Below, one piece after another: positions 1-64,000 of a stretch of DNA of 64,000 nt; position 1 is the stretch's first letter; each line of letters opens with the position of its first letter. The stretch is from Sipunculus nudus. Taxonomy: Eukaryota > Annelida > Sipuncula > Golfingiida > Sipunculidae. The position numbers and the translations under genes are program-made. The notes beneath the pieces are model-generated. The model was not told the origin of the DNA, made no database searches, and saw nothing but the letters and a program-made list of their open reading frames with translations. The DNA lies in the NCBI GenBank assembly GCA_026874595.1, contig CM049322.1, forward strand, positions 30,877,340-30,941,339. Direction: 5' to 3'.

Positions 1-99
1 TACCTGTATTTTGATTTAATGTCTAGACGTGCTGCTGTCTCTAATCTGCAAAATTGTAAATGGATCCTTGGCAAATGGTTGGTTTCCAGACAATTTCGA

Positions 100-1490
100 G
101 CAAGCGCCTGTCACCCTACTGCTGAAAAAAACCTAGGCTACCACGGATATACAAAAAAAAATCAGACCTGTATTGAAACTCATTGAGAAGGTGGTGGCTA
201 AACAACTCCTTGAGTATCTAGCTGCAAATAAACAGATTATCAGTCGGAAACAAAGCATTTCATAGCACTGAAACAGCGGTGATGCCAGTACAAAATGACA
301 TATTAACCAGCATGGATAAGCAACAGCTTGTCCCTTTGCTGCTTTTTGATCCTAAAGATCTCTTGATTCAGTTGATCATCCGATTATGCTTATAGACTGT
401 CAACGCGCTTTGGACTTTGTGGATCAGTGTTAAATTGGTTTCCTACCTATCTAAAGGGTCGATCACAACATGTTACTATTCTAGGAACAATCTCACAACC
501 CCAAACCTTTGATTTATGGAGCGCCACAGGGGATTTTGTATGGCCCGATTCTATTTACACTTTATGCATCTCCTTTGGATGAGATCTTTCGTAAACATGG
601 TATCAAATATCACTTATATGCTTATGATTCGCAGCTTTATCTTCAGTTCAAACCATTCGGTCTGTGAGAGGAATCAGCATTTACAAAACTGCAAATATGT
701 GTGCAAGAAATTAAAACATGGATGCGCAATAACAAACTTTAACGCAATGATGATAAAACTGAATGTTTGGTCATTGCACGTAAAAAGCAACTTACAAAAC
801 TCAAATCCAGTCATATTATGACTTGGGAAAAGACAGTAAATTATGCTATTACTTAGGTAACTTAGGTGTCATTTTTGATAAAAACATGATTATGAACCTC
901 ATATCAACAATATTTTTGATCAGCCTCATTACAATTGAAGAACATTTATGATATTCAAAAATACCTGACTAAACCTGCCACAGAGGCTATAGTTCACGCA
1001 TTCATCTATTCCAGGATGAATTACTGTAAAAGCCTACATAATGGGTTACCTACTATTCACATTAAAAAAACTTCAACGTGTCCAGAATTTGCTGCTAGGC
1101 TTGTACATGGGATGAAGATGTATGAACACACTGCACCTGCACTTGCTCGGCTACATTGGTATCGATACAGTATAGAGTTATGTTTAAGCTTTTGATGCTC
1201 ACTTATAAGTCATTGCATGGTTTGGCTCAGCATTATCTTTCTATCTGTTGAATATACAGACGCCTACACGATCACTTAGATCATCATCTTTTAGCATCAA
1301 CTTTTTAACTTGTTTCACAGCGGTAACTTGGTATTTCCATTTAATTTATTATTTTAACTTGTGATATATCTTTGATATAACTGTTATAGTCTATCATTAT
1401 CTATTAGAGTACAAGAGTATTGTAATGCGCTTGTGAGCAGGTGCACCTGGCATGATAGCAATATAAATAATAAAGTATTTTATTATGTAA
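100..1490 (+). pseudogene. Decayed LINE (CR1/L2-like) reverse transcriptase fragment
   Basis: Broken plus-strand frames still read as non-LTR reverse transcriptase. An early RT block around 160-235 resembles 'RPVLKLIEKVVAKQLLEYL'. A GAPQG-like block followed by a YADD-equivalent degraded to 'YAYDSQLY' lies at about 515-650. The C-terminal region at about 960-1240 keeps 'RMNYCKSLHNGLP' and a 'TAPALARLHW' stretch typical of CR1/L2 C-termini. Many frameshifts and stops interrupt it. The 3' end has a GCGCTT motif and an AT-rich tail with ATAAATAATAAA near 1,460-1,480, as in L2/CR1-type 3' ends. The 5' side runs off the window. It is a dead fragment. The RT assignment is firm; the clade is less certain. 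Confidence 0.75.
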
Positions 1491-1499
1491 AGGACACTC

Positions 1500-1740
1500 T
1501 TCTTCTTCAAATGCTTTAAATTTTAAATATTTACTAACAAATATTTTTTTTGAAACCATATGTTGAAATATATGCAAGTATGTTAAATAATTATATATGT
1601 TAAATATATTAATAAATTTATGTAATAAATAAATAATATATAATCAGATATATTAAGATACCTTTCTTATATATATATTTACTTTTAACAAATAATTTTT
1701 TTTATTCTTCAAGATTATACTGGTTTTTGAATATATAAAA
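1500..1740. other. AT-rich stretch, no gene seen
   Basis: Very AT-rich sequence between a LINE tail and SINE-like units. I see no frame, motif or RNA gene. Confidence 0.5.
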
Positions 1741-1900
1741 ATGAACTCATGACCTTCCGACTGCCGGTCGACTGCTCTATTCACTAAGCTACAGCAGATC
1801 CCTCTGTGTATTTGCTCACTGTTTATAGGAACCAGCGAATCACATCACAGTTGTGACGTCAGAGTAGTGCCCACGGGCACAGCGACTCTGCATGTAGAAA
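1741..1900 (-). repeat. tRNA-derived SINE-like unit, copy 1
   Basis: Read on the minus strand, 1,741-1,803 looks like a tRNA: a box-A-like TAGCTTAGTGAATAG, then GGTCATGAGTTC in place of box B. It is followed, on the far side, by a sequence carrying 'ATCACAGTTGTGACGTCAGAGT'-like text (1,840-1,865) that recurs beside copy 2. The anticodon arm is imperfect, so it is not a functional tRNA. It is probably a tRNA-derived SINE head. Confidence 0.5.
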
Positions 1901-1984
1901 GGAGAACCGGTGACCTTATATGGTGTGCGGCATATATTATATAGAGATATATAAATGGAACGCGAATACACAGAAAAGTCGTTT

Positions 1985-2165
1985 CACAACCGATGGACAT
2001 CGAACCCGTGACCTTCCGATTGCCGGTCGGCTGCTCTATCCACTTAGCTACAGCAGATACCCGGCTGCGTACGTGTATGTGTACGTACATACAGCGATGT
2101 GACATCACAGTCATGATGTCAGAGTGCTACCAACGACGTGTCAACAGGGCGACTTTGGTTCATCG
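1985..2165 (-). repeat. tRNA-derived SINE-like unit, copy 2
   Basis: Minus strand 2,060-1,992 reads CTGTAGCTAAGTGGATAG (box A) and GGTCACGGGTTCGATG (box B) with a CCGA/TCGG anticodon stem whose loop would give GGC (Ala-like) but has C at position 33. The same 'catcacag...gatgtcagagt' text follows at 2,100-2,125 as in copy 1. The box motifs are better kept here than in copy 1. A true tRNA is unlikely because of position 33 and the lack of a matching acceptor stem. Confidence 0.55.
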
Positions 2166-2169
2166 ACTA

Positions 2170-2920
2170 AACTACAGCAACAGACATTTCTGTATATTCA
2201 TATTCCGTTAAAAAATGAACCAGCATGGCTATTCATACATCCCTTTCTCTCTTTCTCTGTCTATATATAAATCTATGTGTGTGTGTGTTTGTTTGTTTGC
2301 GTGTGTATGTGCAATATTCAATGTGTAAATTCATACAAATTGTTAATTTATCAAATTGGCTGAATCACCGAAGAAATTTATCTAATTCCAATACATATTA
2401 TCTTTCCACACGGATATTTCCGAGAATTATGATTGCATTTGGTGTTGGGTGCGGACAGGTTTCTCCTTACGATGACCGGGCAATTTTTGAGAGAGGTTCA
2501 CAGAATATGTATATTTAATGATTATATTCAGCCATATATTGCAGAATTTTACAGAGTACAGTTGATTCGACTTCTACAAAAGGTGAAAGGTAATTATCTG
2601 TAGATATAAAATGAAGCGTTTTCGTCCATCCTAGAATCCTCCAGAGGTTGCTAACGCCACGCCATAAAAATTGTAACATGAGCATGTAGCGTGTAAGAGT
2701 TCTGTCTCTGTGACGTCAGTTTTTATTCAAGTGATTTGTGATAAAGGAATTCACATCGACCGATTATGCATAAAATTTGTTATTATCAGTTTTTCGGAGA
2801 TCTCAGGGAATACCAAAATTACATTCGTATGCCAAATTAACTGGTTTACATGCTATGTGTAGTCAATATTCGGTATGAAACGTGGTTCATTCGAGTTCAT
2901 GATGAATTTAAAGTTTCTTA
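2170..2920. other. Intergenic, no gene recognised
   Basis: Contains a short GT-rich tract near 2,275-2,310 and otherwise unremarkable AT-rich DNA. No frame here resembles a known protein. Confidence 0.4.
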
Positions 2921-2924
2921 TATA

Positions 2925-3680
2925 TCTGGACTATTTCTATACTTAAGGAGAGCTTTCAACAAGGTGAAGTGGAGTAAGAAGTAGCACAGGGCACGTGTTA
3001 GGACCAATTTCTCTGTCCCATAAATGACTTCCCGGATAGAGTTAAATCCCAAGTCTGCCTATTGGCTGATGATTGTTTATTATATAGAGAAATTCGCACA
3101 TTTCAAGATCACATTATTATGAAACAGAATCTGAAAGACCTTGTAGATTTTGCATCTGAATGCATTCCAACGCGAAAAGTGTTATATTCTACGCTTTAAA
3201 CAATCTTCAACATATACATATAATTTGAATGATACCATTCTCAAGTATGGTAAGAATAATCCATACTTAATTATTACTACATTCAATAGGGGTACGCATA
3301 ACAAACACAACTAAAAGAGCATATAGTTGACTCGGCTTTCTGCCCCGAAACCTGAAATACTGTCCCACAATATGTTAAGGGAATGCTTAGCTTGCACTTA
3401 TAAGATTTTCTGAAGAATTTTGATCTGTCATATGGGATCCATATTTTCAATCTGATATAGACAAGATCGACAGGGTTCAGGGCTCCGCGGACGAATTATT
3501 TCTGGTGACTTTAATTCAATAGAAATAAGATGTATAACAAAAATGTTAGAAAATCTAATGCTCTAAAGACTGGAACCTCGAAGGAAGAAGCTTCGTGTAA
3601 TATTTATGTATAAAGTGGTTGAGGGACTGGTACCAGCTGTTCCCCACAATAATATTTAATACCCCAAAAAAACTGAAGGC
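2925..3680 (+). pseudogene. Decayed LINE reverse transcriptase fragment (Jockey/CR1-like)
   Basis: Across shifted frames the plus strand reads through the catalytic half of a non-LTR RT: a GVxQGTxLGPI equivalent (about 2,975-3,010), 'NDFPDRVKSQVCL' and 'ADDCLLYREI' (about 3,020-3,090), then the connection region at 3,310-3,650 with 'SDIDKIDRVQG' and 'LEPRRKKLRVIFMYKVVEG'. The ADD catalytic pair is still legible, although several frameshifts and stops are present. It is a different lineage from the relic at 0.1-1.5 kb, judging from its C-terminal text. It is dead and truncated at both ends. Confidence 0.75.
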
Positions 3681-3832
3681 AAATGAGGCCTAAAAGGTTT
3701 GAAGGTTTGAAACAGAAAATAAAAATGTTATTGGTACCCACGTTACCAATAATTCAAAGTGCTTTATGCTTCCGAAGAGTAAATCGGACCAACATGGAAA
3801 TTCCTATTAAGAACAGTGACTGACTGGAATTA

Positions 3833-5100
3833 GTCCGTGGTGCTGGAGGGACCCACCTTAACTCGCCCCCAACCAATAAGCGAAACCTATTTTTCTTATT
3901 GTTACATGCCTATACTTTGATTTTAAGGATATAAACATTGAATAAACTGGGACTCACTGGTGATTCCGGGCTGTTTGTGGCGCAAGAACAACTGAATATT
4001 TCGTCCATTTTAGGGGTAGGGAAAAAATAACCTTTAACCTAAAATAGCAAAGTACCCACCAAATCGTGCATTTACCAAGCCCATTCAGATGATATACAAA
4101 CTATGCTAATGAGTTCAGTATTGAGATCACCAGGGAGTCAAAAGGTTATCAGCCTGTTTAGTAGGCCAAAATCTAAAAACTAAAGACTCACAATTCCTCT
4201 GAGAGGAGGAAATAGATCAACTGATCAATTTATGGCCTGATTTTAATTTATTCCACACCTCGGAAAGTATTCGATCACATATGTTGAAGTATTTCTCGAA
4301 ATAAAGGCATCTGAACAACCAACATTGATGCAATATTAAGGATTTTGTGAGAAACGACATGTTAGAAGTAGTGGAAAAAAATGACCATAAGTACATCAAT
4401 TTTTAATGTAGAACCATGAAGTACCCGTCAGTTTGTTGCGTTGAAGGTGCTAGTTAAGATGATCTATAAAATATGCAAATAAGGTCAGTATTGAGGTCAC
4501 CAGAGGGTCAAAAGTTCTTGAGATATTCCTCCTGTCAAATCTAGGGACATACGATAGTCCTTGGGGTGGAGGGACCCACCTTTTCTCCCCGACCCATTAT
4601 CCTAACTATTTTGTCATATTGCTATGTGTCTATACTTTGATTAAATTATATTTACATTGAATAAACTGGGTCTCACTAGTGGTTCGTGGCTGTTTTTGCA
4701 CAATAACAACTGAATATTTTATACATCCATTTTAGAGGAAGGGGTTAAATTTTAATGACCATAACTCCCTTTTAAACAAAAATAACAAAGTACCAATCAA
4801 CTTGTTGCATTTACCAAGTCCGTCCAAATGTTATCTGAAATATGTAATTAATATCAGTATTGGTGTCAGCAGAGGTCAAAAGGTCATGGGATTTTCCCTC
4901 GGTCAAAATCCAGGAATATACGACTCAATTTCTCTCTGTATGAAAGAAATAGGTTAAACGACCAATTTATGGCCTGATCTAGATTTATATCATACATTCG
5001 AAAAGTTATTTTTAGATCATTCATATTTAGAATGTGGTGATAAAGGCCATGTTAGAGGTAGGGGAATTAAAGTAATCCTAACTCCAGTAGTGTATATCAT
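3833..5100 (+). repeat. Left arm of a large imperfect inverted repeat
   Basis: Starts near 'gtccgtggtgctggaggga' and includes 'gaataaactgggactcact' (about 3,945). It recurs in reverse orientation at 7,550-8,510. Inside the arm the text also repeats in tandem (about 3,850-4,430 and 4,560-5,060, e.g. 'caactgaatattt' twice), so the unit is roughly 600-700 bp. No protein-coding frame is visible. It is probably a non-autonomous transposon or its internal repeats. Confidence 0.65.
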
Positions 5101-6741
5101 AAAGCAATAATGTACCTATCAAATATTTCTTTATTTCTTGTCATGCCAGTTAAGCTAATGTATAAGATATTCAAGTATGTCGGTATTGAAACCAGCAGGG
5201 GTCAAACTGTCATGGAATGCTGGCCTTGACCAAAATCTAGAAAGAAGTGATTTATCAATATTTCGTATGCCATCAAAACGATAAAATTATCAGCGGCTTC
5301 TGCACTCCCCATGGACTAAACGAAAGTATTTTGTTTCGGTAGCCCTAAGTGTCCTTTAACCCATTTTAATTGTTAAGACGAAAAAAGGGGGATCATAGTA
5401 TTCAAAATCCAAAATAGACAAAATAATCCAAATATAACAGGTTATTGCATACAATACAGTTGTTTAAGCAGTCATGTGTAAGTATCAGGAGGTCTGTGTC
5501 TGATGGTTTATATTTTTTGTTAAAACAGTTACAAAATTATAAAAATGGCTACCATTATAACGCTAACCCCTTCATTATAATTTAGTCGTCAGAAAAAAGA
5601 CTATTCAAATCGGTGCTACTATACTGCACCAGTGTCTGTTTCAGTGTGAAAAAGGTCACTCTGGATCAAGAACTGAAAACCTGTTGCTGTTCAGGTGCCA
5701 GAATTATCATTTGTACCTGATTCGTGGATGAACTACTCTTATCACCTTGAATGTATAACTGAAGAGGATTATTGTTTATTAAAATGGTGCGTCATGACCC
5801 TCCAACATGACTTAATCAAACAAACGTTTTTTTAAATCCTTCTTTGCATTTTAAAACATTTTGGAATTTAGCAGAATAACAATGTGGCCGCGTCATGTAA
5901 AATCTAAAATGGTAGCCAAGGTTGCAGCAACTAATTACCGTCTCTTTCAAGTGCCCTACATACCGTGTTGTTGCTCATAAAACATTTTTCAGTAGCCAGA
6001 TATGGACATCAGCAGGCGTTTGACAGATATTTTACATTTTGAATAAAAGAATAAAATTAAGTGTCCACAATGGCTGTTTTAAGGTGACCACAATGACAAG
6101 AATGGCAAATATCCGTTATTAGTTATATATCATATGTTAAAGATTTTATAGATGATAATCTACTGGGATGATGTGTGCACCCTGTGACTGAACGAAAGTT
6201 TTTTGTGCATAAAAGAGTACTTTATCACATTTTGGATGCTAACAAAATGTAACCAATTAAAATTAAACGGTGAACTTAAATCATTCAAAATTGCTGCATT
6301 ATATCCACCACAATGGCGAAAAGGTGAATTTCTTTAATTCCATTAGGTATTAGTAAGGCTCTTCTGCGATATTAGCTGGCCATTTGATTTGTGCCAGTGA
6401 ATAAGCTGCAATGTAAGACAAAAGAAAATTTTGGCGATTGTATAGAGAAATGAACTTGAGCGAAACCGATCTTATATGCCCTTTAAAAGTTAGCAATTTA
6501 ACCTAATAATATAAAACATTCGTAGTCTGTTAAGAACCTCGACTGCCGTCAAAATGGCCGTCCATTTGACTATTCTGTTAGAATACCTGTATATCAAAGG
6601 TTTCTTCTAATCAATACATTGTTTAAATAGCCAGTTTAAACTCATTTATAACAATTTAGGTAAGTGGTATACTTTAATATCCTAAGGCGCTGTCAGTATG
6701 TTATCAGAAATTGCTGTAAAAATGAATATCAGTCGTTATAA

Positions 6742-6742
<1 letters not shown>

Positions 6743-6785
<43 letters not shown>
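6743..6785. repeat. TA microsatellite
   Basis: Uninterrupted AT/TA dinucleotide tract of about 43 bases. Confidence 0.95.
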
Positions 6786-6789
<4 letters not shown>

Positions 6790-7000
6790 TCAGTCTTTTC
6801 ACTGGACCATTGGGTATTTTAATGTTTTGATGCTCATTTTCTTATGGTTTTGGCTGAAAGATGGTGATAAAATATGAACAAGATATACAAACAATGCAGG
6901 ACTATCTGAAATAATTATAATTGTTATTCATGTTAAATCCTTTTGTCAGTGTTATATCAATATATTACATATCCTTTCTCTTATAATTATTTTTAAGCAG

Positions 7001-7038
7001 AAAATGTGAACTGTACCTTCACAAATTGGACCTGCAAA
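7001..7038 (+). other. Candidate 38-nt internal exon (cysteine-rich)
   Basis: A pyrimidine-rich tract and AG (6,974-7,000) precede it, and GTAAGTAG follows at 7,039. Entered in phase 1 it encodes NVNCTFTNWTCK, two cysteines and two N-glycosylation sequons, and it leaves in phase 0. That phase fits the candidate exon at 14,464. Splice-like signals occur by chance in 64 kb, so this is tentative. Confidence 0.25.
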
Positions 7039-7549
7039 GTAAGTAGTAATTATTATGTGACGATTTGAAATAATGAAAGGGTGTGCCTCTACCGCGAAGT
7101 TTTGTTAATTCAAGTTTTGTAACAAGGACTGTAAAACATCAGTCAGAGGCCCCCTGATATCTATACCTGACAGCTTAGACAACGTTATTGTAAACAAGTA
7201 GATGTTAAATATGTCCCTTTAACCTAATTTCAGCATACATAGTATTGGTGAACCACTACTGTCTAGATTTAGCTTAAGGTGAATATTTTATGATATGTTA
7301 ACCCATGCTGACCCAAATAATACTTAACTCTCATACCAATAGATTTGGCTTCGGAAGCCCGAGATCTATATCTGTCTGAATGTATGTGCTAAACTGATTT
7401 CAGACCATAATCTCTCTGAATACCCAAGAGAGCAATAAGTAGTAATAACTAGATAATAATAATAATTACTAGATTTTGGCTGACCTGAATACTGACCTAT
7501 GATATTTGTATATTTTATACAATATATTAATTGACATGCAGAGTATAAA

Positions 7550-8510
7550 TATGTACTTTATTGTTCTAAGCCAAGATCTATGGAGTTGTCGTCATTTTAT
7601 TTTACTTTCCCATACCATTATCATGGCATTTATCACCACATTCTTAATATTGCACCAGTGTCGTTTGTTCAGGTGGTTTTATTTTGAGTACTCCTTGAAC
7701 ATGTGTGGGCCAAAACTTTCCGAGACTATAATTGATCGTTTGGTCTTTTTCTTCCATTCAGAGGTTTAACGAGTTGTTCGTTTCTAGATTTTGACCGAGG
7801 AGAAAATCTCATGACCTTTTGATCCCCGGTGACCTCGTTACTGACCGTTTGTGCATATGTTATATATCACCTTAACTACCACTCTTAAAGGAACAATTTC
7901 ATGGGTATTTTATTGGTCTAGCTTGAAAAAGTGATGTAGTTATGGTCATTTTAATTTCCACTACCATTAACATGGCGTTTCTCACAAAATCCTTAATATT
8001 GCATCAATGTCGTTTGTTCAGATGCCTTTATTTTACCGAATGTGTGGAATAATTCCAAATTAGGCCATAAATTGATCCAATTCTTCCTGTAAGAGGAATC
8101 GTGAGTCGTTTGTTTCTAAAATTGGGCCTACTGAAAATCTGATGACTTTTTGACCCCTGGTGACCTCAATACTGACCTCATTAGCATATTTTGATATCAT
8201 CTGAACGCGCTTGGTAAATGCAACAATTTTTGGGTACTTTGTTATTTTAGATTAAACGGTTTAGAAGGTATGGTTATATTAATGTCCCCTACCCCTAAAA
8301 TGATGAAGAAATATTCAGTTGTTATTTTGCAAAAAAAAAAAAAAAAAAAAAGCCCGGAACCACTAGTGAGTCCCGGTTTATTCAATGTTAACATTCTTAA
8401 AATCAAAGTATAGGCATATTGCAATAAGAAAAAGTAGGTTTGGCTAATTGGTGGGCGGGGGGGGGGGGATCAAAGTGGGATCCCCCAGCCCACGGACTAA
8501 ATCAACTTGA
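7550..8510 (-). repeat. Right arm of the large imperfect inverted repeat
   Basis: The reverse complement aligns base for base over long stretches with 3,833-4,900, including 'gaataaaccgggactcact', 'caactgaatattt' and 'ttaaggattttgtgagaaac'. It contains an A-run (8,331-8,350) and a G-run (8,457-8,468). The short frames here are incidental. Confidence 0.65.
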
Positions 8511-9207
8511 GGACAGAGCCGCACTTGCTGAAACGGTGGACAAAGTGCGCCATAGGAATGCGTCAATAAAATCCGCAAGAAGCGTTCTTACTCCGTTCCT
8601 AAATCAATGAAGTTGTTCAGACACATAAAAGAAACGTGTTTTAAACCAGAATTTTATCGTGGGTTTATTTGTTAAAATATTAAATAGGTAAATATGACAC
8701 AGTGTGAAATGAACCAAATGTAAGTTTAGAATTCGCATGCTTGCTAATATTGCTTTCAGTTGATTTTTTATGTGCTACATCTTTTATCATATCAAATTAA
8801 GTCTCAGCCTGATGCGCAAAGACATTCAGAATTTTGGTTAAGATGTCCATTATAAGAGAAAAATGAGGGATACATATAGAAAACTAGAGGCTGTGTAGTT
8901 TGCCTGAAGAAAAGTTTATTGTATTTATTTATTTATTTATTATAATATTGTGAAGGGTGGCCTGTACCAGAATAAGAATTCTGTTATAAGCAGGGCCCTC
9001 TTCCAAGATATACAAGATATTACAAACAATGGAACATGATAATAAAAAATACATAAAAGTACATATACAATGCGAAATATAAAAGACATAATGAGACTGA
9101 AAAATCATTACAAAGGAATGATAATATCATAAAATTAATAAAAGGGACGGTACTAACAGCGGTAAGAGCAACGATTACATCTAGAACAATTTCGTGCTGT
9201 GATAAGA

Positions 9208-12147
9208 TTATGACATCATTGTAAAATTGGAGAAGTACGAACGTGATAATTTTTTAAAATGCTGCAAATTAGAAGCAAACTTAATGTGTCGAGGAAGGGA
9301 GTTCCATAGAGTACTGCCTGCATAAAAAGAGGTAGCCTTGAAGGCTTCAAAACGCGGTTTCGGAAGGATACAGTTTTTGTTTTCGGTTAACCACGTCGAA
9401 TAATTATGAATGCCCTTCGCCGTATGAAAATTCTTACATAAATATGAAGGGGCTAAATCATTTATGCATTTATAGGTTAAAATAGATAGGAGGTACAAAT
9501 ATCGCTGTTCAATTGTCATTAAGCCTATTTCTTTCACTAAATCTAAACTTCTTTGAGTTGGGTCGTAATTTTTTCTTATTATCCTAGCCGCACGACACTG
9601 CATTCGTTGGATTGCGGCACGGAATGTGCTGGGACAGCTGGCCCATACTGTTAGGCTATAATCTATTGAGGGTTGAACAAAGGCGTGATATATAGTGACT
9701 AAAAACTTCTGTGGTAGAACTTTGCTGAGCCGATGTAAAAGTCCAATTTTGCAACATAGCTGTTTAAAAAGGGTAGAAGTGTGAGATTTCTATGTGAGAT
9801 GGGCGTCAATGATCAAGCCAAGGTGAGAAAATTCATCGACATTCGGGACAATATCTTTATCGATAATTATTTGTAATGAATTTGATTGTTTGCGTTGCTT
9901 GGAACTCACAAGCATAGTAGCTGATTTTGTGGCGTTTGCAATTAGTTTGTTTTTATTAAGCCATTTAGTAACTTGGTCTACAGCAGCCTGTTACTTATGT
10001 TGTGCTGATTCGCGATCGATGCCGTCTGCGTATAGCGTGATGTCGTCAGCATAAATCGAGCATTTTGCGTCTGTTACATTATCGGGCAAGTCATTAAGAT
10101 ATAGTAGGAAAAGAATGGGTCCAAGTAGAGTGCCTTGTGGTACACCTGTATCGATGGTTTTCACCCCAGAATTATAGTTATTGAAGCAGACAAACTGCTT
10201 TCGGTCGTATAAATAATTATAAAACCAGGTGTGCGAGTTTCCATTTATGCCATACTGTTTTAATTTACCCAATAATATATCGTGTTTTAAGGGAATCAAA
10301 TCCTTTTTTAAGGTCGAGAAAGCATATGGAGTTTACACGTCCGCAGTTCATAACTGTCAGCCAATTATCAACTATTCTATGTAATGCAGTTTGGGTAGAG
10401 TTGTTTGCAAGAAAGGCAGTTTGTTCAGGAGATATCAAGCGTTTGTGGTTTAAGTAATTAAGGAGATGACGTTTAATGTGCTTCTCTAAGATTTTAATCA
10501 CATGGCTGGTGATCGAAATTGGCCGGTAATTGTTAGTATCAGAAAGTTTCCCTTTACCCTTATAAATGGGTACCACCCTTGCACACTTCCAGTCAGGAGG
10601 AACTATTCCTGTACTGAGTGATAAGTTAAGAATATGTGTCAGCGATGGCGCTAAGATGACCGCGGCCTCTCCAAGTAAGAACCCCGGCATATTAAGGACA
10701 TCAATTCCATGTTTATTCTAAAATGCGACTAGAAGTTTCACGACATCCTGTTGGCTCATTTGAGGGATTGAAAACCGAGAATCAGTAAAATCAGGTTGGT
10801 CCTGCACAACATCTGTGGTGAATGTTTTGGTTTAAGTTTTTCCAACTGAGGCAAAGAAGTCATTCAGGTCATCCGCAGTTAGATCTGGACTACCTTGACC
10901 CCGGCTAACTGGATTGATCACGTGTTTTAAAGACTGCCAAATCTCCTTGGGAGATTTTGATGACTGTGCCTTGTGTCTATAATAGGAACGTTTCAGTTGA
11001 CGGATCATGCAAGTGACCCGATTACGTAACCGCCTGAACTGTGCCCACAGCTGTGGATCATTATTTGACACAGCAGATTTACGAATGCGTTCTCGGTTAT
11101 ATATTAGACGCTGGATATCAGGTGACATCCAGGGATTGTGTCTATTATTTCTAACTCTAAACGTTCTAAAAGGTGCGTGTTTATTACATATGGTCAGAAA
11201 TTCATCACGCCATAGATTCCAGGCTGAGATGACATCATTACAACGGGAAGACAGTGAAATGTTAATGATGACTGTATGGACCGCTTGAAGGCAAGGGGAT
11301 CAAATTTCTTAAAGGACCTAACTCTCACAAATTTGGTTCCTTTTTGGCAACTGCCTCCTGAGAGCCGGGTAAAAATAATATAATGATCGCTAAGTGACCA
11401 CGGAATAACGCCGGATGATGAGTGAATACCGGGTGTATTTGAAAAAATCAAATCTATCGTACTGGATGAGGTTGCGGTGACTCGAGTTGGGGAGGTTATA
11501 AGTTGATGAAGGTTGTATGATGTGGCCATATTCACCAACTCAACATTTATAGACGCTTTTGGGTTATTAAAATCAATATTAAAATCGCCTATGATCACTG
11601 TATGAACATGTTTAGCCATAGCAAGACTAATGTTATCGAAGAGAAGTTGTAAATAACTTTTGTCAGAGTGAGGCGGTCTATATATACACCCGATCAGAGA
11701 GTTACGTCTGTTCCACTGAATTTGGACCCAGATTACTTCTAGATGATCATTAGAAATTAAAGGACATACGGTAGATTGCAAGGAACTTTGTACATAAATG
11801 GCAACACCTCCACCATGTCTATTTCGGTCTTTTCGGTAGAGAGTATACCCCGGGATTTCGATTTCATGGGTTGCGATACTATCGTCCAACCAAGTCTCAG
11901 TGAGACATACTACATGGACCGAACCAACCTTTAAGAGGAGCACTAATTCGTCGAACTTGGGAGGAAGACTTCTTACATTTAAGTGGATTATAGTTAGGCC
12001 ATTCTTCTTTCGGATACACTGTAGGAGTGTTTCAATTGATGTACCATTATCATGCGTGTTTGAGGAAGGCACGTTTTGATAATCGGGAATGAACCCGCCA
12101 TTGTTGTGACCAGGTAAGTAACTCTCGTTGTAAGGGGTACTGTTCAT
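9208..12147 (-). pseudogene. LINE ORF2: APE-type endonuclease and reverse transcriptase, broken
   Basis: N-terminal endonuclease at 12,147-11,250 with LNVRSL, ETWLDD, GGGVAIYV, IGDFNIDF and SDHYII motifs. A frameshift near 11,243 leads into the linker (to 10,832), where TAA and a later TAG interrupt. RT blocks follow: VVPIYKGKGK, NYRPISI, QTAFLANNSTQTAL, LKKGFDS (normally AFDT/S), a second frameshift near 10,290, then GVPQGTLLGPILF and YADD (about 10,050). A stop at 9,991 and another near 9,791 precede the C-terminal region RAARIIRK...LWNSLPRHIK. The catalytic Asp pair is intact but the frame is not. Confidence 0.9.
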
Positions 12148-14020
12148 GTTAATTCTATTACTGCTTGCTTGTGAAAATTTTTAAGAGAGGTTGCGATTTT
12201 GGTTACATCACATATATTTGAACGGAATGCCTTTGAGCCTTTCTTGTTTAGATGGAGTTTGTCAGATTTTAGTGTAAATGGACCAAGGTTATCATTCATT
12301 AGCAGAGTCCATCCGTTTTTTTCAGCGTAGATTTCTAGTGCGGCATTCAGAAGTCTTATTCTTTTAGAGTATATCTTAGAGGGTCTGCTAATCACTGTGC
12401 TAATTGTGACGTGCTTAATACTAGGATTCTGTTTTATAATTGGCATAATCTTACGGAACTTACGAATGCTAGTGTGTGCATTTTCTTTGCTTACATGATT
12501 TGTACCGATGTGTATGAGAAGATGGTCAGATTTGACTTGCTTGATCCTATCAATAGCATGATCAAAAGTAAACACACTTGAGTCCACATGCACATTGACT
12601 TTGGTTTCATCGGAGAGGTCAGAAGAGTTCAAGTTCTTTGTCATTGAGTCCCCCAGGACAGTTACGTAAGAGGATTGGCAGGGCCTTGTTTTGTGTTGTT
12701 TGTGTTCGTGTGAAGGCTTGGGCGTAGAGTTCCCTGATTTCTTCTGAGCTCTGTTTACATGGCATGTTGCTGGGTTTACATTGGAGTCGTTGTGTACTTC
12801 TGTGGAAGCGTCTGTGCTAGGACACGCGTTTACGTCTCGGAAGCTGATAGTTGAGGCTGTTACAGACGAATCTTCACTCGTTGGATTTGATAGTGTGGAG
12901 TTTAGAAGAGTAATGGGTGTACTGGTATTCAGCGTAGTCTGTGTTGAGGTGGTCTTGATTTTTGGAGTTGAGGGTGGATCATTTACTGGTGATGACGAAA
13001 GGCAGTTTGTTGTTACGTTACATTTGCATTGACAGCATCGTGTTGAGTTCGATGGAGTGATACATTCCATGAAGGCATTAATCTGAGTTTGAAGGGTTAT
13101 GTTTATCTCAATTAGCGACTCAAGGCGGGTAGCAAGGAGGTTGATTTTGTGAGGATAGTTTCTGCACGTTATACATGTCCAGATGCCAAGAGTTCCACTA
13201 TCCTCTCCTACACATACCAGCTCATACAGATGCAGCATCGAACCATAGATTCATCAGCAAACTTGCGATCATATACACAGTCCCTAGAGCAATATGATTC
13301 TTCTTGATCTTTGGTTTCAAGGTTGCGTTTTGATTGCACTTTAAATGATGTTCTTTTTTTTGTATTACGTGTCTGACGTTCACATGTAGCTTTATCAGGT
13401 GTTAGTTTATCACAGTTTGATTTTGTGTTCACCTCATTGTATGAATTAGGAGAGCAATGGGTGTTATCATTCAGCTCAACGTGTGAAATAGGGGAGCAAT
13501 GGGTGTTATCATTCAGCTCAGCGTGTGACATTACACTAATATCCAGAGGTGATGGAGGCGTCGTAAAGGCTGGCGATAATGGAGAGTCTTGAGGTATTGA
13601 TAAGTTTATTTCAGGTAATGGACTCATTGAGTTGGAATTTTGAGGGGTCTTCTGGAAAAGATCCCCCAGGATGTTGTCTGTTGTAGTTGACCCTTTGTTC
13701 TCAATTGGGGATGAAGCGATGACCGCAACACTGGTTTCACTCAATCTGGTTTGTACTCTGTTGTTTATACCATTAGATATGAATAACGCTTTGCATGAAA
13801 GTACAGGTTTTGGTATTGACGGGATTATATTGGCAAGTTCTGCCTGGATTGCTGACTTGCATTTTGTTTTCCTGAATTTGTTTAGGTCACACTTTTTCAT
13901 ATTATGAACAGTGGTATTCCAGTTATTTGTGACGTCTCTGATGGCTTACTCTTTTTCTTTTGTCGGCACAGGCAAGCTATCGAGCAGCATGTTAGATTGT
14001 TGAATCAGTTTGTCAGACAT
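12144..14020 (-). pseudogene. LINE ORF1: PHD finger plus SGNH esterase, broken
   Basis: The likely start is the ATG at 14,020. An in-frame TAA at 13,948-13,946 and a frameshift near 13,238-13,208 split the frame. The middle is Ser/Thr/Pro-rich with a short internal repeat (CSPxSHxELNDNTH twice, about 13,440-13,530). A PHD-like zinc finger spans the frameshift: C-x3-C, CCIC, then CITC, about 13,285-13,160. The C-terminal half is an SGNH hydrolase: GDSM (block I), HIGTN (block III) and DKLHLNKKG (block V Asp/His). In this family ORF1 binds RNA and the esterase may act on membranes or acyl groups; the exact role is unsettled. Confidence 0.85.
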
Positions 14021-14463
14021 GATTTCTTTTGCGTATACACTAATATGAGTTCTATAAAATGTCTTAGTGACTGTTTATAGGAAGATGAGAGAACAGGACG
14101 CGGGGTTTGTTTACAGTTTCCAGGGGCGACGTCTTGAATGTTATGATAGATACACTTACTTTTCCGTCGCTGAAATATCACTCAAACATCCCCACAACAC
14201 AGTGTAGGGGAATGCATGGAATATCACAGTTTGTCTTCTAAAATATGTGCATGTAAAATCCGTTTAAGAGCGTAAAATCTATTAAAATCCAAGTAAAAAT
14301 GTGAGCACTGAGAAGTTCGTTCTCGTACGCCCGAGTCTGCGCAGTACGAAATTAGGTACGAAGAAGGTCGTTTAAAAAAACTCTGGTCAGCTTCGGATCT
14401 ACTTTAATATATAGCGTTTGTCCTTGTAGATTAACTGACACTGTGTTTTCTGTTTTGTTACAG

Positions 14464-14484
14464 AATGCCTCATTACAGGTGGAA
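14464..14484 (+). other. Candidate 21-nt micro-exon
   Basis: Flanked by a strong polypyrimidine tract plus CAG (14,440-14,463) and a consensus GTAAGT donor at 14,485. It is in phase 0 at both ends and reads NASLQVE with one glycosylation sequon. It would join in frame to the candidate exon ending at 7,038. No further exons could be recognised. Confidence 0.25.
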
Positions 14485-14499
14485 GTAAGTACATTTTAA

Positions 14500-16960
14500 A
14501 GTGATTAGAGGTGACATTAATTGATAAGTTACTACTTTTGAACATATCGAAATTAAGATTTAAGTATTATTTTTGAACAAAAAACATTGTTATGTTAAAC
14601 CATGACAAAGTTTTATTTATATTGACAAAAATTTATATAACAGAAGAGAAGAATTCTGTATTATTTATATAAAAAGAACCTGAATTAATTCAATTTACTA
14701 AGCAAGGAATCTTATTGAAGACAAATTATGTCTTGTCATTTCAAAATTGAGTATTCAACTGTAAGAAATAACAGCAGGGTATTAAATATGAATGATAAGA
14801 ATAAGAATATTTGCCTGTCCGGTTTTCTCTATTTTTACCTTTTTTATTGTACCATATTTGAGCGATTCCGAGACATTTCTGACAGATACCAAATATAAAG
14901 ACTACTGTTCCATACTTTTAATTTATTGCTCAGAACCATTTATTAGACATCATATTTCATCAATATACCATCATTAATGTTAGTTGGTATTTGACATGAC
15001 AAATAAGAAAATTAGTCACTGTACATTGTTATATGTAGGGTGTTGATGAATACAAAAATATATAATTTAATGGTACTTTTGTAGGAAAATAATTAAGCTT
15101 TATACTCCCGTGAATATAAAAAGGTTGAAGTGATGATTTGCTACGTATTGTGGCATTATACCTATTGCACTATCATTTCAGACACATAGACATTTCACTT
15201 GTCGAATGACATTTGGGCTGCTCCAGTCATTAACGTTCACTTCGAGGTTTTTTAACACAGTATTTTTATTATCAAGAGTAGATGCAATAATTATATTTTA
15301 TGTATGTAAATGCATTTGGATAATTCCACTTGGCAGTACTTGGATATGATATTTTTCATTATTACTACAAATATTCCTCGTATAATAATGTCAGAATTTA
15401 ATGTCATATACATGCGAAACGTGCTTGTATCACAGAAAAATTTGAGTAGGTATGCAAAACTTTTTAATAGGCATGTGCTAGTTAAAAGTTATACAAGAAA
15501 AATGCTGATGTACTGCATTTCTCAAGTATATTCTAACTGTTTGCTTATGTACAATTCCTAGTGCTACCTGATGGTAATTGTCAGTTTCTCTTTCGAGCCC
15601 AGCAATATGGTCATCACTTATAAATTGTTGCCAGATTGTAGATGGTGTATGTCACTACAGTTTTACCTTTTGTACTTGATGAAGCGTTAATTGAAGCGGG
15701 AGGTTTGTCCTGTGCAAAAAGCGATTAGTGTCCACGCAAAAAAAAAAATAATTTTTTTTTGAAAACTATATTGAAAGGTTTCGAAGTAAAAAAAGCTTTA
15801 CAAAATAATTCTAGAGATACATTATGAGGATTGAAAGATAGGAGGATAGGTAGATTGAAAAGTTGTTTTACGCCTTAATAAGAGGTGATTATAGCATATA
15901 TTAGGTAGATAGACAGAAAAAGTATAGAAACAAATTATGATAACTGGAAAGGTTGGTTAGATGTCAGGGGTATGTTCCGAGTGACGTTTGTAATATAGCT
16001 CAACTTGTAAATACAGTGTCAAGTGCCTGTGTCAAGATATCTGGTTGGAGAATGATGACATTATATGTGATTACCTTTGTGGCTACTCTAGACCGTTAGA
16101 TACCATATATCCCATGGTTTTATTTATGATTTTACGATATTGGTCAAAGGCATGGGATGTTAGGAACGTAGGGAGACTCGGGCGTTCGTTTCACATATAT
16201 AAACTAGGTCTGTCTTAGCGGCACCATTCGGACTCTTGTTATTCTAAATCATAAAGCCCCGTTCCTGTCAATATTATTCAATAGTGATAGAATTCTAAAT
16301 ATGGCTCTGCCATTTATTCATAAAATTACATGAAAATGAAACTGCTCTTATCCTTAGTCGTCAATGAATGATGTTAACTCTATAAATGTTTTAAGTCTCT
16401 TTCCGTATGTAGTATGAAAGATCCTTGTACCCTCGTATCCTCACGCGTTGCATGGTTCCCTCCTTCCCCTGGAAGCCTTGTAACAATATTTTTCCTTTGC
16501 AACCTGCAATAAGGCAGTAGTAATTAAGTTTTGAACAACACCAGTCCCCGGAACCTTCCCTCCTGTTCATACGGCTCAGGTGGAGAATGGGAGATAGACT
16601 TACGTACCGATGCTGACTTTTTACCCAGTCATTTAGGCGACACTGGAAAAAATAATGAATAGACAATTAAAAAAAAAACAACCTGCTGGATTACAGAATA
16701 CTGACTTCACAAAACCGCATTTCAACTGTATCCTGGAGAAAGAAAAGAAAAATAACTACAAATGTACCATCTGTCTAAACCAATGGCTGTGTATAAGAAC
16801 CAAATTGATGCCTAATCCAATGAACAAGTCAACAACTGGGGTATACGTATTATTTTAATACAATAAAAATGCAATAACAACTAGAAATATGCACACATAA
16901 CGTGCAGACTTCCGCCCAGACAGCTCAAAATTCAATATGGGATTGTCCGTGAATAACTTT
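14500..16960. other. Intergenic or intronic, no gene recognised
   Basis: AT-rich DNA. Several short frames occur but none has a recognisable domain or sensible composition. Confidence 0.4.
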
Positions 16961-16969
16961 TTGAGTAAT

Positions 16970-17045
16970 GTTGATAACAGACAGACAGACTAACCAACGC
17001 CGCCAAAAAAATAACCACGGCCGCTTCGCGGAGATAATTAACAAG
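16970..17045 (+). repeat. GACA tract with GC hairpin, likely Helentron-like right end
   Basis: ACAGACAGACAGAC is followed at 17,020-17,035 by the GC-rich palindromic CGGCCGCTTCGCGG, the same order (tetranucleotide tract, then short GC hairpin) seen at 61,085-61,176. Confidence 0.35.
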
Positions 17046-17379
17046 CACTCCGTAACCCGATTTTTCGTTAGCCAAACCAGCCAAAAGACGCCATGCAAAA
17101 TAACATTTACAAGTAAAATGAGATAAATTCAGTTAAGAATGGAAAATCTCAAACACTGCTCCCACAATATAGTATTTTTTTCGATTAACAACATGAGTTC
17201 GACGCCATCATTGCGTTCGTGGTGATAAATATCTAAATATCATAGATATAACGAAGGTATATAGAAGCCATATACCATGAAAATAATTTTAAGAACTTAT
17301 AACCATCGATCTCACGGAAAAATAGATATCAACATAGCTGTAAACCAATAAATGTCTAGCATATGGTGGACGTGTAACT

Positions 17380-18540
17380 GGTCTCAGTTACCAGTTGTGA
17401 CCTTCAAAATGTTTTCAAAGAGTCATGAGGTCTTTGTTTAGGGCTGAATTAAATTTTTGACTTTTTTTTTAGTAACATTCTTTTAGGGGAGTTATAATGG
17501 ATTCTGGGATCGATGGGAATTATAGTGGACGATATGTTTAAACTCAATTTAGGACAACAGACAAACAGACAGACATACTGACAAAGTGAAAGTTGATGAC
17601 TGGGCCAGATGGAGGGCAGATGACCTGGCCAGATGACATAGAGGACAAAGAGGAATAAAATGAACCAATGTTGTGAAAAAGACGACACAATGACAAAGTT
17701 ATGAGGAAAATAAGATTTTGATATGTTTTGAAAACCTTGACCTGAACTTTAACCTATTGAAATAATTCACATACCCTTTCAAGAAATCGTTCCAATATAC
17801 TTTATGTTTAAGTTTTAAAAGGATTCCTGCAAACTGTGGCCTGGTGGATACTAATTTTAGGACGCAAGAACCCGCAAGCTGGCAAAATTGAGGACATAAA
17901 AAATGACGCATCGGGGATAAAAAATAAATAGGTAAGCTGATGGAGAACTCTATGAGAGATAAAATGAGCTATATTTTATATAGGTAGGGTTTATAATTTT
18001 GGAAATATGGCTAACTAATGATATCTTGTAATGATTCGAGTGCAGCGCCCCCTAGAGGCTATTTTCGGAAAATAAAAAATTACTCCCGAGATTTTAGTAT
18101 AAGATATAAGATGTACCAGTTTTAAAGGATTCCTGCAAAACTATGGCATGTACAAAGCTAATTGTAAGACGAAAGAACCAGCAAGCAGGCGGAATTGAGG
18201 ACAACTGACTAACAGACAGACATACTGACAAAGTGATGCAAAGTTGAGACCAGGCATCTAAACCAGATTCCGAGGATGACCCAGAAACTGAGCCTAGGTT
18301 TGTGAAGATAGGACTATTATTGACGAAGTTATGACGAAATAATTTCGTCGTTTTTTGATAACCTTGACCTTTGACCTATATTGACAAAAAACAATAGACA
18401 GCTAGGGATAATGGTTCTTTATCAACTGTGTGAGATTGAAAAGCGATTGCTGCAAAATTGTGGCCTGTAAAGAGGACAAAGAAAAACAAAACAAAGAAAT
18501 TAGACGACCATGGGTCGAGCTCTTGCCGGAATGGAAAAAA
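17380..18540 (+). repeat. Interspersed repeat family R, two adjacent copies
   Basis: Shared text includes 'gacagacatactgacaaagt', 'gtgcagcgccccctagagg' (18,041) and 'ccttgacctttgaccta' (18,362), all of which recur at 25.3-28.9 kb. It has no coding capacity. It carries a perfect DR1-type TGACCT-T-TGACCT at 18,365-18,377. Confidence 0.65.
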
Positions 18541-19690
18541 TACAGACAGACAGGAAGACAGAGAAACTATTGGATTTGTGAAATAAATAATAATTTTATA
18601 AAAAAAATAAATAATTTTGTGAGTTTGTCCCGGTGCGTGTTCTCAGAGGAAATATGTGAGGAAGCGTGAAACAAATGTTTGGCGTATTTTGGGGCCGGTG
18701 TATATATTTTAGGAAATAAATAAATATATATATATATTTATATTAATAAAATATATTTTGCGGGGGGGGGAGTCTATGAGAGCGGTAAATTATTTATTTT
18801 CTGGGCTTGGAAATAAGTGTTTGTGGTGATTTTTTTGTTGCGGAATATTCCGTGGCATTGGAAAGTAAGAATGTAAGTATATTAATTTTTTAAATATTTT
18901 TGTCCAAATATCGGGGTTCTTTTTTCACCCGGAGAGATTTGATAGGCCTTTTGAAGGCCTAGGCTATTTTCGTGGCCCCTCGACAATGCAAGAGCCAGGA
19001 AAATGTAGTATTTCTGAGTATTAAAAATGAGACATTATATACAATATCTCCTGTTATTATTAATAGCTATCCAATGCAGGACAATTCCTCTGTTGACAGA
19101 AATAAATACAAGTCCAACTGAATCCTTGGCAGTACTTCTATTCTTGACTGCTGGAAATAAGAAAAGGCAAACAAACTTGTATGTGTGAAATTTAAAGAAA
19201 AGATAAATGTACAATGAAATTGAAGAGACGAACGTCCACATTGCCAAAATGCAAGCGAAGCCGCCTTCGGGTTACGACGGAGACGTGACCTCTGGGTAAC
19301 GGAGACATGACCTCTCATTCCTTAAAAAAAGGTGGCCTGAGGGCATCTTTAAGCTAAATGAGGGCTTAAATTAGGGCCGTCTTAAAGAATCAAATTGGCC
19401 GGTCAGCCTGCGTCCGGGAATAAAAACATTCCTAGAGGTCCTTCCCATTATGGTGTAGCTGCTTATTTATTCTTTGAAGAAATTGGGCTCGGACAACATG
19501 CACTCGCACAATTTAAAGATATGAAACAGCACTGTTTTACTGGAAAAAATTTAGAGTCAAAACCTTCAAATTATCAGGACTGCATATTATTGTTATTATA
19601 TATAAAGCTATAGGAAGAATTGACTGCTGTTTAAAGTGAAGAACCCACAGGATGTGATTGACACTCTCAAAAATCAAACACTCATGAGGT
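18540..19690. other. No gene recognised; TA-rich and G-run sequence
   Basis: Contains a TA-rich tract (18,720-18,755) and a G-run (18,763-18,771). I see no ORF1 for the adjacent Tx1-type LINE here. Confidence 0.4.
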
Positions 19691-19692
19691 GC

Positions 19693-19721
19693 AAGGGGTC
19701 AGTACAAGATACTGACCCCTT
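19693..19721. other. Perfect 12-bp stem, 5-nt loop hairpin
   Basis: AAGGGGTCAGTA, loop CAAGA, then TACTGACCCCTT. It lies about 300 bp upstream of the LINE ORF2 start, so it may belong to that element's leader. Confidence 0.7.
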
Positions 19722-20024
19722 CCATGCAGTTTCACTGCTCTGATTCGACAGACCAGGAATCGCCAGGGCAAGAGAGTTTTACCCCAGAGTCCTTAGCTGC
19801 CTGTGATTGGCCATGGGACATCTCTACATTGACTGACAATCAGTGTTGATGCTCCACCCCTCGCCAACTGAGGTTCAGTTCAAAGGGCAAATATGCTACA
19901 ATGGATTAACTTTAATGTGTTTATTTGTAGATTTTTGTGAAACTGTACTATTGAAATTTCATGTGAGTACTATAATGCAAAATATTGTGCTTAAAGTTAA
20001 GTCTTTAATAGAGATAATAATATC

Positions 20025-23000
20025 ATGACTGGTTTTTCAGTCATTACCCTAAATGTGAGAGGTCTACGTGGGTACAGAAAAAGGAGAAAGATTTTTCATT
20101 GGTTGCTTGATCATGGTGGAAATCGGAGTTTGATATTTTTACAAGAGGTGCATAGTTTAAAAAGCGATGAAGATATTTGGAGGAAAGATTGGCAGGGGCT
20201 ACACTTTTATTCACATGGGTCAAACCAATCGAGGGGTGTAGCTGTATTAGTTGGTAAACAAGTTGATATTTCTGAGATAAGCTTCCATACAGACAACGAA
20301 GGGCGCACTGTTTATCTAAAAGCAAATTTTCAAGGACAATCTTTCTTGTTTATAAATACTTACGCTCCAAACACCGAAACTGAACAAGTACGCTATTTTC
20401 ATGAAATGGCCGAAAAACTAAAGCTTATTGAGTTGGAGCCACATACTAATATAATCTGGTGCGGTGATTTTAATTTATGTTTTGATAAAATTGATACGCA
20501 GGGTGGGAATTACCAGCCAAAGTTGAAGTCCATTGAGAGTGTTCAAGGCTTCATACAAACATATGGATTAATTGATATATGGAGATTAAGGAATCCCTCT
20601 TATTCGAATTTCAGTTGGAGTAGTAAAAAACATACTATAAATAGAAGGCTTGATTATATTCTAATCTCCAGTAATTTGAATAATCAGGTCATACAGGTTA
20701 ATATAATTCCAGCAATTTTAACAGATCACTCGGCAGTGAAATGTGACTTCAAATCGCCAAGTGGTTGTAAACATGGCCCGTCCTTCTGGAAATTAAATTT
20801 GTCCCTCCTGGAAGATCCAGTTTTTGTGTCATCAATGCGAGAAAACATAAAAAAGTGGAAAGAGCATTATGAAAACAAAGATAGGGAAACAAAATGGTGG
20901 GAATATCTAAAGTTTAAAATAAGAGAATATTCAATCTCATATTCTAAAAGAAAATGTAGACGTGAAAAGCTTATACTGAAAAACCTAGAGAAAAGTTTAA
21001 AGGATGTAAAATTCAACTTGCATAACAGTAATAATCAAACGGAGATCGATCAAATATCTCGAGAAATAGATAAGCATTATGAGAGAATAGTCGATTGCTC
21101 CATGATAAGGTCTAGAATCACATGGTTTGAAGAAGGGGAGCGTAATTCAAAGTACTTTATGAATTTGGAAAGAAAAAACAAAAGCAAAACAACCATAAGA
21201 AAATTATTGTGTAATGGGAAAGATATAACAGATCAGCGTAAAATTATGATAGAACTGAAAAGATTTTATGAAGAAAAGTACACCTGTACTGGTACCTTTT
21301 CAAAACAAGAGTGTACACAACTTCTGTCAGAGTATGATACTCCAGTCCTATCAGATATGCAAGCAGCTAGTTGTGATGGAATGATCTCAGAAAAAGAAGT
21401 CCTATCAACATTGAAACAAATGAAAAATAATAAAACTCCCGGGAATGATGGATTGCCAAAAGAATTCTATATAAAATTTTTTGATCTCGTCGGAAAGGAT
21501 CTCGTTAATTGTTTAAACAGATGTTTTGAGGAGGGTAAGCTAACTACAAGTCAAAGGCAAGCAGTGGTTACTTTGATAGAAAAACCAGGTAAAGATAATC
21601 GTTTAATCTCATCATGGCGACCAATTAGTTTGTTAAATGTCGATTATAAGATATTGAGTAAAATTTTAGCAGAGCGCGTAAAAGCTGTTCTTCCTCATCT
21701 TATTAATGAGGACCAAACGGCCTTTGTTCCCGGGAGAAACATTTGTGAAACGAACCGTTTAATTTGTGATATCTTAGATTACTGTATCAAAGAAAATAAA
21801 CCTAATATCTTGTTTGCCGTTGATTTTGCTGCTGCTTTCGACTCCATAGATCATAACTATATGTTCAGTGTTTTGGAAAAGTTTGGCTTCCAGACAGATT
21901 TTATTAAATGGATACAACTTCTTCATAACGATATCCAAAGCTGTATTATAAATAACGGTTACACTACAGGATATGTCAGTGTAGCAAAAGGTACCAGACA
22001 AGGAGACCCCCTGGCGCCATATTTGTTTGTCATGGCAATTGAAATCCTAGCAATAATGGTACGTAAATCTGTGTCTATCAAAGGGATTAATATTAACGGC
22101 TTTGAAATTAAACAGTGTATGTATGCAGACGATACCACATTTTTTCTGAAAGACATAGACTCAATGGTTGCATTATGCTCAGTGTTGGATAAATTTGCGC
22201 AGCTTTCGTCTATTAAGATAAATTATGAAAAATGTGAAGCAGCATGGACAACGAAGCAACCTGTGTATAATAAAATGGAACGTTTTAAATGGATAGACCT
22301 TAATACCGAAGCACTAAAAATATTAGGGATATGGCATACACATGATAAAAATCTTTCCAATGTATTAAATTTTACTAAAATATTGGAACAGTTAAAGACA
22401 CTTCTAAATGTATGGAGACAGAGGCCTTTAACCATATTTGGTAAAAATGTGATCTTAAAATCCTTAAGCATTTCAAAAATAATATACGTAACAAACATTC
22501 TGGAACCACCCAGAGAATTCGTTAAGACTGTAAAAAATGTCATGGTTGATTTCATATGGCATGGAAGGAAACCGAAAATAAAATATAATGTCCTTATCAA
22601 TAACTATGGGAACGGTGGCTTGAGGCTGCCTGATATTAATACAATAATAGAAACTCAAAGATTTATGTGGATGAAGAAAATCATCACAGGTGACACGAGA
22701 AAGTATGCAATAATACCCAATCTTTATTTAAAACGCGTTGGTGGAATGAAAAATATCAGAGGTAACTTGGATCCTGAAATTCTAAAAATAGGAATGTCAT
22801 CTTTTTATTTACGTTGCCTTGATGTATGGCACTCTGTTACTTCCGGGGAACCATTAAGTAAAGAAACAGTCTTGACACAACATCTATGGAATAATAGATA
22901 CATCAAGGTAGGAGGTAAATCAGCCTATTATTATTTTCTTGATATTCTTGGTATAAAGTATGTTCGTGATTTGTACAATGACAGAGGTGAAAAAAGAAAA

Positions 23001-23801
23001 TTTGAGGAAGTTGTAGCAAAAAACAGTTATGCTTACAACAAATACTATATCCACTGGATAGCTCTGCAAAGGGCTATACCACAAAAATGGTTTCAGGATA
23101 ATGATTTTAACAGATATATTGAGGTTAATAGTTCTTCTGTATTAAATAATGTATTTATATCCTACAGTGACGTTGTTCTAGATTTGGACAAACTCACATT
23201 CAGAAGTGTCTACAACAAAATAATATCATGTAAAACTTCTGAACCAATCTTCAAAATAAAGTTACCAAACCTGTATAAAGACTTTAACTTGAAACGAGCA
23301 ATTAATTACGTTTATAAGACCACTCTAGACATGTATCTAAGGCAATTCCAGTTTAGAATTCTGCATAACATCCTTTCTGTTAACGAAAATCTATTTAGAT
23401 GGAGGATAACAGACACAAACAGATGTTCTTATTGTTTCACTAAAAATGAATCTATTTATCATTTATTCTGTGAATGTCACATTTCCAAAAACTTTTACTT
23501 GCAAATTAAGTCTTGGGCTAAAAATTTTGGATTAGAGATGCCAAGCCTCGGTCGTCAACTTTTATACACTGGAGCAGAAAAATCAGAACATGCTGCGCTT
23601 GTAAATATGTTGATGTTGGTCTACAAGATCATGGTTTTTAGTAATAGGAATAATCTGGCACCTCTTTCATTGGATCAGTATGTGACAAAACTGACAAGAT
23701 TTGAATATCTTGAACGCAAAGTGGCGGAAAAAAGGCACAAAAGTACTATACATGAAATAAAATGGAAACCAATTCCTCATACTATACTAAACAAGAAGTG
23801 A
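20025..23801 (+). CDS. LINE ORF2p: APE endonuclease plus reverse transcriptase
   Basis: A 1258-residue protein that would nick target DNA and reverse-transcribe its own RNA there. The endonuclease (residues 1-240) keeps N10 (TLNVRGL), E41, Y113 (NTYAPN), D148/N150 (GDFNL), D210 (RRLDYIL) and D234/H235 (TDHS). The RT (about 450-760) has TPGNDGLPKEFY, SWRPISLLNVDYKI, DQTAFVPGRNI, FAAAFDS (about 600), GTRQGDPLAP and YADD (700-703). The C-terminus has a CxxC...H...C zinc knuckle (1134-1151, CSYC and HLFCEC). The RQGDPLSP-type motif and overall text place it in the L1/Tx1 group. Length is normal for ORF2. All catalytic residues are present and no stop interrupts it; activity is plausible but unproven. 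Confidence 0.95.
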   Translation: MTGFSVITLNVRGLRGYRKRRKIFHWLLDHGGNRSLIFLQEVHSLKSDEDIWRKDWQGLHFYSHGSNQSRGVAVLVGKQVDISEISFHTDNEGRTVYLKANFQGQSFLFINTYAPNTETEQVRYFHEMAEKLKLIELEPHTNIIWCGDFNLCFDKIDTQGGNYQPKLKSIESVQGFIQTYGLIDIWRLRNPSYSNFSWSSKKHTINRRLDYILISSNLNNQVIQVNIIPAILTDHSAVKCDFKSPSGCKHGPSFWKLNLSLLEDPVFVSSMRENIKKWKEHYENKDRETKWWEYLKFKIREYSISYSKRKCRREKLILKNLEKSLKDVKFNLHNSNNQTEIDQISREIDKHYERIVDCSMIRSRITWFEEGERNSKYFMNLERKNKSKTTIRKLLCNGKDITDQRKIMIELKRFYEEKYTCTGTFSKQECTQLLSEYDTPVLSDMQAASCDGMISEKEVLSTLKQMKNNKTPGNDGLPKEFYIKFFDLVGKDLVNCLNRCFEEGKLTTSQRQAVVTLIEKPGKDNRLISSWRPISLLNVDYKILSKILAERVKAVLPHLINEDQTAFVPGRNICETNRLICDILDYCIKENKPNILFAVDFAAAFDSIDHNYMFSVLEKFGFQTDFIKWIQLLHNDIQSCIINNGYTTGYVSVAKGTRQGDPLAPYLFVMAIEILAIMVRKSVSIKGININGFEIKQCMYADDTTFFLKDIDSMVALCSVLDKFAQLSSIKINYEKCEAAWTTKQPVYNKMERFKWIDLNTEALKILGIWHTHDKNLSNVLNFTKILEQLKTLLNVWRQRPLTIFGKNVILKSLSISKIIYVTNILEPPREFVKTVKNVMVDFIWHGRKPKIKYNVLINNYGNGGLRLPDINTIIETQRFMWMKKIITGDTRKYAIIPNLYLKRVGGMKNIRGNLDPEILKIGMSSFYLRCLDVWHSVTSGEPLSKETVLTQHLWNNRYIKVGGKSAYYYFLDILGIKYVRDLYNDRGEKRKFEEVVAKNSYAYNKYYIHWIALQRAIPQKWFQDNDFNRYIEVNSSSVLNNVFISYSDVVLDLDKLTFRSVYNKIISCKTSEPIFKIKLPNLYKDFNLKRAINYVYKTTLDMYLRQFQFRILHNILSVNENLFRWRITDTNRCSYCFTKNESIYHLFCECHISKNFYLQIKSWAKNFGLEMPSLGRQLLYTGAEKSEHAALVNMLMLVYKIMVFSNRNNLAPLSLDQYVTKLTRFEYLERKVAEKRHKSTIHEIKWKPIPHTILNKK

Positions 23802-24395
23802 TGTATATTATTCAACTACTATCATTTTGCTATATACAGCCAGGCGGTGACCCTTTCGGCTTCATGAGTGTGTATATAATGTATGATATTTGTTTCAATT
23901 TATGTGAATATAGTATGAAATGTTAACATAATAGGAAACGTCAGGGTTTGTATTGATTTCACCATTTGACTTGTGAAGTTCTGCGAGACAAACTTGTAAA
24001 TTTTTTAAAAGAATGATGATTGAAATAATTGAATGTTCAGTGGTAAACATTTTTACGTAAATACATGAACTGGTAATCAGAAAGTTTTATAGAAATATAT
24101 ATTTGTATATGTAACAATGTACCTACAGGATACAAAAATTGTATACTGGAAATTTGAGTTTTTGTAATATCTTAAAGTCATGAAAATCCTAAAACTAAAT
24201 GAACCTTGACAGATTTATATGGTACTCGCATGTAAAACATGGAATTGTACTTGTATTACACTGATATTTGGTTTGTAATTTACTGTTGTAAGTTTCCTAA
24301 TAGTCTATGATGTCAATGATGAAACCTATTTTTCGAAAATAAAGAACAAGTACAAATCTGAGACATCATAGAAAGGAAAGAAAAAAAAAAAAAAC
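23802..24395 (+). other. 3' UTR and poly(A) end of the Tx1-type LINE
   Basis: AT-rich, non-coding, ending with AATAAAG and then AAAGAAAAAAAAAAAAAA. The A-run at the element boundary is expected for target-primed reverse transcription. Confidence 0.7.
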
Positions 24396-24399
24396 TTTA

Positions 24400-25330
24400 A
24401 TGTTCCCGTCTTGTGTCCGAGGCAGCACTGTTTTGTGAAATATTAAAAAATGGTAAAACACTTTCGTGCTGTTTGACGTTCCACGATCTCAAATTTAGGA
24501 CGAGATGGGCTTAATCCCGACGTGGTAGGTTAGATTGGACCCCGAAGAAACGAATCCTAGCAAGAATCGCCGTGGGACAGGCACTTTTTTTATCTCCGGA
24601 ACGCTAGAACAGGCTGGTAAATGATTGAATATAGGGCCATTTTCAATGTCAGCTTGGTGACAGGCTATTTTTTTTTTAAATTCGCAGGGACTTTGGTATC
24701 CTTTCACAACTGAAAAAAATGTTTATTAATGTGTTGTCTGCTGTCCATTGTACCCTGCGACAACGCCTGGATCCCAAAGAAAGCCTAAAATTGAGGCCAA
24801 AGCGTGCCGACAGATAACAAGACTCCCCCGCATTTTAATATATATTTGTTTCATACATATATGCACATCCAAATGCTGTATGTAATTGAAGGTTATGGTT
24901 CATGTGCCGAGATCATACAAAAATAACATACAATTCATCACTTTGAAATTTAAAAAAATCTGGTCAATGAGGTATATGCAGAAATTCCATTTTTGACCTC
25001 AAATATAAACTTATGGTCCCACAAATATGGTTTTGGTGTCATTCGACCCAGTTTAGGGTCTTTATACAGGGAAACAAGATAATTTTATTTTGTTCCAAGA
25101 AACAAAAATTTCAAGCCCTCAGAAACCTGATTTCATTCCAGTATAGCCCTATACTGGAACCTTTTGGAACTTTTCATCCCCACCAAAGTTAACACACACA
25201 CCTGCCCCTGGCCTAATTTAGTCCATGTCCAAACAATATGCGCCAAAACATAACATTTTATTATACTCCAATCAAAAATAAAATCAAACAACTCTAAATG
25301 TTTTGTATCAGTGTGTACGAAAATCAATTT
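24400..25330. other. No gene recognised
   Basis: Mixed repeat-like and AT-rich sequence with no coding signal that I can support. Confidence 0.4.
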
Positions 25331-25334
25331 TTTT

Positions 25335-25900
25335 TCATCTCAACTTTGAAATAATGGTCACAGATAACGTGACAACCCGAAACAAGATCAAGACCTGTTG
25401 ACTAGACTAAGTTATGGAGAATACCCAGAGAAATAAATTGAGCCTAAGTTTGTAAAGATAGGACAAACATTGACAAAGTTATGAAGAAAGTTATGTTTTT
25501 GATGACCTTGACCTTTGATCCTATATAAATAATATACATTACACTTCTAGAAATCGTTCCGATATACCATATGTGTAAGCTACAAAGTGATTCCTGTAAA
25601 ACTGTGCCCTATAGAATAGTCATTGTAAGATGTAAAAACCTGCACGCAGCCAAAATTAATGACTACTGAGAAAGAGACAGACATACTGACAAAGTGATAC
25701 ATCCGAGATAACAGATGACTAGATCAGCTTATTAAGGAGTTCAAGAGGAACAAAATGAGCCATAGTTTATGTAGGGAAGATTTATAGTTTATAACCGATA
25801 AAACCAAACATGAAATGAAGTGTTGGTGTTTCAAGTGCAGCGCCCCTTAATGGCTATTTTCGAAAATTAAATTTTTTTTTAATAAATAATTTTTTGGTGG
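25335..25900 (+). repeat. Interspersed repeat family R, third copy
   Basis: Carries 'gaccttgacctttgatcc' (25,504), 'gacagacatactgacaaagtg' (25,675) and 'gtgcagcgcccctta' (25,838), in the same order as at 17.4-18.1 kb. Confidence 0.6.
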
Positions 25901-25984
25901 AGGTAACCGCCTCCATTTTTTTTAATGCTGACTTAACTAAGTCTTAACTAAGTATATACATCTGCAGAGTTTCCATTTCGGTTT

Positions 25985-26115
25985 GGAACTACTTGACAGG
26001 GCGGTAGCACTCGCTTCCTATCATTTATATATCCTGGTGTCACCCAGGCCCGGGTTTCTACCGCACCTGCGGGTCCTGGGTGTGTAATCATCTCCATTGC
26101 TGGGTCATAACACCG
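25985..26115 (+). repeat. Possible tRNA-derived SINE fragment
   Basis: GGGCGGTAGCACTCGCTTCC resembles a box A segment and CCCGGGTTTCTACC a degraded box B about 60 bp further on. Weak evidence. Confidence 0.3.
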
Positions 26116-26979
26116 AGGAACCCCCAAAGACGCACTCGTATGTGAAAAATTGGACGCACAATTTGAAAATTTGCTTTCGAGATATTAGTATAAGATATAA
26201 GATGTACCAGTTACAAAAGGGTTCCAGCAAATCTGTGGCCTGTAGAATGCTAATTGTGAGTTGAAAATAAAATTTGATGACCTTGACCTTTGCCCTATAT
26301 TGCCCAAAAACAATAGGCTTCCCGAACTGTTGATTGTCTACCAGCTATGTAAGTTTGAAATCGATTGATGCGAAATTGTGGCCTGTAACAGGCAAACAGA
26401 CAAACAAACATAAGGAACTGACCAACATGCTTTCCGAAATCTTTGATTCTGGCAAGCAACAAACTAGACAAAAATAGACCTCCCTAGCTTTAACACATTC
26501 ACTGCCAAGCTCATGTTCACCCCCAGTGCCAGGGCCATACACAGGGACCCCAGCAGCCCCGATAGGTGCAGCGGTACCAAGACTAGGTGCTAATTACCTG
26601 ATAAGAAGGTGTGACTATGGATAACACAAGGGCAATAAAACTCGGCGGAGGTGTGAAGTTGGGCACTGAGCCAAATGATCGCAATAATAGTCAAAGCATG
26701 GCTCTGGTGGACTGGTCTCATAGCGTCTACGCTGACACCAGCATAAAGCTAACAATTGATTCAAATAAAGATCTATATTTGTAAATGATGAACTAAATGA
26801 AAATGTGTATTTTGGCGCGAATGCTGATTTGGGAAGAGTCAAATGACCGAGAGGCACTGACAAATATAGATCTATGTCTAACCAAAATAAATTTTATACC
26901 GTTACTGTATTTTCGGGCACGCGCGATTTATACATTTATGAAATATTACTATTAACACTTAATTTTCAAGAGAACCAGA

Positions 26980-27058
26980 ATGGCGCAGTGGTTAGCACAC
27001 GTACGTATGACACGGCAGACAGAACGAGTTCAAACCCGAGCGACATTTTTTTTTTTTT
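26980..27058 (+). repeat. tRNA-like unit with T-run inside the MITE
   Basis: TGGCGCAGTGGTTAGCAC (box A-like), then GAGTTCAAACCC (degenerate box B), then a run of 13 T (27,046-27,058) that would end Pol III transcription. It could be a SINE head or a tRNA pseudogene. No good cloverleaf is seen. Confidence 0.45.
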
Positions 27059-27303
27059 ACAAACATGTAATTTTGGTGCTCGAACATACATTTTCACACT
27101 TTCATAACGAACACAGCGATTGTACCAATCATTAATTATAAAAAAAATTAATTTAACTTTACACATGTAATTTTCAAACACAGTCATAGACTGTTTACAT
27201 ATATACCGACATGATTGAGCCTTGACGGGCAGTTGACCTCGTCATTGTAACAGTCACACGAAACACGGAGATTATTTCAGTTTTGCAATTTACGAGCACT
27301 TAA

Positions 27304-27363
27304 TTGTGGATTTACTAATATATATATATTTATATAAATATATATATATTAGTAAATCCACAA
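27304..27363. repeat. Perfect 60-bp palindrome
   Basis: TTGTGGATTTACTAA, an AT-rich centre, then TTAGTAAATCCACAA, with exact two-fold symmetry about 27,333/27,334 and no spacer. It lies inside the TTAA-flanked element. Confidence 0.95.
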
Positions 27364-28419
27364 ACATTCCTGAAATAATATTGAATTCCTGCTGAAAATG
27401 GCTTATAAATAAATGACGTGTATCCACGTGCTTGGCACTGGGGGAATCATAATAAACGACGGGTATACACGTCATTGGCAGCGAATGTGTTAAAAATGAC
27501 AAAGTAAGAAAGTTTTGGTTAACCATTTTCAAATTTGATTATTTTTCACCAAAAATGTGTTACCATTGTAACAAAATGAGACAGTTTGCCTCAAGAGGAG
27601 AAGACATTTAATTACGAATAAAATGAGCTACACTTTATATGGCTACGATCATTCTTGGCAAAGATATGAAGAAGAAAAAAGCCATTTTAGGGGTTTCGAT
27701 CACCCTCGCCTGGACCCTTGACGACTAAAAACAATAAGCTTCTATTGGGGATGATTATATACTATCTATATGTTTGAAAGCAATAGCTGTGAAACTGTGG
27801 CCTCTAGAGTGCTGACAAACCAACAAACAGACTAGACGACCATAGGTCGAACGCTTGCCGGAAGTTGAAAGAGAAAGAGAGACGAACAGAAAGGTAAACA
27901 TATTTAAATGTTCAAATTAATGAAACATATTTCGGAGGAATTAAAAAAAGGTCAAATAGCAAAATTGATCAGACAGACGAAAGGACGCACAGAAAGGTCA
28001 AGGCCAGATTATATTTTATATTATGAAGAATGGACAGGCGAGTAAAATGAGCTACTGTGTATGTTTACGCGACCATGTATGACCAAATATTGAAGAAAAT
28101 AAGACATCGGGCCGTGTGTATGACCTTGACATTTGACCTTTGACCAGTCTTGATGGGATAATAGATTTTTCCCACCAGTATTAGTTTCAAAGTGATTGCA
28201 GGAATCTGGGACCTCTGTCAGAGATAGAAATATCCAAATATTTCCAACTTCAACAAGTTTTACCCTAAAATTGGTCAACATGATTATGTCAGAATATGGA
28301 TAAGTTTCCACAGGAATAATGCCATTGTTTCTCGATTCAGATCCAGCAATTTGAATTATAATATAATTTATTGCTTCGCAGATATGGCACAGTGATGACA
28401 TGTTGTAGTGTTTAAAGTG

Positions 28420-28438
28420 CAGCGCCCCCTGGTGGTCA
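28420..28438 (-). promoter_or_regulatory. CTCF-like motif in a family R repeat
   Basis: The minus strand reads TGACCACCAGGGGGCGCTG, matching the vertebrate/insect CTCF consensus YGRCCASYAGRKGGCRSYR at all 19 positions. Binding is not shown. Confidence 0.45.
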
Positions 28439-28934
28439 TATACCAAGATTGAGAAATTTATTTTTAGATATTAATGTAAATAATTAAATATATTAGTTAT
28501 AATGATTGCTGCAAAAATGTGGAATGTAGGGCGTCATTAAGTGATATATCGGAATAATCTCGTGCAGCGCCCCCTCGTGGTTAGTTCGCAAAACTTGAAT
28601 ATAATTTTTTAGCACTAACTAAACTCTGTGCAAGATGCAAGAAATTAGACTTCTCTAACTTTGAAAATGGCAAAGTTACAAAAGCTAAAGTGACAATACC
28701 AAGAATTTCAATCTAAAATAGGTCACCATGGTAACCGCAGGATGTGGCCAAGAATACACAGGAATAAACCTATTGACCCTAGTTTTTAAGGTACAGTAAT
28801 AAAAGTTGTGGCATTGTTTATAAATTTGAAGCAATGGGACAAAAATATTTTTTTGAAGTGGTTCATGTGCAGCGTCCCCTTGTAGCTACATAAAAAAATG
28901 AAAAATGTGCTTCGAGATATTAATGTTGGGTACC

Positions 28935-29215
28935 TGGAATGTGGAGTGGTAAAACGCTCGGCTCTCTCCGCTGGCGACCCGGGTTCGATCCAATCGTAGC
29001 TATGGGAGTGGGTTTTAGTTGCCCGTCTAAGGCCGGTTGTTTTCTCCGTGTTCTCCGGTTTCCTCTACCTCTTCAAGCAGCCGAACGCCACAATCTGAGC
29101 CATGGAGAATGCCGCGATAAGTTAGCTTTAAAACACCGATCGTGATACCTTGGCTTTGTACTTATGTCTTTTGTTGCGTGGAAAAGCGCTTGATACTTAC
29201 ACGGAGTTTTCAGTT
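28935..29215 (+). repeat. Molluscan-type SINE
   Basis: A tRNA-like head (AGTGGTAAAACGCTCGGC ... CCCGGGTTCGATCC, about 28,945-28,993) is followed by GTTGTTTTCTCCGTGTTC and TCCGGTTTCCTCTACCTC (29,036-29,072). That core resembles the conserved central domain shared by many gastropod and bivalve SINEs. The tail near 29,190 reads AAAAGCGCTTGATACTT. The family name is not assigned. Confidence 0.65.
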
Positions 29216-29219
29216 AGTG

Positions 29220-29555
29220 ACGCCTTTTAAAGGTTAGCTCTTTAAAAGCGTTACCAGATGACCGAGGAGGATTATCGTAACAGGTTTCGTACTTATAGAC
29301 CAGAGCTTGGCGAAACTCCCAGTCAGTTCGCTTAGTGGATACCTTAACTGACCATTGGATCAAGATGGCAGGTGAACGCGATAACTTCAACCTGTTAGTT
29401 GACTTGCTGATGCGCGAGCAGTATTCAAGCTGTCGTAGCAACGATCTTTCTGTATTTTTGAAGGAGAGACAGTGTCGCGATATATAAAGCATGGCGGAGA
29501 TGGCCGAGAGATATACGGAGGCCCACGGCTTACACAGTCTTACAGCTAGTTTTAT
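29220..29555. other. Unassigned sequence before the tandem array
   Basis: Possibly the left flank of the array-bearing element at 29,557. No supported gene. Confidence 0.35.
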
Positions 29556-29556
29556 G

Positions 29557-30262
29557 CATATGTGCAAGTTTAAAGGTTTTGGTCACACGCTTTGGCTTAA
29601 AATAGGTCCACAAGCTTGTTGAAGAAGTGGGTCCTGTGGCCTTGCACTTTGACCCCGTGACTTCAAAATCGAAAGGGTTCTTCATACATGGTTCGAGCAT
29701 ATGTGCAAGTTTAAGGGTTTTTGTCACACGCTTTGGCTTAAAATGGGTCCACAAGCTTGTTGAGGAAGTGGGTTCTGTGGCCTTGACCTTTGACCCCGTG
29801 ACCTCAAAATCGAAAGCGTTCTTCATCCTTGTGATATGAGCAAGATGAAAGGTGTTGGCCAAACGGTTCGGCCTAGGATGGGTCCACAAGCTTTTTCAAG
29901 GAGTGGGTCCTGTGGCCCTGACCTTTGACCCCGTGGCCTCAAAATCGAAAAGGTTCTTCATCCACTGGTGGGTTAGCCATATGTGCAAGATGAAAGGTTT
30001 GGTCAAACGGTTTGGCCTCAAATTTGTCCACAAGTTTTTTTCAAGAAGTGGGTCCTATGGCCTTGAATTTTGACCTTGTGACCTCAAAATCGATAACGTT
30101 CTTCATATGTGGATGGCTGAGCCATACGTGCAAGATGAAAGGTTTTGGTCAAACGGTTTGGCTTAAAATCGATCCACAAGCCAATTCCGGACGGACAGAC
30201 GGTCAGACGGACAGACGGACATTACTACATATACTAGTGGGCTTAGGGCCGAGCTTTGGGGT
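29557..30262 (+). mobile_element. Pearl/Helentron-like tandem array, about 140-bp units
   Basis: Five units start with CATATGTGCAAG-like text at 29,557, 29,698, 29,833, 29,978 and 30,123 (spacing 135-145). The array is closed by a GACGGACAGACGG tract (30,190-30,222) and 'actagtgggcttagggccgagc'. Core tandem units followed by an ACGG/GACA tract match the layout described for bivalve pearl elements. Two units contain TGACCTTTGACCC. Confidence 0.65.
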
Positions 30263-30369
30263 GTGCCAGCTTTTAATGTGAATGGATACCGATGATGTTA
30301 ATTTTAGTGTTCTGTTTGTTAAGAATGAGGAGACAAGTCCTACTAATTTATGGGATGGGTGTGGTTGTT

Positions 30370-30900
30370 TTATTTTTACTCTTAGTCGTTCGACCAGACC
30401 ACGTCGAAAGCCTTTTCCACATCGAAGAATGTGGCAATGGCGTGCTTTCCTTGTTTTAGTCCGTTTGTTGCCGCCTGGCTTAAACGGAATATGTGGTCAC
30501 AGGTGAATCTGCCTGCGCGAAATCCAGTTTGATTATCATTAAAGAATGGGCCGCCTAAACTATCTGGTCTTGTGTCTAAGAAGTGTTTAATGCAATGTTA
30601 AAATTTTAAAAAAAGTTTACCAAGGCATGATAATAAAATGATCGGTCTTACGTTTGTGGGTTTGTCTATAGGTTTGTTTGGTTAAGGTATCATGGTGACT
30701 AGGGCACTTTTCCATTAAATCGTAAATTGCCCCAATTAATCCCTAGTGTGTATAGAATTGATATCCTTTCTAGACATGCGTCTGGGATTTTCTAATGATT
30801 TTGTAGGTCAATTTGTCAATTCTTGGTGCTGAGTTTCCTTTGGATATTGCTATTGCGCGTTCAACTTCTATTAATGATATGGGCCGAACCGCAGTATTTT
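30370..30900 (-). pseudogene. LINE reverse transcriptase fragment (I/Jockey-like)
   Basis: Minus-strand text keeps RT blocks: INEVERAIAISKGNSAP (about 30,870), PTNVRPIILLSCLGKLF (about 30,660), QTGFRAGRFTCDHIF (about 30,525) and ATFFDVEKAFDVVW (about 30,420). Frameshifts separate them. Only the fingers/palm half survives; the YADD region is missing. Confidence 0.75.
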
Positions 30901-31016
30901 CGTCTCAAGTGTCTTGTTGTGGGTTTTTGTTGAGAAAAAATATCGTAAAAATAAAAAAAAGTACAGGTGGCGCCACCAGTCTACATAAGCATCCCCACAA
31001 ACATGTGAGGCCTTAC

Positions 31017-31581
31017 TTAACTGACATCTATGGGTCCATTTATCACCCAGCCCAGCATGGTTTTTACCGCGAAAGGACCATTGTCTTTACCTTGTGTAAC
31101 ATCATGAGGTTCCATTACCCTTGGGGCATGTACTCCTATAAGAAGTCCAACATAAGCATCCCCACCAATCTGATGTAAAGGCACATTCTGTAAGTATGGC
31201 CATTTTAGCAAATCATCAGATGTTATTATATCCTTTCCTGTTACTGAAAGAGTAGGCTGAGTCGTTAAAGATGGTAGTTCAGCTACATGTTTACCATCTA
31301 CTGATGTGATCTCTAAGTCTGGTATTACATAACTGTACCCTTTAATTCCCCACAAAACAATCTTAGTTTTCTTTCCTTCTATACCTAACTGTCTTATCAC
31401 TTGCTCTGGAACAGAATGTGGCAGTGCTTCCAGTGTCAAGAAAGGCATGTGTTTCAACAAAATTGTCACTGTTTTTAGCTTTGATCTGAACTGGAACAAT
31501 GGCAACGGCTGATCGCTGAGCGCCGGCCCCCATATAACTACTAGATGCTGATGACATTATGACAGTAGTGTTCACTTTCAC
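31017..31581 (-). pseudogene. BEL/Pao aspartic protease (peptidase A16-like), frameshifted
   Basis: FLDTGSTATFCS at about 31,450 holds the catalytic Asp-Thr-Gly. Downstream AYVGLLIGVHAPRVMEP and FAVKTMLGWVINGP are the conserved end of the DUF1758 region. A frameshift lies between the DTG segment and the rest (31,363-31,505 overlap). Upstream, minus-strand 31,800-31,600 keeps a Cys/His pattern with KGLCFAYLK and CHNRTFC, the usual zinc cluster between gag and protease, with one expected Cys replaced by Tyr. Confidence 0.8.
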
Positions 31582-32109
31582 TGGCTACATTTGGGGGGAT
31601 TTGCTGGTTATTGCGTTCTACATGATGCACTGATGGGTGACATCTATTAAAAGTGGTACAAAAGGTTCTATTATGACAACTGAATCTTTGGTAACTGGAC
31701 TTCAAATATGCAAAACATAAACCTTTAGATTTGAGAAAGTCATACCTACTTTTCAGTGCTTGTGACTTTAAACTTAAGCAACAGTCAAGAGTGTTTTGTG
31801 AATGACAATATATACAAGGTTTCTGGAATGCTAGTCCTTAATTAGACTTTGTTGAGTCATAAGTCACCTCATTCCTTGGTCCTGTTATTGCAACACCAGT
31901 TGCAAAGCTTCTTTTGGTATTTGTATGAGACCCTGCCTTAACAGTCTGTTTTTTCTGACTATGGAGCTTTTGCCAAATGTAGGAACATTAGCTTTCTTGG
32001 CCTCTTTCGAAGAAACTCAACTAACTGGGAGAATCTGAGAATGTGATTACGTTCTTTGGTATCCTGGACAATAGTTCTCCACCTATCATGTAAAAAGTAT
32101 GGTAATTTG

Positions 32110-32830
32110 CTAGCTGACCAACAATCTCAAGTTCTCTGAGTATTCCAACACATTTGCTGCTTCAACACTCTGTGCTGCATATTCACATTCACGAAGGAAT
32201 ATAGAAAACTCATCAAGTCCCTTTGCATTTTCCGGTTTGAAAACTGGCCAGTGTAGTGCCCTCTTGACATAAGCATGAGCAATAACCTCAGGATCATCAT
32301 ATCTACTTTTAAATTCCTCCATAACTGCGGAATAGCCAACGTTTGAGTCTAAATGTGCATAGCCTTTTACTATTCTGTTAGCCTCACCTACAGTTAACTG
32401 GTCTAAATAATTCATTCTCATTCATCAAAAGAGTTTGTGTTTGCTACAATTCTGACATCAAATTGTCTAATGAAACGTTTGTAGTCCATAGGACCACCAC
32501 AAAATATCTGAATATCAGATACTGGCTTTCTCAGTTCTCTAGCTACAGACATGAGTTCAGGACTGTCTGTTACAGTTTCTTCGGACATGTTAATCTTTTG
32601 TTGTGGTACAAACTCACTGGCATTTGGATCTAAGTGAGCATGTTCAGTTAAAGGTTGAGCAGCGGCCTTTTGAGCATTTACTATCACACTGGAATGAACA
32701 GGTTTGAATGACAGTCTTTCTTCAAAATCATTTAGGACATCAGATTTAGCTTCTGCTAAAAAGTCTTCATACTTTTTGAGTCAGGTAGAGTACTTGGAAA
32801 GGAGCAAAGGAATTTCAGTATTTTCTTTAA
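32110..32830 (-). pseudogene. BEL/Pao gag-like (DUF1759-type) fragment, frameshifted
   Basis: Two overlapping frames (32,687-32,418 and 32,421-32,110) join at one frameshift. GGPMDYKRFIRQFD and EANRIVKGYAHLD, then DDPEVIAHAYVKRALHWP and AKGLDEFSIFLRECE are typical of the gag domain of BEL/Pao elements, which packages element RNA. The frame is interrupted beyond 32,110. Confidence 0.8.
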
Positions 32831-33049
32831 TTCCCTGGCGTATTTCATCAGTTATCTGTAACACAGTCCGATAACTATTAGTACATCTGCCAGAGGGTTC
32901 ACCGGTACCAAACAGGTGACAATTACTATTAATTTTTTTGAAAGGTGTATGTGTGTAGATAATAAAAATGCCTGATGGCAGTATAAAAGTGGTAGCTTAC
33001 TGTAAAATATCAGCCTGTTTTGAATGTACTTGCACCGAAATTGCAATTC

Positions 33050-36000
33050 TCCTGGTATATATATATATTATTTAGTTATAACATCTTATATAATGCCTGT
33101 TTTAGGACAAGTTTGATGTCAGTTGATTGTAGACATTACTAGCTTTTATCTGGTGTGTTATTCATGTATATAGCTTTCCAAATTCCATAGATATGAATAC
33201 TCTTCCTCTCCCTGTATCGTAGCAATTTGTATAATTTTTGTTAGTTTATTTAAAAAAAATACTAGGTGTATTTCTGATAAAACCAGCCGTGACCAAGTTG
33301 GATTTTTATGAAGTGATTAATGAAGTCTGAAATCATTAGCTAAAAAAAAGTCTGGCATCAAACTACAATTTGTGGATTTTGGCATGGTCACGGAAAGTGT
33401 TACTCCGTACTAAAGTCAGCCGATACATGTCCGATTGCCCTAACCGTCGACAGAAACAATTTATGCCTGGTTGATATTTTTGAGTACTTTTGTGTCGAAT
33501 ACCCACGCACCTATCGAACCCTGATTTGTTTATCCTCTCAATTATTCCAAGTGGCTGTTATCGTGGGCCGATATATAGACTAAAACTCGGATGTTGCAAG
33601 CCGAATGTCACATATGACATGCAGGCATGCACGGTTACTCGGCTATCTGTTTTTTATAAATATTTTTTGTATGTCTCCGGTTTAAAAAAGAAAAGAGCGA
33701 CAAGTCATTTTAAGCAGTATATTTTTATTTGTAAGTTTTTTTTATATTGGTGCTTAAGTCACTTGTGATACTTCTGGCCAAATTCGCTTCTTACACGAAA
33801 TATAAAAGAGTCTTCAGCTGAGAAAGGGCTATGTTTCTGCTGAAATATTTCCATGCAGATATTTTCTACAAAATTAACATATAAAATCAAGGCACGAGCA
33901 GTAAATGTACCTACAACATTTTTGCTTCATTTCGTTGCACCATAAATAAATAATAGATTTTGCAGTTTGTCCTCTTGTCAAGACTGACTGTGAAGCATAC
34001 TTGTAAGTTACTCATTCTGAATTGCCTCTGTTTATACCGGTAAAATGTCTGGCAGGAGGGAGATTTCTAAATAAATACCTCTTTCTGTAACGAAATCTTG
34101 ATGTTTATTTGAACCGTGGGGCAAACAGAACGTGAATATTTACCAGTTTGCTATATTGCCAGAAAGTGCAATGACTCATCCTGTGCAGGTTTTAGGATTA
34201 CAAAGTCTAGTAAATGCTAGTGATAAGCCCAAATTATTAAAATCAGTTGTTGAACAAATCTAATTTAATTCTAACCTGCTTTGACTCAAGAGTCCAGGGA
34301 TTATGTCTCAAACAAAACCCTGGCAGTCAAGTGTAAACTAACTTTACCTGATTGGAAGACATATATGGTTCGCTCGCCTTGGGCTATGTACTTGCACCAT
34401 TTAGATTTAGTGCAAATAAGATCCTTTTTAAATATTTAAAATGCAATTTTTTACTAAACAGTCACTTGTGTCCCTGCATTCCCCAGGTTTGAGGGGGATT
34501 ATGTTAATCACTGACTATTGTACTGGCCGAACAATTATAATCTTAGTGGGGTTTATGGTTTTGCCCTTCAGAGATTATTATCTCTCGCTTTGTAGAATAT
34601 AATTGTAACTGTTAGATCAAAAAATGGATATACATATTCAAAGTTTTGTTTTCATATTATTTTCTTTTATTTAAACATTTCACTTGAAACACACATGATA
34701 ATAAACATGAAAATAACTCATGTGTCATTCTTCTGGTGATTTCTATTTTAATTGCTTGCAAGTGCTAACTCCTAATGACTTGATTTGGCAAGGTAACCAG
34801 GCTTGAAATAACTATAAGATATGATAGACTTATAACAGCCTCGGTGATAATCCAAAATAAAAATGGCGAAATTATTTTCCTATTCCACTCGGTGTGATAA
34901 ATCTTTTCCACTATGCAAAATAAGTATCACTTGGGATGTGATTGCATTTTTATATTTTTATGTACTAATAAACTGGTATTGTTTATTTTCCCTTTAAACC
35001 TTACAGTGAATGTTACTCAGATAGTTTTATTTTGGAACATGAAAATGCAAAATACAAAAGGGCCAGTTGTGAAATAATAAATGTAAAAAAAATTCTTTAA
35101 GGAGTCACACAGCGAACATTCACGCTGAACAGTGAAACTTCACATAGATAAACAAATTCTATATCCTGAATACATGATAATATTTACCTCTGCTGTTGAT
35201 TTAAAATTTTTAACTTTACTAAGTGCTCTACTGGTCAATATGCTCAGCTGAATCTATTATGGTCAGTGATCTAATTCTTATCTACTAAGAAGAGTTTAAG
35301 AGAACATGTATACCCAACGTCTGAAGATCCCAGGTCAAGCGATTAAACAAGTTGCGCCTTCATGTATATCACACTGAAAATTGCAGTCTGTCATTCACAA
35401 AAAGAAACTTCAAAGTCTTTCATTATCTTTTTGCATTGTTCATAATCGCGAATAATGATGGAATAATAGAGAGTTAAACTAAGAAATACCATTTCAGCTC
35501 GAGTCCATCATAATCGGTAAGCTACATGTAGATTAAATTTTCTAACCATTCAGAAAAATAAACTGGAAATGTACCGGCTTGGCTAGCAGAAGATAGGTAA
35601 AAATAAATGGTGCAATCTGTAATTTATATACTCTTTAAAGTCACATGGTCAATGTTTGGTAAAGCACATTAAAAATTGAAGGTAAAATCAAATATCAAAT
35701 ACAACAATAAGCAAATATAAGTTTAACTACGCTAAGGATACGCTATCCCTCACATATAAGCTATTTTTTTATTTCCTGACTTGAGTAGGAAGATCTGAAA
35801 AGATGATTAAGTTAACATAAGGGGCGATACTTGCAACTAACACTGACATACCAGTCATTGGATCAAAATGCTGGGTACTGGTCATAACATTATGAATACA
35901 ACCACTTGTGATCAGCAAAGTTAAAATAAAGTAAAGACAAATCTTATAATAATTCAGCACACCTCATACTTATTTAGTCGTCTTTTGGTCATCTCCAGTG

Positions 36001-37250
36001 AATGAGCCATGGAATGAAAGAAATTATATTTATTTTGGCTTGCACAAGTTAGGACAACCTATAGCTTACAAACAAAATACCAGTCCCATGATCAATATCA
36101 CTAGTGAAATTAGAGCTGACAGTTGCGGCAGTTCCTGCTGTATTCGATTTTTCTTAAGGGTGAGGTAGAAGAGGTATGGGGGGGGGGGGGGGGATGTCAA
36201 GGAGGTCTGGACCCCTCTTTTCCAGTCGGTACAATTTTTTTAGGGTTTTAGACAAATTTGTGTGCCCTGGAACACCCCCACCCCCTTTCCGGACGTGGGG
36301 ACCTTTTTATGGGTTTTGCCATTAGTTCTGGCATTGACCCCTCCTTTCATAAATCCTGGATCTGAACCCGTGAGGGCATAAGGAAGTATAACTGTAGGTG
36401 CATACACCTATTGATCATAAATGATACATCATTGAAAAGATTTTTTGTTGGATATAAGTTTGGCATATAAAGTTGTATGAAGTATATTTATATGACCACT
36501 CCATTGTCGTTTTTCCTAGCGGTGAGTGAAACCATAAGAATGTATTACTTAAGCAGGATACAACCAGCGGTCATAAATAGCATGTCATACTGAAGCGTAT
36601 GGTTTAAGCTATTATTTGAGACCAAATTTGACAGGATACGTTGTGCATATTCAGTTGTATGGGCTTGTAACCCCTCTGAAGTAGGTGTCCTTGAAATGAA
36701 AAAAAAAATATATACATACGTCATCCGATATAAAACAGCCATTTATAAAAGCTACTACTTTCATACTGCTATCAGGCATTTTTATAAACTACACATGTAT
36801 ACCTATCAATGTACACATGGTGAAAATTTGTCACCAAAATGGTACCGATGATCCAAATTTTGGGGTCTGGCTGAAGTACTAACCTAAGTCAGAGCCCGTC
36901 TCAGTCATGGTACAGGATAAGTGTTTAAGAATTTTTGAAAAAGTCTCACATTTATATACAAATGAACTATGTATTGTTTTTAATTTATTCATTTGTTGTT
37001 TGGCACATATTTTCACGAGTGTTGGTTGCATTTACATCAAACGGCCCAGGCATCCGTGTTAGTTTCACTTGAAAATGCATGAATGGAATGAGGAAACGTT
37101 TAATTTCAGTCATGTAAATTTCAACTCGCATGTAGTATTTGTATACACTGAGCTTATATTTACTGCGCTCTGTAGGTCTTCCCCATGATTTCATATTTGT
37201 ATTGCATTATATATTCATTTACCCAGTTAAATGTATATATTGCATTATAT
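33050..37250. other. 4.2 kb with no gene recognised
   Basis: AT-rich non-coding DNA. A G-run occurs at 36,179-36,193 and a TA-rich spot near 33,058-33,070. I see no conserved frame, RNA gene or TE protein. Confidence 0.4.
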
Positions 37251-37277
37251 ATTTATTTCCCCTTTATGACGTCATAA

Positions 37278-37808
37278 ATACACAATCAATGCACGTGCAC
37301 CACTGTCATACGTGATTCGGCAATACCGTGCATATTGTATGATTATGTGTCCTCTGTATTCGTCTCTCAACATGCCGAATTATTACTTGGGCCGTCGAAT
37401 GAAAACCCCACACCAACGTTGTTTAAATATAACAACTGGAAGATACCTTCACAGGTCAGATCTGTAAAATCAATAACAAAGAGATGGTTGTCACAGATAG
37501 ACCTAGAAGAGGCAGAAGAGATACCTGTAGGACCTGCAGATCTTGTTCCCTGTGATGACATTTCTTATCCTTCTGTGGCAAGGGAAGTTGTCCTGGACAG
37601 GTGTGTCCAAAACAGCCCGGAACCCATACCAGCAACACCAGCAGCTTCTATTGACCATTCATATTCTACATGCACTGCCCCGCCACATGACAAATGTTCG
37701 GAAATGAAAGACAGAGCAACCAAGACCGACATGTGCATCCTTGATTTAGATCGTATGCTGATGGAAAAATCGGAGGTGCACTGCATGGCGCAACTGAAGG
37801 GAACCTAG
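37278..37808 (+). CDS. Open frame with possible THAP-domain tail, function unknown
   Basis: A frame open from 37,278 to the stop at 37,808. Residues around PSNENPTPTLFKYNNW resemble the C-terminal end of a THAP zinc finger (HF ... NPxPTLF). The N-terminal C2CH half is not seen, so this would be a 3' exon or a fragment. The rest is acidic (DLEEAEEI) and then Pro/Cys-containing, ending with KDRATKTDM and a short charged segment. No ATG is well placed upstream. It faces the SWIM-type gene on the other strand. THAP proteins are often transposon-derived. It could also be a chance frame. Confidence 0.35.
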   Translation: MHNQCTCTTVIRDSAIPCILYDYVSSVFVSQHAELLLGPSNENPTPTLFKYNNWKIPSQVRSVKSITKRWLSQIDLEEAEEIPVGPADLVPCDDISYPSVAREVVLDRCVQNSPEPIPATPAASIDHSYSTCTAPPHDKCSEMKDRATKTDMCILDLDRMLMEKSEVHCMAQLKGT

Positions 37809-37872
37809 TCAGAAACATCGGAATTGCTTCGTCAACTTTACTTGATGTTTTGTTACGAGGCTGTTAGTCGCC

Positions 37873-38520
37873 CTACTGGGATGTTCTCCTTGGTCTGTCC
37901 CATACACACGCTACGTCGGTGGGCGCCTCTGTGCCACGGTCAAGTTGCCTCTCCGAGAATTGGCTCAAGGAGAACAGGAGAGCAACCACATGCTTACAGG
38001 TGCCATCATCTCCAGATGGGCAGGAACGGCCTCCTGTTTCCTCGTTTCCGTCACGCTGAACGAGGACCCAAACGTCATAGGGGGTTGCACTGAGGCTGGT
38101 CTCGGGCATACACGAGCCTTTAAGGTAGCTGTGACTACTATTGTTTGCTGTTATGCGGTCCAGCTTTACGCTGACGATGTGATAATCAACAGACAATCTG
38201 TACCCACTGTCAGATTTATATGATTTCAGACGTGAACTCCTCCATAAACATGTCGTGTGCAAGTATATTAAAACGTCAGTTATTTTGAAAAGAGGGAAGT
38301 CTCTTAAGTTATCATCCCAGGCATGTATATTACATACCTTAAGCAGCAGACATTCTTTGCCAGTACTGGGAGCCGCATGTCCCAGGCAGAACTCGCCAAG
38401 CCCACCAGATCATTCTTCTTAGCGCTGGTAAACTGGATGCCCCGTCTTTTAAAAAAACTGGTGCAGCCAGTTGACAGGTTTATCGGCAAAATGGGGTTTG
38501 TTTATACTGAATGACGCCAT
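37873..38520 (-). pseudogene. SAP / SWIM zinc-finger protein fragment, broken
   Basis: The ATG at 38,520 opens MASFSINKPHFADKPVNW. One extra base in a 7-T run (minus strand, about 38,450) shifts the frame into a SAP-like helix pair (KRRGIQFTSAKKNDLVGLA). A donor AG|GTATGT lies near 38,334. The second exon (38,262-37,873) carries KGSCMPETSL, PYDVWVLVQ and the SWIM signature ending GTCKHVVALLF. SAP-SWIM proteins in marine invertebrates usually continue into a YqaJ-type nuclease; that part is absent. The first SWIM cysteine region (GRSCPSGDDGTC) is altered. It is probably a multicopy, mobile-associated gene remnant. Confidence 0.6.
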
Positions 38521-38529
38521 GATTATATC

Positions 38530-41260
38530 ATTCATATAAAACTGTCAAAAGCCCGTGCCCTATTGATGACGTCACCCGAGAGACGCTTGTACATTACAGT
38601 AAAATGCATGACACGGAATTTCGACCCTGTGTAATTTTCAACCTTGTATATTTCACAGAGTTGAAAGAAAAATGTAGTAGGCCTGTGTACTATTAGTGTC
38701 TGATTGTAGTAATAATATGAAGTTTGACTTACATTTATGCTGTACACGAGGGACAAAAGAACAGGACAGTAATATGACAATATCCTTCTGATAATTATTA
38801 ATCGGCACAATGAAAACCATCCATCCTTTATTAAACTACAGTACTACGTTACAAATTTCTATTTAATATTTAACCAAGCCAGGCACATATGCACGTGATG
38901 CATTAAAGGTTTTACCAAGGCCAGTTACCGCCATTATCTCATTAATTGGGCTTAATTGTTCAGGGTCTAACACGACGCCATGGGCATAGGACAACAAACA
39001 ACATAGACAATGCTTGATATACTTGCCTTTATTCATGCAACTTAAAACAAGCCTGAGTTTGTAAGGAAACAGTAACCGTATGTTCACAAGGCCTGTAGTA
39101 CTTGCCGCCATGTTGTTGTTTTTTTGCCCCACACTGACAGACAGCTTGGTGCTTTTTCTGCCTCTTTAAATGGAGAGCATGGATCAATGTCAACAAACAC
39201 CGGTCTTAGCGACAACCAGAGGGAAACAGGACCACGGCCCTTACCAGCTCCTCCATCAGACGATCACCAACTGAACCCGTCCGTCCTCGCTTTGAGGGGC
39301 CCCACACCCCAAACAAACCATCCTGTTACAACAAAACACGCCAACCCGATCACCAATCCATCCTACTCCCACATCCTGTCTCTGATGGGGTGGTTCCTAA
39401 TGTGTTGGTTACTCTCACCCTGAGGTTGAAGACCTATCTCTGAGGGTGAAGTAATATCTTGTTTATATCAACCTGATTGGCAGATTTAAAATATAAATTA
39501 TATAACCTTCAGCTTAGCCACCTGGGAATTCCAAAGTTTATCAGACGATCTACTAAATGTAATGTGCTGTTAAGGCGGCCATTTCATTTCACACAAAATG
39601 GTTGCCTCCAATCATTGACATGTTATTTGTTTAAGACAAAATAACATTTGTTTTCAAAGGAAATTCCGACGCCCTCGTTGAACGAGTCATAAGGAAAGCT
39701 TATTTCATTTCCTCTTGAATGATCTCATCATACCATAAAATCGCTTTAAATATTATAATGATTTATTCTGCGCCTTGGCCGAGAAACTGTTTACATATAT
39801 ATTTTCTTTCGAAAGATTAGGTCATCATTCATTTGATTTATGTGAAAAGATGTTAAAAGTAAAAGGACTCTGTCTGTGGTTTTATGATCGTCATCAAAGC
39901 GTTTTCCAGAGAAAGATACAATACACGTCAGCGTTGCCTTGATAACGTACACTCGCTGTCAAAGTAATGATCTGTTTGTGGTCATTAGCACAGACATGGA
40001 GCATTATTCATTAAGTTTTCTCTTCCCTTATAGCCTTCGTACACAATGCTATCTCATGCTGACTTTAATGAGGAAAATATACTGTTACTCTGAGATATAA
40101 GATAAATAACAAACGATTATAATCTCAAATTTGAACTTAGAAGGCACAGTCACAGGATTTCATGAAGAATAAAAAGAGACCTTTCTTTCTGATCTCTCTC
40201 TCTCACACACACGAATGTTCTCGGTGATTAAATGTCATGACATTTCTTTCTGTCTCAAGAGCTTTTTAATGACAGGTGCACATGTTACTCTTTAGTGACT
40301 TAAGTACGCGTGTTATTGGTATAGCTATTAAGAAGTACTGCAGTACTCAGTCCAACTCTTCTCAAAACAAATAAACAGGAAAGGTCTGTCTCAGGAAACA
40401 TCGCATGAACTAATTCTTAATTTTTATGCATATTGTATGCCCCACTTGATCAGGACATTTTTCTCAACCGTAATGGTAACATATTTTACATAAGCGATTT
40501 TGCTTTGAAATGAGTCACCCGTAAGTAACAAATATTGCATGATAGCTTTAAAATTGACCGAATTATTATTATATAAAACAACATATGTGTTGAGTTCATT
40601 TTTTTCATAGTCATTCTCCACTCTCCTGTCATAATATGAATTTGATGTGACAATACAGTACACGACTGGGCTACATGATAAATCACCGGTTACAAAAACT
40701 TCTTGTACCGAAAACCTTTGTACGTTTACTTCATTGGAAATTAGGCGGTGCCCTGACCCGATGATCCGTGTTCTATAAATCTACATTCCTGCCATGTGGC
40801 CTCATATCGAAGTAATGGAACAGTGGTGTAATATAAAATAATATAAAATAATGTAATATTAATTTAATAATGACAGATATAATGTGTAAATAAAAAAATG
40901 GATGTCAACGTTATAATATTTATACAAATTATATAATAGGCACTCATAAAATGTATTCAATATAATCTAGTATCATGTCTTTTCCATCTAAATTGAATAA
41001 ACTTAGCAATATTCTTAGGGTAATGTTTACGTGTGTTTCCATGTGCATATATTCCTTTCTCTCCTTCTCTCTCTATTTATATATATGTGTGTATATATGT
41101 ATATACATATATATCACAAAAGGAAACCAGTACTAAGGCACATATACATTTTTATATAACCAATACAATTTATGATTGCGTATATTAAAGATTTGTTTTA
41201 TTATTGTGTATTCATGTATAATCTTATCTTATTTTATTGAGATATGATTAAGATTACCCT
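38530..41260. other. No gene recognised
   Basis: Short frames on both strands meet near 39,130 but have no recognisable domains. A TC/AC tract lies at 40,190-40,212 and TA-rich DNA at 41,075-41,112. Confidence 0.35.
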
Positions 41261-43359
41261 AATGATTTACCGGGCTAAACTGAGACAAACTTGAGGAACG
41301 CTCCCACTCCCCCCCCCCCCCCCCCCACCTGCACACATACTATATATTTATAAGGCTATCTCCGAATGAAATATCTCATGTCCCAAATATAATATGCTTA
41401 AGTATATTATTAAAGACAAATACCCTTTGCTTGCTGTGAATAATATAGAGATATATAACAGGACACAAAAGTGTGGCCATAAAAGAAGTACCGACAGAAA
41501 ACAGCACTTTGCGGTACGCATCATCCGCTGATCATTGGGGTCCACAGTTCAGCGATCAGCAAGTTATACGGAGCACATATTAACAAGGATCACCTGATCA
41601 GTTCATGTCGTTTGTCACGACTCGGTTGTCGCATGAGCAAAGTTTTACACGAGGTCGTTACTATGACGCTTGATGGAAGCTCCGACCCGAGGGGAATAAC
41701 ATATGTCTCTTGAAATATAAAGGAACCCTATAAGTCGGTGTCTATGTATTTGTTCGTAATTTGCGATAATCGATATATAATAATTATGATAAAAAAATAA
41801 TAAAAAAAGCGATTCTTTGTTGATATCTCTTAAAGATATTTGTATGTGTACAGGTGTGCTTGAGTATTTCAAGACGATACTTTATTTGTTCCCGCATTCG
41901 TATGAAAAAACTTTAAAGACCATGACAAAATAATTTAAGGCAAGCTCAAAATCCCCGTGAAAACTCTCCGTCTGTCTGTCATTCTGCCTGCCTGCCTGTC
42001 TGTCTGTCTGTTTTTCTGTCCATCTGTCTGCCTATCCCTCGACATATGTATATCAGTAACACACCAGGTGTCAGCACTTAACGGTACCTGTCATTCCGTT
42101 CAAACGTGAATCCAAGGACATACCGGGCATAGACCAGGAAGTTTACCAGGTAAATATGTTCACAATATTCAAAACGTGTTTCTTTTATGTGATTGGTCAC
42201 GTATCAGGTATAAAGGAAATCAATATTCATGTATGATTATCTCTGAAGTGCCATTTGTGAGTTGTTTACTTAGCAGCTATTTAAAGGTCTGACCCCATCC
42301 TCCCAATTAAAGTCATCAACTGTGAGCTCGAGCCAAAACAATAGGCCCAAACAAAGCTGATCGCCAATATGTAGGGCTATAGGAGGCGGTACAAAGGGTG
42401 GCTTCGACGGTCAGCTCGAACTAAATAATATGATTTTAAATTTTTTCTGTTCCTACGCTGATGACACAGCCACTATCTCTGGTTAAAATCAACAACAGAG
42501 ATAGACTTCAAACAGAGCAAATATATTTATATATTAATACATGAATGTTTACGCGAGGGGGTATGTTATGTTTTTATTGGTAAACACTTTATATTTTGCC
42601 TTAAAGTATACAGGGAAACCTGTCCTTAAGGGGACCTGTATATCTCCACCACCTGTCTACGTTGGACAACTGTTGCGGTGAGTGGAATGTAAATTTTGAG
42701 GTCAGTGACATCTCAATACAGACACCTCTCAAATTACACACCAAGCGTCTCGTCATTGTCCATTATTTAGAGGCTCTGCTGGATGTGAAACACTTTGTCA
42801 ATCTCGTTTGATATTTTATTGTTGATCTATTAAATAAAAGCCACTTGTATATATCGATTATTGATAGTAAGTACACATGTTCTCGCTTGTCTTAGGCACG
42901 GCCAGTCATCACAAGGAATATTAAAGCTTCATCTCTGAATATGATTTATTAACTGTCTTCCCGTAGGACCCTAATGACATGATGAATAGGAGGTTTACCT
43001 ATGTCTATCTTGACATACCATACCTAATTATTATTAAACTACTGTTATCAGTCTCTGTATGTATGATGTATGATAAATGTTTGTTACTTGTGATTTTTTT
43101 TAAAATAAAAAAGACATCAATTTGCGAGAACCACTATAACATACAAAGTAATAATTTTTCCATGAAAACCACTTTTCAACGTTGGCACACGTATATATAA
43201 ATATAGTTCTCCCTACACTATTATGCATTAAATTTAAAATTAAGTATACTACGCACCAACAGGCACATAAATTAATGTCAGAAACATCGGTGCATGTTTT
43301 TTTCCCATATGCACTTATGTGTACATAATACATTTCCGTTAATAAACATAATAAAAAAT

Positions 43360-43378
43360 TGGCCACCAGGGGGCGGTA
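43360..43378 (+). promoter_or_regulatory. CTCF-like motif in cassette A
   Basis: TGGCCACCAGGGGGCGGTA fits the 19-position CTCF consensus fully. The copy B equivalent (about 47,158) has lost one C, which breaks the spacing. Confidence 0.45.
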
Positions 43379-44732
43379 GGAGACAGTTTCGGTGTGTATC
43401 TGTTTATTATCTCAGTGAAGGATATACACGTTACGTCACAAAACATCCTGCTTTATAAACGTAACTAGTGTCACCGTCCCAAGGTCAATATGTCTTACAT
43501 TTTGGATACAAGACTTCACAAAGATAAATCAAATTATTAAAGATATTGACATACATTCCCTTCCAGAGTAATTTACTAATATTTTTAACCGTTTTCATTC
43601 CACAGTGAAGTCTGCTTCTGATAATTTCTAGAACGTATGAAGCAAAGCCTTTCTTTTCTGAATTATTTAACTATGTGTTGACAGAAGACAATCGAACAAA
43701 TGTGTTTGTGTGTGTGTGGTTAACAAGCTTTTCTTGACAATATGCCTTTATCATGTACCGAATTCTATTGTCTCAGCCATCAAACCAAGATGAAGGACAT
43801 GACGTTACACATCCTGGTCAAGGCTGTATTCATGGTTACCATTTTATTAGATGACAAGGCTGAAATTACAGGAATCAATTGCCAAAAGAAACAGAAATCA
43901 CTTTCACTTATGTGCAAAAAACATTAGATTAAATCAGCTGGTCAGTTGTAACTTACTTTACATTATCAAAGAACAATGTCAAGATTCATCCGGCCACTTT
44001 CAGCAAGACTTAATTTATACAAAACTAAAAAACGGTATGCAGATTGAGATAAAAATCCTCCATCAGAACCTATATATAATATGATTTTTTTTGGAGGACG
44101 AAGAACTCGGTTTTACGCAGTGTTTGTCAAATCTTGTCTCTCACCTGCTGAATAAAAGAATCTTGTAGAAAGAGGAACAGAAGTCCAGACAACGGTAGCT
44201 ATTTAAAGTCTTCGTCAGGGGGCAGCACCTTACAGCACGATTCCTGTGTGGTCCAGATGCCTCTCAGGACAGCTAGGCCTGTTAGAAGTTTTATTACAGT
44301 TTTATCACGTGATCTAACGCGATATGTGCATGTTTTGATTCACTCCTCGGGTGTCAGGTAGATAAGATTCACATTTACATATCACCGTTACCATGGAGCC
44401 CGTTTGAAGGTCACGACACCGGCGACTGTCAGTGAGTGAAACATACTACCTCAAGGTTTATATATGTATATATATAAGGAGACTATTTCATTTTTATTCC
44501 AGCATATTAAATTAATATATTTGAAATGCAGCAGGTGTCAGTACTGTTGACTATGCAGACTATTTCGATTCGGGATGAGTGGGAGGACACGGTAGGGCGA
44601 CACCAGAAAGTTTAATAATTAGGAAGACTACGAATAACATACTATAGTATAAGCAAAACTTTATCACTCTACACGGCAAATTCGATATCATTTGTTCAAA
44701 TTCACATTGACACATTGCATTCATTCCTATAG

Positions 44733-44800
44733 GAAAGACATCACAATCAAGGTTCTATTGACAATCCTTGTACTGCTGAGCGGTGGAATGTTGTCATTTG
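44733..44800 (+). pseudogene. Leader (signal-peptide) exon, copy A
   Basis: Acceptor TTCCTATAG precedes it and GTCAGT follows. One frame is strongly hydrophobic (IKVLLTILVLLSGG) and leaves the exon in phase 1 after a Gly-starting G, exactly as the functional leader at 51,607-51,658 does. No ATG opens this frame within the exon, and the donor is weaker than in copy B. It is either a degenerate leader or an alternative exon needing an upstream start. Confidence 0.5.
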
Positions 44801-44999
44801 GTCAGTCGATTAAATTAAAATTTACCTCATTCTGAAAGTTTCCGAGTATTATCTTTCAGTCCATCGAAACGGAGTTAAGGGTATACTATGTTTGCACGCC
44901 GCCGGATTTGTTTCCGGACAATTCCCCTGAACTGTTGCCTAAAGACTGAAGATTGGTAGCGTCACCTAGGACACTTTTTGTGCCACTTCGAGTCTTTTC

Positions 45000-45530
45000 T
45001 AGTGATAACATCACATTTACCGTTTTAGGCTGAAATAGAGCATGTCTATATATCTTGTATACTTTGGTGTCACACTCAAGACTTGTAGCGCCATCTGCAT
45101 TCTAAGAGCGTCCGCCCGTCCATTTGCTCACTCTTATCTCAGGAGTGGTTCAATATCCCAGGAGTGGTTCATGACATGTCAATCCGTCGATAGCTTTCTC
45201 AAACACATCCAGGCTGAGCCACGTATATTCACGAAATGGTAGAATACATCCATACATTTATCTAGGGAGTAGTGTATTGGATACCTTAGTTTTCTACACA
45301 CCTGGTGCTGCAACCTTTTTCACATCGCATCCATCAAAAAATCAGTTTTTAGTATATATTAATCATACGGCCCAAAAAGACTGTTAGCGCCACCTACTGT
45401 CATGTTCTCGTATAATAAATTGATGTCTTTATCTCCGGAGTGTTTTGACGTATCGGCCTGAAATTTGGCATGTAAAATCCATACTGGACAAAATTCTCGT
45501 ACACAATTAAATACATCCATGCATTTATCT
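45000..45530. other. Degenerate repeat between copies A and B
   Basis: Phrases such as 'tgttagcgccacctactg', 'tagcgccatctgc' and 'tatctc-ggagt' recur here and near 48,160-48,340. No gene. Confidence 0.35.
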
Positions 45531-46939
45531 CAAGACCGGGCTAAACTAAGACAAACTTGTGGAACGCCCCCACCCCCTCGCCGACCTGCACACACACTAT
45601 ATATTTTTCAGGCCATCTCCGAATGAAATATCTCTTGTTCCAAATATCATATACTTAAGTATATTATTAAAGACAGATACCCTTTGTTTGCTGTGAATAA
45701 TACAGAGATATATAGAGAGCTTACAGGACACAAAAGTGAGGAAATTAAAGAAGTACCGACAGGAGGCAGCACTTTGCGGTACGCATTATCCGCTGAACTT
45801 TGGGGGCAACAGTTCAGCGATCAGCAAGTTTTACAGAGCACATGTAAACAAGCATCACGTGATCAGTTCATGTCGTTTATCACGACTCGGGTGTCGCATC
45901 CGCTAAGTTTTACTTGTACATGAGGTCGTTACTATGACGCTTGTTGGAACATCCGACCCAAGGGCAATAAAATTTGTATCTTGAAATATAAAGGAACCGT
46001 ATAAGTCGGTGTCTATGTATTTGTCCGTAATTTGCGATAATCCATAAATAATAATGATAATAATAATAATTATAAAGCGAACGTTTGGTGATGTCTGTTA
46101 AAGATGTTTGTATGTGTACAGGTGTGCTTGAGTATTTCAAGACGATACTTCATTTGGTCCCGCATTTGTATGAAAAACTTTAAAGACCATGAAAAATTGA
46201 TTTAGGGCAAGCTCAAAATCCCTATGAAAGCTCCCTGTATCTCTGTCTGTCTGCCTGCCTGCTTGTCTCTTTTTCTGTCTGTCTGTCTGTCTGTCTCTCC
46301 CTCTCCACATGTATATCGATAACACACCAGGTGTCAGCACTTTACGGTATTTGTCAGTTCGTGCAAAGGTGAATCCAAGAACAGTGCCGGGCATAGATCA
46401 GGAAGTTTACCAGGTAAATATGTTCATAATACTCTAAACGTGTTTCTTTTATGTGTTTGGTCACGTATCAGGTGTACAGGCAATCAGCATTCATGTATAA
46501 ATATCTCTGAAGTGCCATAAGTGAGTTGTTAACTTGGCAACTTTTTAAAGACGACCCCATCCTCCCAGTTAAAGTCATCAACCGTGAGCTCGAACCAAAA
46601 CAATGGACCCTAACAAAGTTGATCGCCAATATGTAAGGCTAATAGGAGGCGGTACTAAGGGTGGCTTCAACGGTCCAATCAAACAAAATATTAAGATTTA
46701 TTATTTTTTTCTGTTCCTACGCTGAAGACAATGCCACTATTTCTGATTAAAATAAAAAATAGAAATAGTCTGTACCTGTCTTCCCTAAGGACCTTTAATA
46801 ACATGATGATGGGAAGTTAACCTTACACTGTCTCTCTTGGAATACCACACTCAATTATTATAAAACCACTATTTGCAAAAGCCTTAATTAACATTCAAAC
46901 GCAGAAAATAATGTTTCGACGAATACAACTTTACAACGT

Positions 46940-46941
<2 letters not shown>

Positions 46942-47017
<76 letters not shown>
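46942..47017. repeat. Long TA microsatellite in copy B
   Basis: About 76 bases of TA repeats. The apparent Tyr-Ile protein read from it is an artefact. Confidence 0.95.
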
Positions 47018-47019
<2 letters not shown>

Positions 47020-47717
47020 CCCCCTACAGTATAATGCATTACATATAAGATTAAATATACTGAGCACCAAAAGGCACATAAAGTAATGTCAGAAACATCG
47101 GTGCATGTGCACTTATGTGTACATAAAACGTTTCTGTTAATAAACATAATAAATATTTGGCCACAGGGGGCGGTAGCAGACTAGGTGTCAGTGTTTATCA
47201 GTAAAGACAACCACACAAATGCATTTGTGTGTGTGGTTAACAAGCTTTTCTTAACAATATAAGACTTGATTGTGTAATATTCTTACAAAACTAAAAAAGG
47301 TATGCAGATATGGATATAGACCCTCCGACAGACCCTCGATATAACATGACTTTTTTGGACGACGAAGGGGTCGGTATTCCGCTGTGTTCTTTTAAAATCT
47401 TCTTTCCATCTGCTGAGATAAAGAATGCTGTAAAACGAGGAACAAAACTACAGACAACGGTTAGTATTAAATGTCATCGTTAGGGGGAGCACCTAACAGC
47501 CCGAATCCTTGGTGACACAGATTGCCTTTCAGGACATCGAGGCCTATAAGAAGTTTATTCCAGTTTTATCACGTGATCTATCGCGATACGTGCATGATTT
47601 GATTCACTCCTCATATGTCAGGTATATAAGATAAACATTTACATATCACCGTTACCATGGAGCCTGTTTGAAGGTCACGACACCGGCGACTGTCAGTGAG
47701 TGAAACATATTACCTCG

Positions 47718-47722
<5 letters not shown>

Positions 47723-47756
<34 letters not shown>
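47723..47756. repeat. TA microsatellite beside the copy B donor
   Basis: TA repeats about 25 bases downstream of the copy B GTGAGTG site; copy A has a shorter TATATGTATATATA there. Confidence 0.9.
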
Positions 47757-47759
<3 letters not shown>

Positions 47760-48017
47760 TAAGGAGCCTTTATTCATTTTTTATACCGGCATATTAATAT
47801 ATTTGAAATGGACCAGGTGTCAGCACAGTAGACTATGTACCGCACATTTCTTTTGGGGATGAGTGGTAGTACATGGTAGGGCGACATCAGTGTGATAATT
47901 AGCGAGACAACGTATAACATACTAAAGTATAAGCAACACTTTATGACTCTACTTTACACATCATATGTGAGATCATTTGTTCAAGTTCACATTAACAAAT
48001 TACATTCATTCCTATAG

Positions 48018-48077
48018 GAAGAACACCATAATCAAAGTTCTATTAACAATTGCTGAGCGGTGGGATGCCCTCATTTG
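48018..48077 (+). pseudogene. Leader exon, copy B (disrupted)
   Basis: The same acceptor (TTCCTATAG) as in copy A and a better donor (GTGAGT). A deletion of about 10 bases relative to copy A (the CCTTGTACTG segment) breaks the hydrophobic run, so it would not encode a good signal peptide. Confidence 0.5.
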
Positions 48078-48124
48078 GTGAGTCGATTGGATTGTTAAAT
48101 TACCTCATTCTGAAAGTTTTGGCA

Positions 48125-49255
48125 TTTTGGACAAAATCCTTGTGAATTAAATACATCCATGCGTTTATCTCAGTAGTGGTTGAAAATCAGAGCCTGAAAT
48201 TATGATTGTCCATAAATCTTAGATTGCTTTATCTTGTGTAAAGGAATGGCGACGCCGGCTTAAACCGTTGTTAAGTGGTGTCCATCTGGGCTTCTGTTTT
48301 GGGTGAAAATCACACATATCTCGGGAGTTCATGGTTTGATGTATCCGTTGGATGTATCAGCATGTCCAATCATCGTGATTAGCTTTCTCATACACACAAC
48401 AAGTGGCCCCATGTAAAACCAATAATTCATAAAATACATTCGGTCTGAAAGTTTGCATGTCCAAAGGAATAAGGTGTCATCTTGTACACATGACAGGTCG
48501 TGCCTCCATGCCTCCTTCACACCATATACCTCCTTGGGTTACCTTTGCATCTTTGAAGCCACAAATGTGAGGGCTGCCGCACTTTATCCAAACTTCCGTG
48601 AACTAGTGAATATTTTAAGTAGCTTATCGACTGCCAATATTCTAGATTAGCAAGCAGCATGTACAACAGCTTGACCAAAATATAAAAGCAACAGTAATGT
48701 CTTCTCATAAACATCCTTACCAACATCCCACCTTAAAACAGATAACATTTTTAAATATTTAAGCATTTTTAGACTGGAATCTAACCTAAAATATCTGTGG
48801 AAGGTATGTGAGCTGTATATGTGATTGGAGATATGTACCTTGGTGTAACGCTTGTGTTATGATGAGGTTACATTACACCAGCTGGTTTTAATATTATTAT
48901 AATAACAATAAAATTATCCTTACTTATTAGAATAATCAAATATTGAGGTATACGTGGCATTCTAGTTAATTCATCACTGTTAAAAAATGTTGAGTATGTG
49001 TTATGAAATCAAAACGACGCAGAGGAAACAGGACAAATTAGTCTGAAAAATTGAACACTGCATTTCCTTTCATCTAGCGGTCATAGTCAATACTGGTATA
49101 GGTTACAAAAACAGGTATACAACATATAGGTTGACACTTCAGTTTACGTTAAGTCAACAACACTCCTAACGAGTGAATAAGGTATGAGTATGATCCAAAA
49201 TATTACATATGATAAAGTAATAAAAGTAAAACTAAATCGTCAAGAAAATTAGGCT

Positions 49256-49309
<54 letters not shown>

Positions 49310-49870
49310 GTTGGAGATAACCGTCTCTATTTTTATGTGCATATCCATCAGAAATGGCAATTTTCACTGGTTTCTATTCACTTTGGGCAAGTATTGGCAA
49401 CTTTATATCAGATTATATATCACATTTTTTAACCTGGTCAGCCAACCCTAGAATGAACATACGTCTGACACTGATTCCGACAGAGAGTCCGACCTCTCTG
49501 ATCACAGTGATGTAACCACAGATCGTCTCTGTAATCTCCTCATTTTTTGCAAGACTTTTGGGTGAAAGTCATGCATTGACCTAACCACTGTCAGATTCGG
49601 ACCCATACCTCCTAATTCACTGGCTCAGTAATTAAACACAAAATCCATTCAAGCACCGTAACAGATCATATCGCCGGATCTACCAGGAGGCCTAAAAAGG
49701 CAGACATACAAACATGACAAGAAACTGATATCTTCTCTGCCCTTCTTGTTGTCAATGTTACCTCCATATTAAAACAAATGCCATTTTGTTAGGCGAACAC
49801 CATCAACATGTCATAAACTGTCTTTGTTATGCTTAAATAAAATATACATAGGATTGCACAATATACAGAT
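48125..49870. other. No gene recognised between cassettes B and C
   Basis: AT-rich DNA with a TA microsatellite at 49,259-49,307. Confidence 0.4.
49259..49307. repeat. TA microsatellite
   Basis: About 49 bases of TA repeats. Confidence 0.95.
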
Positions 49871-49924
49871 ATCAAGAAATCTATCATTACTCGTCCCATA
49901 CAGGGACGAAGAAAGGGTAACATG

Positions 49925-50170
49925 ACAATGGATTGCTGCCGGGGCAGCACCTCAGAGCACGTATGATCTGGGTCTCTGCGGTCATTGTTCCGCGTTCAAT
50001 TAGTGTGAATCAAGAGCTCAGATAAACATGGATCAATATGGCTCTGGTCATGTCGTCTTTCAAGAAGTATGTTTCACAACAGCAAAAATAAATATGTTAA
50101 TAATGCCGTTACCATTGTGCTTTTTTAAGGCTCCTGACACCTCCGACTTGGGGTGAGTAAATGTGCTGCT
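49925..50170 (+). promoter_or_regulatory. Cassette C: candidate promoter/5'-UTR exon of the Ig gene
   Basis: A third, more diverged version of the cassette. 'ggggcagcacctcagagcac' (49,939) matches 'ggggcagcaccttacagcac' in A, and 'ccgttaccattg...ctcctgacacctccgacttggg|gtgagtaa' (50,106-50,160) matches the A and B 5'-UTR donor region. GTGAGT is present at the equivalent position in all three copies (44,432; 47,696; 50,153). The inferred donor is thus conserved. The transcription start is not determined. Confidence 0.5.
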
Positions 50171-51541
50171 CCATGGCGAAGACATTATACATGCAAATAT
50201 GGTGCATCAGTCATTGTCTGATATTTATAATGTAAATTAGGCGAAATAATCTCAAAATATAATATTTCTTTGAAGTGTTTAACATGGCAAAATATATATG
50301 TATGCATCCACATAATATGCAATAAGAGATAAACAGATAAGTCAATGACTTCAGTTTAAGTCGGTGGCACCCGACTTTTGAAACTAAACTCCTCTGGTCC
50401 CGACCTGGGGATGCTTCCTCTTTAGTTTTAACATGCACGAAAGACCCTTTGTGTGTCGGGCTTGTTTCTCATATATCCCGAAATGTCTGAAGATTTTGCC
50501 TTTATTTTGCGATGAGACTGTCTCAGCTTCATCTATCAGAAATTTTTCCAGTGTAATCGGTCAAAGTTAGCCTGGCCCATGGAAAACCCGACGTCTTCAG
50601 CTTGATTAAACCTATCAGTCACTGGTATCAGTGCTTGACCTCGGTGACACATTTTCTTTATTATACCTTTTAGATTATGTGGTCTCTGATTTGATTTATT
50701 TAAATTTAAGTAACATGACTATAAGGCATGAATATATATATTTATAAATATATATATATATGTGTGTGTGTGTGTTGGTCTGTGTGTACATACACAAAGC
50801 CACTTGGCGACCGTACCTCGCAAGTTCAAGAATTCCTTTTTTTTAAAGAATTCTTTTCAAGAATCGCCAATTCTTAAGTGTTTCCCTTGTCTTTAGATCC
50901 CCCTCACCCACAAAGTTTCGCCTTATATGACCGACAGTTTAATGAAATACTGTATTTTTAAACTGGACACAATACATTGCTGCATTTGAAATTTTGCAAT
51001 GTACAGGACTGGTGTGGTGTTTGCCATAGAGATTGGCTTGACAGCCCCCCTACCCCCCTAATAAAATATTTCATCACAAACGGGTCATTACAAGAGTCAA
51101 GTAAAATAAGTAGCCATTCAGGAGCTGCACTATTGACTATTTAGTAGCGTTCGGATTGATAAAAATTTGTACACATAGTTGTCTTGATAAACCGTTTAAT
51201 GTAATTATATCCATTCACGTGGGACTTTTAAAATTTCAATTGTACCTTTAATCTTAATGATTGACTTAATAAATTGAGTGTGATATTTATATAATATGTT
51301 TTTGCTAAATCAAATGCCCATTTCATTTTGTATTATTTGTTCAAGAATATGTCTCTATTCTATGTGTCTGTTGGAAATTTGTTCATGAAACATTAGAACA
51401 AGGGGTAAACTGATTAAGGTCTTAAAATATAACGTTTAAGATAATATATATTGCAAATACATTGTTCACTGCACTTGCAGATAATCATGAAAAAAATTCT
51501 AGTTAGACAACAACAATTAGGAAATACACTTCCTTTTGCAG

Positions 51542-51658
51542 GATAAAATCTTGAAGATGACATTATATCCGGGATTTGCAATCTTTATAGACCAGAGAAC
51601 TCAAAGATGTTGATCTTCATTTATTTAACTCTCTCATCCCTGAACTGGATTTCTGCCG
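51542..51658 (+). CDS. Ig gene exon: 5' UTR plus signal peptide
   Basis: Acceptor TCCTTTTGCAG ends at 51,541. A first ATG at about 51,558 gives a 20-codon-scale frame that stops at once, so it is a short upstream frame. The ATG at 51,607 starts MLIFIYLTLSSLNWISA, a clear hydrophobic leader, and a GTAAGT donor follows at 51,659. The split Gly codon is completed by the next exon, with probable cleavage just before or after that Gly. Confidence 0.75.
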
Positions 51659-51872
51659 GTAAGTCAATAACTCATTAGTAGGTTCATGCATTCAGAAGCA
51701 TTTAAGTTCCCTATACTGCATTACATTCTTTAAAATTAAACCTGATCTATTCTGGAACACACCGGAATTCATAGCATGTGCAAAAAAATTGAAATAAATG
51801 AAAAAAAATATTTTACATGAAATAATATCATTACCGTATAAAATTTATAGAAGGTAGAAGGTAAATGTATTA

Positions 51873-51937
<65 letters not shown>

Positions 51938-52083
51938 AATAGCCACTCTGGTTCATTGTATGTCCAAGGAATAGAGAATTGATTTTCTAGCGAAACGATT
52001 GGAACGCCGGACTTGTGCGTTATTCGACCTGGATTCGCATCCCGCATCGACATAATATTTTCTACTAAGCAAAATGTTTACGT

Positions 52084-52136
<53 letters not shown>

Positions 52137-52473
52137 TAATCTACTGGTGTCTTGCAATAAACAACTCTCTATGGTTGTGTGCTTTATGGTATGACGCCAA
52201 AGTTTTATAGTTATATAAATATGAGGGAATCAAATTTTGGCAGACATTTTTACATTTTTACGTAGTTTCGTGCAACATGTTGGAGAGAGTCTTACCTGAT
52301 GAGTGCAAAAAAGGTTGCACGAAACTACCTGGTCGTAAAAATGACTGACAAATTTGATTCTCTCTCTCTCTCTATATATATATATATCAATAGCAGACAC
52401 CTACATGGTAAGAGATGAGACCGGACGTGTCACCTGTCAGATCAATAGTGATGGCAGTACTATTCAAACTATA

Positions 52474-52524
<51 letters not shown>

Positions 52525-53021
52525 GTATATGTATATGTATAAAGTTGAAAGCTCAGCTTTTATGTTTAATTACTCAAGTAACTGTAATTGAAAGAAGCCC
52601 TTCTGTTGCGAAATAATTTGACACCAACATCTGTTAGTTAATTGTGCAGGTCAGCAGATTGCATCAGTAGCAGACACCTACATGGTAAAAGATGAGACCG
52701 GACGTGTCACCTGTCAGATCAACAGTGGTGGCAGGGCTATTCAATCTGTAACATGGGAGCGACAAGTTCTCAGTGGAGGACAAATTACTGTCTATGTATA
52801 CCATGTAGCTCAAGAGATTGGAGAACCAAAGTTGGACCTGATTGATCGATCAGATTATGAACACTTCAATAACGGCACCAGCAGACTGGTTATACACAGA
52901 GTCCATACAGATCCTGATCAAGCCAACCACACTTGTCGTGTGGACTTCATGGGACCACAAGCAGAGGATACAGGCCAAGTGTTTGTTATTGGTAATGTTA
53001 TCATATAAAATAAAATAGGAC

Positions 53022-53081
<60 letters not shown>

Positions 53082-56000
53082 CATTTTACTCAATGGTTTA
53101 AGGTTAGTCCTATAAAAGATAGAGACAGGCCTGAGACAGGCAATAAAGCCCTATAACGGTTCTGCTCTATGATCCTGTATTTACATCTTTACATCTCTGG
53201 CAATAAATGCTGTATATGATTGCTATAAAATTTTCATAAAATAATTGCAAAGATACTGTCTGTATACAAATGATTCCAACCGGTCTGGCACCATCTCTAA
53301 AGACTGAATTGTGCAACAAATGATAAGATAATCCCTGCTATAATAATGGAGAAATTGTTTTATTTTAACTTGAAATAGACCATGCAAAGGGAAATTGTAT
53401 AGTCCCTTTTATGAGCATTATGTTGCCTAATTTTGTTTAAACTGAGGATGATGACCAAAAAATGGGTATGCCAGATTTATTTTATTTTCAAAGTCAGAAA
53501 AATATCTGTAAAGTCATAAATGTCAGTTTAATGTTAAATGTGAATCTCTCTACATAATCTAAATACACTCACCACAAAAAATATTAACTATAGGTGGCTC
53601 ATGTAAAAAAGATAAATTCATCTAAGATGGATAAGCATAGCAAATTTTAAAGCAATGTATGGATTAATTATTGCAAAATGGAATTCCTTATGATCTTCAA
53701 ATGAAAATATTATTGATAAATTTTTTTTTGGTTCAAATGTAGGACTGATAACAGGAATGTGTATGTGTATCATATTTATTATTTTAACACAAGTCCAAAC
53801 ATATTTAACACCAGTGTTGACCATTTTTTTCAGACTTTGGAGTTATAGTTTCATACAGCATACAGCATTTTTTCCAATGTTTGACCTTTTACGGTTACAT
53901 ACGCTTTAATATGACACAATACGTTTTGTTAGGATCACGGACAAGATGTATTCAATCAATGATCTACCTTGATTGAAAAAAAAGATCCCTTTCTATTCTA
54001 TGAAGATCTGTTACGATACAACGACGATATCATGCATGGATCTCACGATCATCAAATTTGAATCTAAGATCTCTTACATTTACTAACGTCTTTACTAACC
54101 CTACTTTCATAAAGTTATCTTACCTTTTGTTGATTTTCTTAAAAGTAGGAGGCCGATTAAACATGATAGGGACAGGATCGGTATAAAAAAAAGAAGATTT
54201 TGTATCTTCGTCCATGCAACCCATTCTGTTCTGCATTACAGTAGGAAACACAATGAATTCGTCTTGCATTATGGCCCCTTTTATAAGAAAGGACGGCAAA
54301 CGCACAAGAACGTGTAACAGCCATCGTGGCACAGTGCTGTAAGTCTTGGCAGAATCGTAAGGTCGGATCAACGTTAACTCATACTTGCCAAGATCTACTC
54401 CGTCGTTGTATTACGATTAACCCGCTTATATACAATGCGTTCTTCCACCCTCTACTACGCATAACTCCGCTCTGAAACGACTTTTTATAGCTGACATGAT
54501 CGTGACAAAATAATAGCAGGTTTAAAGTGTGGCACAATCATAAGGATGTCTCACGATCATGTAGATCCCTCGGCATCACTACGATTTTGATCTACACTCT
54601 GTCACGCTCTGTAAGATGAGATGCGATCTAAACACGATTAAAAAATGACGCGGAAACCTTGGCCTAATGTAAACGCAGCATTAGTTTTGCCCACTACAGT
54701 CTCGAACCTAGGTTTCAAACTTTTCGAAATACATGTTGTATTTGTTCACAACGAAAGGTCTATTTGCTCTGCCCTGCGTGGGACTCATGCATGACCGGCA
54801 ATCAGCACCTTGCTGTTATACGACCGAGATTTCATTCAGGCGTGCCGGATTACGTGGACATCGTTTTTCGCTATTACCGAAGTTTGTTAAGATAAGAACC
54901 TAAAAATATGAAGGATGGAAATCCGTTCGCAAGGAATATTCCGGTTTACGCCAAATGCCAGATTATCAAATTTCGTATTGAAATGTTTTGTCTGCTTATA
55001 CCAATAGGACATGCTCGAATCTTTCTTAATATTACACATTCGTGGGTCACTAATGATCAGGTTAAGTAGTTTTTGTTTCTCCTACAATTGAACAAATTCT
55101 GAATACACTTTCCGTAAAACCTGAAAGGCCAACAAATTTCTATAACGTAGATATCACGGTGGATAAGGACACCTTCAAAATATTAGTCCTCTTCTTGTTT
55201 ATACGATTTTCAAATAAGACCAACGGCACCTCTGTCTTCCACCCAAGACAAATGCAGACATGGAAACTTACCAAAAAGCTAAGGAAAAGTAAGTTTAATA
55301 CATTTAAAAAAATAAGTTATTCCTGATATATTTCAATGCTTTAGTTCCACATGGAGGAGGTTCTCGAAAGACATCACAGTTTTTTCCTTAAAACCATCTT
55401 CAGATTACCTGAACTGTCTTAGTGGAACATGAAAATGTAACAGTTCTCTAACACAGTTTTTTTAAATGATGTACAGGAGTGATAGAATATTCATGCTAGG
55501 TTAATAAAATACACTTTTAAATCAATGCTGTGGAGCATAGTAAGCCATTGCAGCTCCTCAAATATGGGTGTAATTTGGTTCCGCCTCGTTGAACCCCCTC
55601 AATCCGAAGGAATTATCTGCAAGGAGACCACATTGCAAAACTATGGAAGCATTAATCCTTAAATGAAGAGAAAGCTCTTGTTCCATGTAATGTTACTTAA
55701 ACTTAGTGAAAGTAAATCAAACAATGGACATAATTAACACCTTTGTCGAGGCAAAGTTGACACCAAGATTCAAAGCAAAGATAGTTTGCTGCCTACAGAA
55801 TCACATGAACTAGAAATTTTTAACTGATCTTTTGACCCCTGCTCTCAGATACCGATAAACTGAACTTCCGCTTTACTAACATTCCGTTTTAGCAGATTCT
55901 GACACATTCTAACACATATGGTTTGTGCAGCAAATTGAATGGAAGTAATTGGGTAAAAATCGTAACTTATTATATGCCATCGAACTAATTTACATAATGT

Positions 56001-59000
56001 AATATGGAGACTCTTACATATAGCCTTACAGTGTCCCATGAGTGATGGTCTTGGACGAACAGGATTTTGCTCCCTGTAACACTGACACACTCATAAACGT
56101 TGCAACAGATACATCTAGCAAAAAATAGAATGAATTCTTCCAGGAATTCCATGGCCCAGATAAATGAAATAGTTGAGCAAACGTCTCAGTGATCTGATTT
56201 TTTTATATTGAGACTGTTGCTCTTCATACAAAATAGTTTGATTCATGAAAAGTGAGACATGCCGCAACGATCTCTTATCGCTTTGGTAAAATAAATGGTA
56301 GTTTGGATATTGATAGAAGATATTCTTCGGCATATATATGAACTTCAGTATATGAAGTTATCTTTCAACAGTTTTCTTGGAAGTTATCCGGTGGCGGTGC
56401 TTTGAAATATCTAAATGGTATTAGTTGTCCCCCTTCAAGAGGTTTTGGTATATTTTCATATTATACGCTTGGCATAAAACCTTCAGGATGGCCAATCGCA
56501 CGTTAAGCAGATTGCGGACTGTCATACCTGCTGAGTTGTGATTTCAGCTGAATAAGCTTTTTGGCTGAAAAAAAAAACACCCTAGTCGACAAGCACTGAT
56601 TATATACCTCCGTATTTGTATCTACTGTAGCTGCGGCAACTTGTAAAGCTATGCTAAATATCAGGTCGCCCACCACAATCTTTGGCTTGCAGAATGTTGC
56701 TGACGGTGATGATAAAACTTGGTAATCAACGGCAGAGAAATGCCGCTGATAAGCCCAGTTCTAACTGATACAGCGCAAGAATCATCCCTTCGGTGTCATT
56801 TCGGAACGACTGGTTCGTTTCCGGAACAAATTTGATATATTTGACAACAATATAGCTCAATATATACAGAGAGCATTATGCCAGCGTATGCGAGTTTCTT
56901 GTTGCAAATGACGCTTGCACCATCGTGGGCAGCGCTTAACATGTACGATAACTTGATACAATTTTATGCATTTCACTTAATTTCATCAGCATGCAACGTC
57001 TCTTTACCTAACAAAACATGCATCTGCGTAACAACACCTGACATGCAAACATTGACAAGACATTTTTTTGCAAACTTGCAAGGCGATCCTATTACAAAAC
57101 AAAAGGAAAATACTTTAAAATACATTGTATTCAACTCATATATTAATAATATAGCACAATATATACAGAGAGCATTATGCCAGCGTATGCGATTTTCTTG
57201 TTGCAAATGACGCTTGCACCATCGTGGGCAGCGCTTAACATGTACGATAACTTGATACAATTTTATGCATTTCACTTAATTTCATCAGCATGCAACGTCT
57301 CTTTACCTAACAAAACATGCATCTGCGTAACAACACCTGACATGCAAACATTGACAAGACATTTTTTTGCAAACTTGCAAGGCCATCCCATAACAAAACA
57401 AAAGTAAAATACTTTAAAATACATTGTATTCAACTCATATATTAATAAGTTTACCCAATGTCTTATAATGTTATACAATATTCCTTTACAATCTGCCATG
57501 TATCTTTCTACTTTTTCTGTTTCTTTTAATCTACTTTAAATACTGCGAATAAAGATTAATTGTGACCCTCTCTGTGTTTATAAAGGACATATTTATACAA
57601 TAAGAGAATCTGATTTAACAGCATGTTCATTTCATTTTGTTGCATTCATGGAAGGATGCCATATAGAATTTCTCAAAGAGACATGCTTGGGATGCATAAT
57701 TCATATTCCTGACACTATGCTTGTAAATTAAAATAAAAGTTCTTACTAACTGTGCAGTGGAAAATAAATGAATAATTGTTTTATGCTCAATGAACCAAAA
57801 TGAACACCGTCGAGTGTCTTTCAACTTCCAATTGAACAATGTTCATTCACAGGTAAATAATTATTAAGTATTTTATACCGAAATTCCCTCAAATAGGTAC
57901 TTAATGTAGTTTTATATATAGCTTGGTATACAAGATCCCATGTAACAATATCATTCTCTATATTTAAACATCTCCATCTTTCTTGTCATGTTGGTGGTTT
58001 CAACAAATTATCCACAAGTGTACGATCTGCTTTTCTTCACTTTTAACCATTCACCAACTCAAGCCCGCTAATTGTAACAATCATATCCATGTTTTGTTCA
58101 CTTTGTATAATCTTATTAATCAAAAATACATTCTTTCCATTGTGTCGGGATGGCCGCTTTCAGTGCCATCCAGTTCATGTAATTTAGAAAACAATTACAG
58201 GAACGATAACTTGATAGGAACAACATCAATGACACAGCGGGTCGGGGCTGATAGTTTCCTTAAAAATAATTATAATTATCCAAACATGGGTGGTTTAAAT
58301 GTAGGTATCAAAGGAATATTATAAAAAAAGCTAATAATTGAGTGTAAACTGATGCTGACTTGATGAGAAGAAATCCAACAAAATTTATTCATAGGGATAC
58401 GGCTTATACTTAGCTGTAGTCCGCTATTTATCCCAGCAAATATTGATAACGAATGACCGCACGCGTCCCAAAATCTCTCCAATGATTCTCCAACATTTTA
58501 ACCTCAAATATACCCTTCACTCATATTTCCCAAAGAAAACAAACAGTTTGCATTTAGGTTTCGTATTATTTAGCGCTTGGCCGATGATATTGTCGCTCTC
58601 AGATTGATGAGTTTAAAAAAATAAGCGAACAAAAGCGTTAATGGGCAGTTAGTGCTCCGCTGTCACACGTTGGGTCTCGTCTCATATAAACTCCTTCATC
58701 ATAGCTGCCAGCTAAGTTGAAGTACCTTCCATATAGCTTAAATGAATCTCTCTGGGAAGAGCTGGAGGAACCTTGTTGATGCGAAAGTCAAGCAGATGTT
58801 CGATTTAAGTCAAGCTGTCCTCTGGATGCTTTGTCGTACAAACGACGAAGCAGGGATTAAGGATGTATGTTTCGGATCTATATAGTGTAACTGAAACACG
58901 CCTGCCAAATTCCAGAATACTAGTGTCGTCTTTCGCGTGATGTCAAATATCAGCAAAAAACAATGGAAATAATGTGTAAAGTAAGTGTAATAATTTTACA

Positions 59001-62000
59001 CTTGTAGATGTATTTATTTCTATCTGTATTGGTAACAAAACTCTAGAGCCCAGGTTAACAGATAGTCCTTGCTGTCAAACTATCTAGCAACAGCTACTAT
59101 ATATACATATATAGGATCTGTTGGTTGCCTACCATCAAGTGCAGTTCTACTAGCAGGCAAGATATCCTCACATAACACTTGGACATGTGTTCAAAGCAAC
59201 TATTATTCCATAACTACGTCGCAGTGTATCGATAGACTCCTGGCATCTGAAATAGCCACCGAGGAGTAACTGTCATACCTCAAACCTAGACTAAATCTTA
59301 CTGTTTCTTTCATAACATCACCTAATTGACTAATTCTTTTTCATTACACGAATGGATAACACGTTCTTGTAATTGTTTCATTCTGTCCCCTGTCCCTGTT
59401 GAAAGAAAAACTATTATGAGAAGTCTAAAATGTTTAACATTTGAAATGACAATAAAGATAATCTTATCTTTCTTACATTGACAGAACGCCAGCCAGCACC
59501 CTCAATCAGCGTCACCAACTCCCCTTTGACAGAAGGAGACAGAGCCGTGGTTATCTGTACACCCGGTCGGGCTGGAGAGACCATCCTTCAGTACGATTTC
59601 AGAAGATCAGACGGTGGGGACCTCAGAGGGGACGTCAACCAGGGAAGGCTCACTATAGACCAGACTGTGAGGGATGATCAGGGGAATTACAGCTGTCGTG
59701 TCAGAACACGGGCGGGTTATTCACCATGGAGTTGGAATGTCTCACTGGAGGTCGATTGTGAGTACAGACTCTTTACCTGAGAGCCATATTGGTGTACCGT
59801 TTCGTCAAATTGACAGTCATTTTCATGCCTGTCAAATTGGCTTTTTCATGTCCGAAACATGAGAGGCCCTATAATGATATTGGGACTAAAGGTTTATTAA
59901 GACATAACCAGTGGTTAGACGGCGTACTTACTTTAATATAAGGCCTAGGATAGGAAGGCTTAAGGTTGCCTTATAGATAGATGTCAGTATAGGTGTTTTG
60001 CATGTGTAACTACTGCAGACGGTGATCATGAAAAGAGGTTTTTTTTTCTCTAGGGGTCTTGAGTGTGAGGTCTATAGGGTGGTTGTATAGCCCTATTTTA
60101 TATGATAGCATTACCAAGTAGAAAAGGTGTCATTTGCGTGATGATCATGTGGTGATCTTAGATGTATCAAAGTGTATCTGACAATATGTTGTTACAATTG
60201 CACTTTTACAGAAAAACTGATAAACAAAATATTATCAAAAATACATTCATAAGCAGTCACATTAAACGAAATTTTATTGCTTCATTTTACCATAGGTAAG
60301 CACATATTTGATTATTCAAAATTAATTAAAAACTACAGTTGAAGTAAGGAAAAGTAATTCACTTCTATTTCCTGCAATAAACAACCTGAAGCAAACTTGA
60401 TGTAATCGGACGATGGTTCTCAGAGGGCCCCGCAGAGTGAATTGGTGTATAGTGAAACTTGTCTTAAACCAACCTGTATAATAAGGCATATTTTTTTGCA
60501 TGAAAGAAATCACCGATTGTGCTCTGGGAGCCATATTGAAAATTTTAGCGGGTCTGAAAACTGATAAGGACGGAGCCCTCCTTAGCACCAATCATTCCTT
60601 TGAGTTGCAGAGAGTTGAAATATATTCTCTTAGGGATATCGTGCGCAAGAAAATCACCGATTGTGTTCTTGCAGCCATATTGAATTTTCTGCGGGGACTG
60701 AAATTCGATAGGGACGGACCCCTCCAAGGCATCAATCATCCCTGTGGATTTGAGTAGAAAACATCTTGTTCTCTTTGGGATATCGCGTGTGAAAACAAGC
60801 GTCACTGACGGACGGAGAGACGGACTTTCTCCATAGGTCTGTAATTCAATAGGTCTGGAGCCCTCGTATGCTCCAATCATTGTTGTGAATTTGGGAAAGC
60901 TGAAGGATGTTTTTGTCGAGTTATCATGCACGAAAGAAATCAGCGATTGGGCTCTGGCGGCCATATTAAATTCCGACAGGTCTGTAATTCAATAGGTCTA
61001 GAGCACTGATATGTACTAATCATCCCTGTGAATTTGGGACAGCTAAAATATGTTGTTGGTGAGTTATCGAGCGCGAAACAAAGTGTCACTGACGGAAGGA
61101 CGGAAGTACGGTACGACGGAAAGACGGTCTGACGCGGTGATCACTATAGGCCACCGCTTGTCCAGCGGGGCCCTAATAACACACAGTGGGCCTGTATCTA
61201 TTGCCTGGGTCCCAAGTACTTAAGCTGAAAGAAATCCATGTTGGAAGTACTAACGAGGAAATTCTCAGGTAAAAGGGGCCATAGTTTCCATGGGAGCCAA
61301 TTTTATGAGAAATACAATTATTTCGGTTAATTAAACACAATATAAACCAATATGTGACTGTCAAATTTCTATGATAGGGTGGGAGATAGAAAGAAAAAAA
61401 AACTATACTCTTGCCTCCCTTGAAATTTTAGCTATTGGGGTGGGGTGAAGGTGTTGTCTTATTAAATAATAGATCGAATTCCACTTGCACATGTCCAGTC
61501 TCGTTCGACAGCACGAAGGCTCCGCATGGAACCTGACGAAAGCCATACATGTACAATATGATCAATTGATTTACAAGATAATGTCAATAAGGTTCTAGAA
61601 GAAAATGGAAAGGCCATAGTATTAACTGTTGAGTAAGCATTATTATCAGTAATTATATTATTGTACATATTTTCGATTACCCCAAACGGGACGGCCTGGA
61701 AAAATTTCGATGTGCCTTGTGTCTGGGGCGAACAACAACACTATGAGGTATGAAGAACTTTGCCGAGCTGCTTCGTTTATATGCAAATACCCACTCAGGT
61801 GAACGCGGTTTAAGACTCTTTTTAGCTCTGAAGGAGGTTGAACCTCAGTGAGCTTCATTAATATGCATACATCCAATATGTATGCCTTTTAACTAGTCCA
61901 GGTTTAAACCGACGCTGAGTATACTACCGCAAGTCAGTCGACAAAACCCCGACTAACTAGGCTAAATAGGCTAAATAGCGTACTAACTTTATTCTAGCTC

Positions 62001-62588
62001 AGCTTACGGGCCGAGGAGTTTAGGTTATAGATGTGCATGTACACCTGAAACATGATATTTTGATGTGGTTTCTGTGCATTGTTCATTTTAAACATGATTT
62101 TCTCCATTCAAATATTTGAAAGCAAGATGCCGATGATCATTATGAATCTAATCCAAGTTTACTTGAACATTTTTCCAGTTATACCAGTTTTCACATAAAA
62201 ATAAGATTGTTATTGTTACCTTCTGTTTTTTTCGCATCACTTTGCATATGTTTTATTGATTTCTATATACCATGAATTTTATTTACAAATATAAAAGATC
62301 CGCCTGACAGCGTATCTATCACCGGATACACGAACGGCACCACCCTGTACTCTGATGATGACGTAACACTCACCTGTACAGCTGTTGGAGGGAGGCCTCA
62401 CGCTGTATCTGTTGGGTGGAACTGTTTAAATAAAGGTAGTGGTAATGGTACAGCGATCCCTGGGGGCAGGCATAACAGCTTCACTACCAAAGTCAAGAAG
62501 ACTTGGCATGGACAACTGTGTACCTGTACAGCCTGGCAGAGGAGGAACCAGGGGCCTTTCACAGCAAGTGTCTTCTTCACAGTCTCAT
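51607..62588 (+). CDS. Ig-superfamily gene, four coding exons, 3' incomplete
   Basis: Coding exons 51,607-51,658 (signal peptide), 52,650-52,991 (V-like), 59,485-59,757 (Ig) and 62,298-62,588 (Ig). Every junction is phase 1 and every donor is GT with AG acceptors, the usual pattern for Ig-domain exons. The inferred product is secreted or type I membrane, with an N-terminal signal peptide and at least three Ig domains; the last donor (GTGAGT, 62,589) shows that the gene continues beyond the window. Function is unknown: a cell-adhesion or immune receptor is likely for this architecture. Candidate 5'-UTR exons lie at cassette C, and related leaders at A and B. Confidence 0.8.
51876..51937. repeat. 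TA and GTAT microsatellite
   Basis: A TA tract running into GTAT repeats. Confidence 0.9.
51986..52050 (+). repeat. tRNA-like SINE fragment
   Basis: GATTGGAACGCCGGACTTG followed by CTGGATTCGCATCCCGC, a good box B-like sequence. The box A side is degraded. Confidence 0.4.
52086..52131. repeat. TA microsatellite
   Basis: About 46 bases of TA repeats. Confidence 0.95.
52229..52370. repeat. Inverted ~50-bp arms flanking the ribozyme
   Basis: The left arm (52,229-52,278) reads 'gaatcaaattt...gtagtttcgtgcaac'. The right arm (52,315-52,363) is its imperfect reverse complement. The left arm is therefore a 3'-half copy of the hammerhead unit in inverse orientation. Confidence 0.8.
52289..52345 (+). 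ncRNA. Type I hammerhead ribozyme
   Basis: All conserved parts are present in order. Helix I 5' UUAC is at 52,292-52,295, CUGAUGA at 52,296-52,302, and helix II GUGCAA/UUGCAC (6 bp) at 52,303-52,308 and 52,315-52,320. GAAA is at 52,321-52,324, with a 2-bp helix III AC/GU (52,324-52,325 with 52,332-52,333). The cleavage triplet GUC ends at 52,334 and helix I 3' GUAA is at 52,335-52,338. GUC/GAC (52,289-52,291 with 52,343-52,345) extends helix I past an internal loop. A tiny helix III is typical of hammerheads in Penelope-like elements and retrozymes. No such element's protein is present here. Confidence 0.85.
52390..52470 (+). pseudogene. Truncated duplicate of the V-like exon start
   Basis: 'agcagacacctacatggtaa' through 'caatagtgatggcagtac' matches 52,667-52,745 with few changes (for example AGA for AAA, GAT for GGT). 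It breaks off into a TA microsatellite at about 52,480 and has TA repeats at 52,372-52,387 on its other side. Confidence 0.9.
52482..52538. repeat. TA / GTATAT microsatellite
   Basis: TA repeats running into TATATG-type repeats. Confidence 0.9.
52650..52991 (+). CDS. Ig gene exon: V-like immunoglobulin domain
   Basis: 342 nt, phase 1 in and out, acceptor TTGTGCAG, donor GGTAATG. The domain has the first Ig cysteine in GRVTCQI, the core Trp in VTWERQ and the second cysteine in NHTCRV. N-glycosylation sequons occur at NGTS and NHT. The expected D-x-A/G-x-Y-x-C motif is replaced by DPDQANHTC, with His at the Tyr position. The mature protein would begin near QQIASVADTY. A truncated copy of its first ~80 bases lies at 52,390-52,470. 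Confidence 0.85.
53023..53079. repeat. TA microsatellite just inside the intron
   Basis: About 57 bases of TA repeats, some 30 bases after the V-exon donor. Confidence 0.95.
53080..56850. other. Intron of the Ig gene, no exon recognised
   Basis: Part of a 6.5-kb intron. About 53,940-54,690 has repeated 'cacgatcat' motifs and ends in a sequence whose reverse complement is CTAATGCTGCGTTTACATTA, reminiscent of DNA-transposon ends. No Ig exon is seen. Confidence 0.45.
56858..57450. repeat. Recent 299-bp tandem duplication
   Basis: 'caatatatacagagagcattatg' starts both copies, 299 bases apart (ATGs at 56,878 and 57,177). Only a handful of differences are seen over ~270 bases. Each copy has an open stretch beginning MPAYA, but 299 is not a multiple of 3 and copy 2 has gained a stop; coding is not supported. 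Confidence 0.9.
57455..59480. other. Rest of the intron, no exon recognised
   Basis: AT-rich; no Ig-type frame flanked by phase-1 splice sites was found. Confidence 0.4.
59485..59757 (+). CDS. Ig gene exon: second Ig domain
   Basis: 273 nt, phase 1 in and out. The acceptor is TTACATTGACAG and the donor GTGAGT. It starts ERQPAPSISV and has TEGDRAVVICTPG (first Cys), then LTIDQTVRDDQGNYSCRV, the classic D-x-G-x-Y-x-C around the second Cys. The Trp of strand C is replaced (ILQYDFRRSDG). It ends WNVSLEVD, running straight into the next domain. Confidence 0.88.
60490..61176 (+). mobile_element. Pearl/Helentron-like tandem array, about 143-bp units
   Basis: Units begin near 60,499, 60,643, 60,785, 60,928 and 61,070 with GCACGAAAGAAATCACCGATTG-like or GCGCGAAACAAAGTGTCACTG variants. 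Two units pass into GACGGACGG tracts (60,807 and 61,090). The right end has a hairpin GGCCACCGC / GCGGGGCC (61,149-61,171) directly followed by CTAA, which fits a Helitron-type 3' end. It lies in the intron between Ig domains 2 and 3. Confidence 0.65.
61180..62297. other. Intron sequence, nothing further recognised
   Basis: Non-coding DNA between the array and the third Ig exon. Confidence 0.4.
62298..62588 (+). CDS. Ig gene exon: third Ig domain with extra cysteines
   Basis: 291 nt, phase 1 in and out. It starts YPPDSVSITGYTNGTTL, then DDVTLTCTAVGGRP (first Cys) and VGWNCLNK (strand C Trp followed by an extra Cys). QLCTCTAWQ has two cysteines where one is usual. The two extra cysteines could form a second disulphide. 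Sequons NGT occur twice. The C2-like spacing resembles nephrin/CD80-type domains. A donor GTGAGT follows. Confidence 0.87.
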
Positions 62589-64000
62589 GTGAGTTAAAAC
62601 AGATATCTCAAATCATGAGGGAAGTAAGGCAGTTTTGTAGAAAGACGTTCTTGTGATATTTGGTATGAACGCACGAACATTTCCTGGTTGTAAAGGCCAG
62701 ACAGTTTGAATGTCCCGGGTGCATAGGAGACCACATCGAGGTAAGGAGAATATGACCTTATCTGACTCAAGCGTACGCTGTATAAGCAGCGGCAACGCTA
62801 CGCTCAACTATTCGCTGCACTACCCGCTGCATTAAACCACGGTTGCCGGTCAGGTTTGGCCACCAGACGGTGCTATCTCTATGGAATTCCCCCAGCGTTA
62901 TATTTAACCAAACACATTGCAGATATCACCAGCACAAACGGAAGTTTTCCACTGGTGTGGAAAGCGCTTGGTATCACAGACTTTTTTACACCCCCATTGT
63001 AATACACACGGTGCAGTCGTCAGCTTTCAAGTTTGTCATAAAGTTTAGTAGTGTTCACTTATTTATCATTTAATTTTGCCCATGTTTAGAGCGTACACCC
63101 CACAGAAAATCTCTGTGCATGTGCTTAAATTTCGTTCTGCAGTACGAGAATTGAACCCTGGAAATGTCAAACTTATAATAAATATCAATTTGTTTAATTT
63201 GACAGACAAGTCGTCAATTTCTCTACTATATATAGCGATACCATATGTTACATTTTGGCGGGAGGAGTTATCCTCTTGTAAACGCCCACGTGATATCGTT
63301 TCTGCGGTAGATTTCGACAAAACCGAACTTCTAAAACTATGAAAATGAACGGTGGGACAGAGATTTAACGACGATAATTATATAAGCTGTAAAGTTTCGC
63401 CTTTGGTAAGATTTTACATGCGAATAAGACGACAAAATATTCATAATCCATACTCGATCTCATCATATTTGCAGAAAACTCGTCTAAAGCTATGTGTAAG
63501 GGGATGTCTGTTCAAATGAAACTCCCCGAAAATTCTCCGACTCCATGTCAATTTTCCGATTCTTAGGAAATCACTGACCTCGCTTCATGCCCGTGCAACA
63601 GGCATTTGTAGGGCCAGAAAACGATCTTAATTTATTTTAAAGAATGATCAATTATATCACATCAGCAGACAGAAGTGAAAGTATTTATTGATGTTAAATG
63701 TTGCACGAATTCCTATGTTATTAACCATCTGAAAACGATCAAAAACCGCACAAATATGAGATTGTTGAACGAAATTGACGGTTGTCTGCTTTTGCCAGTA
63801 TTAGTAGGTGAATTTTTCAACAAAATTGCATGCGTCGCTGTGTTTTTCTTTAGGGTCGGTCGCGTAACTGGAAACAAAGAACTATTTTTTTTTGCCGTGC
63901 CCTCCGGCATTTCTTGGACGAATATTCATTTTGAAATAATATGAAGAAACCATCCTTCATGATTTTGAGATTTGAAGTGCACTCCCCCGGTAGTGCGAGT
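62589..64000. other. Intron after the third Ig exon, no exon found
   Basis: Candidate acceptors (e.g. 'catatttgcag' at about 63,474) would create an immediate stop when entered in phase 1, so no next exon is called. Confidence 0.4.

Follow-up and report, generated by a model that had tools for sequence, protein, structure and literature searches.

A hammerhead ribozyme motif in an intron of a Sipunculus nudus Ig-like gene most likely derives from a truncated Penelope-like element

We analysed a hammerhead ribozyme motif present in an intron of an Ig-like gene located on a 64-kb stretch of Sipunculus nudus DNA, here called the window. The results strongly indicate (probability about 0.94) that the motif is part of a Penelope-like element (PLE) remnant, which consists of truncated copies in head-to-head orientation, was inserted into the intron before the gene was duplicated, is now drifting and should cut little or not at all. 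The hammerhead of the window most likely joins the already known PLE hammerheads and is not a purpose-built intron ribozyme. This settles the identity of an apparently striking intronic ribozyme and illustrates one way in which introns can acquire such motifs, namely through a truncated Penelope-like insertion that is later duplicated together with its host gene. In the course of events that we propose, the hammerhead of the parent element would be located downstream of the ORF in a non-coding region, which in tandem copies is the pLTR, and may, as known PLEs suggest by analogy, serve there to process the transcript of the element. The copy in the window would be a 5′-truncated remnant, with another truncated copy attached to it head-to-head; insertion into the leader-to-V intron would have been followed by duplication of the Ig-like gene and then by drift of the copies.

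A complete hammerhead motif in sense orientation to the Ig-like gene

The original prediction listed CUGAUGA, a 6-bp helix II, GAAA, a minimal helix III, GUC and a 4-bp helix I, and all these parts were found in the sequence (Table 1). The core conforms to CUGANGA...GAAA, the cleavage site to NUH, and three helices can be formed, of which helix III consists of two canonical pairs only. Splice signals and the in-frame join of the flanking exons confirmed that the motif has the same strand orientation as the Ig-like gene and is situated inside the leader-to-V intron of that gene, as had been claimed. Both strands were scanned with a strict descriptor that required the core, an NUH site, a helix I of 4 bp, a helix II with 4 bp or more and two pairs in helix III, G-T pairs being allowed. 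It detected a single site in the window, whereas 300 dinucleotide-shuffled windows yielded none.

The covariance-model check named in the original prediction went against the motif. In a search of 1 kb against all 4227 Rfam families, family Hammerhead_1 scored 25.5 bits (E 0.0011), which is below its gathering cut-off of 34. The hammerhead was not listed when the whole window was searched at gathering, nor when eight relatives were submitted to one joint search at E 0.5; the hammerhead scores given here were obtained from short stretches. Every family member tested scored below gathering. Since a copy with a GTC site that is near the family majority reached 28.1 bits, and a copy beside a coding PLE only 15.8 bits, the Hammerhead_1 model fits this hammerhead subtype poorly. 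The motif itself is real.

Table 1. Coordinates of the hammerhead motif, the PLE insertion and the intron in the window
Feature	Position	Strand	Basis or remark
Hammerhead ribozyme, type I layout, minimal helix III	52292-52338	+	Strict descriptor; Rfam Hammerhead_1 at 52290-52340
Helix I, 5′ strand TTAC and 3′ strand GTAA	52292-52295; 52335-52338	+	Sequence
Core, CTGATGA and GAAA	52296-52302; 52321-52324	+	Sequence
Helix II, GTGCAA (52303-52308) and TTGCAC (52315-52320), 6-nt loop	52303-52320	+	Sequence
Helix III, minimal: A-T and C-G pairs, loop TACCTG		+	Sequence
GUC cleavage triplet (GTC)	52332-52334	+	Cut predicted after 52334
Left, inverted PLE 3′-end copy	52137-52282	-	Without hammerhead 5′ half; runs outward through the 3′ flank of the element
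Right PLE 3′-end copy with complete hammerhead, then (TC)n(TA)n microsatellite	52283-52369	+	Homology
Leader-to-V intron of the Ig-like gene, carrying the insertion	51659-52649	+	gtaagt donor, gcag acceptor
Foldback of the two inverted copies, predicted to compete with the ribozyme fold	52223-52364	+	Folding energies

The hammerhead belongs to a dispersed repeat family

The original prediction overlooked that the hammerhead is a dispersed, high-copy repeat. A DNA search with region 52214-52369 gave at least 76 matches in the genome (1.43 Gb, 153 contigs; the best 40 of 476 candidates scored). In addition, the hammerhead signature had 49 exact genomic matches in its strict form and 193 in a looser form, with none for the reversed control of either. 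Sequence shared among the copies, of which 39 loci were retrieved for comparison, was densest over the hammerhead, faded gradually leftward and, on the right, had dropped off by about 200 nt from the start of the probe. Some unrelated pairs of copies (L022 with L046) aligned for about 600 nt leftward, and the few pairs that aligned along the full stretch did so because the loci are duplicates. Such a leftward fade is the pattern that 5′-truncated retroelement copies would give. A hammerhead-length match to the probe was missing in four of 51 loci (L010, L011, L026 and L067).

The copies were aligned in 54 rows, excluding L059, which is the same place as L022. The core was intact in 38 of these rows, corresponding to 12 of 13 coding-locus rows and 26 of the 41 rows that represent the window and non-coding loci. 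All 13 coding rows differed at position 7, which is free in hammerheads, and their ten core positions showed one change together, many of these rows being near-identical. Position 7 was changed in three of the other 41 rows, and the ten core positions had 0 to 6 changes each; thus, no core constraint is visible among those rows. No compensatory (double-sided) changes were found within the family in 47 distinct rows, in which 92.1% of the helix II cells were paired; pairing was 88.6%, compared with 89.0% in shuffles of the 3′ letters and 23-43% when the strands were slid by 1-3 columns, values that apply to copies that are close and of which many are decaying.

Linkage of the hammerhead to a putative Penelope-like ORF

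Locus L048 (the place of L059 and L022) contains the end of an ORF 644 nt upstream of the hammerhead, which we take to be Penelope-like from its motifs. A genome search with a C-terminal piece of this ORF gave at least 150 matches (the best 150 of 2408 candidates scored). Among the matches listed, several lay in frames open for over 700 aa, and C3 and C17 carried further ORFs spaced at 2427 bp. Of the 12 coding loci with the best scores, which include the seed, 11 had a hammerhead with 88-90% identity to the family probe 3′ of the ORF stop, at a distance of 341-362 nt in ten loci and of 644 nt in the seed L059, and no hammerhead was found in L067. The motif of the window thus matches the non-coding stretch that follows a Penelope-like ORF, and the stranded retroelement terminus that was among the suggested origins is right. 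The accompanying remark on the absence of such a protein nearby is correct for the window, where tblastn with two PLE ORFs gave no match better than E 2.7, but coding PLEs exist elsewhere in the genome; among the matches listed, the closest one is on the same contig at a distance of about 0.75 Mb.

Tandem copies giving pseudo-LTRs were found in a sister array (L071), the group of which is 58% identical across the query. The repeat offset in this array is 2427 bp, and the repeats are identical over 1374 nt of overlap. A hammerhead-like motif is present between its consecutive ORFs; helix II of this motif (GTGCCG/CGGTAC) is different yet pairs, and the match to the family probe is one of motif only (11 nt, E 0.10). 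A different hammerhead-like motif, having a longer helix II, was observed near another PLE copy (L069:2813).

The ORF contains the motifs FDVVDFYPSI, YRDDGL, VYQATV...SYIGLTENSFKSR and CNLC...RNEL...CRH, which we take as candidate motifs of a telomerase-like reverse transcriptase (RT) and a GIY-YIG endonuclease. Pfam searches with the PLE ORF and with the seed piece detected neither RVT_1 nor GIY-YIG, a PDB search with the PLE ORF detected no sequence relative, and a profile comparison of the PLE ORF with the LINE RT of the window was uninformative. As Pfam and PDB are silent on the ORF, the name of the protein rests on these motifs and the element architecture, which together suggest that it is Penelope-like.

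Hammerhead ribozymes in Penelope-like elements were reportedly described by Cervera and De la Pena in 2014. In agreement with the original prediction that hammerheads with a tiny helix III are known from these elements, minimal hammerheads without helix III in PLEs are described in PMC6155905, and PLE minimal hammerheads also in PMC11167929. The elements analysed here resemble these known ones in having a minimal type I motif with a tiny helix III, a non-coding location, a single ORF with RT- and endonuclease-like motifs, and tandem copies. The window copy differs from them in being a 5′-truncated remnant in a host intron. According to PMC11167929, the ORF of the Anolis element begins at stem II, whereas here the hammerhead starts 341-362 nt past the ORF stop in 10 of 12 loci; the same paper describes the Anolis hammerhead as protein-assisted, with catalytic mutants leaving in vitro insertion unaffected.

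The insertion consists of two head-to-head PLE 3′ ends

The left, inverted copy, whose left boundary at 52137 is approximate, aligned with the element of L024 along the minus strand from 52282 to 52087 (82% identity, the outer part being AT microsatellite) and with paralogue L056 over about 52135-52282 (93%). The right copy is 86% identical to L024 over 52284-52365 and 89% identical to the 75-nt family probe over 52284-52352. The half-units of the window are found at 52275-52206 on the minus strand and 52315-52382 on the plus strand. A target-site duplication could not be read because microsatellites are present on both flanks. The copy found in the window is made up of two 5′-truncated PLE 3′ ends arranged head-to-head.

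Inverted head-to-head copies are also found elsewhere in the genome. The first 100 of the 193 signature sites included 11 neighbour pairs at a distance of up to 5 kb, nine divergent, two same-strand and none convergent. Half-unit pairs within 400 nt in the 39 loci were all divergent (13 pairs, none convergent and none same-strand), with three of the 13 being duplicates of the window insertion and the search query favouring the divergent shape. The window insertion is the same head-to-head arrangement in miniature. The closest same-strand pair among the 100 signature sites, C3:58043893 and C3:58043955, is separated by 62 bp.

A similar situation has been described for Adineta vaga, in which, according to PMC3846280, inverted Penelope repeats with palindromic junctions are abundant and mostly head-to-head. 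Divergent pairs and palindromic junctions are common to both animals. The word hammerhead is absent from that text, whereas here the junction is situated inside the ribozyme sequence of the left copy.

Decay of the insertion in paralogous introns

The leader of the host gene starts with ATG at 51607, and the leader exon and the V-like exon are joined in frame. Downstream, ORF 59445-59780 matches Ig_3 above the cut-off and ORF 62276-62656 matches Ig_2 below it; their grouping into one gene is putative. The V-like exon (52649-52993) had no Pfam match at 0.001. A genome search with this exon, in which 34 of 34 candidates were scored, gave 31 matches, all of them on C17; two of the 31 are partial duplicates adjoining a full exon. 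Most of the C17 matches fall at 29.4-32.2 Mb, with another group around 15 Mb, and represent an extensive cluster of Ig-like genes. Part of the V-like exon (52669-52760) recurs as a duplicate at 52392-52470 in the same intron, directly 3′ of the PLE insertion, and the 31.53-Mb paralogue (L057) has a counterpart of it that is preceded by the acceptor-like sequence tttctctttcag.

The insertion is common to four paralogous introns, those of the window and of C17 at 30.75, 31.38 and 31.53 Mb. The shared insertion and flanks suggest that it entered the leader-to-V intron before the Ig-like gene was duplicated. The window and L009/L056 contain CTGATGA, whereas it is missing from L010/L057 and L011/L058. 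The copy at 30.75 Mb (L009/L056) has an intact core, but helix II contains a mismatch and the cleavage site is GTA. The copy at 31.53 Mb has neither CTGATGA nor the GAAACTAC stretch, and that at 31.38 Mb is missing the 5′ strand of helix I and its core reads ATGATGA. As the catalytic core has been lost in two of the four paralogous insertions, there is no sign of a retained function in the intron, and the pattern is one of drift. A 90%-identical paralogue, C17:30225021, showed no element match in 1.5 kb, a stretch that stops short of the leader exon. The four introns, which are at differing stages of decay, offer a small natural experiment on the retention or loss of a retroelement hammerhead in an intron.

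A foldback predicted to compete with the ribozyme fold

Also overlooked in the original prediction, the hammerhead makes up the right half of an approximately 140-nt foldback. The RNA of region 52210-52375 folded into one long hairpin of -58.9 kcal/mol (z -8.1; mean of shuffled sequences -30.4, with none of 200 shuffles as good), and a 15-nt exact inverted match between 52262-52276 and 52314-52328 means that bases of the ribozyme 3′ half recur on the opposite strand. When helices I and II were enforced, the ensemble was 6.3 kcal/mol worse without the left arm and 23.5 kcal/mol worse in the full foldback, by which amount the window RNA is predicted to favour the long hairpin over the ribozyme fold, in energies that leave out tertiary contacts and co-transcriptional folding. 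In the pre-mRNA, the folding energies suggest, the antisense left arm would most likely pair with the right arm, and the ribozyme should for that reason cut little or not at all. The hammerhead of the window is, in its present context, probably an inactive remnant.

We consider it very unlikely that a head-to-head PLE insertion often constitutes a built-in cis off-switch for intronic hammerheads, or that the hairpin, as dsRNA, has a regulatory role in the Ig intron. If the former were true, the antisense copy of the ribozyme 3′ half would let hammerhead-bearing retroelements stay in host genes.

Alternative explanations

The original prediction also offered an intronic ribozyme acting on splicing. 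Such a domesticated hammerhead would cut the Ig pre-mRNA between the leader and V exons and so tune expression, in a way similar to amniote hammerheads, and the window copy is indeed in sense orientation with its core, helix II and GUC intact. According to PMC6155905, amniote genes (RECK, CTCL) contain type I intronic hammerheads, for which a retroelement origin has likewise been proposed. Those are conserved between species, whereas here the core is gone in half of the paralogous copies, and the L009/L056 copy that retains it has an altered cleavage site and helix II. Moreover, the window has lost the pairing of the longer distal helix I that characterises the family (GGAGAGA versus TGACTGA), the 1.5 kb examined at paralogue C17:30225021, which does not extend to a leader exon, has no element match, and the antisense arm, judged by the predicted advantage of the foldback, should sequester the ribozyme. 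Domestication is therefore highly improbable, and a decaying PLE remnant most likely accounts for the motif.

The retrozyme that had also been proposed, a small non-autonomous element made of tandem hammerhead monomers and spread via circular RNA, finds some agreement in the type I layout, in the many small dispersed copies and in one pair of same-strand signatures, among the first 100 sites, with a spacing of 62 bp; for animals, PMC7229834 gives retrozyme RNA lengths of about 170-400 nt and likewise describes many type I hammerhead copies per genome. The 39 loci contain no short tandem hammerhead monomers, however, homology extends about 600 nt leftward in some pairs, and the hammerhead is directly linked to coding elements, with the ORF end of L048 upstream of it. 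In addition, a helix III of such tiny size marks the subtype that PMC6155905 describes for PLEs. Together these results make a retrozyme very unlikely. Chance resemblance to a hammerhead, to which the Rfam score below gathering would lend itself, has a negligible probability: it is effectively refuted by the genomic family, with its 193 signature matches and the core kept in nearly all coding-locus rows, and by the shuffled windows that yielded no site.

Other elements in the window

Besides the PLE remnant, the window contains a long open LINE ORF of 1266 aa (20001-23801) with endonuclease, RT and zf-RVT domains, and, on the minus strand at 9208-12180, pieces of a second LINE-type element with RVT_1 in 10265-10717. 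A DUF1759 match on the minus strand (32110-32421) presumably belongs to a Pao/BEL-type element. Finally, a tRNA match on the minus strand at 1985-2057 scored 30.9 bits against a cut-off of 29 and could be a SINE.
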